Below are positions 1 to 64,000 of a stretch of 64,000 bases of DNA, in pieces. Positions within the stretch are counted from its first letter, which is position 1; the number at the start of each line of letters is the position of its first letter. Source of the DNA: Lachnospiraceae bacterium (GTDB lineage: Bacteria > Bacillota > Clostridia > Lachnospirales > Lachnospiraceae); NCBI GenBank assembly GCA_016284355.1, contig JAEEOQ010000137.1, positions 1 to 64,000 of the forward strand, given 5' to 3'. Below the pieces are notes generated by a model. The model ran no database searches. It saw nothing but the letters and a program-made list of their open reading frames with translations, and was not told the DNA's origin. A program made the position numbers and the translations under genes.

Positions 1-63
1 CTTGGAGGGCAGCACTACGTGCTTGGAACAGATGAAGAAGTTGAAAAATGGACAAGCAAATAA
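1..63 (+). CDS. C-terminal end of an unidentified CDS (partial, ...LGGQHYVLGTDEEVEKWTSK*)
   Basis: Open frame from base 1 to TAA at 61-63; too short to identify. Confidence 0.5.
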   Translation, partial: LGGQHYVLGTDEEVEKWTSK

Positions 64-67
64 ATTT

Positions 68-139
68 TGTCTCATGGGGACGGAGTCAGTACGACATTTT
101 CCGCGAAAAATGTCGTACTGACTCCGTCCCCATGAGACA
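68..139. repeat. Perfect 33-bp inverted repeat with 6-nt loop (REP/palindromic intergenic element candidate)
   Basis: TGTCTCATGGGGACGGAGTCAGTACGACATTTT (68-100) is the exact reverse complement of 107-139; loop CCGCGA. Confidence 0.9.
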
Positions 140-260
140 TTTTGCACACGAAAAGTTCATTGATTAAACTAATATATTATGATATAATACCTTTCAGAGC
201 GGGCGCGCGTTTTTGCGTGTCAAAGGGCGCTTCAATATTATTTAAGGGAGGATCATTATA

Positions 261-1742
261 ATGGTTAACATTCCGGAAGTTAAGATCGGACTTGTTGCAG
301 TGAGCAGAGACTGTTTCCCTGCATCACTTGCGGTTAACAGAAGAAAGGCTTTAATGGAGGCCTACAAGAAAAATTTCAATGATAAGGACGTTTATGAGTG
401 TCCAGTTTGTATCATTGAGAGCGAGATCCATATGTGCCAGGCACTTGAAGACATCAAGAAAGCAGGATGTAACGCACTTTGCGTATATCTTGGCAACTTC
501 GGTCCTGAGATCAGCGAGACACTTCTTGCTAAACATTTTGACGGTCCTGTTATGTTCTGCGCAGCAGCAGAAGAGTCACAGGGCGACCTTATCGATGGAA
601 GAGGAGACGCTTACTGCGGTATGCTTAATGCAAGCTACAACCTCCACATCAGAAACACTAACGCATACATTCCTGAGTACCCTGTAGGTACTGCAGATGA
701 GTGCGCTAAGATGATCAACGAATTCGTACCTATCGCAAGAGCTATCGTAGGCGTACGTGACCTTAAGGTTATCAGCTTTGGTCCACGTCCTATGAACTTC
801 CTTGCTTGTAACGCTCCTATCCAGCAGATCTTCAATATGGGTGCTGAGATCGAGGAGAACTCAGAGCTTGATCTTTTCGAGGCATTTAATAAGCATGCAG
901 GAGATAAGAGAATCCCTGAGGTTGTTGCTGATATGGAAAAAGACCTTGGTGCAGGCAACAAGAAGCCTGAGATCTTAGAGAAGCTTGCTCAGTACGAGCT
1001 TACACTTCTTGACTGGATCGAGGAGCACAAAGGCTACAAGAAATATGTTACCATCGCCGGAAAGTGCTGGCCTGCATTCCAGACACAGTTTGGTTTCGTT
1101 CCTTGCTATGTTAACTCAAGACTTACAGGAAGAGGAATCCCTGTATCCTGTGAGGTTGATATTTACGGTGCTATCAGCGAGTTTATCGGTGCCTGCGTAA
1201 GCGGCGACGCTGTAACTCTTCTTGATATCAACAACTCTGTACCTGCAGATATGTACAACGAGAGCATTAAGGGCAAATTCGACTATGCTCATACAGATAC
1301 ATTTATGGGCTTCCACTGCGGTAATACCTGCACAAGCAAGCTTGCAAGCTGCGAGATGAAGTTCCAGAGAATTATGGCAAGAAACCTTCCGGAAGAGGTA
1401 ACTCAGGGTACACTTGAGGGAGACATTAAGCCTGGCGATATCACATTCTACAGACTTCAGAGCACATCAGACAATCACCTTCGTGCTTATGTTGCACAGG
1501 GTGAGGTTCTTCCTGTTGCTACAAGATCCTTTGGAGGTATCGGAGTATTCGCTATCCATGAGATGGGCAGATTCTACAGACACGTTCTTATTCAGCAGAA
1601 CTTCCCACATCACGGAGCTGTTGCTTTCGGTCACTACGGAAAGGCACTCTTTGAGGTATTTAAGTATCTTGGCGCTGAGACCATCGGTTACAACCAGCCA
1701 AAGAGCCTTCCATACCCAACCGAGAATCCATTTAACGTATAA
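261..1742 (+). CDS. L-fucose/L-arabinose isomerase family protein
   Basis: 493-aa ORF with good RBS (ggagg); isomerase-family-like sequence. Confidence 0.75.
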   Translation: MVNIPEVKIGLVAVSRDCFPASLAVNRRKALMEAYKKNFNDKDVYECPVCIIESEIHMCQALEDIKKAGCNALCVYLGNFGPEISETLLAKHFDGPVMFCAAAEESQGDLIDGRGDAYCGMLNASYNLHIRNTNAYIPEYPVGTADECAKMINEFVPIARAIVGVRDLKVISFGPRPMNFLACNAPIQQIFNMGAEIEENSELDLFEAFNKHAGDKRIPEVVADMEKDLGAGNKKPEILEKLAQYELTLLDWIEEHKGYKKYVTIAGKCWPAFQTQFGFVPCYVNSRLTGRGIPVSCEVDIYGAISEFIGACVSGDAVTLLDINNSVPADMYNESIKGKFDYAHTDTFMGFHCGNTCTSKLASCEMKFQRIMARNLPEEVTQGTLEGDIKPGDITFYRLQSTSDNHLRAYVAQGEVLPVATRSFGGIGVFAIHEMGRFYRHVLIQQNFPHHGAVAFGHYGKALFEVFKYLGAETIGYNQPKSLPYPTENPFNV

Positions 1743-1752
1743 TGAGATAATT

Positions 1753-1786
1753 AAAGCCGGCAGGTTTAACCTGTCGGCTTTTTTAC
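1753..1786 (+). terminator. Intrinsic terminator after isomerase-family gene
   Basis: AAAGCCGGCAGGT-TTA-ACCTGTCGGCTTT followed by T-run. Confidence 0.85.
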
Positions 1787-1810
1787 GGTTTGCGCGCCAT
1801 GGGCGCGCTC

Positions 1811-1837
1811 AACCAAAAGGGACTGTCCCTTTTGGTT
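1811..1837. repeat. Perfect 12-bp palindrome AACCAAAAGGGA-CTG-TCCCTTTTGGTT
   Basis: Exact inverted repeat, overlaps the nrdR stop codon. Confidence 0.85.
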
Positions 1838-2291
1838 ATTTCTTGTCTAATAATTTCTTAAGTTCAGCCATAAATGTATTTACGTCTTTAAATTCTCTGT
1901 AAACAGAAGCGAAGCGCACATAAGCAACAGCGTCTAACGTACGGAGTTTATCCATTATTATCTCGCCTATGGTGCTGCTTGGAACTTCTTTTATTTCCAT
2001 ATTAAAGATCTGTGATTCGATATCGTCTACAAGAGCGTTGATCTGGTCTACAGATACGGGGCGCTTGTGACAGGAACGGAAGATACCCGATTCAATCTTT
2101 GATCTGTCGTAAGGCTCTCTTGAAAGGTCTTTTTTGATAACTACAAGAGGGATAGCCTCTACTTTTTCGTAGGTAGTAAATCTTTTGTCGCATTCGTCAC
2201 ACTGACGGCGTCTTCTGATGGAAAGACCGTCATCGGCAGGTCTTGAGTCTATGACTCTTGTATTTTCTTTACCGCAGAAAGGACATCTCAT
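1836..2291 (-). CDS. nrdR: Transcriptional repressor NrdR
   Basis: [18 protein letters not shown]...[17 protein letters not shown] zinc ribbon plus ATP-cone. Confidence 0.97.
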
Positions 2292-2419
2292 AATAATACC
2301 TCCAAGTATTTATCATTTTAATTATAATTAACTTTAAATCGGATTTCAAGGAATTATTGCTATTTTTTTGGGTACGTGGTATAGTATAAGAACTTGTGTG
2401 TGTATTGTCTTAAATAAAT

Positions 2420-3976
2420 ATGTACAGATATGTCTACAGCGCTGCCGTAAGCGGTATGCGTACCTTTTTGGTCCGCGTGGAGTGTGACGCAAGAGACGGT
2501 CTACCTTCCTTTAGTATGGTGGGAGGCGTGCTGCCTGTCGTTCGCGAAGCGGGAGAAAGGGCTATGTCTGCCCTGTCTAATTCCGGTTTTTCCTTAAAAC
2601 CAAAGAAGATACTTGTTAATCTGTCCCCTGCCGGGCTTAAAAAAGAGGGGGCTTATTTTGATCTGCCAATTGCTATGGCTGTTCTTGCTGCCGTTATGGA
2701 ACTTGATGAAAGTGAACTTGAGAGCACCGCTTTTTGCGGCGAGCTTTCTTTAAGCGGAAATGTGGCTCCGGTGCCTTCGGTGCTTCCTTTTGTGCTTGCA
2801 GCTAAAAATGCCGGCATAAAAAGGTTTGTTTTGCCGATGCGTAACGTAAAGGAGGCAAATGAGGTACCCGGCATTGATATCATAGGAGTAAGGTCTTTAG
2901 AAGAGGCGGCGCTTCTTTTAATATCAGGCTTTAAGGAAGAAGCCCTGATATCTGATGATGAAAGTGATGATGACGCGCTGCTTTCTGATGAGCCTTTATA
3001 TAAGGGCGAATGCGAGGAAGATACGGCATTTCCCGATATGGCAGATATAAGAGGGCAGGAGAGCGTTAAAAGAGCCGCCCTTGTGGCTGCCTGCGGCATG
3101 CATAATCTTGCTCTTATTGGAAGCGCGGGCAGCGGAAAAAGCAGTATAGCAAAAAGGATCACAGGAATACTGCCGCCTCTTTCTTTTGAAGAGTCCATCG
3201 AAGTGTCTAAGGTATACGGTATAAACGGCCTTAGCTCAGGTGACCTTATAAAAACACCGCCATTTAGAAGCCCCTTACATACCATATCTTTAACGGGGCT
3301 TTGCGGCGGGAAAACAGGGCCCGGCGAGATGGCTCTTGCAAACCGGGGTGTTCTGTTTCTTGATGAGCTTCCTGAAAGCAGATCCGAGTGTATAGAGGCC
3401 TTAAGAGAGCCGCTTGAAGAAAGAAAGATAGCGGTAAGCGGAAAAAGCGGGGTTGTTACATATCCTGCCTTCTTTATGACTGTTATTGCCGCTAACCCTT
3501 GCCCTTGCGGGTTTTACCCCGACAGGCGAAGGTGCCGTTGCACTGACGGTATGATCAAAAAATATATGGGAAAGATCAGCAGAGCCGTATGGGACAGGAT
3601 CGACATAACGGCTGTTACGGAAGAAGTTTCTTTTGAAGCTGAGAAAAAGGATAAAAAGAGGATTGGTTCTTCTGAAATGCGTAAAACCGTGGAGAGGGTA
3701 AGAAATATCCAAAAGGAGCGGTTTAAAGATGAGGGTATCCTTTTTAACTGCGAGATGGATATGGATCTTATAGACAGGTATTGCCGCCTTACGGAAGAAG
3801 AAAGCGACCTGCTAAAACAAAGCATTGAAGCAGGCTTTCTTTCTGCAAGAAGCCAGAAAAGAGTTTTGCAGGTGGCAAGGACTCTTGCAGATATAGAGGG
3901 GCAAAAGGATATAGGTATTAATCACCTTGCAGAAAGCATTCATTATAAAAGCGCGGTTGCCGCATATATTTCTTAA
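2420..3976 (+). CDS. comM: YifB/ComM family Mg-chelatase-like AAA ATPase
   Basis: Walker A GSAGSGKS, FLDELPE, NPCPCGFYPD; YifB architecture. Confidence 0.95.
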   Translation: MYRYVYSAAVSGMRTFLVRVECDARDGLPSFSMVGGVLPVVREAGERAMSALSNSGFSLKPKKILVNLSPAGLKKEGAYFDLPIAMAVLAAVMELDESELESTAFCGELSLSGNVAPVPSVLPFVLAAKNAGIKRFVLPMRNVKEANEVPGIDIIGVRSLEEAALLLISGFKEEALISDDESDDDALLSDEPLYKGECEEDTAFPDMADIRGQESVKRAALVAACGMHNLALIGSAGSGKSSIAKRITGILPPLSFEESIEVSKVYGINGLSSGDLIKTPPFRSPLHTISLTGLCGGKTGPGEMALANRGVLFLDELPESRSECIEALREPLEERKIAVSGKSGVVTYPAFFMTVIAANPCPCGFYPDRRRCRCTDGMIKKYMGKISRAVWDRIDITAVTEEVSFEAEKKDKKRIGSSEMRKTVERVRNIQKERFKDEGILFNCEMDMDLIDRYCRLTEEESDLLKQSIEAGFLSARSQKRVLQVARTLADIEGQKDIGINHLAESIHYKSAVAAYIS

Positions 3977-3987
3977 GGGGGGTCGGC

Positions 3988-5022
3988 ATGAAAGAAATAC
4001 TTATGTGGCTGTTTTTTGCCAAAAATCTTAAAATAAAAGAATTAAAAAAGGCTTTTAAGGAAGGAAAGAGCATCAGCGAAGCTTACCTTGAATACGGAAA
4101 GAGTGAAAGTCTTGAAGAAATTAAAGAGTATTATGAAAAAGAATGTCTTGATAAGGGCATAGAATTTATTAGCAGGGAAGAGACAGGCTTTCCGCAAAAA
4201 CTTCTTCAGATACCTGATGCGCCGTTTTGGCTTTTTTTTATGGGAAGCCTGCCAAAAGATGGTGAAAAAAGCATTGCCGTAGTTGGGGCAAGGGGGTGCT
4301 CTTCTTATGGCAGCGAGTACGCAAGGAAGATATCTTCAGACCTTGCGGGGCAAGGTATAAACATAATAAGCGGTATGGCGGCAGGAATCGACGCAAAAGC
4401 CCACAGAGGGGCCATAAATGCCGGGGGAAAGACCTTTGCCGTACTTGGGTGCGGAGTGGATATCTGTTATCCTAAGGAAAATTTTGATATTTATAACCTT
4501 ATTCCAAAATGCGGCGGTATTTTAAGCGAATATCCTCCGGGCTCAAAGCCTCTTTCCATGTATTTTCCAATGAGAAACCGTATAATATCGGGGCTTTCTG
4601 ACGGTATTTTTGTGGCTGAGGCAAGGGAAAAGTCAGGGTCTCTTATTACCGCCGGGCTTGGCCTTGAACACGGCAAGAATATTTACGCGCTGCCGGGGCG
4701 GGCAGATGACCCTATGAGTAAGGGGTGTAACATGCTTATACGCGAGGGGGCAAAGCTTGTTTTAAGCGCTTCCGATATACTGGAAGATTTTGACTTTTAC
4801 AGCGGAATGAACATGGCGTTTCCCGTTGCATCAAAAATTATACTTGAAACCACAGAAAAAATAGTGTATAGTACATTACGATTTGAACCTAGGCACATAA
4901 ACAGCATACTTCATGAGACGGGACTTGATGAAAGCGAAGCCAGAAAAGCGCTTTTGATGCTTTGCATAAAAGGATGTGCGAGGGAAATAACTACTGACTA
5001 TTACATTGCGACTGATATTTAA
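3988..5022 (+). CDS. dprA: DNA processing protein DprA
   Basis: VGARGCSSYG...SGMAAGIDAKAHRGA...VLGCGVDICYP; next to comM and topA. Confidence 0.95.
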   Translation: MKEILMWLFFAKNLKIKELKKAFKEGKSISEAYLEYGKSESLEEIKEYYEKECLDKGIEFISREETGFPQKLLQIPDAPFWLFFMGSLPKDGEKSIAVVGARGCSSYGSEYARKISSDLAGQGINIISGMAAGIDAKAHRGAINAGGKTFAVLGCGVDICYPKENFDIYNLIPKCGGILSEYPPGSKPLSMYFPMRNRIISGLSDGIFVAEAREKSGSLITAGLGLEHGKNIYALPGRADDPMSKGCNMLIREGAKLVLSASDILEDFDFYSGMNMAFPVASKIILETTEKIVYSTLRFEPRHINSILHETGLDESEARKALLMLCIKGCAREITTDYYIATDI

Positions 5023-5051
5023 TATTATTTATTATAGGGAGAAGTATAGGT

Positions 5052-7127
5052 ATGGCAAAAAACCTGGTTATTGTTGAGTCACCTGCAAAGGCCAAGACAA
5101 TAAAGAAATTTCTTGGCACAAATTATGAGGTGATGGCTTCAAACGGTCATGTACGTGACCTTCCAAAGAGCCAGATGGGTGTTGACATTAAAAATGATTT
5201 TGAACCAAAATATATCACTATCCGCGGAAAGGGCGATCTTCTTGCAGCCCTTCGAAGAGAAGTGAAAAAAGCTGATAAAGTTTATCTTGCAACCGACCCT
5301 GACCGTGAGGGAGAAGCTATCAGCTGGCATCTTGTTACGGCTCTTAATCTTGAGGGAAAGAACTTTAGCAGGATCACATTTAACGAGATCACTAAAAATG
5401 CGGTAAAGAATTCCATTAAATCCGCAAGAGAGATAGATATGGACCTTGTAGACGCTCAGCAGGCAAGACGTGTGCTTGACCGTATGCTTGGCTATTCCAT
5501 AAGCCCTCTTCTTTGGAAGAAGGTAAAAAGAGGCCTTTCAGCAGGCCGCGTTCAGTCTGTTGCTCTTAAGGTTATCTGCGACAGAGAAGATCAGATAAAC
5601 GCATTTATCCCTGAAGAGTATTGGACCATCGAGGCAGTGCTTAATGCAGAGGGTAATAAAAAGCCTGTTATCGCAGGTTTTTACGGCACAGACAAAAAGA
5701 AGATGAATGTTACCTCCGAAAAAGAGGCTAAAAAGATTGTTGATGCCATAAAAGATGCGCAGTTTAAGGTTACAGAAGTAAAGAAGGGCGAAAGAACAAG
5801 AAAAGCGCCTCTTCCTTTTACCACAAGTACACTTCAGCAGGAAGCAAGCAAGGTACTTGGCTTTTCAACCCAGAAGACTATGCGCGTGGCACAGCAGCTT
5901 TACGAGGGAGTAGATGTTAAGGGCCACGGCACCATAGGTCTTATTTCATACCTTCGTACCGATTCTACCAGAATCTCCGAAGAGGCTGACAAGGCTGCAA
6001 AGGATTTCATTAAAGAAACCTACGGAGACAAGTTTGTTGCTGCAGGAAGTGCTGAAAAGAAATCCGGAGCAAAGATCCAGGATGCTCACGAGGCCATTAG
6101 ACCTACCTATGCTGACATTACACCTGTTATTGCAAAAGATTCTCTTTCAAAAGAGCAGTTTAAGCTTTACCAGCTTATCTGGAAGCGCTTTATAGCAAGC
6201 CGCATGAAACCGGCTGTATATGAGACCGTATCTGTTAAGATCGATGCTAACGGTTATCGTTTTACAACTTCTGCGTCAAAGCTTATATTTGACGGATTTA
6301 TGAGCGTTTATGCTCCTGAAGATGACGAAAAAGATGAGAATACATTTAAGGGTACCCTTAGCGAAGACACAAAGCTTACCCTTGGCGATATAAAGAAAGA
6401 CCAGCACTTTACACAGGCTCCGCCTCATTTTACAGAGGCTTCCCTTGTAAAGACTCTTGAAGAGATCGGAGTTGGAAGACCTAGTACCTACGCGCCTACC
6501 ATCACTACACTTCTTGCTAGAAGATATGTGGTAAAGGAAGGCAAGAACCTTTTTGTTTCTGAACTTGGCTTTGCGGTAAATGACATTATGAAAGATGCAT
6601 TCCCTGCCATAGTTGATGTAGATTTTACGGCAAATATGGAAGATCTGCTTGACGGCGTTGAAGAGGGAAAAGTTACCTGGAAGACAATTATCAGAAATTT
6701 CTACCCTGATCTTGAAGCTGCGGTAGAAAAAGCAAACGAAGCTTTGGAAAAGATCGAGATAGCCGATGAAGTTTCAGATGAAAAGTGCGATGCCTGCGGC
6801 AAAAACCTTGTGGTTAAATACGGCCCTCACGGCAAGTTCCTTGCCTGCCCGGGCTTCCCTGAGTGTAAGTTTACAAAGCCTTTCCTTGAAAAGATCGGCG
6901 TTAAGTGCCCTAAGTGCGGAAAAGACATTGTTATGCGAATGAGTGCAAAGGGCAGAAGATATTATGCCTGTGAAAAGGTTCCAGAGTGTGATTTTATGAC
7001 ATGGCAGATGCCTGCAGGAAAGATGTGTCCTAAGTGCGGCGATGTTCTTGTTATAAAGGGCAGCAAACTTGCCTGCAACAATGCTAAATGTTCATACACA
7101 GAAGATGCACCTAAAAAAGAAGCATAA
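5052..7127 (+). CDS. topA: DNA topoisomerase I
   Basis: VIVESPAKAKTI Toprim, YISYLRTDS active site, three C-terminal Cys4 zinc ribbons. Confidence 0.98.
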   Translation: MAKNLVIVESPAKAKTIKKFLGTNYEVMASNGHVRDLPKSQMGVDIKNDFEPKYITIRGKGDLLAALRREVKKADKVYLATDPDREGEAISWHLVTALNLEGKNFSRITFNEITKNAVKNSIKSAREIDMDLVDAQQARRVLDRMLGYSISPLLWKKVKRGLSAGRVQSVALKVICDREDQINAFIPEEYWTIEAVLNAEGNKKPVIAGFYGTDKKKMNVTSEKEAKKIVDAIKDAQFKVTEVKKGERTRKAPLPFTTSTLQQEASKVLGFSTQKTMRVAQQLYEGVDVKGHGTIGLISYLRTDSTRISEEADKAAKDFIKETYGDKFVAAGSAEKKSGAKIQDAHEAIRPTYADITPVIAKDSLSKEQFKLYQLIWKRFIASRMKPAVYETVSVKIDANGYRFTTSASKLIFDGFMSVYAPEDDEKDENTFKGTLSEDTKLTLGDIKKDQHFTQAPPHFTEASLVKTLEEIGVGRPSTYAPTITTLLARRYVVKEGKNLFVSELGFAVNDIMKDAFPAIVDVDFTANMEDLLDGVEEGKVTWKTIIRNFYPDLEAAVEKANEALEKIEIADEVSDEKCDACGKNLVVKYGPHGKFLACPGFPECKFTKPFLEKIGVKCPKCGKDIVMRMSAKGRRYYACEKVPECDFMTWQMPAGKMCPKCGDVLVIKGSKLACNNAKCSYTEDAPKKEA

Positions 7128-7172
7128 TATAGTTAAAAACAAATAACGAATTAAAATTACTACACATATCAT

Positions 7173-7213
7173 GAGGCCATAATGAGACACTTGTCTTTTT
7201 GTGGTCTCTTTTT
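7173..7213 (+). terminator. Intrinsic terminator after topA
   Basis: GAGGCCATA...TGTGGTCTC + TTTTT. Confidence 0.75.
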
Positions 7214-7294
7214 GCGATTTATAGCTAAATAATCTAACAAATTCGCAAAATTATTAATCACGTCGAAATAATTGTTTAAATTTTTTGATAGTCC

Positions 7295-7323
7295 TTGTAT
7301 TCGTCGAAATTTTGTGATAAAAT
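7295..7323 (+). promoter_or_regulatory. SigmaA-like promoter for codY
   Basis: TTGTAT-17 bp-TAAAAT. Confidence 0.6.
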
Positions 7324-7372
7324 ATGAAAGTGGATACAATTTATAATACTACTATGGATTGGAGGACTAAAT

Positions 7373-8152
7373 ATGAGCGTACAGCTGCTGGATAAAAGCA
7401 GAAAAATCAACAAACTCCTTCACAACAACAATTCTCACAAAGTTGTTTTTAATGATATCTGTGAAGTGTTAAGTGAGATCCTTTGCTCAAATATTCTTGT
7501 TATAAGCCGTAAGGGAAAGATCCTTGGTATTAAGAACAGGAACGACGTACAGGAGATCAAGGAGCTTATTAAAGACAGTGTCGGAGGACACATTGACTTT
7601 ATGCTTAACGAGAGACTTCTCAACATTTTAAGTACTAAAGAAAATGTTAATCTTGAGACTCTTGGTTTTGAATTTAAGGATGTGGAAAAGTATCAGGCTA
7701 TCATTATTCCTATAGATATTGCGGGCGAGAGACTTGGTACGCTGTTTATTTACAAAGAGGGTGCGCCTTACACCATCGACGACATTATTCTTTCAGAGTA
7801 CGGTACAACCGTTGTAGGCCTTGAGATGATGCGTTCCGTTAACGAGGAAAATGCAGAAGAGAGCCGTAAGGTTGCAATCGTTAAATCAGCTATCAGTACT
7901 TTAAGCTTTTCTGAGCTTGAAGCCATTACACATATTTTTGAAGAACTTGACGGCAATGAAGGTATACTTGTTGCCAGCAAGATCGCAGACCGCGTCGGTA
8001 TAACAAGATCTGTTATCGTTAACGCCCTTAGAAAGTTCGAATCCGCAGGTGTTATCGAGAGCCGTTCTTCAGGTATGAAGGGTACTTACATCAAAGTTTT
8101 AAACGATGTTGTATTTGATGAGCTAAAGAGAGTGCGCGGAAATGCCGATTAA
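7373..8152 (+). CDS. codY: GTP-sensing transcriptional pleiotropic repressor CodY
   Basis: MSVQLLDKSRKINKLL..., C-terminal wHTH ASKIADRVGITRSVIVNALRKFESAGVIESRSSGMKGTYIKVLN. Confidence 0.97.
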   Translation: MSVQLLDKSRKINKLLHNNNSHKVVFNDICEVLSEILCSNILVISRKGKILGIKNRNDVQEIKELIKDSVGGHIDFMLNERLLNILSTKENVNLETLGFEFKDVEKYQAIIIPIDIAGERLGTLFIYKEGAPYTIDDIILSEYGTTVVGLEMMRSVNEENAEESRKVAIVKSAISTLSFSELEAITHIFEELDGNEGILVASKIADRVGITRSVIVNALRKFESAGVIESRSSGMKGTYIKVLNDVVFDELKRVRGNAD

Positions 8153-8180
8153 TATAATGACATGGTAGTCATTTTTTCAA

Positions 8181-8214
8181 AAGGATTTGTACATACAGTA
8201 CAGGTCCTTTTTTT
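8181..8214 (+). terminator. Intrinsic terminator after codY
   Basis: AAGGATTTGTAC-ATACA-GTACAGGTCCTT + TTTTT, 12-bp stem with GU pairs. Confidence 0.85.
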
Positions 8215-8271
8215 GTCCTGAAACTTTACACACTACAGATTGTGTTTCGGGAAAAAGTTTTTAAATATATC

Positions 8272-8300
8272 TTGTGTTTTCCTATAAGAATACTTATAAT
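8272..8300 (+). promoter_or_regulatory. SigmaA-like promoter of the flgB-fliA locus
   Basis: TTGTGT-17 bp-TATAAT about 40 bp upstream of flgB. Confidence 0.7.
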
Positions 8301-8342
8301 ATTCTTTAGGTTATAGTTATTAAGATAGGAGGGGTCTATAAA

Positions 8343-8732
8343 ATGATCGGATCTGATGCGTATAATTACATCAATGTCCTTAACAAAGCGGCTGATGCCA
8401 GCTGGATGCGTAACAGCGTGATCACAAACAACATAGCAAATGTTGACACACCTGGTTACAAACGAAAAGACGTACAGTTTGAATCTTACCTTATGGCAGC
8501 TATGACAAAGGGTGGTTCTCTTGACAAGAGAGTTGATAATATCAATCTTAATTCTCTTAACGGAACCATTTACACCGACTATGCAAACCTTTCTTACAGG
8601 CTTGACGGTAACAACGTAGATATCGATACGGAAAGCTCATACCTTGCAGAGAACCAGCTTCGTTATTATGCTTTGCTTGATTCAATGAATCAGGAATTTT
8701 CTCGTATCAAGACTGTTCTTACCAGCAAATAA
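8343..8732 (+). CDS. flgB: Flagellar basal body rod protein FlgB
   Basis: NSVITNNIANVDTPGYKRKDVQFE. Confidence 0.95.
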   Translation: MIGSDAYNYINVLNKAADASWMRNSVITNNIANVDTPGYKRKDVQFESYLMAAMTKGGSLDKRVDNINLNSLNGTIYTDYANLSYRLDGNNVDIDTESSYLAENQLRYYALLDSMNQEFSRIKTVLTSK

Positions 8733-8743
8733 AGGAGGGGCTT

Positions 8744-9181
8744 ATGGCTTTATTTAATTCGCTTAATACAAGCGCAAGTGGTATGACTGCTCAAAGAGTG
8801 CGTACCGACATCATCGCGCAGAACATAGCAAACGTTAACACCACAAGAGATGAAAACGGCAATGTATACCGCCGCAAGAACGTTATCTTTGAAGAAAGAG
8901 ATGTAACAGGCTTTTCAAAGATACTTCTTCGTACCGCAGGTACTGTTGGAGACGGCGTTAAGGTCACAAAGATCTACGAAGACACGGAAAGCCCTACAAG
9001 GCTTGTTTACGATCCGTCCCATCCTGATGCAAACGAAGACGGATACGTTGAATATCCTAATGTAAACACAGTTCAGGAAATGACAGATATGATCGATGCC
9101 ACCAGGTCTTACGAGGCTAATGTTACCGCATTTAACGCCACAAAGAACATGGCCCTTAAAGCGCTCGATCTTGGCAAATAA
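8744..9181 (+). CDS. flgC: Flagellar basal body rod protein FlgC
   Basis: LNTSASGMTAQRVRTDIIAQNIANVNTT. Confidence 0.95.
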   Translation: MALFNSLNTSASGMTAQRVRTDIIAQNIANVNTTRDENGNVYRRKNVIFEERDVTGFSKILLRTAGTVGDGVKVTKIYEDTESPTRLVYDPSHPDANEDGYVEYPNVNTVQEMTDMIDATRSYEANVTAFNATKNMALKALDLGK

Positions 9182-9196
9182 CCCGGAGGTTAAAAT

Positions 9197-9517
9197 ATGG
9201 ATATCAGTTCTATAATACCTGCCGTTAAGGGCGTGGAAAAAAGTTCTGCTTCTATAAAGGGCATAGTTAACCCGGATCAGGGAAAGAACGTGTCTTTTGA
9301 CTCACTTTTTACATCTGCTCTTAATATGCTTGAAGAGACAAATGCTCTTACAAATATGGCGCAGGAAGAGGCTATCAATTTTTCCATGGGATATACTGAT
9401 AATATCCACGACCTTATGGTGGCCCAGCAAAAGGCAAACCTTTCTTTGCAATATACCGTGGCTGTTCGCAATGCCGTGGTTGATGCATATAAGGAGATCA
9501 TGAATCTTCAGTTTTAA
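9197..9517 (+). CDS. fliE: Flagellar hook-basal body complex protein FliE
   Basis: Size, position and C-terminal VDAYKEIMNLQF. Confidence 0.92.
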   Translation: MDISSIIPAVKGVEKSSASIKGIVNPDQGKNVSFDSLFTSALNMLEETNALTNMAQEEAINFSMGYTDNIHDLMVAQQKANLSLQYTVAVRNAVVDAYKEIMNLQF

Positions 9518-9548
9518 TATATTTTTTTAGTTAGGAGAAGTACAGGGC

Positions 9549-11153
9549 ATGGATGCGATCGTGCAAAGGCTCAGAGCCATACTAGCTAAGATACTTGAAT
9601 TTTGGAATAAGTTTAACACTAAGCAGAAAGTGATACTCATCTCGGTAGTGTCGGGTATCGTTCTGCTTATTGTTGTACTCAGCTTTATCCTTACAAGGCC
9701 TGAGATGGAAACGCTTTATATAGCAAGCAACCCTTCAGAGGCCAGCAAGATCATCACATACCTTGACAACAACGGTATAAAGCACAAAGTATCAAAAGAT
9801 GCGACTACCATTATGGTAGATAAAAGAGATTATTCAAAGGCACTTCTTGCTCTTGGTGACAACGGCATTCCTGCTATGGGAATGACCCTTGAGGAACTGT
9901 TTAACAACTCTTTCTCAACTACAGAGAGTGAAAAGAAGCTGAAAGCAAATATATATAAGCAGGACTGGCTGCGTAACGCCCTCATCGGTATGGAACACGT
10001 ATCCGATGCGGTTGTTTCAATATCAGAGCCTGACACGGGCAACACGATTTTTGATGAAGGCGAAGAAACATCGGTCAGCGTTATCCTTACAGTAGATTCT
10101 GACTTTAGGAGCGAAGCGGCAAAGACCATAGCAAATATCCTTGCAGGTGCCGTTGGCAATAAAACCACAGATAACATCAAGATCTCTGACCAGAACGGAA
10201 CACTCCTGTTTTCACAGTCTGAAGACCTTCTTAACGGAAATGTGGGCTCGATGCTTGAGTACCAGCAGGATGTTTCAAACATCAAGGTCGAGGCTCTTTA
10301 CAAACTCCTTGTGGGTATTCCTTCTTACGATGATGCAAGGATTGTTCCAAACTTCGTATTTGATATGGATCAGATGACGGAGTGCTACGAAGAATACACA
10401 GTAGCAGAAGGCAACGAACAGGGTTATCTTTCCCACAACTACGTATACGAGGCTATAAATGCCCTTGGAAGCGGCGGAACGCCGGGTACCGATTCAAACG
10501 ACGAGACAGACTACATGATCGAAAGTACCGCTGCAGAAGGCGCAAGTGTTAATATAAACGAAAACGACTATCTGCCAAACAAGCGTGTCACTAACCTTGT
10601 TAAGGCGGTTGGAGCCATAAAGAGCGACAGTTCGTCTATTGCCATCAACCTTATCTCTTATAAAAAGTTTGATGAGGCTGAGCTTAAAGCAAGCGGACAG
10701 CTTGACGACAAAACCTTTGACCAGTTTATTACGGAAAACAACACGGTTAATTCCCTTGATGTTACGGATGAGGTATACAACCTTGTAGCACAGGCTACAG
10801 GCATAAGCAGAAACAGTATACAGATCCTTGCCTGGGAAGTACCTATTTTCCAGCCTATCGTAAAGAAGGGCTTCACATGGTCAGACTGGCTGATGATAGC
10901 TCTTGCAGTACTTATTGTTGGTATACTTATCTTTGTACTTATCAAAGGTTCAACACCTGTTGAGATTACAGACATCGAGCCTGAGCTTTCGGTTGAACAG
11001 CTCCTTGCTACGACCAAAGAGAACCAGAGTCTTGATGATATCGAATTCTCCGATAAGTCAGAGACCAGAAAACTTATTGAAAAATTTGTTGATGAAAATC
11101 CGGAAGCAGTTGCCTCGCTTCTTCGCAACTGGCTTCAGGATGACTGGGGCTAG
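9549..11153 (+). CDS. fliF: Flagellar M-ring protein FliF
   Basis: Two TM segments, YscJ/FliF domain, position. Confidence 0.95.
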   Translation: MDAIVQRLRAILAKILEFWNKFNTKQKVILISVVSGIVLLIVVLSFILTRPEMETLYIASNPSEASKIITYLDNNGIKHKVSKDATTIMVDKRDYSKALLALGDNGIPAMGMTLEELFNNSFSTTESEKKLKANIYKQDWLRNALIGMEHVSDAVVSISEPDTGNTIFDEGEETSVSVILTVDSDFRSEAAKTIANILAGAVGNKTTDNIKISDQNGTLLFSQSEDLLNGNVGSMLEYQQDVSNIKVEALYKLLVGIPSYDDARIVPNFVFDMDQMTECYEEYTVAEGNEQGYLSHNYVYEAINALGSGGTPGTDSNDETDYMIESTAAEGASVNINENDYLPNKRVTNLVKAVGAIKSDSSSIAINLISYKKFDEAELKASGQLDDKTFDQFITENNTVNSLDVTDEVYNLVAQATGISRNSIQILAWEVPIFQPIVKKGFTWSDWLMIALAVLIVGILIFVLIKGSTPVEITDIEPELSVEQLLATTKENQSLDDIEFSDKSETRKLIEKFVDENPEAVASLLRNWLQDDWG

Positions 11154-11203
11154 GTATAAGGCTTGCCTTACCTGCCCTTAGCTTCTAAGAAAGGAGCGTT
11201 AAC

Positions 11204-12217
11204 ATGCCTAAATCAATTTCAGAATACAAAGGAGTGGAAAAAGCTTCGATCCTTCTTATTGCCCTTGGGCCTGAGAAGTCTTCCCAGATCTTTAAGCATC
11301 TTAAGGATGAGGAGATCGAGCAGCTTACACTTGAGATCGCAAACACAAGAAGTGTTTCTCCTGAGATAAAAGACGAAGTCCTTGACGAGTTCTACGACAT
11401 CTGTCTTGCTCAGCAGTACATTTCAGAGGGTGGTATCAACTACGCAAAAGACCTTCTTGAAAAGGCTCTCGGCCCTGAAAGAGCGCAGGGCGTTATCGGA
11501 AAGCTTACCGCTTCCCTTCAGGTTCGTCCTTTCGAGTTTGTGCGTAAGACAGATGCAGGTCAGCTGCTTAATTTTATTCAAGACGAGCACCCGCAGACTA
11601 TTGCCCTCATTCTTTCCTACCTTCCGCCTGCACAGTCGGCTGCGGTTATTTCATCACTTCCGCCGGATAAGCAGAGCGATGTTGCAAAGCGTATTGCCCA
11701 GATGGACAGAACAAGTCCTGACGTTATCAAAGAGGTGGAGAACGTTTTGGAAAAGAAGCTTAATTCACTTGTTAATCAGGATTACACCATTGTCGGCGGT
11801 GTTGATGCTATCGTAGAGATCTTAAATACCGTAGACCGTGGTACAGAAAAGCATATCATGGAAAACCTGGAGATCGAAGAGCCGGAGCTTGCCGACGAGA
11901 TCAGAAGAAAGATGTTCGTATTCGAGGATATCTTGTCGCTTGACGATAAGTCTATCCAGAGAGTTCTCCGTGAGGTTGACAACAACGACCTTGCTGTTGC
12001 TCTTAAGAGTGCCAATGAAGATGTTCAGACCGCTATATTCAACAACCTTTCAAAGCGTCTTGCTACTATGATCAGAGAGGATATGGAATTTATGGGTCCT
12101 GTTCGTCTTAAGGATGTTGAGGAAGCACAGCAGAAGATCGTTAATATCATACGTAAACTTGAAGATTCTGCTGAGATCATCATTTCACGAGGCGGAGGAG
12201 ATGAGATAGTTGTATAA
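11204..12217 (+). CDS. fliG: Flagellar motor switch protein FliG
   Basis: QDEHPQTIALILSYLPP; canonical length. Confidence 0.97.
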   Translation: MPKSISEYKGVEKASILLIALGPEKSSQIFKHLKDEEIEQLTLEIANTRSVSPEIKDEVLDEFYDICLAQQYISEGGINYAKDLLEKALGPERAQGVIGKLTASLQVRPFEFVRKTDAGQLLNFIQDEHPQTIALILSYLPPAQSAAVISSLPPDKQSDVAKRIAQMDRTSPDVIKEVENVLEKKLNSLVNQDYTIVGGVDAIVEILNTVDRGTEKHIMENLEIEEPELADEIRRKMFVFEDILSLDDKSIQRVLREVDNNDLAVALKSANEDVQTAIFNNLSKRLATMIREDMEFMGPVRLKDVEEAQQKIVNIIRKLEDSAEIIISRGGGDEIVV

Positions 12218-12989
12218 TATCATCAAAGGCATGCGCACCAGTCAGTCTGATGAGCATGAGATCATCGATTCCAATGAAAGAAGCCAGCAGTTTATAGCAG
12301 GACTGCATGCAGATAAGATAAACGATGTGGGGGGCAGTGAAGATGCGCCTTCAGGCCCTGTTATAAAAAATATATTGCCTCCTGAGGTTGAAAGAGCCAT
12401 AAAAGAACAGGCAGGCAAGATCCTTGAACATGCCAAAGAAGAAGAAAGGCATATCAAGGAACAGGCTTTAAAAGAAGCCAAGATCCAAAAAAAGAAGATT
12501 CTTGATGACGCCAGAGAGGAAGGCTACAAAGACGGCTATAACTCAGGTATCGAAGAACTTCAGCTTAAGGAAGCGGAGCTTCTTGAACGTATGCATCGCA
12601 ATCAGGCCGAATATGAGGAGCTTGTAGACGACCTTGAACCGGCATTTGCGGGGCTTATTGTTAAATATGTTGAAAAGCTTACGGGGGTAGTCCTTGAAGA
12701 TAAGATCCCCATTATCGGCTATCTTATGCGAAGAGCCATTATGGATGCCAACCCAAGTAAGCACTATTATATAAGGGTGTCTCCTGAGGATATGGAAGAT
12801 GCCATGAAAGAAGAAGAAGAGCTTAAAAGCATTATTGATGTCAAGGCAGAACTTGAGATAATCGAAGACGCAACTCTTTCCCGTGGCGACTGCCATGTGG
12901 AGATGGATTCCTGCGTTGTGGATTCGGGGCTTGGGGTTCGAATGGAAATATTAAAAGAGAATCTCAAACTGCTTGTTGAAGAGGAGTAG
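12210..12989 (+). CDS. fliH: Flagellar assembly protein FliH (UUG start inside fliG)
   Basis: Position between fliG and fliI, coiled-coil; GGAGGA Shine-Dalgarno about 10 nt before TTG. Confidence 0.85.
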   Translation: MYNIIKGMRTSQSDEHEIIDSNERSQQFIAGLHADKINDVGGSEDAPSGPVIKNILPPEVERAIKEQAGKILEHAKEEERHIKEQALKEAKIQKKKILDDAREEGYKDGYNSGIEELQLKEAELLERMHRNQAEYEELVDDLEPAFAGLIVKYVEKLTGVVLEDKIPIIGYLMRRAIMDANPSKHYYIRVSPEDMEDAMKEEEELKSIIDVKAELEIIEDATLSRGDCHVEMDSCVVDSGLGVRMEILKENLKLLVEEE

Positions 12990-12993
12990 CTTT

Positions 12994-14322
12994 ATGGCGC
13001 AAGTTTCTCTTGATAAATATTATAAGCTGCTTGATCTGCGCTTTACCAGAAGTTATGGTAAAGTGACAAAGCTTGTGGGTCTTACCATAGAGTCTCTTGG
13101 CCCTGTGGCAAGTCTTAACGACCTTTGTATCATTTATTCAAAGGACAGACAGACAAAGATATACGCAGAAGTCGTAGGCTTTAGAGATGATGTTAATCTC
13201 CTTATGCCTTACGGCAATGTGGAAGGCATTAGTGTGGGGAGCCTCGTGGAATCTACCGGAGCTCCTTTTCGCGTTTCCGTAGGCAAAGATATACTCGGAA
13301 AGACCTTAGACGGCCTTGGAAGACCGATAGACCCTTCCAACTACTTTGAAGGGACCGCATTTTACAATGTTGAGGCCATGCCGCCCGATCCGCTTAAAAG
13401 AAAGATAATCAGTGAGGTACTGCCTCTTGGAGTTAAAGCGGTAGACGGACTTATTACTATAGGTAAGGGTCAGCGTATCGGTATTTTTGCAGGCTCCGGT
13501 GTTGGTAAAAGTACGCTTCTTGGTATGTTTGCAAGAAACACAAAGGCCGATATCAACGTTATCGCCCTTATCGGCGAGCGTGGCCGTGAGGTAAGAGAGT
13601 TTATCGAAAGAGACCTTGGACCTGAAGGTATGGCGCGTTCTGTGGTGGTTGTGGCTACGTCAGACCAGCCTGCCCTCATTCGAAAAAAGGCAGCTAAGAC
13701 GGCTACTGCCATTGCTGAATACTTTAGAGACCAGGGAAAAGATGTGCTTCTTATGATGGACTCGCTTACACGTTTTTCTATGGCACAGCGTGAGATTGGC
13801 CTTGCTTCAGGCGAGCCTCCTGTTACAAGAGGTTATCCGCCAAGCGTTTACTCTGAGATGCCAAAGCTCTTAGAGCGTGCCGGTTTTGATGATAAAGGCT
13901 CAATAACAGGCCTTTATACCGTTCTTGTAGACGGCGATGATTTTAACGAGCCTATAACAGATACCGCCCGAGGTATCCTTGACGGACACATTGTTTTAAA
14001 CAGAGCTTTAGCGCAGCGTAACCATTACCCTGCCATAGATGTTCTTGCAAGCATTTCAAGATGTATGTCTGCTGTGGCGCAGCCTTACCATAAGCGCCTT
14101 GCGGGCAGGTTCAAACAGGTAATGAGTACCTACAACGAGGCTGAAGATCTTATAAATATCGGTGCCTACAAAAACGGTGCCAACAAAGACATAGACTATG
14201 CTATAAAGAAAATAGGCGAGATCAACGATTTCCTTATGCAGGAAACCACTGAAAAGGTTGAGTTTGACACGGTTATCGAATCTCTCGCAAACATTTTCCC
14301 GGAGGTTAAGGGAGAAGATTAA
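12994..14322 (+). CDS. fliI: Flagellar export ATPase FliI
   Basis: Walker A GSGVGKSTLLGM, ERGREVREFIE; start placed at ATG 12994. Confidence 0.97.
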   Translation: MAQVSLDKYYKLLDLRFTRSYGKVTKLVGLTIESLGPVASLNDLCIIYSKDRQTKIYAEVVGFRDDVNLLMPYGNVEGISVGSLVESTGAPFRVSVGKDILGKTLDGLGRPIDPSNYFEGTAFYNVEAMPPDPLKRKIISEVLPLGVKAVDGLITIGKGQRIGIFAGSGVGKSTLLGMFARNTKADINVIALIGERGREVREFIERDLGPEGMARSVVVVATSDQPALIRKKAAKTATAIAEYFRDQGKDVLLMMDSLTRFSMAQREIGLASGEPPVTRGYPPSVYSEMPKLLERAGFDDKGSITGLYTVLVDGDDFNEPITDTARGILDGHIVLNRALAQRNHYPAIDVLASISRCMSAVAQPYHKRLAGRFKQVMSTYNEAEDLINIGAYKNGANKDIDYAIKKIGEINDFLMQETTEKVEFDTVIESLANIFPEVKGED

Positions 14323-14789
14323 TGGCAAGGTTTGTTTATAAGCTGCAAAATGTGTTAAATCTTAAAGAAAGACTTGAAGAGCAGCAAAAGATCGCATTTG
14401 CGGAAGCTGAAAGCAAAAGAGACGAAGAGATGTTTAAGCTTCAGTCTTACAGAAAGAAAAGAGAAGATATCATGGAGTCTCTTAAAGAGGCCTCTATGGG
14501 AAATCTTTCGGTTACTGAGCTAAGACATCTAAATAATGACGTAAAAACAACCGATATGCTTATTGCAAACCAGGAGAAAGCGGCCTGGAAGGCTGAAGAA
14601 GAAGTGGAGCGTCAAAGAACCCTTCTTGCTGATGCGGTAAAAGAAAGAAAGATTCACGAAAAACTTAGAGAAAAGGCTTTTGAAAACTTCCTTAAGGAAG
14701 AAGAAGCCAAAGAAAAAACCTCGATAGACGAGCTGGTCTCTGCCAGATACGCCAGAGGAGAAGGAGGAATGACTGATGGCGAAGAATAA
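14322..14789 (+). CDS. fliJ: Flagellar export chaperone FliJ
   Basis: Coiled-coil, position after fliI, overlaps fliI stop. Confidence 0.85.
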   Translation: MARFVYKLQNVLNLKERLEEQQKIAFAEAESKRDEEMFKLQSYRKKREDIMESLKEASMGNLSVTELRHLNNDVKTTDMLIANQEKAAWKAEEEVERQRTLLADAVKERKIHEKLREKAFENFLKEEEAKEKTSIDELVSARYARGEGGMTDGEE

Positions 14790-15531
14790 AGAAGAAAAGC
14801 CTGAGGGCGAAGAGAGTGCCCTTGGTAAGATAGTCACAACGTTGTTTGTTATCCTCTTTATCATCATCTGGCTTGCTATTTTTGCGGTACTTATCAAATT
14901 TGATGTGGGTGGTTTTGGAAGTACGGTACTTAGACCTATACTTCGAGACGTTCCCGTTATCAATAAAATATTGCCGGAAGTTTCAGACGAAGAGCTTGCA
15001 GAGGAAAATAACTATCCTTACCGCAACCTTACGGAGGCAATGAAACGAATAGAAGAGCTTGAAGCTATGGTTTCTTCCATGTCTGAAGAAAGTGACGGAG
15101 ATACAAACAAGATATCCGAACTTCAAAACGAGATCGAAAGACTCAAAGAATTTGAAGATAAGCAGCTTGCCTTTGAAAAGAGAGTCTACGAGTTTGATAA
15201 AAACGTGGTCTTTGCAGATCAGGCGCCGGGGCTTGAAGCCTACAAGCAGTATTACGAAGAGATAAGCCCTGAAAATGCAGAAGAGATCTACAGGCAGGTT
15301 GTGCAGCAGATACAGGCTGATAAGCGAATACAGGAGCAGGCAGCCATGTATAAGAGCATGAAGCCAAAGAATGCGGCAAAGATCCTTTCTGAGATGACAG
15401 GTGACCTTGATCTTGTAGCCAAGATCCTTATGAACATGAAGACAAAAGAAGCAGGCGCCATCCTTGCAGAGATGGAGGCCGATATGGCGGCTAAGATCAC
15501 CAAAAAGATATCTGTTATGAACCTTGATTAG
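14776..15531 (+). CDS. MotE/FlbB-like protein with MgtE N-terminal-like domain
   Basis: Single TM, coiled-coil, MKPKNAAKILSEMTGDLDLVAKILMNMKTKEAGAILAEM. Confidence 0.8.
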   Translation: MAKNKEEKPEGEESALGKIVTTLFVILFIIIWLAIFAVLIKFDVGGFGSTVLRPILRDVPVINKILPEVSDEELAEENNYPYRNLTEAMKRIEELEAMVSSMSEESDGDTNKISELQNEIERLKEFEDKQLAFEKRVYEFDKNVVFADQAPGLEAYKQYYEEISPENAEEIYRQVVQQIQADKRIQEQAAMYKSMKPKNAAKILSEMTGDLDLVAKILMNMKTKEAGAILAEMEADMAAKITKKISVMNLD

Positions 15532-15568
15532 GTTACAAAAATAACAAAAAATTTTCTTTAAAAATAAC

Positions 15569-15596
15569 TCAAGTAATCTTTTATATAAGCCGAAAT
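15569..15596 (+). promoter_or_regulatory. Candidate sigma28 promoter upstream of fliK
   Basis: TCAA-16 bp-GCCGAAAT vs consensus TAAA-N15-GCCGATAT. Confidence 0.4.
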
Positions 15597-15635
15597 ATAT
15601 GTCAGGGAGATGAAATATTTCCCTGACATATTTTT
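15597..15635 (+). terminator. Intrinsic terminator between motE-like gene and fliK
   Basis: ATATGTCAGGGA...TCCCTGACATAT + TTTT, perfect 12-bp stem. Confidence 0.75.
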
Positions 15636-15687
15636 GCTTTTAGAGCAAAAGCGCACATTGTTAACTGAATAAAGAAGGAGGCGTAAA

Positions 15688-17088
15688 ATGACTCGAAATG
15701 TTATGACTCAAATGGTAAGCACAGACGTGCGGGTATCATTTGGAAGCGTCAGAGCTTCTGGAAAGCTTTCGGATGCATCGTTTAAAGATGCGGTAAATAA
15801 TTCCGTGAAGAAAGACGCAGGCGCAAAAGAGGTCACTGACAAAAATGTCAAAGCTAAAGATGCCGGGACAGAGCAGCCAAAGAGCGTGGGTAAACCTGTA
15901 AATGACAGTAACGCAAACAAAGCTGAAAGCACCAAAGCTACGGACGTTAAACCTGAAGAAACTGCAGTGACAGCCGATATCCCAAATGATGAAGATCTTA
16001 AAGAAGTCATGGAAGAGCTCGCAGGGATCATGATGCAGTTTGCAAACGAACTTGCAAATGAAGTACTTGATGTTCCTGTAAATGAGATCACAGACTGGCT
16101 TCAGGGAAAGAATCTTGAACTTGTGGATCTGCTTTCAAAAGATACCAACTACAAGATGCTGCTTGATTTTACCGGAATGAACGACATTAGCGGACTTCTT
16201 ACAAACGAAGATGCATTCCTCATGATGACCGAGATTGATGTGAAGGTTGAAAGCCTTTATCAGTTTATAGGAATTCCTGAAGATCAGAGTTTTGTAAATG
16301 ACTTCATTGACAGGTTTAAAGGACTTGAAGAATTCTTCCCTGTAACATTTAAACCGCTTGAACTTAACGAAGTTAAGATCGAGACCGAAAAGAACGATGA
16401 AAATGCTTTAGAACTTGTCGATACAGGTAAAAATGAAGCCCCTGTGGAAGTAACGGTAGAGGCGCAAAGCGAGACAGAAACCAAAGCTGAGACAGGCGAT
16501 AAGGAAGAAGAAAATCTTCACGTATCACACTCACATGAAAATGTAAGTTTTAATTCTTTCTTTGAAAAGCTTTCAGATGCAGTTAATAAGCTATCTGGCG
16601 CTAAAGAGATGATGCAGTATTCGGATGGATTTAATAACTTTGAGATCTTAGATCAGGTTATGGACCATATCAAAACAGATATCACTCCTGAAAGCACCAC
16701 GATGGAATTTATGCTTAACCCTGAAAGCCTCGGAAGAGTAGCTGTTTCAGTAACCGATAAAAACGGTAACATGACAGCAAGGATCTCTTGTGAGAACCAG
16801 GTGGCAAAAGAAAATCTTGAAGCACAGCTTACCACATTAAAACAGACCTTCGAAGAGCAGGGCCTTAAAGTTGAATCCGTTGAGATCAATGTTTCAGACT
16901 TTAACTTTACAAGAGATGAAGAAGAAGGAAAGAACAACGGTCAGGAAGAAAAGAAGAAGAGCAGAAGAACTCTTACTTTAGACGAGATCAATGCCAAGGT
17001 GGACGGAATCGAAGGACAGGAAGAAGAAATGCAGACAAGACGAATCGATCCGAGACTCTACGGATACAGAGTGGATTACTTCGGATAA
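15688..17088 (+). CDS. fliK: Flagellar hook-length control protein FliK
   Basis: Low-complexity N-terminus, C-terminal Flg_hook domain (MEFMLNPESLGRVAVSVTDKNGNMTARI). Confidence 0.92.
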   Translation: MTRNVMTQMVSTDVRVSFGSVRASGKLSDASFKDAVNNSVKKDAGAKEVTDKNVKAKDAGTEQPKSVGKPVNDSNANKAESTKATDVKPEETAVTADIPNDEDLKEVMEELAGIMMQFANELANEVLDVPVNEITDWLQGKNLELVDLLSKDTNYKMLLDFTGMNDISGLLTNEDAFLMMTEIDVKVESLYQFIGIPEDQSFVNDFIDRFKGLEEFFPVTFKPLELNEVKIETEKNDENALELVDTGKNEAPVEVTVEAQSETETKAETGDKEEENLHVSHSHENVSFNSFFEKLSDAVNKLSGAKEMMQYSDGFNNFEILDQVMDHIKTDITPESTTMEFMLNPESLGRVAVSVTDKNGNMTARISCENQVAKENLEAQLTTLKQTFEEQGLKVESVEINVSDFNFTRDEEEGKNNGQEEKKKSRRTLTLDEINAKVDGIEGQEEEMQTRRIDPRLYGYRVDYFG

Positions 17089-17103
17089 CGAAAGGAAAAA
17101 TGT

Positions 17104-17589
17104 ATGGAAATAGGAGATAAAACATTTAAGTATACGGCTGATGTAACAAACGGTATTTTAAATCAGCAGTCAAATGAAGATAAAAAGACCAAAACAGCCG
17201 CCGAAATGAACTCCCTGGGTAAGGATACATTTTTAACATTACTTGTCACACAGATGCAAAATCAGGACCCGCTTGAGCCTACAAAGGATACTGAATGGGT
17301 ATCACAGCTTGCTACATATTCTTCACTTGAAGAGATGCAGAATATGAACAGGACACTTACCAACTCACAGGCACTTAACCTTGTGGGACAGACAGTTATC
17401 ATTCAGACTAAAGACGCTGCAGGTGACTACAAGACAGTTACAGGCGAAGTTGATTTTGTAAACATCAAGGATAACAAAGCGATGCTTTCAGTAGGCGGAA
17501 CGCTTTATTCCATGGAAGAAGTCGTATCTATTGTGGATAAGACTTACATCGAAAACGAAGAAGCTAAAAAGAGTGAGGAGGAAGGCTGA
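17104..17589 (+). CDS. flgD: Flagellar hook assembly protein FlgD
   Basis: LGKDTFLTLLVTQMQNQDPLEPTKDTEWVSQLATYSSLEEMQNMN. Confidence 0.96.
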   Translation: MEIGDKTFKYTADVTNGILNQQSNEDKKTKTAAEMNSLGKDTFLTLLVTQMQNQDPLEPTKDTEWVSQLATYSSLEEMQNMNRTLTNSQALNLVGQTVIIQTKDAAGDYKTVTGEVDFVNIKDNKAMLSVGGTLYSMEEVVSIVDKTYIENEEAKKSEEEG

Positions 17590-17981
17590 TGACAAACGTT
17601 AATCGCGGATTTGGTTCAATCGAACAGGTCCAGGGTCAGTTTTTAAAACAAAAGCCCGTTAGCAAGCCTGATGCCAAACTTAACGGAAAAAGCTTTGATC
17701 AGATCCTCGCAGAAAAAAGCGAACAGTCTTATGGCGAGCTTAAGTTTTCGAAACATGCAAGCGAAAGGCTTGTAAGTCGAAATATCGACCTTTCAAAGGG
17801 TCAGATGGAAAGACTTCAGGGCGGCACAGAACGTGCAAGAGCCAAAGGAATAAATGAATCCCTTGTTGTGGTTGACAATCTTGCATTTATAGTAAATGTT
17901 AAGAACAACACCGTTGTTACGGCAGTCGGTGAAAGTGATGACAAGATCTTTACCAATATAGACGGAGCAGTAATAGCCTAA
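17589..17981 (+). CDS. Flagellar operon protein (TIGR02530-like)
   Basis: KFSKHASERLVSRNIDLS...VDNLAFIVNVKNNTVVTAV; between flgD and flgE. Confidence 0.85.
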   Translation: MTNVNRGFGSIEQVQGQFLKQKPVSKPDAKLNGKSFDQILAEKSEQSYGELKFSKHASERLVSRNIDLSKGQMERLQGGTERARAKGINESLVVVDNLAFIVNVKNNTVVTAVGESDDKIFTNIDGAVIA

Positions 17982-18051
17982 GCCGGACCTTTATGGAGGC
18001 TTAGAAGTTCCCGACTGACAGAAGGAACTACATGTGCTACCTAAGTAGCAC
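17978..18051 (+). ncRNA. Structured 5' leader of flgE: three consecutive perfect stems
   Basis: CTAAGCC/GGCTTAG (17978-18004), AGTTCC/GGAACT (18006-18029), GTGCTAC-CTAA-GTAGCAC (18034-18051). Confidence 0.55.
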
Positions 18052-18077
18052 CACCCATACTAAGGAGGTCACTCATT

Positions 18078-19592
18078 ATGATGAGATCAATGTACTCTGG
18101 TGTTGCGGGCCTTAAGACCCACCAGACCAGAATGGATGTAATCGGTAACAATATCGCCAACGTTAATACAGTTGGTTTTAAAGCAAGTTCAGTAACATTT
18201 TCAGATGTCTTTTATCAGACAACTCAGGCAGCTTCAGGACCTAACGAGATGACAGGTTCTGCAGGTATCAACGCAAAGCAGATAGGTCTTGGATCTAACG
18301 TGGCTGCAATTTCTAAGAATATCACCGAAACAGGTGGTTCTCAGACAACAAATAACCCATTTGACGTTATGATAAACGGCAATACCTTCTTTATCGTTAA
18401 CAACGGCGGAACAAACTATTTTACAAAGAGCGGTGCTTTTACAGTTGATGCAAACGGTACTCTTTGTACAGCTACAGGCGCTACCGTAATGGGATGGCAG
18501 GTTGACCCTGATGACGAGACAAAGACAAAATCTGATACAGTTTCAGCTCTTAAGATCATGTCTCCTGAAAACCTTTATGCACAGCCTGTTGCAACTACAG
18601 CTTCATATCTTTCAGGTAATATCGATAAGAAGGATACCCAGATAGCTGCAGGTTCATCGGGAAAAGCTTTTCAGATCGGCTTTTATGACAGCCTCGGATA
18701 TGCTTACACAGCTAAGTTTGTTATGACTCAGACAGCTGAAAGTACTGATGCTTATACAGTTAAACTTAAAGATATCGTAGATCAGAACAACAAATCCGTA
18801 TTCGTAGACCAGACAGTTGATGATGCGGGTGAGATCACATATCAGCAGTCAGGATGGCAGGTTGGTATTTCTGCTTCAGCAGATGCCTCTGCAGAAGTTT
18901 CCGTAGCTCAGCCTGCAGTAGACGGTGAAATCAAAGAAAAGAATCTTGACCTTACAGCAGGATCGGGAAATGAAGCATTATCATTTAATGTTTGCTTTGA
19001 CGGAAACAACGGTTACTTTAAGAGCCTTATGAACGCAGGCGAGACAGATGCCAGCGGACTTACAGGCGATCAGGTGGCAAAGAAGCTTAAACTTAAGCTT
19101 GAAAACACACCAAACCCATTTAAAGAGATCGAGATCGACTTTTCACAGCTTACAATGTTTGCTTCATCAGGAAGCTCAAGCATCGAGTCAACCATGGGTG
19201 ATGTAAACGGTCTTGGAAAAGGTAAGAAGGCCGGTAACATGTCAGGCGTTTCAATCGATGATTCAGGACGTATCTACGGTTCATACGATAACGGCGACTT
19301 AAAGCTCCTTGGCCAGATAGCAGTTGCTAAATTTGCAAATGCTGCAGGTCTTGAAGCAGTTGGTAATTCAATGTTTAAGGAAACTCAGAACTCAGGAAGA
19401 TTTGACGGTATCGGTCAGGATCCTAAGACCGGCGGCGGTTCACTTTCAACAGGTGTACTTGAGATGAGTAACGTTGATCTTTCCGCACAGTTTACGGATA
19501 TGATCACAACACAGCGTGGTTTCCAGGCAAACAGCCGTATAATCACAACTTCAGATACTTTACTTGAAGAACTTATAAACCTTAAGAGATAA
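18078..19592 (+). CDS. flgE: Flagellar hook protein FlgE
   Basis: MMRSMYSGVAGLKTHQTRMDVIGNNIANVNTVGFK; C-terminal SAQFTDMITTQRGFQANSRIITTSDTLLEELINLKR. Confidence 0.97.
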   Translation: MMRSMYSGVAGLKTHQTRMDVIGNNIANVNTVGFKASSVTFSDVFYQTTQAASGPNEMTGSAGINAKQIGLGSNVAAISKNITETGGSQTTNNPFDVMINGNTFFIVNNGGTNYFTKSGAFTVDANGTLCTATGATVMGWQVDPDDETKTKSDTVSALKIMSPENLYAQPVATTASYLSGNIDKKDTQIAAGSSGKAFQIGFYDSLGYAYTAKFVMTQTAESTDAYTVKLKDIVDQNNKSVFVDQTVDDAGEITYQQSGWQVGISASADASAEVSVAQPAVDGEIKEKNLDLTAGSGNEALSFNVCFDGNNGYFKSLMNAGETDASGLTGDQVAKKLKLKLENTPNPFKEIEIDFSQLTMFASSGSSSIESTMGDVNGLGKGKKAGNMSGVSIDDSGRIYGSYDNGDLKLLGQIAVAKFANAAGLEAVGNSMFKETQNSGRFDGIGQDPKTGGGSLSTGVLEMSNVDLSAQFTDMITTQRGFQANSRIITTSDTLLEELINLKR

Positions 19593-19610
19593 TAATGAGT
19601 TTTGACTAAC

Positions 19611-19656
19611 ATGGGAACCGGGTCTTTTCCATAAAAAGAAAAGACCTGATTCCCTA
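19611..19656 (+). terminator. Strong stem-loop after flgE (possible partial terminator)
   Basis: GGGAACCGGGTCTTTTC...GAAAAGACCTGATTCCC; no immediate long U-tract. Confidence 0.5.
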
Positions 19657-19688
19657 TTAGGCATTTTGTTGTTTTTTTCTAAAAAAAG

Positions 19689-19717
19689 TAGACATTATTT
19701 GCAAAGTCGGATAAAAT
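19689..19717 (+). promoter_or_regulatory. SigmaA-like promoter upstream of motA
   Basis: TAGACA-17 bp-TAAAAT. Confidence 0.55.
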
Positions 19718-19795
19718 ATAGTTAAACGTGAATATTAGGATCATTTTTGATTTTTACTAAATATCATTACAAGATAGATTGGCAGGTGTTGTTTT

Positions 19796-20593
19796 TTGGA
19801 TATCGCGAGTTTGATTGGTATGCTGGGTGCCCTTGCCCTCATGATCTTTGGTATGGTCAGTGGTAAGGAAGGTTTCGCAGCCATTAAATCTTTCCTCGAT
19901 CCACCGTCCGCACTTATCACCTTCGGTGGTGCGCTCTTTACAATGCTTATGGCACAGGATGACATTAAAGCATTCGTAGACGGACTTAAGAGTATCACCC
20001 TCATTTTCAAGCCTATGCAGGCAGATGAGGCAAATATAATAAAGACTATCATCGATCTTTCAAACATAGCCCGTAAAGACGGTCTTCTTGCTCTTGAAGA
20101 GGCTGCCGGCGGACTTGAAGATGCCTTCCTTAAAAAGGGCGTTCTTCTTGTAGTAGACGGTACCGATCCGGAGCTTGTACGAAGTATCCTGGAGACGGAG
20201 CTTGTGTGTATCGAAGACAGACATAAAGGAAAGATAGGATTCTGGGACAGCCTTGGTGCTGCGGGTCCTGCCTGGGGTATGATCGGTACCCTTATCGGTC
20301 TTATCAACATGCTTAAAAACCTTTCGGATCCTAACTCCATCGGACCTCAGATGGCGGTTGCTCTCGTAACCACATTCTACGGTTCACTCCTTGCAAACTG
20401 GATATGTACTCCTGTTGCAAACAAACTTAAATCTCACAATGCTTATGAGATAAAGATGAAGGAAGTTCTCGTTGAAGGTCTCCTTTCAATTCAGGCCGGC
20501 GAGAACCCACGTGTTATCGAAGAAAAACTTAAATCATTCCTTGCACCTAAGGATAGAGAAGCCCTTAATACAAACGAAGGCGGTGAGGAATAA
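19796..20593 (+). CDS. motA: Flagellar motor protein MotA (UUG start)
   Basis: MotA/TolQ/ExbB family; WGMIGTLIGLINML; AGGTG SD before TTG. Confidence 0.95.
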   Translation: MDIASLIGMLGALALMIFGMVSGKEGFAAIKSFLDPPSALITFGGALFTMLMAQDDIKAFVDGLKSITLIFKPMQADEANIIKTIIDLSNIARKDGLLALEEAAGGLEDAFLKKGVLLVVDGTDPELVRSILETELVCIEDRHKGKIGFWDSLGAAGPAWGMIGTLIGLINMLKNLSDPNSIGPQMAVALVTTFYGSLLANWICTPVANKLKSHNAYEIKMKEVLVEGLLSIQAGENPRVIEEKLKSFLAPKDREALNTNEGGEE

Positions 20594-21453
20594 TGGCAAA
20601 GAAGAAAAAGGAAGAAGAGGCTCCTGCTGGTTCTCCTGCCTGGATGGCCACATTCTCAGACCTTATGAACCTCCTTTTGTGTTTCTTCGTTTTGCTTTTC
20701 TCAATGTCAAGTGTAGACTCGGCTAAGTACGAGAAGGTTGTTGAATCTCTTAACAATACTTTCTCCGTATTTTCCGGCGGCGGCTCGGCTCTTGATCAGG
20801 GCGTGCTTATTTCAAGCGGCGTAAGCCAGCTTAACGAGCTTAGCGAATATTACTCAAGTATGGGTAAGGCAGCTACAGAGTACGATGATGACGGAGAAGA
20901 GACCGGCGGTAACACCGATGATAAAAAGAGCGAAGAACTTACCGCAAAAGAAATAGTAGAGCAGTACACGCAGCAGCAAAAAGAAGCAACGGAAGCCTTT
21001 TATTCGAAGGTTTCGGATCTTGTAGACAAGTACGATCTTACAGATTATGTTGAGCTTGGTATGGATAATTCCGATTACAATTTTGTTCAGATGTCCATAA
21101 GCGGCTACCTTCTTTTTGATTCCGGTTCCGCAGAAGTTAAAGAGGCCGCAAGACCTATTCTTAACAAAGCGGGAGAAATGCTTAAAAGATTTGAAGATTA
21201 TGATATAATGATAGAGGGACATACAGATAACGTTCCTCAGACTTCTGTTGAAAAGTACAAAAACAATCTCTGGCTTTCATCGGCAAGAGCCTGTGCGGTT
21301 TATGATTACCTTGTGGCAAACTGCAAGATGAGCCCGTCAAAGCTTGAAGCTTCAGGTAAAGGTGAATATGCACCAATAGCAAGCAATGCTACGCCTGAGG
21401 GCCGCCAGAAGAACAGAAGAGTAGAAATTAAGATCTATAACCGGATAAATTAA
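20593..21453 (+). CDS. motB: Flagellar motor protein MotB
   Basis: PAWMATFSDLMNLLLCFFVLLFSMS plug/TM; OmpA domain IEGHTDNVP. Confidence 0.96.
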   Translation: MAKKKKEEEAPAGSPAWMATFSDLMNLLLCFFVLLFSMSSVDSAKYEKVVESLNNTFSVFSGGGSALDQGVLISSGVSQLNELSEYYSSMGKAATEYDDDGEETGGNTDDKKSEELTAKEIVEQYTQQQKEATEAFYSKVSDLVDKYDLTDYVELGMDNSDYNFVQMSISGYLLFDSGSAEVKEAARPILNKAGEMLKRFEDYDIMIEGHTDNVPQTSVEKYKNNLWLSSARACAVYDYLVANCKMSPSKLEASGKGEYAPIASNATPEGRQKNRRVEIKIYNRIN

Positions 21454-21472
21454 ACTTAAAGGTGGTAATAAC

Positions 21473-21985
21473 ATGAAGAAAAATATGCTTACGGTTGTGG
21501 TTATAGCGCTTTGCATACTTAACCTCGCCCTTACGGCTATGGTTGTGTTTTCGGTAGTTCCTACCGTTAAAGCAACCAACAACCTTATTTCACAGGTGGC
21601 CTCCATCATCGATCTTGAGCTTGAGTCTCCTGACCCTAAGTACACTGTTTCGATGTCAGACCTTACCGCAGTGGAATTTGCCGGTACACTTACCATAAAC
21701 CTTAAAAAGGTAGAGGGCGAAAAGAACGATCCTTTTGCCATCATCGACAGTGTTACGGTTTACCTTAACTCTAAGGGTGAAGATTATGCGGATCTTAATA
21801 CCAACCTTGCCAATTACTCAACTACGATCTCAGAGATCGTAACTGATAACTTTGCAAAATATACAAAGGATGAGGCACAAAACAACCGTGATCTTATCAA
21901 AGACGAAATCTTAAAGCAGCTTCAAAAGAGATTTGAAACTCAGACAATAGCTGATATCAGTTTTAAAAATTTAAGATTTCAATAA
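21473..21985 (+). CDS. fliL: Flagellar basal body-associated protein FliL
   Basis: Single TM, position motB-fliL-fliM. Confidence 0.9.
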   Translation: MKKNMLTVVVIALCILNLALTAMVVFSVVPTVKATNNLISQVASIIDLELESPDPKYTVSMSDLTAVEFAGTLTINLKKVEGEKNDPFAIIDSVTVYLNSKGEDYADLNTNLANYSTTISEIVTDNFAKYTKDEAQNNRDLIKDEILKQLQKRFETQTIADISFKNLRFQ

Positions 21986-22020
21986 ATTTGCAAAAAATAC
22001 TTTATTTTGTGATTTCGTAA

Positions 22021-22029
22021 TGTTATAAT
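22021..22029 (+). promoter_or_regulatory. Extended -10 promoter candidate upstream of fliM
   Basis: TGTTATAAT (TGnTATAAT); weak -35. Confidence 0.4.
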
Positions 22030-22148
22030 ACTATAAATAGTGCAAGTAATGTGTGAACTTACCTTGTTTTCAGACTTTCGGGTTCGTGCAGTACTTTGCA
22101 CATATTTGCGTTTCATGAAATTGAGTAACTTTTTTAGGAGGTGACAGG

Positions 22149-23129
22149 ATGGGTGACGTCCTTTCACAAAACGAGATAGATAACCTCCTTGCAGCCATCT
22201 CTAGCGGTGAACTTGACACCGACGAATTAAAAGATTCCGGCGAAAAGCAGGTTAAGAATTACGACTTCGCGAGACCGTCGAAGTTCTCTAAAGAACACCT
22301 CCGTACTCTTGAGACTATTTTTGAGCACTACGGAAGACTTATTTCCACCAACTTCCCGGCTTACCTTCGTAAGAACGTACAGGTTGAAGTGGTAAACTCT
22401 GAGGCGGTTGCCTATTCGGAGTTTTCAAATGCCTTAAGTAACCCGGTGCTCCTTGGTATTGTTAATTTCGCACCGCTTGACGGCAACATAATCATCGAGC
22501 TTGCAGAAAACCTCGGTTACGCCATGATAGACAGACTTCTTGGCGGAACGGGAGCGCCTCTTGATAAAACGAGAGACTTTTCTGAGATCGAGCTTGTGGT
22601 CATGGAAAGAATTTTCAATGTTTGTACCAATCTTCTCCGCGAACCGTGGCATAATGTGGTAGACATCGAACCAAGACTTGTTCGAATAGAGACCAACTCA
22701 CAGTTTGCGCAGATCATATCGCCTCAGGAGATGACGGCGATCGTTACGCTTAATATCAAGATAGGCAACGTCGAAGGACTTATGAACTTCTGTCTTCCGT
22801 ATGCTGTTCTTGAAGATGTTATAGACAGGCTCAACACCAAGTTCTGGTTTGCGAACCTTCAGGTCAAAGACGACGAAAAGTACAACGAGCTTATCGAAGT
22901 GGCTATCGCCAAGGCCAAGATTCCTGTCAGAGTTATGCTTGGTAAGAGCGTGGTTTCGGTCAATGACTTTATGAACCTACAGGTTGGAGACGTCATAAGA
23001 CTGAATACTAAGGTAGACGACGAGATGGATGTGTATGTCGGCAATATCCGAAAGTTCAAGGCTCTGCCGGGTTCTTCTTCGGATCTGTATGCTGCCAGAC
23101 TCACTGAAGTTATTAGAGAGGAGGAGTGA
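22149..23129 (+). CDS. fliM: Flagellar motor switch protein FliM
   Basis: LSQNEIDNLLAAISSGE; C-terminal SpoA domain. Confidence 0.97.
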   Translation: MGDVLSQNEIDNLLAAISSGELDTDELKDSGEKQVKNYDFARPSKFSKEHLRTLETIFEHYGRLISTNFPAYLRKNVQVEVVNSEAVAYSEFSNALSNPVLLGIVNFAPLDGNIIIELAENLGYAMIDRLLGGTGAPLDKTRDFSEIELVVMERIFNVCTNLLREPWHNVVDIEPRLVRIETNSQFAQIISPQEMTAIVTLNIKIGNVEGLMNFCLPYAVLEDVIDRLNTKFWFANLQVKDDEKYNELIEVAIAKAKIPVRVMLGKSVVSVNDFMNLQVGDVIRLNTKVDDEMDVYVGNIRKFKALPGSSSDLYAARLTEVIREEE

Positions 23130-23133
23130 GTGA

Positions 23134-24312
23134 ATGGATCAGATGCTTACTCAGGATGAGATCAATGCCCTCTTAGGAAGCATGGACGATGGCGGAGATT
23201 CCGCCGAGGCCACCACTGCGGGCGATTCCCTTACATCCGAAGAGAAAGATGCCGTTGGTGAGATATCCAATATCTCCATGGGCACTGCTGCGACGACCCT
23301 TTCTACTCTGCTGAATCAAAGAGTTAATATTACTACTCCGAGTATTTCCTATGCTACATGGAATGATATCTCGGAAAAGTACGACAGACCTTGCGTTTTC
23401 ATTCAGATCAGTTACATCGAAGGACTTGACGGTAATAATGTTTTGATTCTTCGTGAAAAAGATGTTAAAATAATTACTGACCTGATGATGGGAGGAGACG
23501 GTACCAACACGGAAGATTCCGAGCTTACCGACCTTCACCTTTCCGCGATCTGTGAGGCTATGAACCAGATGATGGGTTCAGCTGCCACTTCGATTTCTTC
23601 AATGCTTGAAAAGAAAGTGGATATCAGCCCACCGGTTGCTAGTCTTATAGATTTAAATGACACTATTTCAAGTGAGAATCTTTCAGATTTCCTTAGAGGA
23701 GATTTTGTTAAGGTTTCCTTCAGACTTGAGATAGGAGATCTTATCGATAGTGAGCTTATGCAGCTCTATCCGTTTGACTTTGCTAGAGACCTCTTTAAGA
23801 AGTTTATTGAAAGCAATGAGGCCTTAAGCATGCCTGCGCAGGAAGCTCCGGCTCCTGCCCCTGCGCCTGCTCCAAGTCCTGCTCCGGCTCCTCAGGCCGC
23901 AGCTCCTTCCGCAGCTCCGCAGCCTGCACCTATGCCACAGATGCAGATGCCTCAGATGGATATGGCTACTATGCAGGCTATGCAGATGCAGATGATGCAG
24001 CAGCAGCCTATGCCTAATGTCAATGTTGCACCGGTTCAGTTCCAGAACTTTAATCCGGGTATCAATCCTGTTATGCAGCAGGAAAACATCGATCTTATCA
24101 TGGATGTACCCCTTGAAGTTTCTGTTGAGCTTGGCAGAACAAATAAATCTATAAAAGAAATACTTGATTTTTCACCGGGAACCATTATAGAATTAAATAA
24201 ACTTGCAGGAGAAGCAATTGATGTTCTCGTTAATGGCAAGTACGTTGCCAAAGGCGAAGTTGTTGTCATTGAAGACAGCTTCGGTATAAGGCTTACTGAG
24301 ATCGTGCGTTAA
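23134..24312 (+). CDS. fliY: Flagellar motor switch phosphatase FliY (CheC-like + SpoA/FliN)
   Basis: LTQDEINALL; CheC-like repeats; Pro/Met/Gln-rich linker; C-terminal VPLEVSVELGRTNKSIKEILDFSPGTIIELNKLAGE. Confidence 0.96.
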   Translation: MDQMLTQDEINALLGSMDDGGDSAEATTAGDSLTSEEKDAVGEISNISMGTAATTLSTLLNQRVNITTPSISYATWNDISEKYDRPCVFIQISYIEGLDGNNVLILREKDVKIITDLMMGGDGTNTEDSELTDLHLSAICEAMNQMMGSAATSISSMLEKKVDISPPVASLIDLNDTISSENLSDFLRGDFVKVSFRLEIGDLIDSELMQLYPFDFARDLFKKFIESNEALSMPAQEAPAPAPAPAPSPAPAPQAAAPSAAPQPAPMPQMQMPQMDMATMQAMQMQMMQQQPMPNVNVAPVQFQNFNPGINPVMQQENIDLIMDVPLEVSVELGRTNKSIKEILDFSPGTIIELNKLAGEAIDVLVNGKYVAKGEVVVIEDSFGIRLTEIVR

Positions 24313-24337
24313 TTTCATTTTAGATAGGAGAGAAACT

Positions 24338-24700
24338 ATGGCAAAGAACATTTTAATTTGTGATGACGCAGCATTTATGAGAATGATGATCAAGGACATT
24401 CTTACAAAGAATGGCTACAACATCGCAGGCGAGGCTGAAAATGGCCTTAAAGCAGTTGAAAAGTACAACGAAACAAAGCCTGACCTTGTAATGATGGATA
24501 TCACTATGCCGGAGATGGATGGAATCCAGGCTCTTAAAAAGATCAAAGAGACAGATCCGGGTGCAAACATTATCATGTGTTCTGCAATGGGTCAGCAGGC
24601 TATGGTTATCGAGTCAATCCAGTCGGGAGCTAAAGACTTTATTGTTAAGCCTTTCCAGGCAGACCGTGTACTTGAGGCTGTTAAGAAAGCCGTAGGCTAA
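24338..24700 (+). CDS. cheY: Chemotaxis response regulator CheY
   Basis: ICDDAAFMRMMIKDIL; single receiver domain. Confidence 0.96.
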   Translation: MAKNILICDDAAFMRMMIKDILTKNGYNIAGEAENGLKAVEKYNETKPDLVMMDITMPEMDGIQALKKIKETDPGANIIMCSAMGQQAMVIESIQSGAKDFIVKPFQADRVLEAVKKAVG

Positions 24701-25044
24701 TGGATACTTTAGCTGCTATTGCGGAAGTTATTGGACTTGTCGTTGCACTTGTCCTTATATTGATAGCGACATATTATACCACGAGGTTTATAGCGAAACA
24801 GACCGGTGACCGTTTTTCGTCAAAGAATATCAAAGTCATTGAGACTTACAGGATTGCTCCTAACAAGTATATTCAGATAGTTGAGGTCGCCGGGCGTTTC
24901 CTTTGTATAGCGGTTACTAAAGACAACATCGAGATGCTTACAGAGCTTAATCCCGAAGATGTGGAAGTTATGTCTGCCGCGCCTTCTGAAGGTGTGCCGG
25001 TATCGTTTATTGAAGTACTAAAGAATATAAAAAAGAATAAGTAA
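24700..25044 (+). CDS. fliO: Flagellar biosynthetic protein FliO
   Basis: Small membrane protein immediately before fliP. Confidence 0.85.
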   Translation: MDTLAAIAEVIGLVVALVLILIATYYTTRFIAKQTGDRFSSKNIKVIETYRIAPNKYIQIVEVAGRFLCIAVTKDNIEMLTELNPEDVEVMSAAPSEGVPVSFIEVLKNIKKNK

Positions 25045-25055
25045 AGGTTGATATT

Positions 25056-25892
25056 ATGAGATTAGTTGGTAAATACTGGAAGAACATGGTTATCGGATTT
25101 AACCTGCTTCTTGCACTCATAACTGTATTAACCTTTATTTTTGCTGTGCCTGTTTCTGCTACGGGAAGGGTGGGTAACCAAAGCGAGCTTACGGAAAATG
25201 TTACCTCCGACACCGTGCCTTATGAAATAGGCATTAATTTTACCACAAATTCCGAAGATGGCGGAATGGCCGCTACCCTTCGGATTTTGCTGACTCTTAC
25301 GGTAATTTCCTTAGCACCTGCCATCCTCATAATGCTTACTTCATTTACGAGGATAATAGTGGTACTTCACTTTGTAAGAAGTGCTCTCACCACTCAGACT
25401 ACACCCCCAAACCAGGTGCTTATAGGTCTTGCTCTTTTCCTGACCCTCTTTATTATGGCGCCTACCTTTACCAAGGTAAACGATGTTGCCATAAAACCTC
25501 TTGAGGCAGGAGAAATAACCGCAAGAGAAGCTTTTGATGAGGGCATGAAACCTATGCGTGAGTTTATGCTCAAACAGACAAAAGATAAAGATATCAAGCT
25601 TTTCCTTGATATTGCTGAGATTGACAGCGTAAGCACCGCCGATGACATTCCTTCTACGGTGCTTATTCCTGCGTTTATAATCAGCGAGCTTCGGGCCGCG
25701 TTTATAATCGGTTTTTGTATTTACGTTCCGTTTTTGATAATCGATATGGTGGTCTCATCTACCCTTATGAGTATGGGTATGATGATGCTTCCGCCTACGA
25801 CCATATCCATGCCGTTTAAGATCCTTCTTTTTATCCTTGTTGATGGCTGGGATCTTATAATCGGCGAACTTGTTAAGACTTTTGTAAGATAG
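25056..25892 (+). CDS. fliP: Flagellar biosynthetic protein FliP
   Basis: LTSFTRIIVVLHFVRSALTTQTTPPNQVLIGLALFLTLFIM. Confidence 0.97.
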   Translation: MRLVGKYWKNMVIGFNLLLALITVLTFIFAVPVSATGRVGNQSELTENVTSDTVPYEIGINFTTNSEDGGMAATLRILLTLTVISLAPAILIMLTSFTRIIVVLHFVRSALTTQTTPPNQVLIGLALFLTLFIMAPTFTKVNDVAIKPLEAGEITAREAFDEGMKPMREFMLKQTKDKDIKLFLDIAEIDSVSTADDIPSTVLIPAFIISELRAAFIIGFCIYVPFLIIDMVVSSTLMSMGMMMLPPTTISMPFKILLFILVDGWDLIIGELVKTFVR

Positions 25893-25904
25893 GGGGGCTT
25901 TTAG

Positions 25905-26177
25905 ATGAGTGTTGATACAGTCATAGATATTGCCAGGGAGACGGTCCTTATTATTCTTAAGGTTTCCGCGCCTATGCTTCTTGCTTCGATGGTAGTCGGT
26001 CTTGTTATCTCGGTATTTCAGACCATTACCTCTATTCAGGAGCAGACACTTACCTTTGTGCCAAAGCTTATCGTTACTTTGCTTATGGTGATCTTAACCG
26101 GCGGATGGATCATGACCACCATTTCAGAGTTTGCCACAAGGCTGTTTCAGAGTTTTGGAAAGTTCATAGGAGTTTGA
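25905..26177 (+). CDS. fliQ: Flagellar biosynthetic protein FliQ
   Basis: 90 aa, two TMs, SIQEQTLTFVPKL. Confidence 0.96.
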   Translation: MSVDTVIDIARETVLIILKVSAPMLLASMVVGLVISVFQTITSIQEQTLTFVPKLIVTLLMVILTGGWIMTTISEFATRLFQSFGKFIGV

Positions 26178-26180
26178 TAA

Positions 26181-26957
26181 ATGCAGCAGTTTGCCTTTAC
26201 TGTAGAAAACCTTGAGTTTTTCCTTTTGATCGTGGTAAGGACTTCCGGTTTTGCATTTTCTTCCCCTATTTTCAGGATAGCAGACGTACCAAACAGGCTT
26301 AAAGCCGGGTTTTCGATAGTTTTTTCAATCCTAATATTTAATACCGTTCCTGTTTTGCCACTGCAATATACAGGGGTGGTGGGCTTTGCGGTGCTTGCCG
26401 TAAAAGAAGCTCTTTGCGGGCTTATACTTGGATACTTTACCAATATAGTTATGTCAATAGTAGGCTTTGCGGGCCGTATAATCGATATGGAGATCGGACT
26501 TTCCATGGTTACGGAGTTTGACCCTGTAACAAAGGTTGAGAGCAGTATTACAGGTAATATATATACATATTTCCTTACACTTATGCTGCTTGTTATGAAT
26601 TTCCATTATTTCCTCATCAGGGCCTTTGCTGATACCTACAAGATCATCCCTGTGGCGGGGGTTAATATTCACGAAGACATTTATACCCTTGCAGGAAGTT
26701 TTCTTATAGACTTTTTCCTTATAGCCTTCAGGATCGTGCTTCCTGTATACGGCACCATGCTCCTTATCAATGTTGTGCTTGGAGTTATGGTTAAGGTTGC
26801 ACCTCAGATGAATATGTTTGTTATCGGTATGCAGATAAAGATATTTGCGGGACTTGCGGTTATGGTACTTATTATCGGCCTGCTTCCCGGCGTTACCGAT
26901 TTTATAATTAACGAGATGAAGACTTTCTTTGAAAAAGCCGTGGTTATGATGAGATAA
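26181..26957 (+). CDS. fliR: Flagellar biosynthetic protein FliR
   Basis: Position and polytopic FliR pattern. Confidence 0.95.
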   Translation: MQQFAFTVENLEFFLLIVVRTSGFAFSSPIFRIADVPNRLKAGFSIVFSILIFNTVPVLPLQYTGVVGFAVLAVKEALCGLILGYFTNIVMSIVGFAGRIIDMEIGLSMVTEFDPVTKVESSITGNIYTYFLTLMLLVMNFHYFLIRAFADTYKIIPVAGVNIHEDIYTLAGSFLIDFFLIAFRIVLPVYGTMLLINVVLGVMVKVAPQMNMFVIGMQIKIFAGLAVMVLIIGLLPGVTDFIINEMKTFFEKAVVMMR

Positions 26958-26972
26958 AGATGGTGATTGTTT

Positions 26973-28088
26973 ATGATCTTAGAGCTTAACCTTCAGTTCT
27001 TTGCCGAGGATGGTCCCGGCGGAGAAAAAACTGAAGAAGCCACTCCCAAAAAACTGCAGGATGCCAGAAAAGAGGGCCAGGTTGCAAGAAGTGTAGAACT
27101 TGTAAACGGCTTATCGCTTCTTGCCGCTTTCCTTTGCCTTAAGGTATTTGGAGGCTTTGTTGGAAGAGGTTTTGTTGAGAGCTTTGATGTTTTTTTGAAA
27201 AAGATTCCTGAGCTTACGAGACAGGAGTTTAATATAGCTACAACCCTTGGGGTTTTCCTTGAAGCGGTGCTTCTTACCGCTAAGTGCGTGCTTCCTGTGG
27301 TGGCTGCTTGTATGGTAATAGGCTTCCTCGGCAATGCACTTCAGTTTTCCTGGCAGGTTACAGGAAAACCGCTTATGCCAAAGTTTAATAAACTTAATCC
27401 CATAAGCGGATTTAAAAAGATGTTTTCTGCAGACAAGATTTTTGAACTTGTTAAGTCGGTTTTAAAGATCGGCATGATAATGATCGTTGTTTTTAACGCC
27501 ATGAAAGATAAATGGCCGTATCTGCTTAACCTTTATGATATCAGCTTTAATACGGCACTAACCGGACTTTACAATGAAGTTCTTAATCTTGCCATTGAAC
27601 TTTCTGCCATGTTTCTTATCATCGGCATTGCGGATTTTATCTACCAGAAGATGAAGTTTGCAAAAGAGATGCGTATGACAAAGCAGGAGATCAAAGACGA
27701 GTTTAAACAGAGCGAGGGTGATCCTCAGATCAAGGGTCAGATCCGTCAGAAGATGAGGGAAGCATCAAGAAGACGAATGATGCAGGAACTCCCTACAGCA
27801 GATGTAGTCATCACCAACCCTACCCATTTTGCGGTTGCGGTAAGGTATGACAGAGAAAGAGATGAAGCCCCGGTTATCGTGGCAAAGGGTGCCGACTATG
27901 TGGCTCGTACCATTAAGGAAAAAGCCGCAGAGTATGACATCGTTATAGTGGAAAATAAGCCTCTTGCACGTATGCTCTACTTTAATGTGGAGATAGGGGA
28001 TCAGATACCGCCTGAGCTTTATCAGATGGTGGCTGACGTGCTTGTATATGTATACAGGGTTAAAAACAAGACCTTAGAGGCAAGCTAG
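26973..28088 (+). CDS. flhB: Flagellar biosynthetic protein FlhB
   Basis: EKTEEATPKKLQDARKEGQVARS; NPTHFAVA autocleavage site. Confidence 0.97.
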   Translation: MILELNLQFFAEDGPGGEKTEEATPKKLQDARKEGQVARSVELVNGLSLLAAFLCLKVFGGFVGRGFVESFDVFLKKIPELTRQEFNIATTLGVFLEAVLLTAKCVLPVVAACMVIGFLGNALQFSWQVTGKPLMPKFNKLNPISGFKKMFSADKIFELVKSVLKIGMIMIVVFNAMKDKWPYLLNLYDISFNTALTGLYNEVLNLAIELSAMFLIIGIADFIYQKMKFAKEMRMTKQEIKDEFKQSEGDPQIKGQIRQKMREASRRRMMQELPTADVVITNPTHFAVAVRYDRERDEAPVIVAKGADYVARTIKEKAAEYDIVIVENKPLARMLYFNVEIGDQIPPELYQMVADVLVYVYRVKNKTLEAS

Positions 28089-28126
28089 ATTTATATTAGA
28101 AATATTAAGGGATAGGAGATGAGAGC

Positions 28127-30163
28127 ATGAAAAAATCAGATATCGGACTTGGAGCCCTCATGCTCTGCGTTATCATCTTCCTTATTATCCCTATTCCTGC
28201 ATTTTTACTTGATGTTATGCAGGCGCTTAACCTTGCACTTGCCATGGTGATAATGTTTACCGCGCTTTTTTCAAGAGAAGCCCTTGAGATGTCAAGCTTC
28301 CCTACGGTTCTCCTTATTACCACCATTTTCCGTATCTCGCTTAATGTTTCTTCCACAAGACTTATCCTTATTTCCGGTAAAGCCGGTAATGTGGTCCAGG
28401 TTTTTGGTGAATTCGTGGGAGGCGGAAGCCTTGTAGTCGGAATAATCGTATTTATCATACTCATACTTGTTCAGTTCCTTGTTATCAACAAAGGTTCTGA
28501 GCGTGTTGCGGAAGTTTCTGCAAGATTTACACTTGATGCTATGCCGGGTAAACAGATGGCCATAGACGCCGATCTTAACACCGGTGCCATTTCAGACGAT
28601 CAGGCAAGAGAAAGACGTCAGAAGATTCAGGACGAGGCAGCCTTCTTTGGTTCTATGGACGGTGCTACGAAGTACGTTAAAGGAGATGCGGTCTCAGGAC
28701 TTATTATTACCCTTATCAACTTTGCGGGCGGTATGGCAACAGGTATGCTTATGCAGGGCATGGACGCCACCCAGGCCTTAAATAACTACACCATAGTTAC
28801 CATCGGTGACGGCCTTGTAAGCCAGGTGCCTTCACTCCTTATTTCCCTTGCAACAGGTATACTTGTAACAAAGGTAAGCAAGGAATCAGATATTGGAGAT
28901 GTGCTTGTTAAACAGCTTTTCTCCATTCCAAAGGTGCTTTATATAGTCGGAGCAGCCATGATGCTCCTTGGACTTTTTACTCCGCTTTCTGCTCTTATCT
29001 TCGTATTTTACGGAGTTATGTTTATACTTGCCGGCGTTATGATAAACAGACAGATAGCTACCGAGGCTATAGGAGAGCAGGTTAACGAGGAAGAAGTTGC
29101 GGCAGAAGAGATCAGGAAGCCTGAAAATGTTAATGCTCTTCTTAACGTAGACCCTATTGAGCTTGAGTTTGGTTACGGTATCATTCCTCTTGCAGATGTC
29201 AACCAGGGCGGCGACCTTCTTGACAGGGTTGTTATGATACGTAGACAGATAGCTATTGAGCTTGGATGCGTGGTTCCTATTATCCGTCTTCGTGATAATA
29301 TCCAGCTCAATCCAAACCAGTATGTTATCAAGATAAAAGGTGTACAGGTCAGTGAAGGCGAGATCCTTTTTGACCACTATATGGCCATGAACCCCGGCTA
29401 TGTAGAGGAAGAGATTACAGGTATCCCTACCTTTGAGCCTTCTTTCCATCTTCCTGCCATCTGGATAACAGAAAGCCAGAGAGAGCGTGCAGAGGCCATG
29501 GGTTACACAGTAGTAGACCCGCCTTCCATCATCGCCACTCATCTTACCGAAATCGTCAGAAGCCACATTCACGAGCTTCTCACAAGGCAGGATGTACAAA
29601 ATCTTATCAACAACATAAAAGATGCAAACGAAACCCTTATAAGCGAGCTTGTGCCTAAGCTCCTTGGGGTTGGCGAGATACAGAAAGTACTCCAGAATCT
29701 CCTTATGGAGGGCATTTCCATAAGAGATCTTGTTACAATATTTGAGACTCTTGCAGATTATGCTCCTACCACAAGAGATACGGATGTACTTACAGAATAC
29801 GTAAGACAGGCACTTAAACGTGCCATCAGCGGAAAATATTTTCCAAACGGAGAGAGTACCAGCGTTGTAACTCTTGACCCGGAGGTTGAGCAGACTATCA
29901 TGAATTCCGTTAAACAGACGGAAAACGGAGCTTACCTTACCATTGAGCCTGATGAGGCTCAAAAGATCATCAACTCCACAAGAGGACAGATCGAAAAGCT
30001 CGAAGAGCTTGGTAAGCAGCCTATCATACTTGCTTCTCCAATAGTCCGTATGTATTTTAAGAAGCTTACCCAGGACTATTTTCCGGACCTTATCGTGGTT
30101 TCATACAACGAGGTGGAATCCGATGTTGAACTCCAATCTGTTGGGATGGTGACTAAAGAATGA
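28127..30163 (+). CDS. flhA: Flagellar biosynthesis protein FlhA
   Basis: FHIPEP family; RFTLDAMPGKQMAIDADLNTG. Confidence 0.97.
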   Translation: MKKSDIGLGALMLCVIIFLIIPIPAFLLDVMQALNLALAMVIMFTALFSREALEMSSFPTVLLITTIFRISLNVSSTRLILISGKAGNVVQVFGEFVGGGSLVVGIIVFIILILVQFLVINKGSERVAEVSARFTLDAMPGKQMAIDADLNTGAISDDQARERRQKIQDEAAFFGSMDGATKYVKGDAVSGLIITLINFAGGMATGMLMQGMDATQALNNYTIVTIGDGLVSQVPSLLISLATGILVTKVSKESDIGDVLVKQLFSIPKVLYIVGAAMMLLGLFTPLSALIFVFYGVMFILAGVMINRQIATEAIGEQVNEEEVAAEEIRKPENVNALLNVDPIELEFGYGIIPLADVNQGGDLLDRVVMIRRQIAIELGCVVPIIRLRDNIQLNPNQYVIKIKGVQVSEGEILFDHYMAMNPGYVEEEITGIPTFEPSFHLPAIWITESQRERAEAMGYTVVDPPSIIATHLTEIVRSHIHELLTRQDVQNLINNIKDANETLISELVPKLLGVGEIQKVLQNLLMEGISIRDLVTIFETLADYAPTTRDTDVLTEYVRQALKRAISGKYFPNGESTSVVTLDPEVEQTIMNSVKQTENGAYLTIEPDEAQKIINSTRGQIEKLEELGKQPIILASPIVRMYFKKLTQDYFPDLIVVSYNEVESDVELQSVGMVTKE

Positions 30164-31383
30164 TATTACAAAAGTATCAGGGGACAACTGAAAATGAGGC
30201 TGTGGAAGCAGCTAAAAGAGACCTTGGGGAAAGCGCCGTTATCATGCACAGGCGCATCGTAAAACCAAAAGGTTTTTATAAGCTGTTTAAAAAGCCTTAC
30301 TACGAGGTTACCGCAGGACTTGAAGAAAATATTACATACAAAAAAGAGGCAAAGGAAAGAGAAAGCGTGGCAAAGCCTCCTCAGGAAGAATCAGCCATAG
30401 AGCAAAAGCTTAATTCCCTTGCAAAGCTTATAGAAGAGCAGGTGGCAGCAACGGCTTCCTCATCAAAAGAGAGCGCAAGCCTTAAAAATGACCTTGAAGC
30501 GCTTGCAAAAGAGCCTTCGGAAGATAAAGAAAAAGACACTGAAAGCAAAGATATCCAGGAAGAGAAGGATATGGCAAGCGAAAAGCGTATAGCCTGTCTT
30601 CAGCTTATATACAATCAGCTTCTTGCCAGCGAAGTTGACGAAACATACGCAAATGAGCTTATCGGCGAGATAGAGGGTTCCCTTAAAAAGGATGCTACCA
30701 TAGACAACGTACTTGCTGCGGTATATCAGAAGATAGTTCTTAAGCTTGGAACGCCGTTTTCTCTTGAAGACATCGGCAAAGACGTTAAGTATATCTTCTT
30801 TATCGGGCCTACAGGCGTTGGAAAGACAACAACCATAGCAAAGATCGCATCTCTTTTCAAGCTTGTTAAAAAGACCAATCTTGCTCTTCTTACTGCAGAT
30901 ACATACCGTATCGCGGCAGTTGAGCAGCTTAACACATATGCGGGTATTCTTTCTGTTCCTTTAAAGGTTGTATATTCTGCATCAGAGCTTTCTGATGCAA
31001 AGCCTGAGATGGACGGCTTTGATATGGTACTTATTGATACAGCGGGAAGAAGCCACAAAAACAAAGAACAGACAGAGGATATAAAGAGATTTATTGATGC
31101 GATCCCTGAAAACGAGAGGGAAGTTTTCCTTGTTCTTTCAGCAGCTACAAAATACAAGGATCTTGTTCGTATCGTAGAAACATACAGTGAATTTACGGGC
31201 TTTAAGCTTATATTTACAAAACTTGATGAAACAGGAGCCATCGGCTGTATGTTTAACGTAAGGATGCTTACGGGCGCGCCTTTATCTTATATGACCTGGG
31301 GACAGCAGGTTCCCGACGATATAGGCAGGGTAGATGCCCAGGCCATCGCAAAGCAGCTTTTATCCGGCGGCGATAATACGTAA
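30160..31383 (+). CDS. flhF: Flagellar GTPase FlhF
   Basis: SRP-type GTPase GPTGVGKTTTIAK; ATGA overlap with flhA. Confidence 0.96.
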   Translation: MILQKYQGTTENEAVEAAKRDLGESAVIMHRRIVKPKGFYKLFKKPYYEVTAGLEENITYKKEAKERESVAKPPQEESAIEQKLNSLAKLIEEQVAATASSSKESASLKNDLEALAKEPSEDKEKDTESKDIQEEKDMASEKRIACLQLIYNQLLASEVDETYANELIGEIEGSLKKDATIDNVLAAVYQKIVLKLGTPFSLEDIGKDVKYIFFIGPTGVGKTTTIAKIASLFKLVKKTNLALLTADTYRIAAVEQLNTYAGILSVPLKVVYSASELSDAKPEMDGFDMVLIDTAGRSHKNKEQTEDIKRFIDAIPENEREVFLVLSAATKYKDLVRIVETYSEFTGFKLIFTKLDETGAIGCMFNVRMLTGAPLSYMTWGQQVPDDIGRVDAQAIAKQLLSGGDNT

Positions 31384-31410
31384 CCTTACGTAATCTTAAA
31401 GGGGGATAAT

Positions 31411-32286
31411 ATGGATCAGGCAACAGCACTCAGAGAACTGGTCAGAAACAGTAAGCCTACTCCGATAAATGCGCGTGTTATCACAGTTACAAGCGGAAAG
31501 GGTGGCGTAGGCAAGTCAAGTGTGGCCGTCAACCTTGCGATCGCTTTTGCAAAGCAGGGAAGAAGGGTCATAATCCTTGATGCGGATTTTGGTCTTGCAA
31601 ACGTTGAGGTTATGCTTGGAGTGAGACCTACAAGCAACCTTGCTGACCTTATGTTCAGAAATAAAAGTATAAAAGATATCATTACTGAAGGGCCAAACGG
31701 CATCGGGTTTATATCCGGCGGCTCCGGCATTCAGGAAATGACAAACCTTAGCAAAGAACAGCTTATCAATCTTTCAGCCAGGCTAACAGAACTTGATGAG
31801 CTAAGCGATATAATAATAATCGATACGGGAGCAGGTATAAGTGACGCGGTTATGGAATTTGTCATGGCGTCTTCTGAGGTGCTTCTTGTAGCTACTCCGG
31901 AGCCTACATCAATCACTGATGCCTATGCTCTTTTAAAGACGCTTAACAAAAAGACGGCATTTGTAAAGGAACACTCTAAAATTCAGCTTATAGCAAACAG
32001 AGTGGGAGATCCCGATGAGGGTCTTGAACTTTACAACAAGCTTAGCCTTGTAGTAGGAAAATTCCTTGATATTTCAATTTCCTACCTTGGAAGCGTTCCA
32101 AAAGACAATCTTATGGTCAAGTCTGTGATGATGCAAAAACCGGTTATGGCATCATATCCGGAATCGCAGGCTGCAAGGTCGTTTGAAAACCTTGCTTCAA
32201 AAATGCTTGGCCTTGAACCGGTGGCACCATCGGGAAGAAGAGGGATAGCGGGACTGTTTTTTTCAGTACTCGGAAGAAGACAATAA
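31411..32286 (+). CDS. flhG: MinD-like ATPase FlhG/YlxH
   Basis: TSGKGGVGKSSVAVNLA, downstream of flhF. Confidence 0.95.
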   Translation: MDQATALRELVRNSKPTPINARVITVTSGKGGVGKSSVAVNLAIAFAKQGRRVIILDADFGLANVEVMLGVRPTSNLADLMFRNKSIKDIITEGPNGIGFISGGSGIQEMTNLSKEQLINLSARLTELDELSDIIIIDTGAGISDAVMEFVMASSEVLLVATPEPTSITDAYALLKTLNKKTAFVKEHSKIQLIANRVGDPDEGLELYNKLSLVVGKFLDISISYLGSVPKDNLMVKSVMMQKPVMASYPESQAARSFENLASKMLGLEPVAPSGRRGIAGLFFSVLGRRQ

Positions 32287-32307
32287 ATCACGGGAGGCAA
32301 AAAGGAT

Positions 32308-33069
32308 ATGATTTCAGATACTTTGGGGATTGGGGATAAGATCGATGTCCTTAAGTGGGAGAATGCGGTAAACAAGGACGGGGAGCTTATGGCTCTTACC
32401 AGCAGGATCCTTGATTTTGTGGATGAAAAAACAATAAAAATATTAATGCCGATGGATAAGAGCAGGATCGTTCCTTTAGGAGCGGGAGAAACCTACTCTA
32501 TGTACTTTTATACCAAGGTCGGCACTTATATGTCAAAGGCTACGGTTAAAGACAGGTTTTCAGACGAGGGAATGGGTATCCTTGTTGTAGAACTTGTTTC
32601 ATCTCTTGAGAAGCTTCAAAGAAGGCGTTTTTTCAGGGTGGAATGCGTACTTGACATTCAGTCCCATGTCCTTACGGAAAAAGAGCGTGAGATATTAGAA
32701 GAAGCAGAAAGGGATCTTTCTTCCATGGCAAAGATGGATTACCTTATTAACAGCATCGCCATAAAGCAGGATGAATGGGAGACCGGTATGATAACCGATA
32801 TCTCGGGAGGCGGTATCTGCTATATTACAAAAGTTGAAAAGCACAAAGGAGATATCATCCTTCTTTCTATGGAACTTGTAAACGGACCTGAGGCCAGAAA
32901 CCACAAGATCCTTGCAAGAAATCTTTCTTCGGCTCCGATTGAAAAGAAACCGGGATTTTTTGAAAACAGAGCCCAGTTTATAAAACTGTCAACTGTCGAA
33001 AGAGAAGAGATAATAAGATTTGTTTTTGAAGAAGACAGAAAAAAGAGAAAAAGAGAGAGAGGTAACTAA
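32308..33069 (+). CDS. PilZ/YcgR-like c-di-GMP-binding flagellar brake protein
   Basis: RRRFFRVEC (RxxxR) and DISGGGICYI motifs. Confidence 0.88.
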   Translation: MISDTLGIGDKIDVLKWENAVNKDGELMALTSRILDFVDEKTIKILMPMDKSRIVPLGAGETYSMYFYTKVGTYMSKATVKDRFSDEGMGILVVELVSSLEKLQRRRFFRVECVLDIQSHVLTEKEREILEEAERDLSSMAKMDYLINSIAIKQDEWETGMITDISGGGICYITKVEKHKGDIILLSMELVNGPEARNHKILARNLSSAPIEKKPGFFENRAQFIKLSTVEREEIIRFVFEEDRKKRKRERGN

Positions 33070-33070
33070 T

Positions 33071-34150
33071 ATGAGCGCAAATTGTAAGAATATTTTAATA
33101 ATTGATGACTCTGCACTCATGAGAAGGGTGCTCTCTGATATAATAAATTCTGATGAAAGATTTACTGTGTCCGATTCAGCGGTAAACGGCCTTGAAGGAC
33201 TCGAGCTCATCAAAAAGAACTATAGCTCCTACGGAGCTGTTATCCTGGACATTAACATGCCTAAGATGAACGGTATCCAGATGCTTGAAGAGCTTGAGAA
33301 ATCCGGTATCAAGATTCCTGTTATCATTGTCAGCACTATCGCGCGTGAAGGTGCGGCAGAGACCATCAGATGTCTTGAACTCGGAGCTTTTGACTTCGTT
33401 ACCAAGCCTGATTCATTTGCGGAAGCAAAGAGCGACAGCTTCAAAAAGAAGATAGTTGACATGCTTTGTTCAGCCATCAAAGAACCGATTGATTTTTCAG
33501 GGTTCTCTGTTCCAAAGCCTGAGCCTCCTAAGCCCCAGTTTGTTAAATCAGAGAGGCGTAAAGTTACAAAGGGCAAAAAGCTTGTCGCACTTGCCTGCTC
33601 CACAGGAGGCCCGAAGGCTCTCCAGCAGGTTATACCTTATCTTCCCGCAAACCTTGACGCACCGGTTCTTATCGTTCAGCACATGCCTGAAGGTTTCACC
33701 CTTTCTTTAGCTAACAGACTCGGTGAAATGGGAACCATAGCGGTTAAGGAAGCCCAGGATGGTGAGATCATCAAGAAGGGCCAAGTATATATGGCTAAGG
33801 GTGGCTATCAGATGAGACTTGAACAGTCCGCAGGAGAAAGCTACCTCACACTTTCAAAGGATCCGCCTAGAGGAGGTCTTAGACCTTGCGCTGACATTAT
33901 GTATGAATCACTTATGGGCACCGATTATGACCTTATCTGTTGCGTTGTTCTTACAGGTATGGGCGGCGACGGATCACAGGGAATCACGCAACTAAATGAC
34001 ACTAACAACATTTACGTGATCGCACAGGACGAAGAGACATGTACCGTATACGGTATGCCTAAGATGGCCTACGAAACGGGACTTGTGGATGAAGTACATC
34101 CTTTAAACATGATAGCCGATGCGATCACCAGAGCCGTGGGGGTGCAATAG
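33071..34150 (+). CDS. cheB: Chemotaxis methylesterase CheB
   Basis: Receiver + CheB domain: ACSTGGPKALQQVIPYLP, VVLTGMGGDGSQG. Confidence 0.96.
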   Translation: MSANCKNILIIDDSALMRRVLSDIINSDERFTVSDSAVNGLEGLELIKKNYSSYGAVILDINMPKMNGIQMLEELEKSGIKIPVIIVSTIAREGAAETIRCLELGAFDFVTKPDSFAEAKSDSFKKKIVDMLCSAIKEPIDFSGFSVPKPEPPKPQFVKSERRKVTKGKKLVALACSTGGPKALQQVIPYLPANLDAPVLIVQHMPEGFTLSLANRLGEMGTIAVKEAQDGEIIKKGQVYMAKGGYQMRLEQSAGESYLTLSKDPPRGGLRPCADIMYESLMGTDYDLICCVVLTGMGGDGSQGITQLNDTNNIYVIAQDEETCTVYGMPKMAYETGLVDEVHPLNMIADAITRAVGVQ

Positions 34151-34151
34151 T

Positions 34152-36257
34152 ATGGATGTAAGCCAGTACCTAGAAATCTTTGTTGATGAAACCAAGGAAC
34201 ATCTTCAGAGCCTTAACGAACAGATCCTTATACTCGAAAAAGAGCCTGACAGCAAGGAACCTATTCAGGAAATTTTCCGTGCTGCCCATTCTCTTAAGGG
34301 TATGGCAGGAACCATGGGATATAAGCGTATGCAGCGTCTTACCCATGATCTTGAAAATGTCTTTTCTGAGATCCGTGAAGGCAAGATGGGTGTTACCGAT
34401 GAACTCGTCGATGTTTTATTCCGTGGTCTTGATGCTCTTGAAGGATATCTTGACAATATCATAAACACTCAGGATGAGGGTGATAATGATAATGAAGATA
34501 TCATCCAGGACCTTGACCGTATTCTTAAAGCCGGAACAGGCGCAGGCGGAGCAGCAGCTCCGGCACCGGCAGCAAAAGAAGAAGCTGCGCAGACAGCAAC
34601 AGCTACAGCAGCGGCACCTGCAGCTGCAGATGACAAAGCTAAATATCACAGCCTTGTACTTGCTGAGCATGAAGCAAATGCAGCACAAAAAGCTGTTGAA
34701 GAAAAGAAGAACGTATTCGGTCTTACCGTATACATTCAGGAAACCTGTCTTCTTAAGGCAGCAAGAGCTTTCCTTGTATTTAAAGCTCTTGAGCCTCTTG
34801 GAGATGTTATCAAAGCTGAGCCTAACGTACAGGATATTGAAGATGAGAGATTTGATTTTGATTTCTCACTTATCCTTGTAACAGAGGCTGACATGGACAA
34901 AGTCAAAGAAGCAGTTATGTCTGTTTCTGAGATCGGCGAGTGCTTTATCGGCGCAGTTGATCCTGCCAACCATGTTGAAGGCGGAGACAAGAAAGAAGAA
35001 TCTGCAGAAGCTAAACCTGCAGAGAAGAAAGAAGCTCCTAAGGCTGCAGCAGCAGGCGGAGCAGCAAAAGCTCCTGCAAAAACTACAGGAAAAGCAGTTG
35101 TTAACCGTTCGGTACGTGTTGATATCGAAAAGCTCGATGGTCTTATGAACCTTGTATCAGAGCTTATCATTGCCAAGAACGGTCTTGTAAGTATGTCCGG
35201 CGGCGATACCGAAAATAAGGACATGCAGGGCTTTAATGAACAGATCGAATACCTTGAGACAGTTACCACAAATCTTCATGAGACAGTTATGAAGGTTCGA
35301 ATGGTTCCTATCGAGAGCGTAGTTAATAAGTTCCCACGTATGATCCGTGACTTATCAAAGAAACTTGATAAGAAGATGGAATTATACATGACAGGTGAGG
35401 ATACAGAACTTGACCGTACCGTAGTAGACGAGATCGGTGATCCTCTTATGCATCTCCTTCGTAACTCTGCAGACCACGGTCTTGAGTCAAACGAAGAGAG
35501 AGTTAAGCTTGGCAAGCCTGAGGTTGGTAGCATTTTCCTTGATGCTTACCAGGAGGGCAACAACGTTGTCATCGAAGTTAGAGATGACGGTGCCGGCATC
35601 AATATCGAGAAAGTTAAAAAGAAAGCCGTTGAGCGTGGAATGTTTACAGAAGAGCAGGCAGAGGCTCTTTCAGATAAAGAGACCATCGATCTTCTTTTCC
35701 TTCCATCATTCTCAACAGCAGACAAGATCTCAGACGTTTCAGGTCGAGGCGTTGGTCTTGACGTTGTTAAGACAAATATCGAGTCCCTTGGCGGCAGCAT
35801 CGAAGCTAAGACAAAGAAGGGCGAAGGCTCAAGCTTTATCGTAAGACTTCCTCTTACACTTGCTATCGTACAGGCTCTTATGGTTGAACTTGGTCAGGAA
35901 AAATACGCTATTCCTCTTGGAAGTATCCAGACAATCGAGAATATTTCCAAAGATGAGATCAAGTATGTACAGAATAAAGAAGTTATCCACTTAAGAGGTA
36001 ACGTTATTCCTCTTATCCGTCTTGATGAGCTTCTTGATGTTGACAGAGGAGATGCGGCAGAAGAGAACCTTACTGTTGTTATCGTATCCAAGGGCGAAAG
36101 CCTTGCAGGTCTTGTTGTTGATAATCTCATCGGTCAGCAGGAGATCGTTATTAAGTCGATCGGAAAGTTTATCAGCTACAGCAAGGTTATCAGTGGTGCT
36201 ACGATCCTCGGCGATGGCGGTGTTGCACTCATCATTGATCCTAATGTATTGTTATAG
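34152..36257 (+). CDS. cheA: Chemotaxis histidine kinase CheA
   Basis: HPt AAHSLKGMAGTMGY; dimerization, HATPase and CheW domains; start placed at ATG 34152. Confidence 0.97.
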   Translation: MDVSQYLEIFVDETKEHLQSLNEQILILEKEPDSKEPIQEIFRAAHSLKGMAGTMGYKRMQRLTHDLENVFSEIREGKMGVTDELVDVLFRGLDALEGYLDNIINTQDEGDNDNEDIIQDLDRILKAGTGAGGAAAPAPAAKEEAAQTATATAAAPAAADDKAKYHSLVLAEHEANAAQKAVEEKKNVFGLTVYIQETCLLKAARAFLVFKALEPLGDVIKAEPNVQDIEDERFDFDFSLILVTEADMDKVKEAVMSVSEIGECFIGAVDPANHVEGGDKKEESAEAKPAEKKEAPKAAAAGGAAKAPAKTTGKAVVNRSVRVDIEKLDGLMNLVSELIIAKNGLVSMSGGDTENKDMQGFNEQIEYLETVTTNLHETVMKVRMVPIESVVNKFPRMIRDLSKKLDKKMELYMTGEDTELDRTVVDEIGDPLMHLLRNSADHGLESNEERVKLGKPEVGSIFLDAYQEGNNVVIEVRDDGAGINIEKVKKKAVERGMFTEEQAEALSDKETIDLLFLPSFSTADKISDVSGRGVGLDVVKTNIESLGGSIEAKTKKGEGSSFIVRLPLTLAIVQALMVELGQEKYAIPLGSIQTIENISKDEIKYVQNKEVIHLRGNVIPLIRLDELLDVDRGDAAEENLTVVIVSKGESLAGLVVDNLIGQQEIVIKSIGKFISYSKVISGATILGDGGVALIIDPNVLL

Positions 36258-36268
36258 GAGGGGTAGTC

Positions 36269-36733
36269 ATGGATAAGAACGTAGTAGTTGAAGAGACAAA
36301 GCAGTATATTGTAGCCAAACTTGATATTGAGCAGTTCGGTATTGATATCGGCTACATTGACAATATTGTCAGAATGCAGAAGATTACCAGAATTCCTAAG
36401 TCACAGCGTTACTTCAAGGGTGTTATCAATCTCCGTGGTGAGGTTATCCCTGTTATGAGCTTAAGACTTAAGTTCGATCTTGATGATGACGTTATCACAA
36501 ACGCGTCAAGGATCATCATAATCAAACTTGAGAATTCAGGTATGGTTGGCCTTATCGTTGATGAGGTTAAGGAAGTTGTTACACTTTCCTCAAGCGAGGT
36601 TGAAAAGCCTAAAGCTTCAAAGGACAGCAAGAACAACGAAATGCAGAGATTCCTTGCAGGTATCGGTAAACACGGCGATACGTTAATCTCGCTTCTTAAT
36701 ATCAACAATGTTGTTATGGATAAGGAGAATTAG
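36269..36733 (+). CDS. cheW: Chemotaxis coupling protein CheW
   Basis: FKGVINLRGEVIPVMSLRLKF. Confidence 0.96.
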   Translation: MDKNVVVEETKQYIVAKLDIEQFGIDIGYIDNIVRMQKITRIPKSQRYFKGVINLRGEVIPVMSLRLKFDLDDDVITNASRIIIIKLENSGMVGLIVDEVKEVVTLSSSEVEKPKASKDSKNNEMQRFLAGIGKHGDTLISLLNINNVVMDKEN

Positions 36734-36735
36734 CG

Positions 36736-37356
36736 ATGTCAAAACTTGATCTTAATGATGTGGGCAGCGTTCAGTTTGACGTTCTCAAAGAGATAGGTAA
36801 TATCGGTGCGGGAAATGCCACAACAGCCCTTTCACAGATGATCAATACCAAAGTTGATATGCAAGTTCCAAAGGTAGAGCTCCTGGGTTTCCAGGAGCTA
36901 CCTGACATTGTCGGCGGGGCTGAAAAGATTGTCGTTGGCATCCTAGTAAACCTCGAAGGCGATGTGGATGGCATGATGATGTTCATGGTGGACAAAGTCT
37001 GTGCACATAACCTAGTAGATATCCTTATGGGTAAAAAACCAAGTAACGATGATTCTGATTTTGACGAGATTTCCCTTTCTGCACTTCAGGAGATCGGAAA
37101 TATCATAGGAGGCGCTTATCTTAATTCCCTTTCGTCTCTTACAAACCTCGTTATTACAGAGTCGATCCCTTATCTTTCGGTTGATATGGCGGGCGCTATT
37201 CTTTCAGTTCCTGCTATAGAGTTTGGTAAGATTGGAGACAAGGCACTTCTTATTCAGTCTCGTTTCCTTGATGATGATATGTCGGTTGACGGCTTCTTCA
37301 TCCTTATCCCAACCCTTGAATCCTACGATAAGATATTTGGTGCGCTTGGCTTGTAA
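36736..37356 (+). CDS. cheC: Chemotaxis protein CheC
   Basis: KEIGNIGAGNATTALSQMI / LQEIGNIIGGAYLNSLS. Confidence 0.95.
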   Translation: MSKLDLNDVGSVQFDVLKEIGNIGAGNATTALSQMINTKVDMQVPKVELLGFQELPDIVGGAEKIVVGILVNLEGDVDGMMMFMVDKVCAHNLVDILMGKKPSNDDSDFDEISLSALQEIGNIIGGAYLNSLSSLTNLVITESIPYLSVDMAGAILSVPAIEFGKIGDKALLIQSRFLDDDMSVDGFFILIPTLESYDKIFGALGL

Positions 37357-37374
37357 AAAGGGGAATATTATTTT

Positions 37375-37860
37375 ATGGGTGTAATGATAAAAGTTGGAAT
37401 GGCAGATCTTAAAGTATGTAAGGCTCCTGATAATCTTACAACCCTTGGACTTGGTTCATGCGTAGGTGCTTCAATCTACGATCCTGTTACCAAGGTTTCA
37501 GGTATGCTTCACTGCATGCTGCCGGATTCCACTAAAATAGCTAATAATCAAAACAGAGCTAAATTTGCTGATTCCGGACTTGATGATCTTATTGCCGACA
37601 TGAAAAAACTTGGGGCGGAACAGAGCAGGCTTGTGGCTAAGATCGCAGGCGGCGCCCAGATGTTTGCATTTTCTGGCAATAACGACATGTTAAGAGTCGG
37701 AGATCGTAACGTAGAAGCTGTTAAGGCAAAGCTTAAGGCCTTGCGTATTCCTATCATAGCGGAAGATACCGGTCTTAATTATGGTCGTACCATTGAGTTT
37801 TACTCAGAGACAGGTAATCTTATTATTAAATCCGTAGGAAAAGAGACTAAGACGATATGA
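37375..37860 (+). CDS. cheD: Chemoreceptor glutamine deamidase CheD
   Basis: LTTLGLGSCVGASIYDP...GMLHCMLP. Confidence 0.95.
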   Translation: MGVMIKVGMADLKVCKAPDNLTTLGLGSCVGASIYDPVTKVSGMLHCMLPDSTKIANNQNRAKFADSGLDDLIADMKKLGAEQSRLVAKIAGGAQMFAFSGNNDMLRVGDRNVEAVKAKLKALRIPIIAEDTGLNYGRTIEFYSETGNLIIKSVGKETKTI

Positions 37861-38168
37861 AGGAAAAGTTTATACCTCTCGTTACGATGCTGTCGGCAGG
37901 CCTTGTTACCTGCCTTATTTGCATATTTAAGCCGATGGACACGATCCCTTCGCTTATCTCTTTGCTTATAACTCTTATTGTGTTTTACATTTTGGGATGT
38001 ATTGCCAAAAAGATAATCAAAAAGCAGGTGGATAAAGCCAACAGAGAGGCAGAAGAGCGTGCAAACCACGAGGAATACTTAAGGCTTAAAGAGCAGGAAG
38101 AACGTGAAGAAGCCGAAAGAGCGGCAAAAGAAGCCGCCGCTGCGGCAGGAGAAGAGTCCGCTTCATAG
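37857..38168 (+). CDS. Small membrane protein with charged coiled-coil tail
   Basis: Two hydrophobic segments then EEREEAERAAKEAAAAAGEE; ATGA overlap with cheD. Confidence 0.7.
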   Translation: MKEKFIPLVTMLSAGLVTCLICIFKPMDTIPSLISLLITLIVFYILGCIAKKIIKKQVDKANREAEERANHEEYLRLKEQEEREEAERAAKEAAAAAGEESAS

Positions 38169-38205
38169 TTTTTTGCAAAAATCTTTAATGTAGAGGGTGA
38201 TATAA

Positions 38206-39003
38206 TTGGCTACACAAGTTGATAAAGAGACATTAAGAAATCGGATGTGGGAAGATTATTCCCGTACCCAGGCACCCGAACTTCGTGAAAAACTTATACT
38301 GGAGTATGCGCCGCTTGTTAAGATAATAGCCGGCAGACTCTCCATGTATCTGGGGCGGAACGTCGAATATGACGATCTTTGCGGTTACGGTGTTTTCGGA
38401 CTTATAGATGCCATAGACAAATACAACTATGGCAAGGGAGTCAAGTTTGAAACGTACGCAACCTTGCGTATAAGAGGCGCGATCTTAGACCAGATAAGAA
38501 AAATGGACTGGGTTCCGCGAACGCTTAGAGCAAAACAAAAAAGGCTTGATGAAGCTTACCAAAAGCTTGAAAGCGACCTTGGAAGGCCGCCTGAAGATGA
38601 AGAGCTTGCGGCAGAGCTTGGGGTTTCGGTGGATGAGTTTGAATCCATCCAGGCTGAGACCAATATGAGCAGCATCATTTCACTTGATGATTATCTTGAG
38701 CAGGGAAGTGAGCAGCGTATAGATCCGGAAGGTTCCATAAGCGGCACATCAAGTTACGATCATCCTGAGGATGTTGTTTTTAAAGAAGAACTGAAAGAGA
38801 AACTTGCTGAAGCAATTTCAGAATTATCTGATAAAGAACAGAAAGTAATCGCTCTGTACTTCTACGAGGAGATGACTTTAAAAGAGATCAGCCGTGTGCT
38901 TGACGTATCTGAATCAAGAGTTTGTCAGATCAACAGTAAAGCACTTAAAAAGCTGAAGGAGAAGCTCGGAAAACATATGGATCTATTCACATCACTACTT
39001 TAG
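38206..39003 (+). CDS. fliA: Flagellar RNA polymerase sigma factor FliA/SigD (sigma28, UUG start)
   Basis: Sigma-70 regions 2-4; MDWVPRTLRAKQKRLDEAY; GAGGGTGAT SD before TTG. Confidence 0.96.
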   Translation: MATQVDKETLRNRMWEDYSRTQAPELREKLILEYAPLVKIIAGRLSMYLGRNVEYDDLCGYGVFGLIDAIDKYNYGKGVKFETYATLRIRGAILDQIRKMDWVPRTLRAKQKRLDEAYQKLESDLGRPPEDEELAAELGVSVDEFESIQAETNMSSIISLDDYLEQGSEQRIDPEGSISGTSSYDHPEDVVFKEELKEKLAEAISELSDKEQKVIALYFYEEMTLKEISRVLDVSESRVCQINSKALKKLKEKLGKHMDLFTSLL

Positions 39004-39015
39004 GGGGATACTAAA

Positions 39016-40614
39016 ATGGTATATAAGAACGCATTTTTTCAGCTCGTTATCAAAGAGGACGGAGTTTATGTAAAAGTATTTCCGGCTCGTAACGGGGGTT
39101 CTGCGCTCAATTTTGATGAATTAACAAATTATTTAAACGTAAAAAAGATAACCTACGACCTTTCAGCACTTCATGCCCAGGTAATAATGGCGCATGAACC
39201 GGCACTGATCAAACTTAACGACGGTAAGACTTATCCGGAAAGTGAGAAGCTTATTGTCCATGTCAGCCCGGATAAGATGGAGGCCGTAGGTCGTTTTATT
39301 GCTCCGAGTACGGGGGGTAAACCTACAAATAAGGACGAGATCTTATCAGATCTTAACTTCCTTAATATTAAATTCGGTATTGATGAAAAAGCGATTGAAA
39401 ATTATCTTGCAAACAGGGAGTACTGCACAGATATAGTACTTGCAAAGGGAAAGCCTGTAAGGCAGGGACACGACGCTGTCATTACATATCATTTCAAAAC
39501 AGACCGTACCAGCAAGCCTCGTGTAAATGAGGATGGTTCCGTTGATTTCCATGACCTTGATATGATCAGCAAGGTAGAGAAAGGGGACGTTCTTGCTACT
39601 CTTGAAAAAGAGGATGAGGGTGATCCGGGAAAGAACGTATATGGCGATATCTTAAAGCCTGCCACTGTTAAACATCTTGTTCTTCGTCACGGAAAAAACA
39701 TTACTGTTTCTGAAGACGGACTTACCATGACTACCGATGTTTCGGGTCATGTTATGCTTGAAAACGATCAGGTCTTTGTATCAAATACTTACGAAGTTCC
39801 TGCAAATGTAGATAACTCAACGGGTGACATCGAATACGACGGAAACGTTGAGGTAAAAGGCAACGTTATCACAGGCTTTTCTGTTAAAGCTTCGGGTGAT
39901 GTTATTGTTAACGGCGTTGTAGAGGGTGCGCGTATTGAGGCCGGTGGCCAGATAATCTTAAAACGCGGCGTTCAGGGCATGGAAAAGGCCGTGCTTACCG
40001 CCGGAAGCAATGTTATAAGCAAATTTATTGAAAGCGCCAAGGTTAAGTCTGGAGGCTATGTTACGGCAGATGCCATCATGCACAGCGAAGTTATCGCAAA
40101 GGGAGACGTTAACGTAGAAGGAAAGAAGGGCTTTGTAACAGGCGGTCTTATCAGAAGCGGAAGCGCTATAAATGTCAAGACTGCAGGCTCAAACATGGGT
40201 ACAAAAACTGTTCTTGAGGTTGGTATCGATCCTGCGAAGATTGACGAATACTACCTTCTTGAAAAGAAGATAGAAGAGGGTGAAAAAGAAAAGCTGCAGG
40301 GAATCCAGCTTATTACTCTCTTTAAGAAAAAGCTTGATAAGGGCGAAACTCTTGCGCCGGATAAAATGCTTCAGTATAAGATGGCTGTTAACGGAGCAAG
40401 AAAGATCCAGGCAGAGATCGATGAGGCCAAAGCCCGTCATGAGGCGCTTAAGGCCGAGATGGAGAGCTTTAACAGAGGCTATGTTGTTGTCAGAGGCACT
40501 GCATATAACGGCGTTAAGATCTCTATTTCAAATGCGATCTACTATGTGAAAAAAGACATGGAGTATTGCAGGTTTGTAAAGGAAGGCGCTGACGTTAAAC
40601 TGGCTAATGTATAG
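39016..40614 (+). CDS. FapA family protein (DUF342)
   Basis: VKGNVITGFSVKASGDVIVNGVVEGARIEAGGQIILKRGVQG beta-helix. Confidence 0.92.
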   Translation: MVYKNAFFQLVIKEDGVYVKVFPARNGGSALNFDELTNYLNVKKITYDLSALHAQVIMAHEPALIKLNDGKTYPESEKLIVHVSPDKMEAVGRFIAPSTGGKPTNKDEILSDLNFLNIKFGIDEKAIENYLANREYCTDIVLAKGKPVRQGHDAVITYHFKTDRTSKPRVNEDGSVDFHDLDMISKVEKGDVLATLEKEDEGDPGKNVYGDILKPATVKHLVLRHGKNITVSEDGLTMTTDVSGHVMLENDQVFVSNTYEVPANVDNSTGDIEYDGNVEVKGNVITGFSVKASGDVIVNGVVEGARIEAGGQIILKRGVQGMEKAVLTAGSNVISKFIESAKVKSGGYVTADAIMHSEVIAKGDVNVEGKKGFVTGGLIRSGSAINVKTAGSNMGTKTVLEVGIDPAKIDEYYLLEKKIEEGEKEKLQGIQLITLFKKKLDKGETLAPDKMLQYKMAVNGARKIQAEIDEAKARHEALKAEMESFNRGYVVVRGTAYNGVKISISNAIYYVKKDMEYCRFVKEGADVKLANV

Positions 40615-40646
40615 CAGTGAAAAAGCACCCTTAAAGGAGGTTAAGT

Positions 40647-40970
40647 ATGCCTATACAGGGAATAGATAACATGCTGATAGCTCCGCGTACAGAAACTGCG
40701 GCAAAGCCTGCTCATCAGGAAGTGGTGAAGGCTGCTCATGATCAGGTCTATCTTAATGGTGAAATGGAAAGAACCGATACCAGAAAGTCTGAGACCACCA
40801 CAGGAGTAACCGAAACCGATGAAAAGCGCGAAAGATTTGATGCCAAAGACAAAGGTAGCAATTCTTACGAGCACGAGCAGCAGGAAAGAAAGCGTAAAAA
40901 AGAGGAAGAGGAAAAAGAAATAAGGGAAAAGGCCGGTATCGGTGGCCACATTTTTGATATTAAGATATAG
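40647..40970 (+). CDS. Hypothetical Lys/Glu-rich protein
   Basis: 107-aa ORF with GGAGG RBS, collinear with locus. Confidence 0.65.
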   Translation: MPIQGIDNMLIAPRTETAAKPAHQEVVKAAHDQVYLNGEMERTDTRKSETTTGVTETDEKRERFDAKDKGSNSYEHEQQERKRKKEEEEKEIREKAGIGGHIFDIKI

Positions 40971-40984
40971 GAGTTTTTGGTGGG

Positions 40985-41746
40985 ATGAGTTTGACTGACA
41001 TAATTATGATCGCTATTGGGCTTGTTTGCGTTCTTGTAAGCTTCTTTTTAAGCGATAAGATAGGCGGCAGCAAAAAGGCTGAGGAAAAGGCCTTTGAGGA
41101 AATGAGAGAAAAATTTCAAAACAAGCTCCTTGAAGAGGAGAACCTTGAGCTCCTTTTTTCAAGAGTTGAGGATTCTTTCAAGGAAAAGACCGAAGAGCTT
41201 GCACTTGAAGCACTGGAAGATTTTAAGAGCAGGATCGCCACTATTTCAAATGAGAAGATCATCGAGTTTGATGATTATACGGCGGAAGGGCTTGAAAAGA
41301 TCAATCAGAATCATACAGAAGTTGTTTTCCTTTACGATATGCTTAAGGAAAAGGAGAGTACTCTTAAAGATTTTTCCGCAAAGCTTGATGCAGCCCGTCA
41401 GGGACTTAATGAGACCATTGAAAAAGCGGCAAGCGTTACAAAGGAAACAAAAGAGAATATCGGCGAGATTGCCGTAGTTGATGAAAAAGAAGTCGCAATT
41501 CCTAAGAAGATAGTAAAGAAAACAAGCACCAAAAAGAGTGAGAAGAGCGAGAAGACGCCGGCAGTTAAAAAGATCGCAAATACCGATACTTCTTCCGTTT
41601 CTTTTGCGGGAGACTCTGCAAATAAGAACGATAAGATCTTAGAGCTTTACAATAAAGGCAAATCCGTTGTTGAGATCTCAAAGATCTTAGGCCTTGGTCA
41701 GGGCGAGGTTAAGCTTGTTATCGATCTTTTTAAAAATGCTAAATAG
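40985..41746 (+). CDS. Membrane-anchored coiled-coil protein with C-terminal HTH (DUF6115-like)
   Basis: N-terminal TM, coiled-coil, C-terminal KILELYNKGKSVVEISKILGLGQGEVKLVIDL. Confidence 0.7.
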   Translation: MSLTDIIMIAIGLVCVLVSFFLSDKIGGSKKAEEKAFEEMREKFQNKLLEEENLELLFSRVEDSFKEKTEELALEALEDFKSRIATISNEKIIEFDDYTAEGLEKINQNHTEVVFLYDMLKEKESTLKDFSAKLDAARQGLNETIEKAASVTKETKENIGEIAVVDEKEVAIPKKIVKKTSTKKSEKSEKTPAVKKIANTDTSSVSFAGDSANKNDKILELYNKGKSVVEISKILGLGQGEVKLVIDLFKNAK

Positions 41747-41758
41747 GAACGAGATAAG

Positions 41759-42475
41759 ATGAATAAATATTTACTTAGAGGTTTTGGTGTTGGCTGCGTG
41801 TTTGCGGCTGTGTTGCTTTTTCTTATCAATAAGCCAAAGCCTGTAACAGATGATGAGATCATATCAAAGGCAAAGAGCCTTGGTATGGTCACAAGTGAAG
41901 AACTTGAAGAAAAGCTTAAGGAAGAAAGACTTAATGCCATAAAGGAGTCTTTAAACAGGGACAGCGAGGATTCTAAGGAACAGCCTGCCGCAGAAGCAGA
42001 GCCTGTTACAGAAACAGAGCCTGATAAAGAAAACGAGCCTGAAAAAGAGCCCGGGGAGACACCTGAAGAACCTGTAGAATCTGTAGAAGAGCCGGCAGAA
42101 GAACCCGTAGAAGAAATTGAACCGGCGGAAGAGCCTGCAAAAGAGCCTGCCAACGAACCGGTAAAGGAGCCTGTAGAAGATCCTGAGCCTGTAAAAGAAA
42201 CTCCGGAAGAACCTGCGGAAGAACCGGCAGAAGATGATGATGACCATGATGATGTAGATAATCCTTTTGACGTGTATTACAAGCTTACCATAAGCCGTGG
42301 TATGAGCTCTGAGAAGGTTTCTGCCACTCTTGAAGCTGCGGGAGTTATAGGCTCTGCCGCAGACTTTAACTCATATCTTGTAAGAAACGGAAAGTCATCC
42401 GTTATTAATGTGGGCGTATTTGATATCCCGTACGATTCGGATTACGATGTTATCGCTGATATCATTACAAAGTAA
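41759..42475 (+). CDS. Membrane-anchored protein with Glu-Pro repeat and YceG/MltG-like C-terminal domain
   Basis: N-terminal TM, EPxEEPxEEP repeats, C-terminal LTISRGMSSEKVSATLEAAGVIGSAADFNSYL. Confidence 0.65.
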   Translation: MNKYLLRGFGVGCVFAAVLLFLINKPKPVTDDEIISKAKSLGMVTSEELEEKLKEERLNAIKESLNRDSEDSKEQPAAEAEPVTETEPDKENEPEKEPGETPEEPVESVEEPAEEPVEEIEPAEEPAKEPANEPVKEPVEDPEPVKETPEEPAEEPAEDDDDHDDVDNPFDVYYKLTISRGMSSEKVSATLEAAGVIGSAADFNSYLVRNGKSSVINVGVFDIPYDSDYDVIADIITK

Positions 42476-42489
42476 TAAGACTTTAATTA

Positions 42490-42516
42490 GCTGCCGATAT
42501 ATTCGGCGGCTTTTTT
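42490..42516 (+). terminator. Intrinsic terminator closing the flagellar locus
   Basis: GCTGCCGA-TATAT-TCGGCGGC + TTTTTT. Confidence 0.88.
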
Positions 42517-42586
42517 ATAACTTGACATTTTAAGACGGCTTTATTATAATCTTGAATACTTATGAAAATATTTAGGTGAGGAATAT

Positions 42587-44137
42587 ATGATTCTTTCTGT
42601 AGAAAATCTGTCCCACGGTTTTGGAGACAGAGCTATTTTTAAAAATGTTTCCTTCAGACTCCTTAAGGGCGAACATATCGGTCTTGTGGGGGCAAACGGT
42701 GAAGGAAAGTCCACTTTTATGAATATAATCACAGGTAAGCTTGAACCTGATGAGGGAAAGGTTACCTGGGCTAAAAATGTTAAGGTTGGCTACCTTGATC
42801 AGCATACGGTTCTTGAAAAAGGTATGAGTATCAGAGATGTGCTTAAAAGTGCCTATGCCTCTCTTTTTGAGATGGAAGAGAAGATGAACCGTCTTTGCGA
42901 TGAGATGGGAAGTGCAGATGATAGCAAGATAGAAGAGATGATGGCAGAGTTTGCTGAGATCCAGGAGATGCTGGATGCCCACGACTTTTATGTTATCGAT
43001 TCCAAGATAGACGAGATCTCAAGAGCCTTCGGTCTTGATGCTCTTGGCCTTGACAGCGACGTAACAGAGCTTTCGGGAGGCCAGAGAACCAAGATCCTTC
43101 TTGCAAAGCTCCTTCTTGAAAAGCCTGACATCCTTCTTCTTGACGAGCCTACTAACTACCTTGACGCAGAGCATATTATCTGGCTTAAGAGATACCTGCA
43201 GGAATATGAGAATGCATTTATCCTTATTTCTCACGATATTCCTTTCCTTAATGATGTTGTAAATCTTATCTACCACATGGATCATCAGGAGCTTAACAGA
43301 TATGTGGGTAATTATGATAAGTTTGAAGAGGTTTACGCCGTAAAGAAAGAACAGCAGGAAGCTGCTTACAGAAGACAGCAGGCTGAGATAGCAGAGCTTA
43401 AAGACTTTGTGGCCCGTAACAAGGCGAGAGTCTCTACGCGTAATATGGCTATGAGCCGCCAAAAGAAGCTTGATAAGATGGATATAATCGAGCTTGATAA
43501 GGAAAAGCCAAAGCCTGAGTTTAATTTCAGGGTCGGCCGCACCGCAGGCAAATACATATTTACCACAAAAGATCTTGTTATAGGCTATGAAGAGCCCCTT
43601 TCTACTCCTATCAATCTTTCTATGGAGCGCGGGGAAAAGATCGTGGTAAAGGGAGCAAACGGTATAGGAAAGACCACTCTTTTAAAGAGCCTTCTTGGTC
43701 TTATCAAGCCGATAAGCGGTTTTGTCAACCCCGGAGACTACCTTGAGATAGGTTATTTTGAGCAGGAGCTTAAGATAGAAGAAGATATTACCTGTCTTCA
43801 GGAAATCTGGAACGAATTCCCGTCCTTTACCCAGTATGAGGTAAGAAGTGCTCTTGCTAAATGCGGACTTACCACAAAGCATATCGAGAGCCTTACAAGA
43901 GTGTTATCGGGCGGCGAGCAGGCAAAGGTGAGACTTTGCAAGCTTATTAACAGAGATACAAATGTGCTTGTACTTGACGAGCCTACAAACCATCTTGATG
44001 TTGATGCAAAAGATGAACTTAAGCGTGCGCTTAAAGAGTATAAGGGCAGTATTATCATGGTCTGCCATGAGCCTGATTTTTACGAGGACTTTGCAACAAG
44101 AGTCATTGATGCAAGCGAGTTTTCAACAAGAAAATAA
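42587..44137 (+). CDS. ABC-F family ATP-binding protein
   Basis: Two ABC domains, LSGGQRTKILLAKLLLEKPDILLLDEPTNYLD; no TMs. Confidence 0.93.
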   Translation: MILSVENLSHGFGDRAIFKNVSFRLLKGEHIGLVGANGEGKSTFMNIITGKLEPDEGKVTWAKNVKVGYLDQHTVLEKGMSIRDVLKSAYASLFEMEEKMNRLCDEMGSADDSKIEEMMAEFAEIQEMLDAHDFYVIDSKIDEISRAFGLDALGLDSDVTELSGGQRTKILLAKLLLEKPDILLLDEPTNYLDAEHIIWLKRYLQEYENAFILISHDIPFLNDVVNLIYHMDHQELNRYVGNYDKFEEVYAVKKEQQEAAYRRQQAEIAELKDFVARNKARVSTRNMAMSRQKKLDKMDIIELDKEKPKPEFNFRVGRTAGKYIFTTKDLVIGYEEPLSTPINLSMERGEKIVVKGANGIGKTTLLKSLLGLIKPISGFVNPGDYLEIGYFEQELKIEEDITCLQEIWNEFPSFTQYEVRSALAKCGLTTKHIESLTRVLSGGEQAKVRLCKLINRDTNVLVLDEPTNHLDVDAKDELKRALKEYKGSIIMVCHEPDFYEDFATRVIDASEFSTRK

Positions 44138-44145
44138 ATGATTTA

Positions 44146-44198
44146 TCGGCCAAAGGGTTGCTTTTTATTTAAAAGTTTCCTTTTGGCTGATTTTTTTT
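44146..44198 (+). terminator. Intrinsic terminator after ABC-F gene
   Basis: TCGGCCAAAGG...CCTTTTGGCTGA (one bulge) + T8. Confidence 0.8.
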
Positions 44199-44220
44199 AT
44201 AAAAAAGTCACAAAAATTGT

Positions 44221-44247
44221 TAATGTTTTGCTGTTAAATGTCGATAT
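44221..44247 (+). promoter_or_regulatory. Candidate sigma28 (FliA) promoter
   Basis: TAAT-15 bp-GTCGATAT vs TAAA-N15-GCCGATAT. Confidence 0.5.
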
Positions 44248-44366
44248 GTCTTATGTAATGGATACATATGTAAAGATATATCATTTCGGCCTTGAGACCT
44301 TGCTTAGGTCACACAGAGAAATGTGCACCATGACTGCCTGATTGGTGCAAACGGGACTTTACATGG

Positions 44367-44394
44367 GTATGCATTTTACGTGCATGCTTTTTTT
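44367..44394 (+). terminator. Leader terminator upstream of the secreted-protein genes
   Basis: GTATGCA-TTTTACG-TGCATGC + T7. Confidence 0.6.
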
Positions 44395-44397
44395 GTA

Positions 44398-44416
44398 TCC
44401 ATCTATAAGATGGAGG
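44398..44416 (+). promoter_or_regulatory. SD-sequestering hairpin
   Basis: TCCATC-TATAA-GATGGA; 3' arm overlaps GGAGG before ATG 44423. Confidence 0.5.
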
Positions 44417-44422
44417 TCGCGT

Positions 44423-46873
44423 ATGAAAAGGAAAAAGACATTACTTCTTGGTGCGGCTGTTTTACTTATCGCCGCAGCTTCTTTAGTCTCAGTTAAGTTA
44501 TTTGTATCTGCTTCTGATACAAACAAGCTTGATGTGAGCCTTATCAACTACGAGAACAGTACCATTACTTTTTCTTCTAAGCAAAAAGACAGCGTGCTGT
44601 ATATCTCATCAAACGGAAAGTCCGCCTGGGAAGAGGTTCCGGGAACCTTTAGCGGAGGGACTTTAGATCTTGATATCTCATGGATATCCACAGCTAAGTC
44701 GTACAAATTATATTTTAAAGGAGACGTAAGCAGTTCTGTTAATATGGTAACTCTTCCAAAGCAGAGTACAAGCCTTAAGGTTAAGTATCTGCCGGCATCA
44801 GACAAGCCTTTTAGCGTTACCGGAGCAGGAAACCGCATCGTTCAGTACAGAAAAGACGGAACAGACGAGTGGTCTCTTTACTCAGACGCTCTTTCAAATG
44901 AAGATATAAGCTACCTTAAGGGCAACGGAGCCACCCTTTATTTCAGACTTATGCCTGTTATCGGAACCGGCGTAAACGCTGCGGGCGAAAGACCGGGCAA
45001 GGAAGTTGCGGTTAAGATCACTGCTAAGAAAGATGCTCCTTCCGTTAATGTTAACGGTTCAGGCTTTTACATGGCACTTACAAGCAAAATGAGCTACAGA
45101 GTATGCAGCATCGACGCTAAAGGAAATGTGCTTTCTGATAATATCCCTTGGGTTAAGGTAAGCGCAAGCAAAAACTATATGCTTAAAGACATTGCTCCTG
45201 CCTGCATGCTTTCAGGTACTGCAAATGTTACAAGCGAAAATGTAGCGATCCAGTTTAAAACAAATGCCACCTCATCTGCTCAGGAATCAAGAGTGACTAC
45301 CTTAATAATTCCTGCTCAGAGAATCGCTCCGACATTAGAAGAATCAGGGGCATCCCTTTCCTATACAAGCTCTACCACCTGCGAGCTTACAGTTAAAGGT
45401 GCAGGCGGAAAATATCCTTATGAATACGCAATCATAGATTCAGATGACTACAACGCAGGCATCTTTGATTATGAAGATATAACCTGGACAAAGATCGAGA
45501 ATAACAAAGCTGTAAGCTTTAATAATAAGAAGGCTCCTTCCGGAAGCCACATTTATATAAGAAAGGCTGCGGAAGGTAATTACGGCGATGAAAACTATGC
45601 GATAGCCTCAAAAGAGCTTGAGATAACCGACCATGCGGGCCTTAGCTACCCGGGTCAGATAAGCGCAGGCAGTGTTACAAACATCAGCGGATACGCAGGA
45701 AGCATTAACACCGGCGATTACGGTATCAGCAAAGAGTTTACATTATACAGTTACACAAAGACAACTGTTACCGGTCTTACATTTAAAGATGTATACGGAA
45801 ATGAAGTTGGCAGTGTAGCAGTTACCAGCAGCGCAAGCAAAAACAAGAGCGGAAGCGGAAACAAGGCTTATATCATTACCACAAAGATAACTTCAACAGA
45901 AGGCCTTGATAATAACACCGCGGCTCTTGGAAATAAACTTTACGGAACCATCACTCTTGCAAACGGAGAGAAGATCGAGAGTACAGATACCACCGGAATA
46001 ACACTTACTCTGTATAAAGCAAGCAAGGTTTCAAATCCTCTTGCAAAGGATAAGAGCCTTTACGGAAAGTATTTTGAGCATTACAAGACCTCATTTGACA
46101 GAGTTTACCTTTCAAACGAAAAGGATGATGATGCATTTTTCAAGTTCCTTATCGAGTTTGGCTCGGATGATGTAAATGCAGGCAAGGTAAGCAGCATTAG
46201 CTATGACGGATATGTTCTTTCACTTAAAGAGTATAAGGCCGGCTCCTCATTTGACAGCGCAGAAGAGAGCGCATATGAGGCTAACCCTGCAGATGCTATG
46301 ATCGCTTACGAAGACTATGTTAACGATGAGGGCGATAACGCAAGAAGAGCTTACGTTACAATCCATGCAAACAGATTTGAAGGAAGCGACGCGATCACAA
46401 AGATCGGCGAAAAAGTTCCTTTCATAATCAAGCTTGGAAGCGGCGAGACATTATATAATAAGGTTTATATGAACCTTGTTAAGACAGCGATCATAGAAGA
46501 TGCACCTATGGCATGGACCATGACAGAAGGAGAACTTACAGAAAGCGCCACAAAGACAAACTACGATGACAAGGGCAACAAGACAGGCACAGATACGAGC
46601 GTTGTAAACGATATCGTATTTACCCTTAAGAAAATGAACAGCACTTATAACGTTGCGGTAAGCGATGTTACCTGGAACGGTAAGTCAATACTTTACTCGG
46701 CACAGGTTGCGGGAGATGAGATTGTTATTGTTCTTTCAAATGCAAAGCTTAACACGCTCTCAAGCGGCACCGGCGGAAGCCAGACCGCAAATGTGGTCAT
46801 TGTTTTCTCAAACGGATACAAGATCGACGCGGGATGCAAACTTACTATATTAAAGAAAGCTGTTAAAGACTGA
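44423..46873 (+). CDS. Large secreted protein (paralog of next gene)
   Basis: Signal peptide MKRKKTLLLGAAVLLIAAASLVSVKLFVSA; repeats shared with downstream ORF; start placed at ATG after GGAGG. Confidence 0.8.
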   Translation: MKRKKTLLLGAAVLLIAAASLVSVKLFVSASDTNKLDVSLINYENSTITFSSKQKDSVLYISSNGKSAWEEVPGTFSGGTLDLDISWISTAKSYKLYFKGDVSSSVNMVTLPKQSTSLKVKYLPASDKPFSVTGAGNRIVQYRKDGTDEWSLYSDALSNEDISYLKGNGATLYFRLMPVIGTGVNAAGERPGKEVAVKITAKKDAPSVNVNGSGFYMALTSKMSYRVCSIDAKGNVLSDNIPWVKVSASKNYMLKDIAPACMLSGTANVTSENVAIQFKTNATSSAQESRVTTLIIPAQRIAPTLEESGASLSYTSSTTCELTVKGAGGKYPYEYAIIDSDDYNAGIFDYEDITWTKIENNKAVSFNNKKAPSGSHIYIRKAAEGNYGDENYAIASKELEITDHAGLSYPGQISAGSVTNISGYAGSINTGDYGISKEFTLYSYTKTTVTGLTFKDVYGNEVGSVAVTSSASKNKSGSGNKAYIITTKITSTEGLDNNTAALGNKLYGTITLANGEKIESTDTTGITLTLYKASKVSNPLAKDKSLYGKYFEHYKTSFDRVYLSNEKDDDAFFKFLIEFGSDDVNAGKVSSISYDGYVLSLKEYKAGSSFDSAEESAYEANPADAMIAYEDYVNDEGDNARRAYVTIHANRFEGSDAITKIGEKVPFIIKLGSGETLYNKVYMNLVKTAIIEDAPMAWTMTEGELTESATKTNYDDKGNKTGTDTSVVNDIVFTLKKMNSTYNVAVSDVTWNGKSILYSAQVAGDEIVIVLSNAKLNTLSSGTGGSQTANVVIVFSNGYKIDAGCKLTILKKAVKD

Positions 46874-46890
46874 TAAGGAGGAAAAAGACT

Positions 46891-48030
46891 ATGAAAAAAG
46901 TATTTATCATCTGTATGGTTGCGGTAATAATGTCGCTTTTCTTCCTTGCAGGAGGAAATAAAGTTAAAGCGGAAGGCGCCGGAGAGATTGAAGTTACAAA
47001 GATCGATTACAGTAATCTTACTGTATGTATCGACACTGCCGGCAACAACATCTGCTATTATTCAAAAGATAAGAATAAGTGGTATGAGCTTGAATATATA
47101 AGAGCTGCAGGCGGAGATCTTATCATGGACATTTCGTGGACAAATGCAAATGCAGATACCAAGATTTATTTTAAGGGCGATAAGAACGAAAAAGTGGTAA
47201 CGCTTACTCTTCCTAAGAAGAATGCAGCATTAAAATGCAAATTTGATTCTGCTGACGGAAGTCTTGAATTTGATGAGACAGAAGATGCAACGCAGTTTCA
47301 GTGGAAGAAGAGTACTGATACTGTCTGGACTACTGTTTCGTTAAACGAGTCTAGCGCCTCCTTTAAAAACTTTGTAAACAGCCTTGAAAGCCTTCGGTTT
47401 AAAGGTGCCAAGATCATCGTAAGAACGCCATACCAGAACGGAACCGGCATTCTTGATACCGGCGCCAGAGTAAGCAAGGAAATTACAGTAATGATACCCA
47501 AAAGGGCAAATGCTCCGAGTGTCAGCGTAAACCTTACAAAGCTTACGGTAAACACAAACGATACTTTAGAATATTCCCTTGACGGCGGACTTACATGGAC
47601 AGACTGCGAAAAGAACATGGCTGTAAGTGATATACTTGGCGGCAGAGCAAGCGGTACTGTTAAAATAAGAAAGGCAGCAACTGAAAAAGCAGGGTATTCA
47701 AAGACTGCAACTCTTGTGATCCCTGAAAGAGCAGCGGCACCTGCGGGAGTATCTCATTATACGGAAAACAAGATGACGGTATTGCAGATAAACGAAGCAA
47801 GCGTTCAGGATCCGTATGAGTATGCGGTCATTAAACCGGGATATTCCTTTGACGAGACCACAAGCCCGTGGAGAGGCATATCTTCATCAAAGCCGGTTAA
47901 GATAAATAAGACGACAGCTCCGGCAGGTTCGATCATATGTGTAAGAAAGAAAGGAAAGACAGCTAATGCCGCAAAGGGCATAGCACTTACCCTTCCGAGC
48001 AAATATACACAGATCGTTGTAACAGAATAA
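46891..48030 (+). CDS. Secreted protein, paralog of upstream gene
   Basis: Signal peptide; shared ISW..(K)xYFKGD..xVTLPK and PYEYAxI...AP(A/S)GSxIxxRK segments. Confidence 0.8.
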   Translation: MKKVFIICMVAVIMSLFFLAGGNKVKAEGAGEIEVTKIDYSNLTVCIDTAGNNICYYSKDKNKWYELEYIRAAGGDLIMDISWTNANADTKIYFKGDKNEKVVTLTLPKKNAALKCKFDSADGSLEFDETEDATQFQWKKSTDTVWTTVSLNESSASFKNFVNSLESLRFKGAKIIVRTPYQNGTGILDTGARVSKEITVMIPKRANAPSVSVNLTKLTVNTNDTLEYSLDGGLTWTDCEKNMAVSDILGGRASGTVKIRKAATEKAGYSKTATLVIPERAAAPAGVSHYTENKMTVLQINEASVQDPYEYAVIKPGYSFDETTSPWRGISSSKPVKINKTTAPAGSIICVRKKGKTANAAKGIALTLPSKYTQIVVTE

Positions 48031-48068
48031 GAGAGTACATTAAGTAGTACATGTTAATAAAGATCAAG

Positions 48069-48098
48069 AAGGAAACCCTTTGCGGGGTTTCCTTTTTT
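48069..48098 (+). terminator. Intrinsic terminator
   Basis: AAGGAAACCC-TTTGCG-GGGTTTCCTT + T-run. Confidence 0.88.
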
Positions 48099-48175
48099 AC
48101 GTGCATACAAAAATACTTATTATTACATAATTTGAATGATAATACGCAAAAGCCGTATATTTAAACAAAAAAGAC

Positions 48176-48197
48176 ATTGTATGCGATTGTATACAAT
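48176..48197. promoter_or_regulatory. Candidate operator upstream of opp promoter
   Basis: ATTGTAT-GCG-ATTGTATACAAT: direct repeat plus perfect 12-bp palindrome, GntR/FadR-like TTGTATACAA. Confidence 0.4.
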
Positions 48198-48216
48198 AAT
48201 ATTTGCATTCAACGTA

Positions 48217-48245
48217 TTGACATATGTTTTTTTTTTGTGTAGAAT
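48217..48245 (+). promoter_or_regulatory. SigmaA promoter of opp operon with T10 tract in spacer
   Basis: TTGACA-17 bp-TAGAAT. Confidence 0.75.
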
Positions 48246-48342
48246 AGCACTTAAGTATGACGAGACGATGCGAGAGGAAAATGACATACTTTAGCGCGTT
48301 GAAGTGGTACTGCAAAATATCTTGAAGGAGAGGATAAAGATT

Positions 48343-50514
48343 ATGAAAAAAAGACTTTTTAGCTTGGTCCTTGCCGCTGTCATGGTACTTTCATTAGTAG
48401 CCTGCGGTAAGAAAGCAGACAACACTCCTGTTGTTAATGTCGAGGATACTTCAAAGACTCCTGAGACAAACAACACAGAGACACCTTCTACAGGTGATGA
48501 AACAACAGCTCCTGTTGCTGACGCAGACGTTGAATACGTTCGTGGCGACGACGAGGAAGCATACGAAGCAGCTCTTGGCGGATTCGGTGCATTAAATGCA
48601 GCCGGTAACTCTGCTGAGAAGCCGGATGACAGATTTGTTCTTTTTGCTCAGGCTGAGGCAAATCTTCTTGGATCATTCGTTATGATCCCAACTACTACAC
48701 AGGGTGGTGCTTATTCTATTTCTAGAGTAGCTCCAAGAACAGTTCCTTACGTACAGTGGGGAAATGATGATGACCGTGTAAAGGGTCTCGTTATTTCTGA
48801 CGAGTTCATTACTCCTGCTGAAAGAGAAGAGCTTCTTGCTCAGTGGGCAGCCGCTGTTAAGGGTGAGGGTACATACGATCCTATCGCATACCTTACAGGT
48901 AAGGGTCACACAATTCAGAAAGATTACACTTTAACATTCCAAACAGCTCCTGTTACTCTTGACTGGCTCAATACTTCAAGCCAGGCTGATACAGAGATCA
49001 CAGTTAACACTGTAGAAGGTCTTGTTGAGTACAACAACCTCGGACAGATGACTCCTGCACTTGCTGAGAGCTGGGAAGTTTCAGATGACGAGACAGTTTA
49101 TACATTCCACATTCGTAAAGATGCTAAGTGGTATACCTCAGAGGGTGCTGAGTATGCACCTGTTACAGCTCACGACTTCGAGGCAGGCTTCCATCACATG
49201 CTTGATACAAAAGCAGGTCTTGAGTGGCTTATCGATGGCGTAGTTAAGGGTGGTACAGATTACTATGCAAACGGTGGCAGCTGGGATGAAGTTGGTTACA
49301 AGGCTGTTGATGATTATACACTTCAGGTAACTCTTGAAAAGCCTGTTTCTTACTTTATGACAATGCTTACATACTCATGCTTCCTTCCAATGTGCGAGTC
49401 ATTCTATAAGGCTCACGGCGGTGTATTCGGTGTAGATGAGTATGCAGCAGCAAGTGCTGATACAAACACATATACATTCGGTAACGCAGCTGATGTTTCT
49501 TCACAGGTTTACTGTGGACCATTCCTTATTCAGAAACTCCAGAAGGAATCAGAGATCTACCTTGTAGCTAACAAGAACTACCACAGAAAAGACACTGTAG
49601 TTCTTAACTCTATCAAGTGGGTATATGATAACGGTGAGAACCCTGATGCTCTTTACAATGATACAGTATCAGGTACATACGCAGGTATCGCTCTCGGTCT
49701 TCCTGCTCTTCTTGAGAAGGCTAAGGCTGATGGAAACTTTGATAAGTACAGCTTCGTAACAGATACAACATCTACATCATACTTTGGCGGTCTTAACCTT
49801 AACCGTGGTACCTTCGCTCTTGAGAGTGGTGCTTGTGCTACACCTAAGGATGAGAAGGCTAAAGTTGATACCAACACAGCTCTTAACAACCTCAACTTCC
49901 GTAAGGCAATGCTCTATGGATTCGATAAGTCTACATGGAACGCTGTAACTCGTGGTGAGGATCTTAAGAACGCAAACCTTAGAAATATGTACACATCTCC
50001 AAACTTCGTACAGCTTTCAGCTGATACAACAGATGCAGCAGGTCATACATTCCCTGCAGGTACATTCTACGGTGAGATGGTTCAGTACTACTGCGATCAG
50101 GCAGGTCTTGGCATCAACGTAGCCGACGGTGTAAACGGTTGGTACAATGTTGATCTTGCTAGACAGTCTCTTGAGGCTGCTAAGGCAGAGCTTGGCGATT
50201 CAGTTAACTGGCCAATTCAGATCGATGTAGTTTACTACTCAGGTTCTGATTCATCTACAGCTCAGGGTAATGCATACAAGAAGGTTATGGAAGATGCCCT
50301 TGGTGCTGAGAATGTAGTTATCAACCTTGTTGAGGCAACTACTTCAGAAGACTTCTACGCTTGTGGTTACAGAGCTGCAAACGGTGAAGCTGGTAACTTT
50401 GATATGTTCTATGGTTCAGGTTGGGGTCCTGACTACGGTGATCCTTCAACATATCTTAACACCTTCCTTGGTGAGGGCGCAGGATATATGACAAAGGTTA
50501 TCGGTCTTTTCTAA
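48343..50514 (+). CDS. Oligopeptide ABC transporter substrate-binding lipoprotein, apparently circularly permuted
   Basis: Lipobox LSLVACGKK; SBP_bac_5 motifs PALAESWEVSDDETVYTFHIRKDAKW; C-terminal-type segment located at N-terminus. Confidence 0.88.
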   Translation: MKKRLFSLVLAAVMVLSLVACGKKADNTPVVNVEDTSKTPETNNTETPSTGDETTAPVADADVEYVRGDDEEAYEAALGGFGALNAAGNSAEKPDDRFVLFAQAEANLLGSFVMIPTTTQGGAYSISRVAPRTVPYVQWGNDDDRVKGLVISDEFITPAEREELLAQWAAAVKGEGTYDPIAYLTGKGHTIQKDYTLTFQTAPVTLDWLNTSSQADTEITVNTVEGLVEYNNLGQMTPALAESWEVSDDETVYTFHIRKDAKWYTSEGAEYAPVTAHDFEAGFHHMLDTKAGLEWLIDGVVKGGTDYYANGGSWDEVGYKAVDDYTLQVTLEKPVSYFMTMLTYSCFLPMCESFYKAHGGVFGVDEYAAASADTNTYTFGNAADVSSQVYCGPFLIQKLQKESEIYLVANKNYHRKDTVVLNSIKWVYDNGENPDALYNDTVSGTYAGIALGLPALLEKAKADGNFDKYSFVTDTTSTSYFGGLNLNRGTFALESGACATPKDEKAKVDTNTALNNLNFRKAMLYGFDKSTWNAVTRGEDLKNANLRNMYTSPNFVQLSADTTDAAGHTFPAGTFYGEMVQYYCDQAGLGINVADGVNGWYNVDLARQSLEAAKAELGDSVNWPIQIDVVYYSGSDSSTAQGNAYKKVMEDALGAENVVINLVEATTSEDFYACGYRAANGEAGNFDMFYGSGWGPDYGDPSTYLNTFLGEGAGYMTKVIGLF

Positions 50515-50551
50515 TACCTGATTGATAATAGTATATATGCTGTTATTGATA

Positions 50552-50580
50552 CACAGGGAGACAATTTGTGTCTCCCTGTG
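50552..50580 (+). terminator. Intergenic hairpin between SBP and permease (attenuator / 3' stabilizer)
   Basis: CACAGGGAGACA-ATTTG-TGTCTCCCTGTG perfect 12 bp, poor U-tract. Confidence 0.6.
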
Positions 50581-50665
50581 CATTTTGATGATTTAAGGTT
50601 ATTTGATTTAAATTAATATTAGGGTTATTAAGACAAAAACGGAAAAGGAGGATTAGTACAAGAAA

Positions 50666-52249
50666 ATGAAAAAGTACTTGTTCAAACGTATACTGTTCTC
50701 TATCTTTTCGCTTCTGGTTGTTGTCGGAGTAGTTATGATCTTGGTTTATTCGCTTATTGAAAGAAGCGTTATTTTCCAGACCGATGATATTTGGAACAAG
50801 AAGAGTAATAACGACAGGGCAGTATATGAATATGCCCAATATCAAAAATATGGTTATTTGGAGTATGTAGACTACACATCCTTTGTTAGGGATAAGTATG
50901 TCGAAAAATACGGGGAAGATTATTACACACAGTCAGATTATCTTTTAGATAAAGATATCGTTCAGAAGGCTGACGCCTTTATGGACAACGAGACTGTTAA
51001 AGAGTTTATCGACTATTATAACAAAAAGGGTTACACTTTTAGTTATTACAAGCCTATTACTTTTAAGTCCGGTAAAGTTAAACCGGGTGGTAAAGGATAT
51101 TTTATTGCATCATACGAAAAAAGCGTCTTTACAAGACTTGGAAGATATATCGCAGGTCTCATTACTGTTGAGACCACAAAAGATGTAAAAGATCCTGAGC
51201 TTACAGACAGATATATCAGAATAGAAAAAGATCCGTACGGCGGCGGTTTTGCAGTAGTCGGTTCGGGAACACGTCATAAATATCTTATTTATTTTGATGG
51301 CAGATTCCCTTATATCCATCAGAACTGGTTACACCTTAACCTTGGTGTTTCCTATACTGCATACAGAGGACAGGAGATTTCTTCTGTTATCAGCAGCCCT
51401 ACAGGTGAGCTTATTACAAAGAATGTTCAGTTCCCAACTATGTTTGGTACAGACGAATACATAGAGAGTGCTATTGATTTCCACTCCCTTACATATAATG
51501 AGGCTGAGATATCTGACGCTGAAAAGGCTCAGTTTACTGACAGATATACAGTTTACTCATATAACAAGGCCGGTCTTTCTATGCTTCAGACTTCCTTTGT
51601 TATAGGTATCATCGCTACCATTATCGCTTATGCTCTTGGTCTTCCTGCAGGTATGCATATGGCAAGAAGAAAAGACAAACTCGGCGATAAGCTTGGTAAC
51701 GCATATATTATTTTCATTATGGCAGTTCCTTCACTTGCATACATCTTTATGTTTGCAGCTATCGGAACCACATTATTCCATCTGCCATATAAGTTTGCAA
51801 ATGCAAACGTTAAAATACTTGCATATATTCTCCCTGTTATTTCACTTGCACTTCCTCAGATCGGAAGTCTTATGAAATGGATGAGAAGATATATGATCGA
51901 CCAGATGAACTCTGATTACGTTAAGTTCGCAAGAGCAGAGGGATTATCTGAGAAAGAGATCTATAAGATCCATATCTCAAGAAATGCAATGATCTACCTC
52001 GTTCAGGGTATCCCGGGTTCTATCCTTGGATGTCTTACAGGTGCCATCATCACAGAGCGTGTGTACGGCGTACCCGGCGTAGGTAATCTTCTTACAAATG
52101 CTTTAAATCAGCATGATAACGGAGTAATTGTAGCATGTACGTTCTTCTATACATCGCTTTCAATTATCTCGATCATACTCGGAGACCTTCTCCTTGCTAA
52201 GTATGACCCACGTATTTCACTTTCAGAAGAAGGAGGCGGCGGACGATGA
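50666..52249 (+). CDS. Oligopeptide ABC transporter permease (OppB-like) with large extracytoplasmic insertion
   Basis: C-terminal MetI domain FARAEGLSEKEIYKIHISRNAM...VYGVPGVGNLL; insert between TM1 and MetI core. Confidence 0.92.
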   Translation: MKKYLFKRILFSIFSLLVVVGVVMILVYSLIERSVIFQTDDIWNKKSNNDRAVYEYAQYQKYGYLEYVDYTSFVRDKYVEKYGEDYYTQSDYLLDKDIVQKADAFMDNETVKEFIDYYNKKGYTFSYYKPITFKSGKVKPGGKGYFIASYEKSVFTRLGRYIAGLITVETTKDVKDPELTDRYIRIEKDPYGGGFAVVGSGTRHKYLIYFDGRFPYIHQNWLHLNLGVSYTAYRGQEISSVISSPTGELITKNVQFPTMFGTDEYIESAIDFHSLTYNEAEISDAEKAQFTDRYTVYSYNKAGLSMLQTSFVIGIIATIIAYALGLPAGMHMARRKDKLGDKLGNAYIIFIMAVPSLAYIFMFAAIGTTLFHLPYKFANANVKILAYILPVISLALPQIGSLMKWMRRYMIDQMNSDYVKFARAEGLSEKEIYKIHISRNAMIYLVQGIPGSILGCLTGAIITERVYGVPGVGNLLTNALNQHDNGVIVACTFFYTSLSIISIILGDLLLAKYDPRISLSEEGGGGR

Positions 52250-53223
52250 CAAATAACGAAGCTTTTGAAAACGTTAACGAAGAAGAGCTTTTTAGATTCC
52301 TTCGTGAAGATGAAAAGGTTTCTTCCGAGAAGATCGTTGCTCCTCGTTATTCTTATTGGAAGTCGGTTTTCCGTGTGTTCTTTAAGAAGAAGAGTAATAT
52401 CTTCATGCTTGTAGTACTTGTTTTACTTTTACTTTCAGCATTTATCTGTCCTCTTTTCATGCCATATGACATGATGGAGAACATTACAAACCCTGCCACA
52501 TATAACCTCAGCCCTGCGGCTGCTATGAAGTATTTTGGCGGTTTTTCATTCAAGTGGATGCTTGGATCAGGCGGAATGGGTAATTCCATTTTCTACGGAA
52601 TTTTCTCATCAGCACGTACATCACTTATGCTTGCATTCATCTGTGCTGCCATAAACATGTTCCTTGGTATTGTCCTTGGAGCTGTTTGGGGATATTCAAA
52701 GAAGGTTGACGCTGTTATGCTTGTTATATACAACATCGTAGCAAACGTTCCACTTATCCTTCTTGTTACCGTTATTGTTTACATTATCGGTACCGGTTTC
52801 TGGAGCCTTATTTTCTCCCTGTGTGTAACAGGCTGGCTTGGTATAGCATTTTTCTTCAGAACCCAGGTTATGATCATTCGTGACCGTGAGTACTCACTTG
52901 CATCAAGATGCCTTGGTACTCCGCTTCCACGTATCATTACCAAGAATATCCTTCCTTTCCTTACTTCGGTAATAGTTACAATACTTGCAACAGAGCTCCC
53001 ATCATACATCAGTATGGAAGTTTACCTTTCATTCCTGGGCCTTGGTCTTAGTGCTGAGCTCCCATCACTCGGTCGTATGATCTCTCTTGCGCAGTCAGCA
53101 TTCCTTATCTATCCATGGGAATTCTGGCCACCGGTATTTTTTGCTTCAGTATTAACAATCCTTCTCTATCTGCTTGGTCAGAAACTTGCTGACGCATCAG
53201 ATCCGAGAACACACATGATGTAG
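52246..53223 (+). CDS. Oligopeptide ABC transporter permease (OppC-like)
   Basis: MetI domain; SYISMEVYLSFLGLGLSAELPSLGRMIS; ATGA overlap. Confidence 0.93.
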   Translation: MTNNEAFENVNEEELFRFLREDEKVSSEKIVAPRYSYWKSVFRVFFKKKSNIFMLVVLVLLLLSAFICPLFMPYDMMENITNPATYNLSPAAAMKYFGGFSFKWMLGSGGMGNSIFYGIFSSARTSLMLAFICAAINMFLGIVLGAVWGYSKKVDAVMLVIYNIVANVPLILLVTVIVYIIGTGFWSLIFSLCVTGWLGIAFFFRTQVMIIRDREYSLASRCLGTPLPRIITKNILPFLTSVIVTILATELPSYISMEVYLSFLGLGLSAELPSLGRMISLAQSAFLIYPWEFWPPVFFASVLTILLYLLGQKLADASDPRTHMM

Positions 53224-53234
53224 TGAGGTGGCAT

Positions 53235-55013
53235 ATGGAAAATAATGAGAAAAAAGTGCTGCTCTCACTTAAAGACGTAGACGTAAAGTTCAACGTTCGA
53301 GGCAGAACACTTCAGGCTATTAGAAACGTATCACTTGATGTATACGAAAATGAATCACTTGCGATCGTTGGTGAGTCAGGTTCAGGTAAATCCGTTCTTA
53401 CCAAGACCTTTGCAGGTATGCTTGATTCAAACGGATATATCTCACACGGAAGCATTATCCTTTCCGATGATGAGATCAGTAAAACAGACGCAGTTCTTAC
53501 CGGCAGAAATTTAAGTATTTTTAATAAGTTCTTTGATTTCCTTAACAAGAACAGCAATCTTGAAGCAGCCGGTGAGGATTACAAGAATATCGTACTTCTT
53601 GAAAAGCAGATCAATAATGCGAAAAACCTTACAGAAGATGAAGTAGCAGAGTTTGAGGCAAAGATAAAGGAAGTACAGGATAAGATAGTAGACAGGACCA
53701 ACTATCTTTGGACTCTTGATAAAAAGAATGCAGAAGATGCAAAAGAGATTGAGAAGATCAATGCAAAGCTTGCAGAATATGAAGACCGTATCAAGAGAAT
53801 AAGCGATGAGCGCAGTGCCCTTGAAGCAAAGAGAGTGGAAGAGTTTAAGAACAACACTGCTAAATATGATCAGGACCGCGCTAAACTTGCTTCCCTTAAA
53901 GAAGAGTATGCTAAAAAGGTTGCAGCAGCAACCATCAGCGCCGAAACTAAAGAGCGTAATAAAAAGATCGCTTATGAAGTAGTTCTTTCAATAGGTCGTT
54001 ATCCTTTCAAAGATCAGATCAGATTTGAAAGACAGCTTAAAAAAGCATTCCTTACAGCTCTTAAGTTTGGTGAAGACCTTACTGACGCAGAAGTACTTAA
54101 CAAAGTATTTGAGACAAGCGTTTTCCGTGTGGAGTATCGTTCTTTTGACGAGGCTACTCAGACACTTCACGGCTATGCTATCATAGACTGTGCAAAGATC
54201 AAATATACAAATGACTGGCAGAAGATCAGAGGTTGCCGTATAGCTACCGTATTCCAGGATCCTATGACCTCTCTTAACCCTGTTATTACTATCGGTAAGC
54301 AGATCATGACTGTTATCCTTAAGCACCAGAAGTGCTCTAAGGATGAGGCAAAAAGACGTACTATCGATATTATGGGCAAGGTTGGTATCCCTGATCCTGA
54401 GAAGAGATTTGACGATTATCCATTTGAGTATTCAGGTGGTATGAGACAGCGTATAGTTATTGCTATCGCGCTTTCATGTCAGCCTAAGATCCTTATCTGT
54501 GACGAGCCTACTACAGCGCTTGACGTTACTATCCAGGCTCAGATCATCAGACTTATAAAGGATCTTCAGAAAGAACTTGGATTTACTACAGTTTACATTA
54601 CACATGACCTTGGTGTCGTAGCAAATGTAGCTGAGAGAGTAGCTGTTATCTACGGCGGACAGATCGTTGAGATCGGTACTGTAGAAGAAGTATTCTACGA
54701 TCCAAAGCACCCTTATACCTGGGCACTTCTTTCCTCACTTCCTCAGCTTGCTGAAAGAGGATCGGAGCTGTTCTCAATTAAGGGTACACCACCTTCACTT
54801 TACAATAAGATCGTGGGCGATGCATTCGCTCCTAGAAACCCATATGCTCTTGCTATCGACCTTGTAAAGGAACCACCTGTATTTAAGGTCAGCGAGACAC
54901 ACTACGCAAAGACATGGCTTCTTGATCCTAGAGCTCCTAAGATCGACCTGCCTGCAAACATTCAGAATCTTCACGAAAAGATGCTGAAAACATATGTGGA
55001 TTTCGGAAGTTAA
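53235..55013 (+). CDS. Oligopeptide ABC transporter ATP-binding protein (OppD-like) with long coiled-coil insertion
   Basis: [41 protein letters not shown]; insertion about 53480-54225. Confidence 0.93.
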
Positions 55014-55024
55014 GGAGGCAAAGA

Positions 55025-55969
55025 ATGGATCAGAATGAAAAGAAAGTACTGTTATCTGTTCAGAACCTTGATGTAGCTTTCAAAAAAGGCAAGAAGGCCT
55101 TTAAGGTAATAGATAACGTAAGTTTTGATATTTATAAAGGGGAGACCCTTTCACTCGTTGGAGAGTCAGGTTCAGGAAAGACAACCATCGGCCGTGCCAT
55201 TGTACGTATCAACCCATGTACAGCAGGTGCTATCTACTTTGACGGCAAGAAGATTTCAGGTAAACTTTCCCGTAAAGAGGACCGCGACGTAGTTCGTAAG
55301 ATCCAGATGATCTTCCAGGATCCATCTGCTTCATTAAACGAGCGTGCTACCATCGAATACATTATTTCAGAGGGCTTATACAACTTCCATCTTTTCAAGG
55401 ATGAGAAGGACCGCGTGGCTAAGGTAGAAGAGATAACAAAGGAAGTAGGACTTCTTCCTGAGCACCTTACCAGATACCCTCATGAGTTCTCAGGCGGACA
55501 GAGACAGCGTGTAGGTCTTGCAAGATCTATCGTTATGGAGCCGGAGTTTATCATTGCCGATGAGCCTATTTCAGCTCTTGACGTTTCTATTCGTGCTCAG
55601 GTTCTTAACCTCCTTAAGAAGTTCCAGAAGGAGAGAGGACTTACATACCTGTTTATCGCTCATGACCTTTCAATCGTTAGATTTATAAGCGACCGTATCG
55701 TCGTTATCTACAAAGGAAGGATCATGGAGATCGCGGAAGCTGAGGAGCTTTTTGCTTATCCTCTTCATCCGTATACAAAGTCTCTTATCTCTGCGATCCC
55801 GGTTCCGGATCCTCGCATTGAAAAAGAGAAAAAACTTCTTGTTTACGATCCTTCTATGCATGACTACAGTACAGATGAGCCTAGCCTTGTAGATCTTGGC
55901 AACGGCCATATGGTATTTGGTAATGCCAAAGAGATCGAAGAATACAAGAAGATCAGATTTGGTAACTAA
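55025..55969 (+). CDS. Oligopeptide ABC transporter ATP-binding protein (OppF-like)
   Basis: [43 protein letters not shown]. Confidence 0.95.
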
Positions 55970-56016
55970 TTTTAAACCCTAACCGGCGTTTTAATACGCC
56001 CTAATATTAAATCATA

Positions 56017-56044
56017 CAAAACACTCCGTAAGGAGTGTTTTGTA
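56017..56044. terminator. Near-symmetrical terminator
   Basis: ACAAAACACTCC-GTAA-GGAGTGTTTTGT. Confidence 0.75.
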
Positions 56045-56062
56045 TATTAAGAGAAAGCAGAT

Positions 56063-57202
56063 ATGAAAGAAAGATCGAATTTTAATATCATTATCAGATT
56101 AATACTTTTTGTAGTGCTTATCGCAGCAGGTGCTGCCGCATTTTCAATAACGTTTATGCAGCTTACAAAGCAAAAAGACGGTATTCAGATAATAGATGAA
56201 TATCCAAGCTCTGATGCAAAGCGCTACGGCCTTGATTTTGAGTTTTATTATGACCTTCAAGGGGAAAACAGCGAGATAAAGGAGCAAAAGAAAGCTCTTG
56301 CAGAGCTTTACTCTAACAGGCTTATGTACCTTTATAAGCTTACAGACCCTGAAAATGAATATGAAAACATGAGTAATATCGCCACCATAAATAACAATGC
56401 AGGTACCCCTGTTGAGGTGGACGAGACCTTATATAATATGCTTGAAAAGGCCCATATCTTAACAGGAGCATATAAGTCATACAATATGCTATCAGGAGCC
56501 TTTTATAAGTATTATACAGAGTTTATTTACGCAGATGACCCGCTTAGTGATGATCCTATAGTTAACGCTGAGAGCAGAGCTCTTATTGCATCTGTACTTG
56601 ATGCGGAAACAAAGAGCGGAGCAGAGCTTATGTTTAACGAGGCTGATCACACAGTAACCTTATATATTTCAAACGGTTATAAGAGCAACGAATACACAGA
56701 AGATATGCCTGTTATAGACCTTAATTACCTTAGAAACGCATTTATAGTAAATGACTTAAAGAATACCATTGAAGGTAAAGGCTATGAAAAGGGATTTATC
56801 CTTACAAAGGACGGTGTTTCTGCAGCACTTTCATCCTTTAATTCAGGCGATTATGTGTTAAAGGGAAAAGACGATAAGGAAGATACTGTTGCCATAACCG
56901 GCGGCTTGGTGGCCTTTACACTTAATCCATATGATGCTAAAAACAAGGCCATAGGAGAATATGAGATAACCGATGCGGATGGAAATACATACTTTAGAAC
57001 TCCTAATATCCTTTATACAGAGCTTGGAGTAACAAACAGGGTTATTTCTTCCATGACACTTGATACAAAAGGAGATGCGGTAAACTGTAAGCTTGCAGGC
57101 ATGACATTTAACACAGATCTTGCAGGCGGAAAAGATGTTAAGAAGTCCGCAGAGGGCATAGAAAGAGCCTACGGAGTAAACGTATATTACAACGAAAACT
57201 AA
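56063..57202 (+). CDS. Exported/membrane-anchored ApbE-like protein, divergent
   Basis: N-terminal TM; NMSNIATINNNAGTPVEVDETLYNMLEKAHILTGAYKSYNMLSGAF resembles ApbE; FNSGDYVLKG. Confidence 0.55.
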   Translation: MKERSNFNIIIRLILFVVLIAAGAAAFSITFMQLTKQKDGIQIIDEYPSSDAKRYGLDFEFYYDLQGENSEIKEQKKALAELYSNRLMYLYKLTDPENEYENMSNIATINNNAGTPVEVDETLYNMLEKAHILTGAYKSYNMLSGAFYKYYTEFIYADDPLSDDPIVNAESRALIASVLDAETKSGAELMFNEADHTVTLYISNGYKSNEYTEDMPVIDLNYLRNAFIVNDLKNTIEGKGYEKGFILTKDGVSAALSSFNSGDYVLKGKDDKEDTVAITGGLVAFTLNPYDAKNKAIGEYEITDADGNTYFRTPNILYTELGVTNRVISSMTLDTKGDAVNCKLAGMTFNTDLAGGKDVKKSAEGIERAYGVNVYYNEN

Positions 57203-57225
57203 CCGTAAGCCCTGATGGTTTAGTA

Positions 57226-58221
57226 TTAAATACGAAAGATTTTTTCAGCCGGGATATATCTTGATATTTCTTTTTCGGCCATATCAAGTAACTTAGTATT
57301 AACAGCGTCGCTGTAAGAATAATAACCACCTGACGTTTCGTAAGGATAGGTTGTTATCTCACAGGGACGCTTTTTTCTCATTGATGAAAGATAGGATTTT
57401 GAAATCCTGAAAGTTCCTATGCTGACATCTGTAATGAGATCAATATCAAGCTCGCTGAACACTCTTTCAAAAAAGGCAGAGTAGAAAAGAAGGTAATTCG
57501 TCACGTGTAGAATGGGGTCAAAGCAAAGCCTTACGCTAAGCCCTTTGCTTTGTGCACGCTTGATGCTTTCAAGTCTTGCAGAAAGATTTGGGGCCCTGTG
57601 CTCATATTTGCGTGCTACCTCATCAGGCGAAAGTGTCCAGGCAAAAATGAAATTATCAGGAATGTCTAAAGCTTCAACAAGGTCAAAGCCAGCACTTTTT
57701 GTGCGGCATTCTACAGTAAGAGAAGGGTGGAGCTTTGTAAACTCGATCCATTTTTTTACAAAACCAAGGATACCTTCTAGGGCAAGCAGATCTGTATCGT
57801 ATGATATACAAAGATAAACAGGGTGTTTTGCAAGGAGGGCTTCAACTTCCTTAAATGTATCTTCAAGATTGACAAAGATCACCATGTTTGCGCCGGGGTA
57901 CATGCCCTGAAGATAACAATATTCGCAGTCATATATACAGTTCATAACACCGCTGCAATAATAGAAATGATCGTTTCCAAAGCTCTGGCACACAGGTGCG
58001 CCGGGGAAAAGAAGAGTAGAAACAGACTTTGCAAGTATTATTTTCTGGGAAGCTTTTTCGGAATAAAAATCCTGGTAGGTGGGGGAGAACACATCCATGT
58101 ATCTTTCGATATCTACTATTGTAGAATGAGGGAAAGACTCGAGGATGCGCTCTGTTTCAGGGTGATCCTTTATAGCTTTTTCAACGTATATGTGGGAAAA
58201 ATTTTTACGGTAATAATTCAT
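57226..58221 (-). CDS. Spore photoproduct lyase family radical SAM protein
   Basis: CIYDCEYCYLQGMYPGANMVIFVNLED (Cx3Cx2C) and SPL-like architecture. Confidence 0.85.
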   Translation of the reverse strand: MNYYRKNFSHIYVEKAIKDHPETERILESFPHSTIVDIERYMDVFSPTYQDFYSEKASQKIILAKSVSTLLFPGAPVCQSFGNDHFYYCSGVMNCIYDCEYCYLQGMYPGANMVIFVNLEDTFKEVEALLAKHPVYLCISYDTDLLALEGILGFVKKWIEFTKLHPSLTVECRTKSAGFDLVEALDIPDNFIFAWTLSPDEVARKYEHRAPNLSARLESIKRAQSKGLSVRLCFDPILHVTNYLLFYSAFFERVFSELDIDLITDVSIGTFRISKSYLSSMRKKRPCEITTYPYETSGGYYSYSDAVNTKLLDMAEKEISRYIPAEKIFRI

Positions 58222-59011
58222 TTTTAAGCTCCTCTATAAATCTGATGCCGGCCTGTTTTCTTGAGGCCTTTGCAACGGTTTCGTTTATAAGAAGAAGGTG
58301 CCTTGGGTCGCGCCCGATAAACTGTGCATAGGTAAGCAGTTTTAGAAGATCTTTTCTGCTTGTGGTGCTCATAAGATAGTAATCTGCAAAAGCGTCAAAC
58401 CTTGCTTTGTCTACAAGAGTAGTTTTCATTTCTTTTTTGTACATTGTAAGATCTTTTATCTTTTCTGCTACCAAAGCACTGCTTTCTGTTATGGCAGATT
58501 CAATCCTCTCCCTGCTAAGATTTCCGTCTGCTATACCGTTATCTGAAATATATTTAAAAAGTAGTATTCTGTCGTTTGTAAGATATTTGCTTGCGGCAAG
58601 GAAAAAGCCTATTCCTTCCATATCATACAGATATCCTTTTTTTACTTCATCAGGTGAAAGGACTCTGTCAGAAGAGCAAAGGGGTTTTTCGGGAAGATCT
58701 ATATCAAGCAGCATTGCAGGATAAACGCTTCTTTCGCTGCCAAGGTCTTTTATGCTGTTGATAAGGTATATTCCAACGCCCTCATCGCCTGCGGCCATAC
58801 CGGCGTTAACAAAAAAATCCGGAACCGGAAAATGGCTTAGCATATAAGTAACTGCCATAGCAGAAGCAATCTTACCGACACCCGTTACAATAAGCGCAAA
58901 ATCACCGCCTGTATAAATATTATACAGGTGGTGATCCGGATTTTTCTTTAAATTAAGTTTTTCAATAAAAGGCCTGGCTTCAAGTTCAATAGCAGTAGCA
59001 ATGAATATCAT
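58205..59011 (-). CDS. MTA/SAH nucleosidase-like phosphorylase-fold protein
   Basis: MIFIATAIELEARPF...LIVTGVGKIASAMAVTYML...FFVNAGMAAG; start set at TAATG overlap. Confidence 0.75.
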   Translation of the reverse strand: MIFIATAIELEARPFIEKLNLKKNPDHHLYNIYTGGDFALIVTGVGKIASAMAVTYMLSHFPVPDFFVNAGMAAGDEGVGIYLINSIKDLGSERSVYPAMLLDIDLPEKPLCSSDRVLSPDEVKKGYLYDMEGIGFFLAASKYLTNDRILLFKYISDNGIADGNLSRERIESAITESSALVAEKIKDLTMYKKEMKTTLVDKARFDAFADYYLMSTTSRKDLLKLLTYAQFIGRDPRHLLLINETVAKASRKQAGIRFIEELKNELLP

Positions 59012-60915
59012 TAAGATAAAGCCTCCCACTTTTCCATTAAGACCATTAGCTTTTCGTCTATTTCTTCTTTTTCCTTGTTAAGTTTAACAAGCTCGCCTAC
59101 ATTGGTGTAAATATCTTCTTTTGTAAGAAGATCGTCTATCTCAGCCTGACGTTTTTCAAGAAGATCGATCTCATTTTCAACCTTTTTAAGGTCATTTGCG
59201 TTTTTACGTATACGAGCCTGTTCTTCCTTTTGGCTCTTCCAGTCGTCTTTTCCAGAATCGGAAGAAGATGAAACGGTAGCCGTTTCTTTTTGTATGTAAA
59301 CGTTTTCAAGTGTATCTTTTTTCTCAAGATAATAATCGTAATTACCTATATATTTTATCATGCTGCCGTCTGTAAGGTCAAGAATGGTACTTGCGGTCTT
59401 GTTGATAAAATATCTGTCGTGTGAAACGTAAAGTACGGTTCCAGTGTAATTATTTATAGCATCTTCAAGAATTTCCTTTGAAGTGATATCAAGGTGGTTT
59501 GTAGGCTCATCAAGTATAAGCAGGTTGCTTTCAGAGAGCATGAGCTTTGCAAGGGAAACCCTGCCGCGCTCGCCGCCGGATAGTGATTTTATCTGCTTAT
59601 ATACATCATCGCCTGTAAAAAGGAAGGCAGCAAGGATGTTTCGTATCTGGGTATTATCAAGGTAAGGATAGGCATCTGCCATTTCCTCAAAAATGGTTTT
59701 TTCGGGAGATAATACCTGGTGCTCCTGGTCGTAATAACCGATCTCGACTTTTGATCCAAGGGTGATCTCGCCCTCATCTGCCGCAAGACTTCCTGTGATG
59801 ATCTTAAGTATGGTAGTCTTGCCTGTTCCGTTATCGCCGATTATAGCAACGTGGTCGCCGCGCTTAAGGTCAAAATTAAGATCCTTAAAAAGGTGATTAT
59901 CTCCAAAGGATTTGGCAAGGCCTTTTACCGTAAGTACATCGTTTCCGCTGACTGTATAAGGCTCTAGGGAAATTCGCATAGAGTCGTTTATCTCTGCCGG
60001 CTTTTCAAGGCGCTCGATCTTATCAAGCATTTTTTCGCGGCTTTCAGCTCTCTTTATTGATTTTTCGCGGTTGAAGCTTTTAAGCTTTTCTATAACAGCT
60101 TCCTGATGCTTTATTTCGCGCTGCTGGTTAAGATAAGCCTTCATCATGGCTTCACGCTTTGCTTTCTTTTTAACTGCGTAATCGCTGTAGTTGCCCGCGT
60201 AGCTTTCGGCGTGGGTGTTTTCAAGCTCCACAACTTTATTTACTACCTTGTCAAGGAAATATCTGTCGTGGGCAACTATAACAACTGCACCTTTATAGTT
60301 AAGTAAATAGTTCTCAAGCCACATGATGGAACTCATATCAAGATGGTTTGTGGGCTCATCAAGAAAAATGATGTCAGGAGAGGAGAGAAGGAGCCTTCCA
60401 AGGAACACTCTTGTTTTCTGACCTCCCGAGAGAGTATTTACCTTTTTATCAAATTCATCTTCGCTAAAGCCAAGGCCCTTAAGGACGCCTGTAACTTCGC
60501 TTTTTACTGCGTATCCGTTTCCTGCTTCAAATTCATGGGTGGCATTTGTATATGCTTTCATTATGGAAGCAAGCTTTTCACCTTCTGCATGTTTCATCTC
60601 TTCTTCAAGAGAGCGCATGCGGTTCTCAAGATTTAATATATCTTCTTTAACGGAAAGGAGAACGTTGTATATAGTATCTTCACTTTTTATATCCTGATGC
60701 TGGGCAAGGTAACCTTTGGTAGCTCCCTTAGAAAAGAAGAACTCACCTGAGTCCTGAGCTTCCTCTCCGAAAATTATACGAAGGAGAGTACTTTTTCCTG
60801 CGCCGTTAATGCCGACGATAGCAACCTTGTCATGCTCGTTTACATGAAAAGAGACATTGTCAAGGACAGTGCCCGTAACATAGGATTTGCATATATTGTT
60901 ACATGAAAAGATCAT
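59011..60915 (-). CDS. ABC-F family ATP-binding protein (Uup/YfmR-like, C-terminal coiled-coil)
   Basis: Two ABC domains, LSGGQKTRVFLGRLLL, C-terminal coiled-coil. Confidence 0.93.
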   Translation of the reverse strand: MIFSCNNICKSYVTGTVLDNVSFHVNEHDKVAIVGINGAGKSTLLRIIFGEEAQDSGEFFFSKGATKGYLAQHQDIKSEDTIYNVLLSVKEDILNLENRMRSLEEEMKHAEGEKLASIMKAYTNATHEFEAGNGYAVKSEVTGVLKGLGFSEDEFDKKVNTLSGGQKTRVFLGRLLLSSPDIIFLDEPTNHLDMSSIMWLENYLLNYKGAVVIVAHDRYFLDKVVNKVVELENTHAESYAGNYSDYAVKKKAKREAMMKAYLNQQREIKHQEAVIEKLKSFNREKSIKRAESREKMLDKIERLEKPAEINDSMRISLEPYTVSGNDVLTVKGLAKSFGDNHLFKDLNFDLKRGDHVAIIGDNGTGKTTILKIITGSLAADEGEITLGSKVEIGYYDQEHQVLSPEKTIFEEMADAYPYLDNTQIRNILAAFLFTGDDVYKQIKSLSGGERGRVSLAKLMLSESNLLILDEPTNHLDITSKEILEDAINNYTGTVLYVSHDRYFINKTASTILDLTDGSMIKYIGNYDYYLEKKDTLENVYIQKETATVSSSSDSGKDDWKSQKEEQARIRKNANDLKKVENEIDLLEKRQAEIDDLLTKEDIYTNVGELVKLNKEKEEIDEKLMVLMEKWEALS

Positions 60916-60952
60916 GGTAAACCTCGCAAAATAGTAGTAGAAAAGTAAAAAG

Positions 60953-60986
60953 AAAAAGGAAGTTCTGGGTTAGGAACTTCCTTTTT
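60953..60986 (-). terminator. Terminator after rpsT
   Basis: AAAAAGGAAGTTC-8 nt-GAACTTCCTTTTT. Confidence 0.85.
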
Positions 60987-61007
60987 GGTAATCTTTATAA
61001 CTTACAA

Positions 61008-61271
61008 TTAGTTAAGTGTATTAACAAGTTTTGTAAGACGTGAAACCTTTCTTCCGGCTGTATTCTTGTGATATACACCCTTTGTGCAAGCCTTCTCGAT
61101 CTCTGAGATAGCTGCCTGAAGATTAGTCTTTGCAAGTTCCTTGTCACCTGCTGCTACAGCGCTCTCAACTTTCTTGCTTACTGTCTTTACAGCAGATCTG
61201 ATAGCTTTATTACGAGCTGTTCTGGTCTCGATAACTAAGATTCTCTTCTTTGCAGATTTGATGTTAGCCAA
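61008..61271 (-). CDS. rpsT: 30S ribosomal protein S20 (UUG start)
   Basis: (M)ANIKSAKKRILVIETRTARNKAIRSAVKT; TTG preceded by GGAGGTGG. Confidence 0.96.
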   Translation of the reverse strand: MANIKSAKKRILVIETRTARNKAIRSAVKTVSKKVESAVAAGDKELAKTNLQAAISEIEKACTKGVYHKNTAGRKVSRLTKLVNTLN

Positions 61272-61364
61272 TTCGTCCACCTCCGATATATAATGGATTT
61301 TATTTGTTTTAATGACATTTTGGATTAGGCCGGACACGGACGACTAATCCACACATACTCTGAT

Positions 61365-61393
61365 AGTATATACGTAAAATGTGAGTTTGTCAA
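61365..61393 (-). promoter_or_regulatory. SigmaA promoter of rpsT
   Basis: Minus strand TTGACA-17 bp-TATACT. Confidence 0.75.
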
Positions 61394-61428
61394 CAAAAAA
61401 ATTAATGAGTGTTTACTTTTAAAATCCC

Positions 61429-61457
61429 TTGCTTAATCCTTCATTTTACCTTAAAAT
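61429..61457 (+). promoter_or_regulatory. SigmaA promoter of lepA
   Basis: TTGCTT-17 bp-TAAAAT. Confidence 0.6.
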
Positions 61458-61494
61458 ATCATAGAAATGTTATAACAAAAATCGGAGAATTTAA

Positions 61495-63309
61495 ATGGCA
61501 CATATCGATCAAAGTAAAATCAGAAATTTTTGTATCATAGCCCATATCGATCACGGTAAGAGCACTCTTGCCGACCGCATCATCGAGAAGACCGGTCTTC
61601 TTACAAGCCGCGAGATGCAGGCACAGGTCCTTGACAATATGGACCTTGAAAGAGAGCGCGGTATAACCATTAAGGCCCAGACCGTCCGTATCGTATACAA
61701 AGCTAAAGACGGAGAAGAGTACATATTTAATCTTATTGATACTCCGGGTCATGTGGATTTTAATTACGAGGTTTCAAGAAGCCTTGCTGCCTGTGAGGGT
61801 GCTATCCTTGTGGTAGACGCGGCTCAGGGTATCGAGGCGCAGACTCTTGCAAACTGTTACCTTGCTCTTGACCACGACCTTGAGATCTTACCTGTTATCA
61901 ATAAGATAGATCTTCCTTCGGCAGAGCCTGACAGAGTTGTTAATGAGATAGAAGACGTTATAGGCCTTGAAGCCCACGACGCACCTCGTATCTCTGCCAA
62001 AAACGGAATTAATATAGAAGATGTCCTTGAAGCTATAGTAGCTAAGGTGCCTGCTCCTTGCGGTGATCCTGATGCTCCTTTAAAGGCTCTTATATTTGAC
62101 TCGGTCTACGATCCTTATAAGGGCGTTATCGTATTTTGCCGTGTTAAGGAAGGCTGCGTTAAGAAAGGCACAAAGATCAAGATGATGGCTACGGGCGCGG
62201 AAGAAGACGTAGTTGAAGTAGGTACTTTTGGTGCAGGAACGTTTTTCCCTTGCGAAGAGCTTTCGGCAGGTATGGTTGGCTACATTATGGCCAGCATCAA
62301 GAATATCAAAGATACTATGGTGGGAGATACTGTTACGGATGCGGCAAATCCTTGCGATGAGCCTTTGCCTGGCTACAAAAAAGTTACTTCCATGGTATAC
62401 TGCGGTATGTATCCTGCAGACGGCAGCCAGTATCAGGAGCTTCGCGATTCCCTTGAAAAGCTCCAGCTTAATGACGCTGCTCTTAACTTTGAGCCTGAGA
62501 CTTCGGTTGCGCTTGGTTTTGGTTTCAGGTGCGGATTCTTAGGGCTTTTGCATCTTGAGATCATACAGGAGCGTCTTGAAAGAGAGTACAACCTTGACAT
62601 CGTAACTACTGCGCCTTCTGTTATTTACAAGATATATAAGACAGACGGCGCTATGATCGACCTTACCAATCCTACCAATATGCCGGATCCATCTGAGATC
62701 GAGCATATGGAAGAGCCAATCGTTTCAGCTGAGATCATGGTGACCACCGAGTTTGTGGGTGCTATCATGAAGCTTTGTCAGGAGCGCCGCGGCGTATATC
62801 TTGGTATGGAATATATTGAAAGTACAAGAGCTCTTTTAAAATACGAGCTTCCTTTAAATGAGATAATATACGACTTTTTTGATGCGCTTAAGAGCCGTTC
62901 AAGAGGCTATGCTTCCTTTGACTATGAACTTAAGGGTTATCAGCCTTCAAAACTTGTTAAGCTTGATATCCTTATCAATCATGAAGGCATTGATGCGCTT
63001 TCATTTATCGTACATGAGGACGGGGCGTACGAAAGAGCCAGGAAGATGTGCGAAAAGCTTAAAGATGAGATCCCAAGACAGCTTTTTGAGATCCCTATCC
63101 AGGCAGCCATCGGCAGCAAGATCATAGCAAGAGAAACAGTAAAAGCTATGAGAAAAGACGTGCTTGCCAAGTGTTACGGCGGTGATATCACCCGTAAGAA
63201 AAAACTTCTTGAGAAGCAAAAAGAAGGTAAGAAGAGAATGCGTACCTTCGGTAATGTGGATATTCCGCAAAAAGCATTTATGGCGGTACTTAAGCTTGAT
63301 GACGAATGA
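61495..63309 (+). CDS. lepA: Elongation factor 4 (LepA)
   Basis: [21 protein letters not shown]...DTPGHVDF; LepA C-terminal domain. Confidence 0.98.
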
Positions 63310-63322
63310 TAAAAGGTGTGAT

Positions 63323-64000
63323 ATGGACAGATTCGGCCTTTATGTTCACATTCCGTTCTGCGAAAGAAAGTGTCCTTATTGCGACTTTCTTTCTTTTGCC
63401 GGATGTGGGAAAACCGTTAAACTTGATTACGCAGGCAGCCTTATAAGAGAGATAAAGGCAAAGGCTAAAAAGTATTCAGACAGGACAGTAAGCAGTATCT
63501 TTTTTGGCGGCGGTACGCCTACGACCCTTCAGACAGGCGAGACTTTGCGTATCTTAAAGACCATATACGAAAGTTTTAATGTGGCAAGCGATGCGGAAGT
63601 TACCACAGAGGCTAACCCCGGTACCGTTAATCCTTATATGCTTAAAGAGTATAAAAAAGCGGGTTTTAACAGGATAAGCTTTGGCCTTCAGTCTGCAGAC
63701 AACAAAGAACTATCTAAACTTAAAAGGATACATACTTACGAGGAGTTTTTATTTTCGTACGATACGGCAAAGCAGGCAGGCTTTGATAATATCAATATAG
63801 ATATAATGTCGGCGCTTCCGGGGCAGACCGTTAAATCTTATGAAGAGACTCTTAACAAAGTAATAGGCCTTGATCCTGCCCACATTTCTGCCTACAGCCT
63901 TATAATCGAAGAGAATACCAAATTTTACGATAAATACAAAGACGGTAAAGGCCTTCCTTCGGAAAACACCGACAGGAAGATGTATGCGCTTACAAAAGAG
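63323..64000 (+). CDS. hemW: Radical SAM heme chaperone HemW (partial, runs off window)
   Basis: MDRFGLYVHIPFCERKCPYCDFLSF; FFGGGTPTTLQ; no stop before 64000, so absent from ORF track. Confidence 0.93.
   Translation, partial: MDRFGLYVHIPFCERKCPYCDFLSFAGCGKTVKLDYAGSLIREIKAKAKKYSDRTVSSIFFGGGTPTTLQTGETLRILKTIYESFNVASDAEVTTEANPGTVNPYMLKEYKKAGFNRISFGLQSADNKELSKLKRIHTYEEFLFSYDTAKQAGFDNINIDIMSALPGQTVKSYEETLNKVIGLDPAHISAYSLIIEENTKFYDKYKDGKGLPSENTDRKMYALTKE

Follow-up and report, generated by a model that had tools for sequence, protein, structure and literature searches.

The closest described relatives of the lipoprotein considered here are the pneumococcal oligopeptide-binding proteins AmiA, AliB, AliC and AliD, which are its top matches in the PDB by phmmer. 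In AliD, domain I is composed of residues 29-63, 191-296, and 583-617, domain III (lobe 2) spans residues 297-582, and a terminal helix at 622-652 packs on lobe 1 (PMC11192437). The N-terminus of the bound peptide is held by D501 and W498 in AliD and by D503 and W500 in AliB (PMC11192437). The linear order of these canonical proteins runs from the N-lobe through domain III, returns to domain I, and ends at the C-terminus; the lipid anchor of such proteins would be carried by domain I of lobe 1.

The gene under study lies in a 64,000-nucleotide stretch of Lachnospiraceae DNA (the window) and encodes a family-5 (cluster C) oligopeptide-binding protein with a circularly permuted order. The canonical linear order does not hold for this protein, in which the C-terminal block comes first, and it is therefore a variant and not a plain member of cluster C. 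Its family profile, binding motif, operon, and predicted fold all place it with this cluster. This arrangement was proposed in a first-pass annotation of the sequence, whose open reading frame, coordinates, and quoted motifs all agreed with a re-reading of the DNA. The features of the gene and its operon are as follows.

48217-48245, + strand: sigma-70-like promoter TTGACA-17-TAGAAT, 11/12, from a consensus scan that is by itself no evidence of function
48343-50514, + strand: permuted oligopeptide-binding lipoprotein gene, 723 aa; ATG at 48343, preceded by AAGGAGAG at 48324; stop codon ends at 50514
48343-48405, + strand: lipoprotein signal peptide with lipobox LVAC and Cys21, read from the sequence; the lipobox is kept in most relatives
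48406-48525, + strand: flexible T/D/E/P-rich tether, residues 22-61 (about 40 aa), from the sequence and comparison with relatives
48526-48903, + strand: C-block, the canonical C-terminal segment placed at the front, residues 62-187, by homology
48904-50511, + strand: N-block, the canonical N-lobe (domains I and II) plus most of domain III, residues 188-723, by homology
50422-50433, + strand: W694-G-P-D697 motif, equivalent of AliD W498/D501, which clamp the peptide N-terminus in AliD and AliB (role: PMC11192437)
50552-50580, + strand: 12-bp hairpin, terminator- or attenuator-like, between the binding-protein gene and oppB
50666-52249, + strand: OppB permease, 527 aa; a long insert precedes BPD_transp_1
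52246-53223, + strand: OppC permease, 325 aa
53223-55013, + strand: OppD ATPase, 596 aa; an insert of ~240 aa occupies about residues 79-321
55025-55969, + strand: OppF ATPase, 314 aa

Swapped order of the binding protein and its operon

The lipoprotein sequence runs from the signal peptide and LVAC through '...EAYEAALGGF...AEANLLGSFVMIPTTTQGGAYSISRVAPRTVPYVQWG...' and then 'TLDWLNTSS...' to its end at 'GWGPDYGDPSTYLNTFLGEGAGYMTKVIGLF*', with a core of 662 residues after the signal peptide and tether. Phmmer and profile searches of the PDB align it with AliB in two stretches that have exchanged places: residues ~190-717 match AliB 4-497, and residues 81-169 match AliB 518-607, the latter being followed in the C-block by the region of the old C-terminal helix and then by the junction. 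AmiA and AliC give the same two swapped stretches, and with a family profile the AmiA blocks reach E-values of 1.4e-111 and, for the second block, 3.6e-8. Dozens of canonical proteins match the front block with their C-terminal segment, at E-values from about 1e-8 to 4e-16. The moved segment corresponds to the canonical C-terminal ~110-125 residues, which now stand ahead of the N-lobe. The Pfam domain SBP_bac_5 (PF00496) covers residues 236-713 with 154.8 bits against a cut-off of 32.4 and ends at the cut, matching profile positions 2-365 of 368; the lipoprotein stops ~10 residues later. As this model is complete up to the cut, the front block, which has no significant Pfam family in the Pfam scan, represents its missing downstream part.

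The relationship to the canonical proteins becomes continuous when the sequence is rotated. Scored against a profile made from 29 canonical proteins (length 664), the lipoprotein in its native order gives two matches of 395.8 and 34.1 bits, whereas rotation at the junction gives a single match over profile positions 41-646 of 664 with 447-448 bits. A scan of rotation points places the maximum at the junction of the C-block and the N-block (448 bits vs 396 in native order), with controls carrying a shuffled C-block reaching at most 402 bits. Rotation improves the best single match in all 67 of the 67 permuted proteins, by 46-74 bits. The rotated lipoprotein can be aligned with canonical proteins over its whole length, and in this alignment the old C-terminal helix leads almost directly into the old N-terminus. 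Separate profiles built for the front block (C) and the remainder (N) allowed the order of homologues to be classified; where both blocks were found, C preceded N in 13 proteins (permuted) and followed it in 51 (canonical), with no mixed forms among them. Both blocks are homologous to the canonical protein, complete, and swapped, and rotation turns them into one continuous match, as in a circular permutation. The swapped matches and the gain on rotation bear out the original reading that the canonical C-terminal segment has moved to the front. No such segment is present elsewhere, and the front block is by homology this segment and not an unrelated domain.

Two permeases and two Opp-family ATPases are encoded directly downstream, as in an Ami/Opp-type importer. 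Where the flank is long enough, almost all permuted loci continue into oppB-C-D-F; L070 is the exception seen. The only correction to the first-pass annotation concerns the hairpin, which is present at 50552-50580 and terminator-like: it does not mark the end of the operon, as oppBCDF lies downstream. Binding proteins are commonly made in excess over their transporter, and since the hairpin separates the binding-protein gene from oppB, it would allow such an excess here.

Both OppB and OppD carry insertions. In OppB, an insert of ~200 residues places BPD_transp_1 from residue 325 onward, and the OppB/DppB matches in the PDB are only 306-339 aa long. The OppD insert (53457-54185) is partly coiled-coil-like and lies between Walker A and the remaining ATPase domain; it is common to the mollicute OppD profile and the OppDs of permuted operons and absent in the canonical G651. 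An origin of this insert together with the permutation was considered and rejected: the insert is covered by the OppD profile of the mollicutes, whose OppA profile has the canonical order, making insert and permutation separable events. Upstream, at 44342-48030, are two adjacent secreted proteins of 843 and 379 aa with no Pfam family above cut-off, which look related by common motifs such as 'DISW' and 'FKGD'. Following oppF, positions 56063-57202 encode a protein of 379 aa that has a membrane segment at its N-terminus and only a sub-threshold ApbE-like match (E 0.029).

Predicted structure and anchor geometry

A single-sequence AlphaFold2 run (pLDDT 34.5) was superseded by a run based on an alignment of 67 permuted sequences only, with no templates, which predicts a compact fold with pLDDT 93.4 and pTM 0.89. 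The front block is mostly above pLDDT 90 in this model, the lowest ten-residue mean being 75. Foldseek ranks AliB, AmiA, and AliD at the top (TMq 0.66-0.68 over ~546 columns), a score that is reasonable because this sequential aligner, which is not permutation-aware, must omit a fifth of the query. The predicted protein is a two-lobed periplasmic-binding fold, full and confident, with the front block folded in, as the permutation proposal had anticipated.

The position of the cut bears on the side from which the protein is anchored. An offset taken from the AliB alignment, in which chain W474 corresponds to W500, places the cut at ~523-544, within domain III. Because the cut, and hence the new N-terminus, lies in this domain, the lipid anchor of the permuted protein would sit on lobe 2 in place of lobe 1. 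The first-pass annotation had suggested that permutation relocates the anchor, and mapping of the cut on the AliD domains (PMC11192437) points the same way. Among near permuted relatives with a lipobox, the tether has a median length of 43 aa (range 6-63), as compared with a median of 7 aa in the mostly streptococcal-type canonical set; a longer tether as a feature of permuted proteins is only suggestive, since the canonical L102 and L110 likewise have tethers of ~40 aa.

Anchoring varies within the permuted group. Permuted proteins without a lipobox occur in L033, L037, L056, and L086 (Spirochaetal labels) and in L041, L042, L044, L046, L052, and L055. These carry a plain signal peptide, for example ...SVFAQG or ...VSALAE, and are possibly soluble and unanchored. 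In L070:2901-7013 and L065:2-2374, N-terminal SLH modules replace the lipobox, with a BspA-type LRR_5 and three SLH in L070 and two SLH in L065; these may be wall-anchored peptide-binding proteins.

Distribution and origin of the permuted order

A contig scan yielded 77 loci with 57-73% identity, and the same permuted order is seen in all that are long enough to judge. Full-length copies stop near '...GDPSTYLDTFLGEGAGYMTKVIGLF' or a close variant, and 12 more distant genomes are also permuted with the same C-terminal end. The 77 loci are labelled Lachnospiraceae, Oscillospiraceae, Erysipelotrichaceae, Solobacterium, Christensenella, Spirochaetales/Sphaerochaetaceae, and Victivallales, and permuted loci come mostly from herbivore rumen or gut samples. 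The permuted order is also carried by G280 (4.5 Mb, 2 contigs) and by G061 and G098 (20-30 contigs, 100% complete). In the order-level survey, 12 of 392 genomes match at E<=1e-60 and all 12 are permuted, and in the class-level draw 5 of 16 matching genomes (E<=1e-40) have the permuted form. No permuted form was found in the class of G1092 among the 22 matching genomes (E<=1e-50) of 327, and the plasmid collection contained no match. Contigs labelled Spirochaetales/Sphaerochaetaceae and Victivallales hold close permuted relatives (L033, L037, L040, L043, L045, L050, L056, L065, L086, and L088), a pattern that suggests that the operon has moved across phyla within gut communities, or that some of the contigs are misbinned.

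A maximum-likelihood tree was built from the columns of the N-block alone, which keeps the rearrangement out of the tree data; 200 bootstrap trees were computed, at which the bootstrap was not fully settled. All 24 of the 24 permuted rows fall in one clade (bootstrap 100, SH-aLRT 98, recovered in 100% of the 200 bootstrap trees), so the numerous homologues with this order belong together and the permutation apparently arose once. When the tree is rooted on more distant canonical proteins, the sister of the permuted clade comprises canonical streptococcal-type Ami/Ali proteins (G1092 and kin), L155, and G651. G1092 would be streptococcal-type by its similarity to Ami/Ali, and the exact placement of L102 (G651) is unsure because of its long branch.

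Duplication followed by fusion and truncation is the usual model for circular permutation, and by analogy the lipoprotein family may have taken this route. No tandem or half-gene intermediates were found among the classified proteins. The 1379-aa open reading frame of L070 was considered as an intermediate and rejected, being composed of LRR_5, SLH, and the permuted protein. L146, in a streptococcal-type genome, has two canonical binding-protein open reading frames in one short locus; such tandem paralogues are the raw material that permutation by duplication needs. General models of circular permutation invoke duplication or fission-fusion (PMC3320104).

Interpretation and comparison with known systems

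We consider it very probable that the gene encodes a functional oligopeptide-binding lipoprotein of an Ami/Opp-type importer that underwent one natural circular permutation in a Bacillota ancestor. The old C-terminus, where the terminal helix packed against lobe 1 finishes, would have been joined almost seamlessly to the old N-terminus in domain I, and a loop of domain III (lobe 2) would have become the site of the new termini, just past '...GYMTKVIGLF'. The two-lobed binding-protein fold would be retained, with the lipid anchor and the longer flexible tether hanging from lobe 2 instead of lobe 1, as judged from the domain mapping. The peptide N-terminus would be held by the conserved W-G-P-D motif. 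W-x-x-D (W694/D697) is present in 69 of 69 near and 13 of 13 profile-classified permuted proteins, and with no examined member lacking the motif, these proteins very likely still bind peptides. The conserved gene order predicts that peptides are passed to the OppB-C-D-F transporter encoded next door.

A permuted order could also be mimicked by an assembly or binning artefact in which two genes or a rearranged contig are read as one protein. The source genome is 80% complete in 157 contigs and most near relatives are metagenome-assembled, but 77 loci from independent studies share the order and, where complete, the end, and the order recurs in the well-assembled G280 (2 contigs), G061, and G098, independent genomes that exclude an assembly error; the gene is moreover a single continuous open reading frame that has a promoter-like site, a hairpin, and an operon of its own. 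The probability left to an artefact is negligible. Another reading attaches a canonical binding protein, cut short at its C-terminal side, to an unrelated domain in front of it; this would account for a front block lacking a significant Pfam family and for a protein that finishes where the Pfam 'Middle' domain does. The homology of this block to the AmiA C-terminal segment (3.6e-8) and to dozens of canonical proteins argues against such a fusion, as does an AlphaFold2 model that folds as one body with high confidence, and we regard it as very improbable.

It is somewhat easier to imagine, though still improbable, that the permutation is real and the protein is a peptide sensor or surface binding protein instead of a transport component. 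A few members (L070 and L065) have SLH modules and no lipid anchor, and the fetched flank of L070 lacks oppB-F; nearly all others, the source gene included, lie directly upstream of an intact oppBCDF, and the peptide-site residues are conserved. With the permuted importer component as the preferred reading, a tentative extension, which we think rather unlikely, is that the change was adaptive: attachment through lobe 2 by a longer leash (or, in some members, by S-layer modules) might alter presentation to, or docking on, OppB/OppC and so define a distinct, horizontally spread class of lobe-2-anchored importers in animal-gut bacteria.

Our search of the open-access literature found no report of natural circular permutation in ABC-importer binding proteins; the papers found on circularly permuted binding proteins concern engineered biosensors or are unrelated. 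Such a permutation thus appears undescribed in the open literature searched. It may have been overlooked through the Pfam 'Middle' model, which matches permuted and canonical orders alike, so that annotation hides the rearrangement. The permuted family represents a stable variant of the binding protein and shows that the lobes can be reconnected without loss of the fold, the binding motif, or the operon; the anchor-bearing side could change as well. The saposin/swaposin proteins, DNA methyltransferases, and transhydrogenases (PMC3320104) show the same kind of sequence relationship, but they are unrelated families, none of them an ABC-transporter binding protein.

Among binding proteins, pneumococcal AmiA, AliB, AliC, and AliD share with the lipoprotein their fold elements, ~30% identity, the terminal segment, W-x-x-D, and the Opp-type importer role; they differ in their canonical order, their anchor on lobe 1, and their short tether. 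The transporter encoded next to the lipoprotein is similar to the Ami system and also to the Opp system of mollicutes. The mollicute Opp system (NCBIfam MMSYN1_0165-0169) has an OppD with a long insert that matches over its full length with 695 bits, and its OppA matches the lipoprotein in pieces. The OppA profile is nevertheless canonical, with the N-block at 40-737 and the C-block at 794-878 of 896, and the lipoprotein scores 120 bits against NF043077, below the curated cut-off of 650. G651 (L102/L134), from the same class and the sister clade of the permuted group, has the same gene order of binding protein, oppB, C, D, and F; its binding protein is in canonical order and its OppD is without the ~240-aa insert. 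A conserved partner transporter together with a canonical sister group constitutes a natural experiment on the role of the anchoring lobe in docking and peptide delivery.
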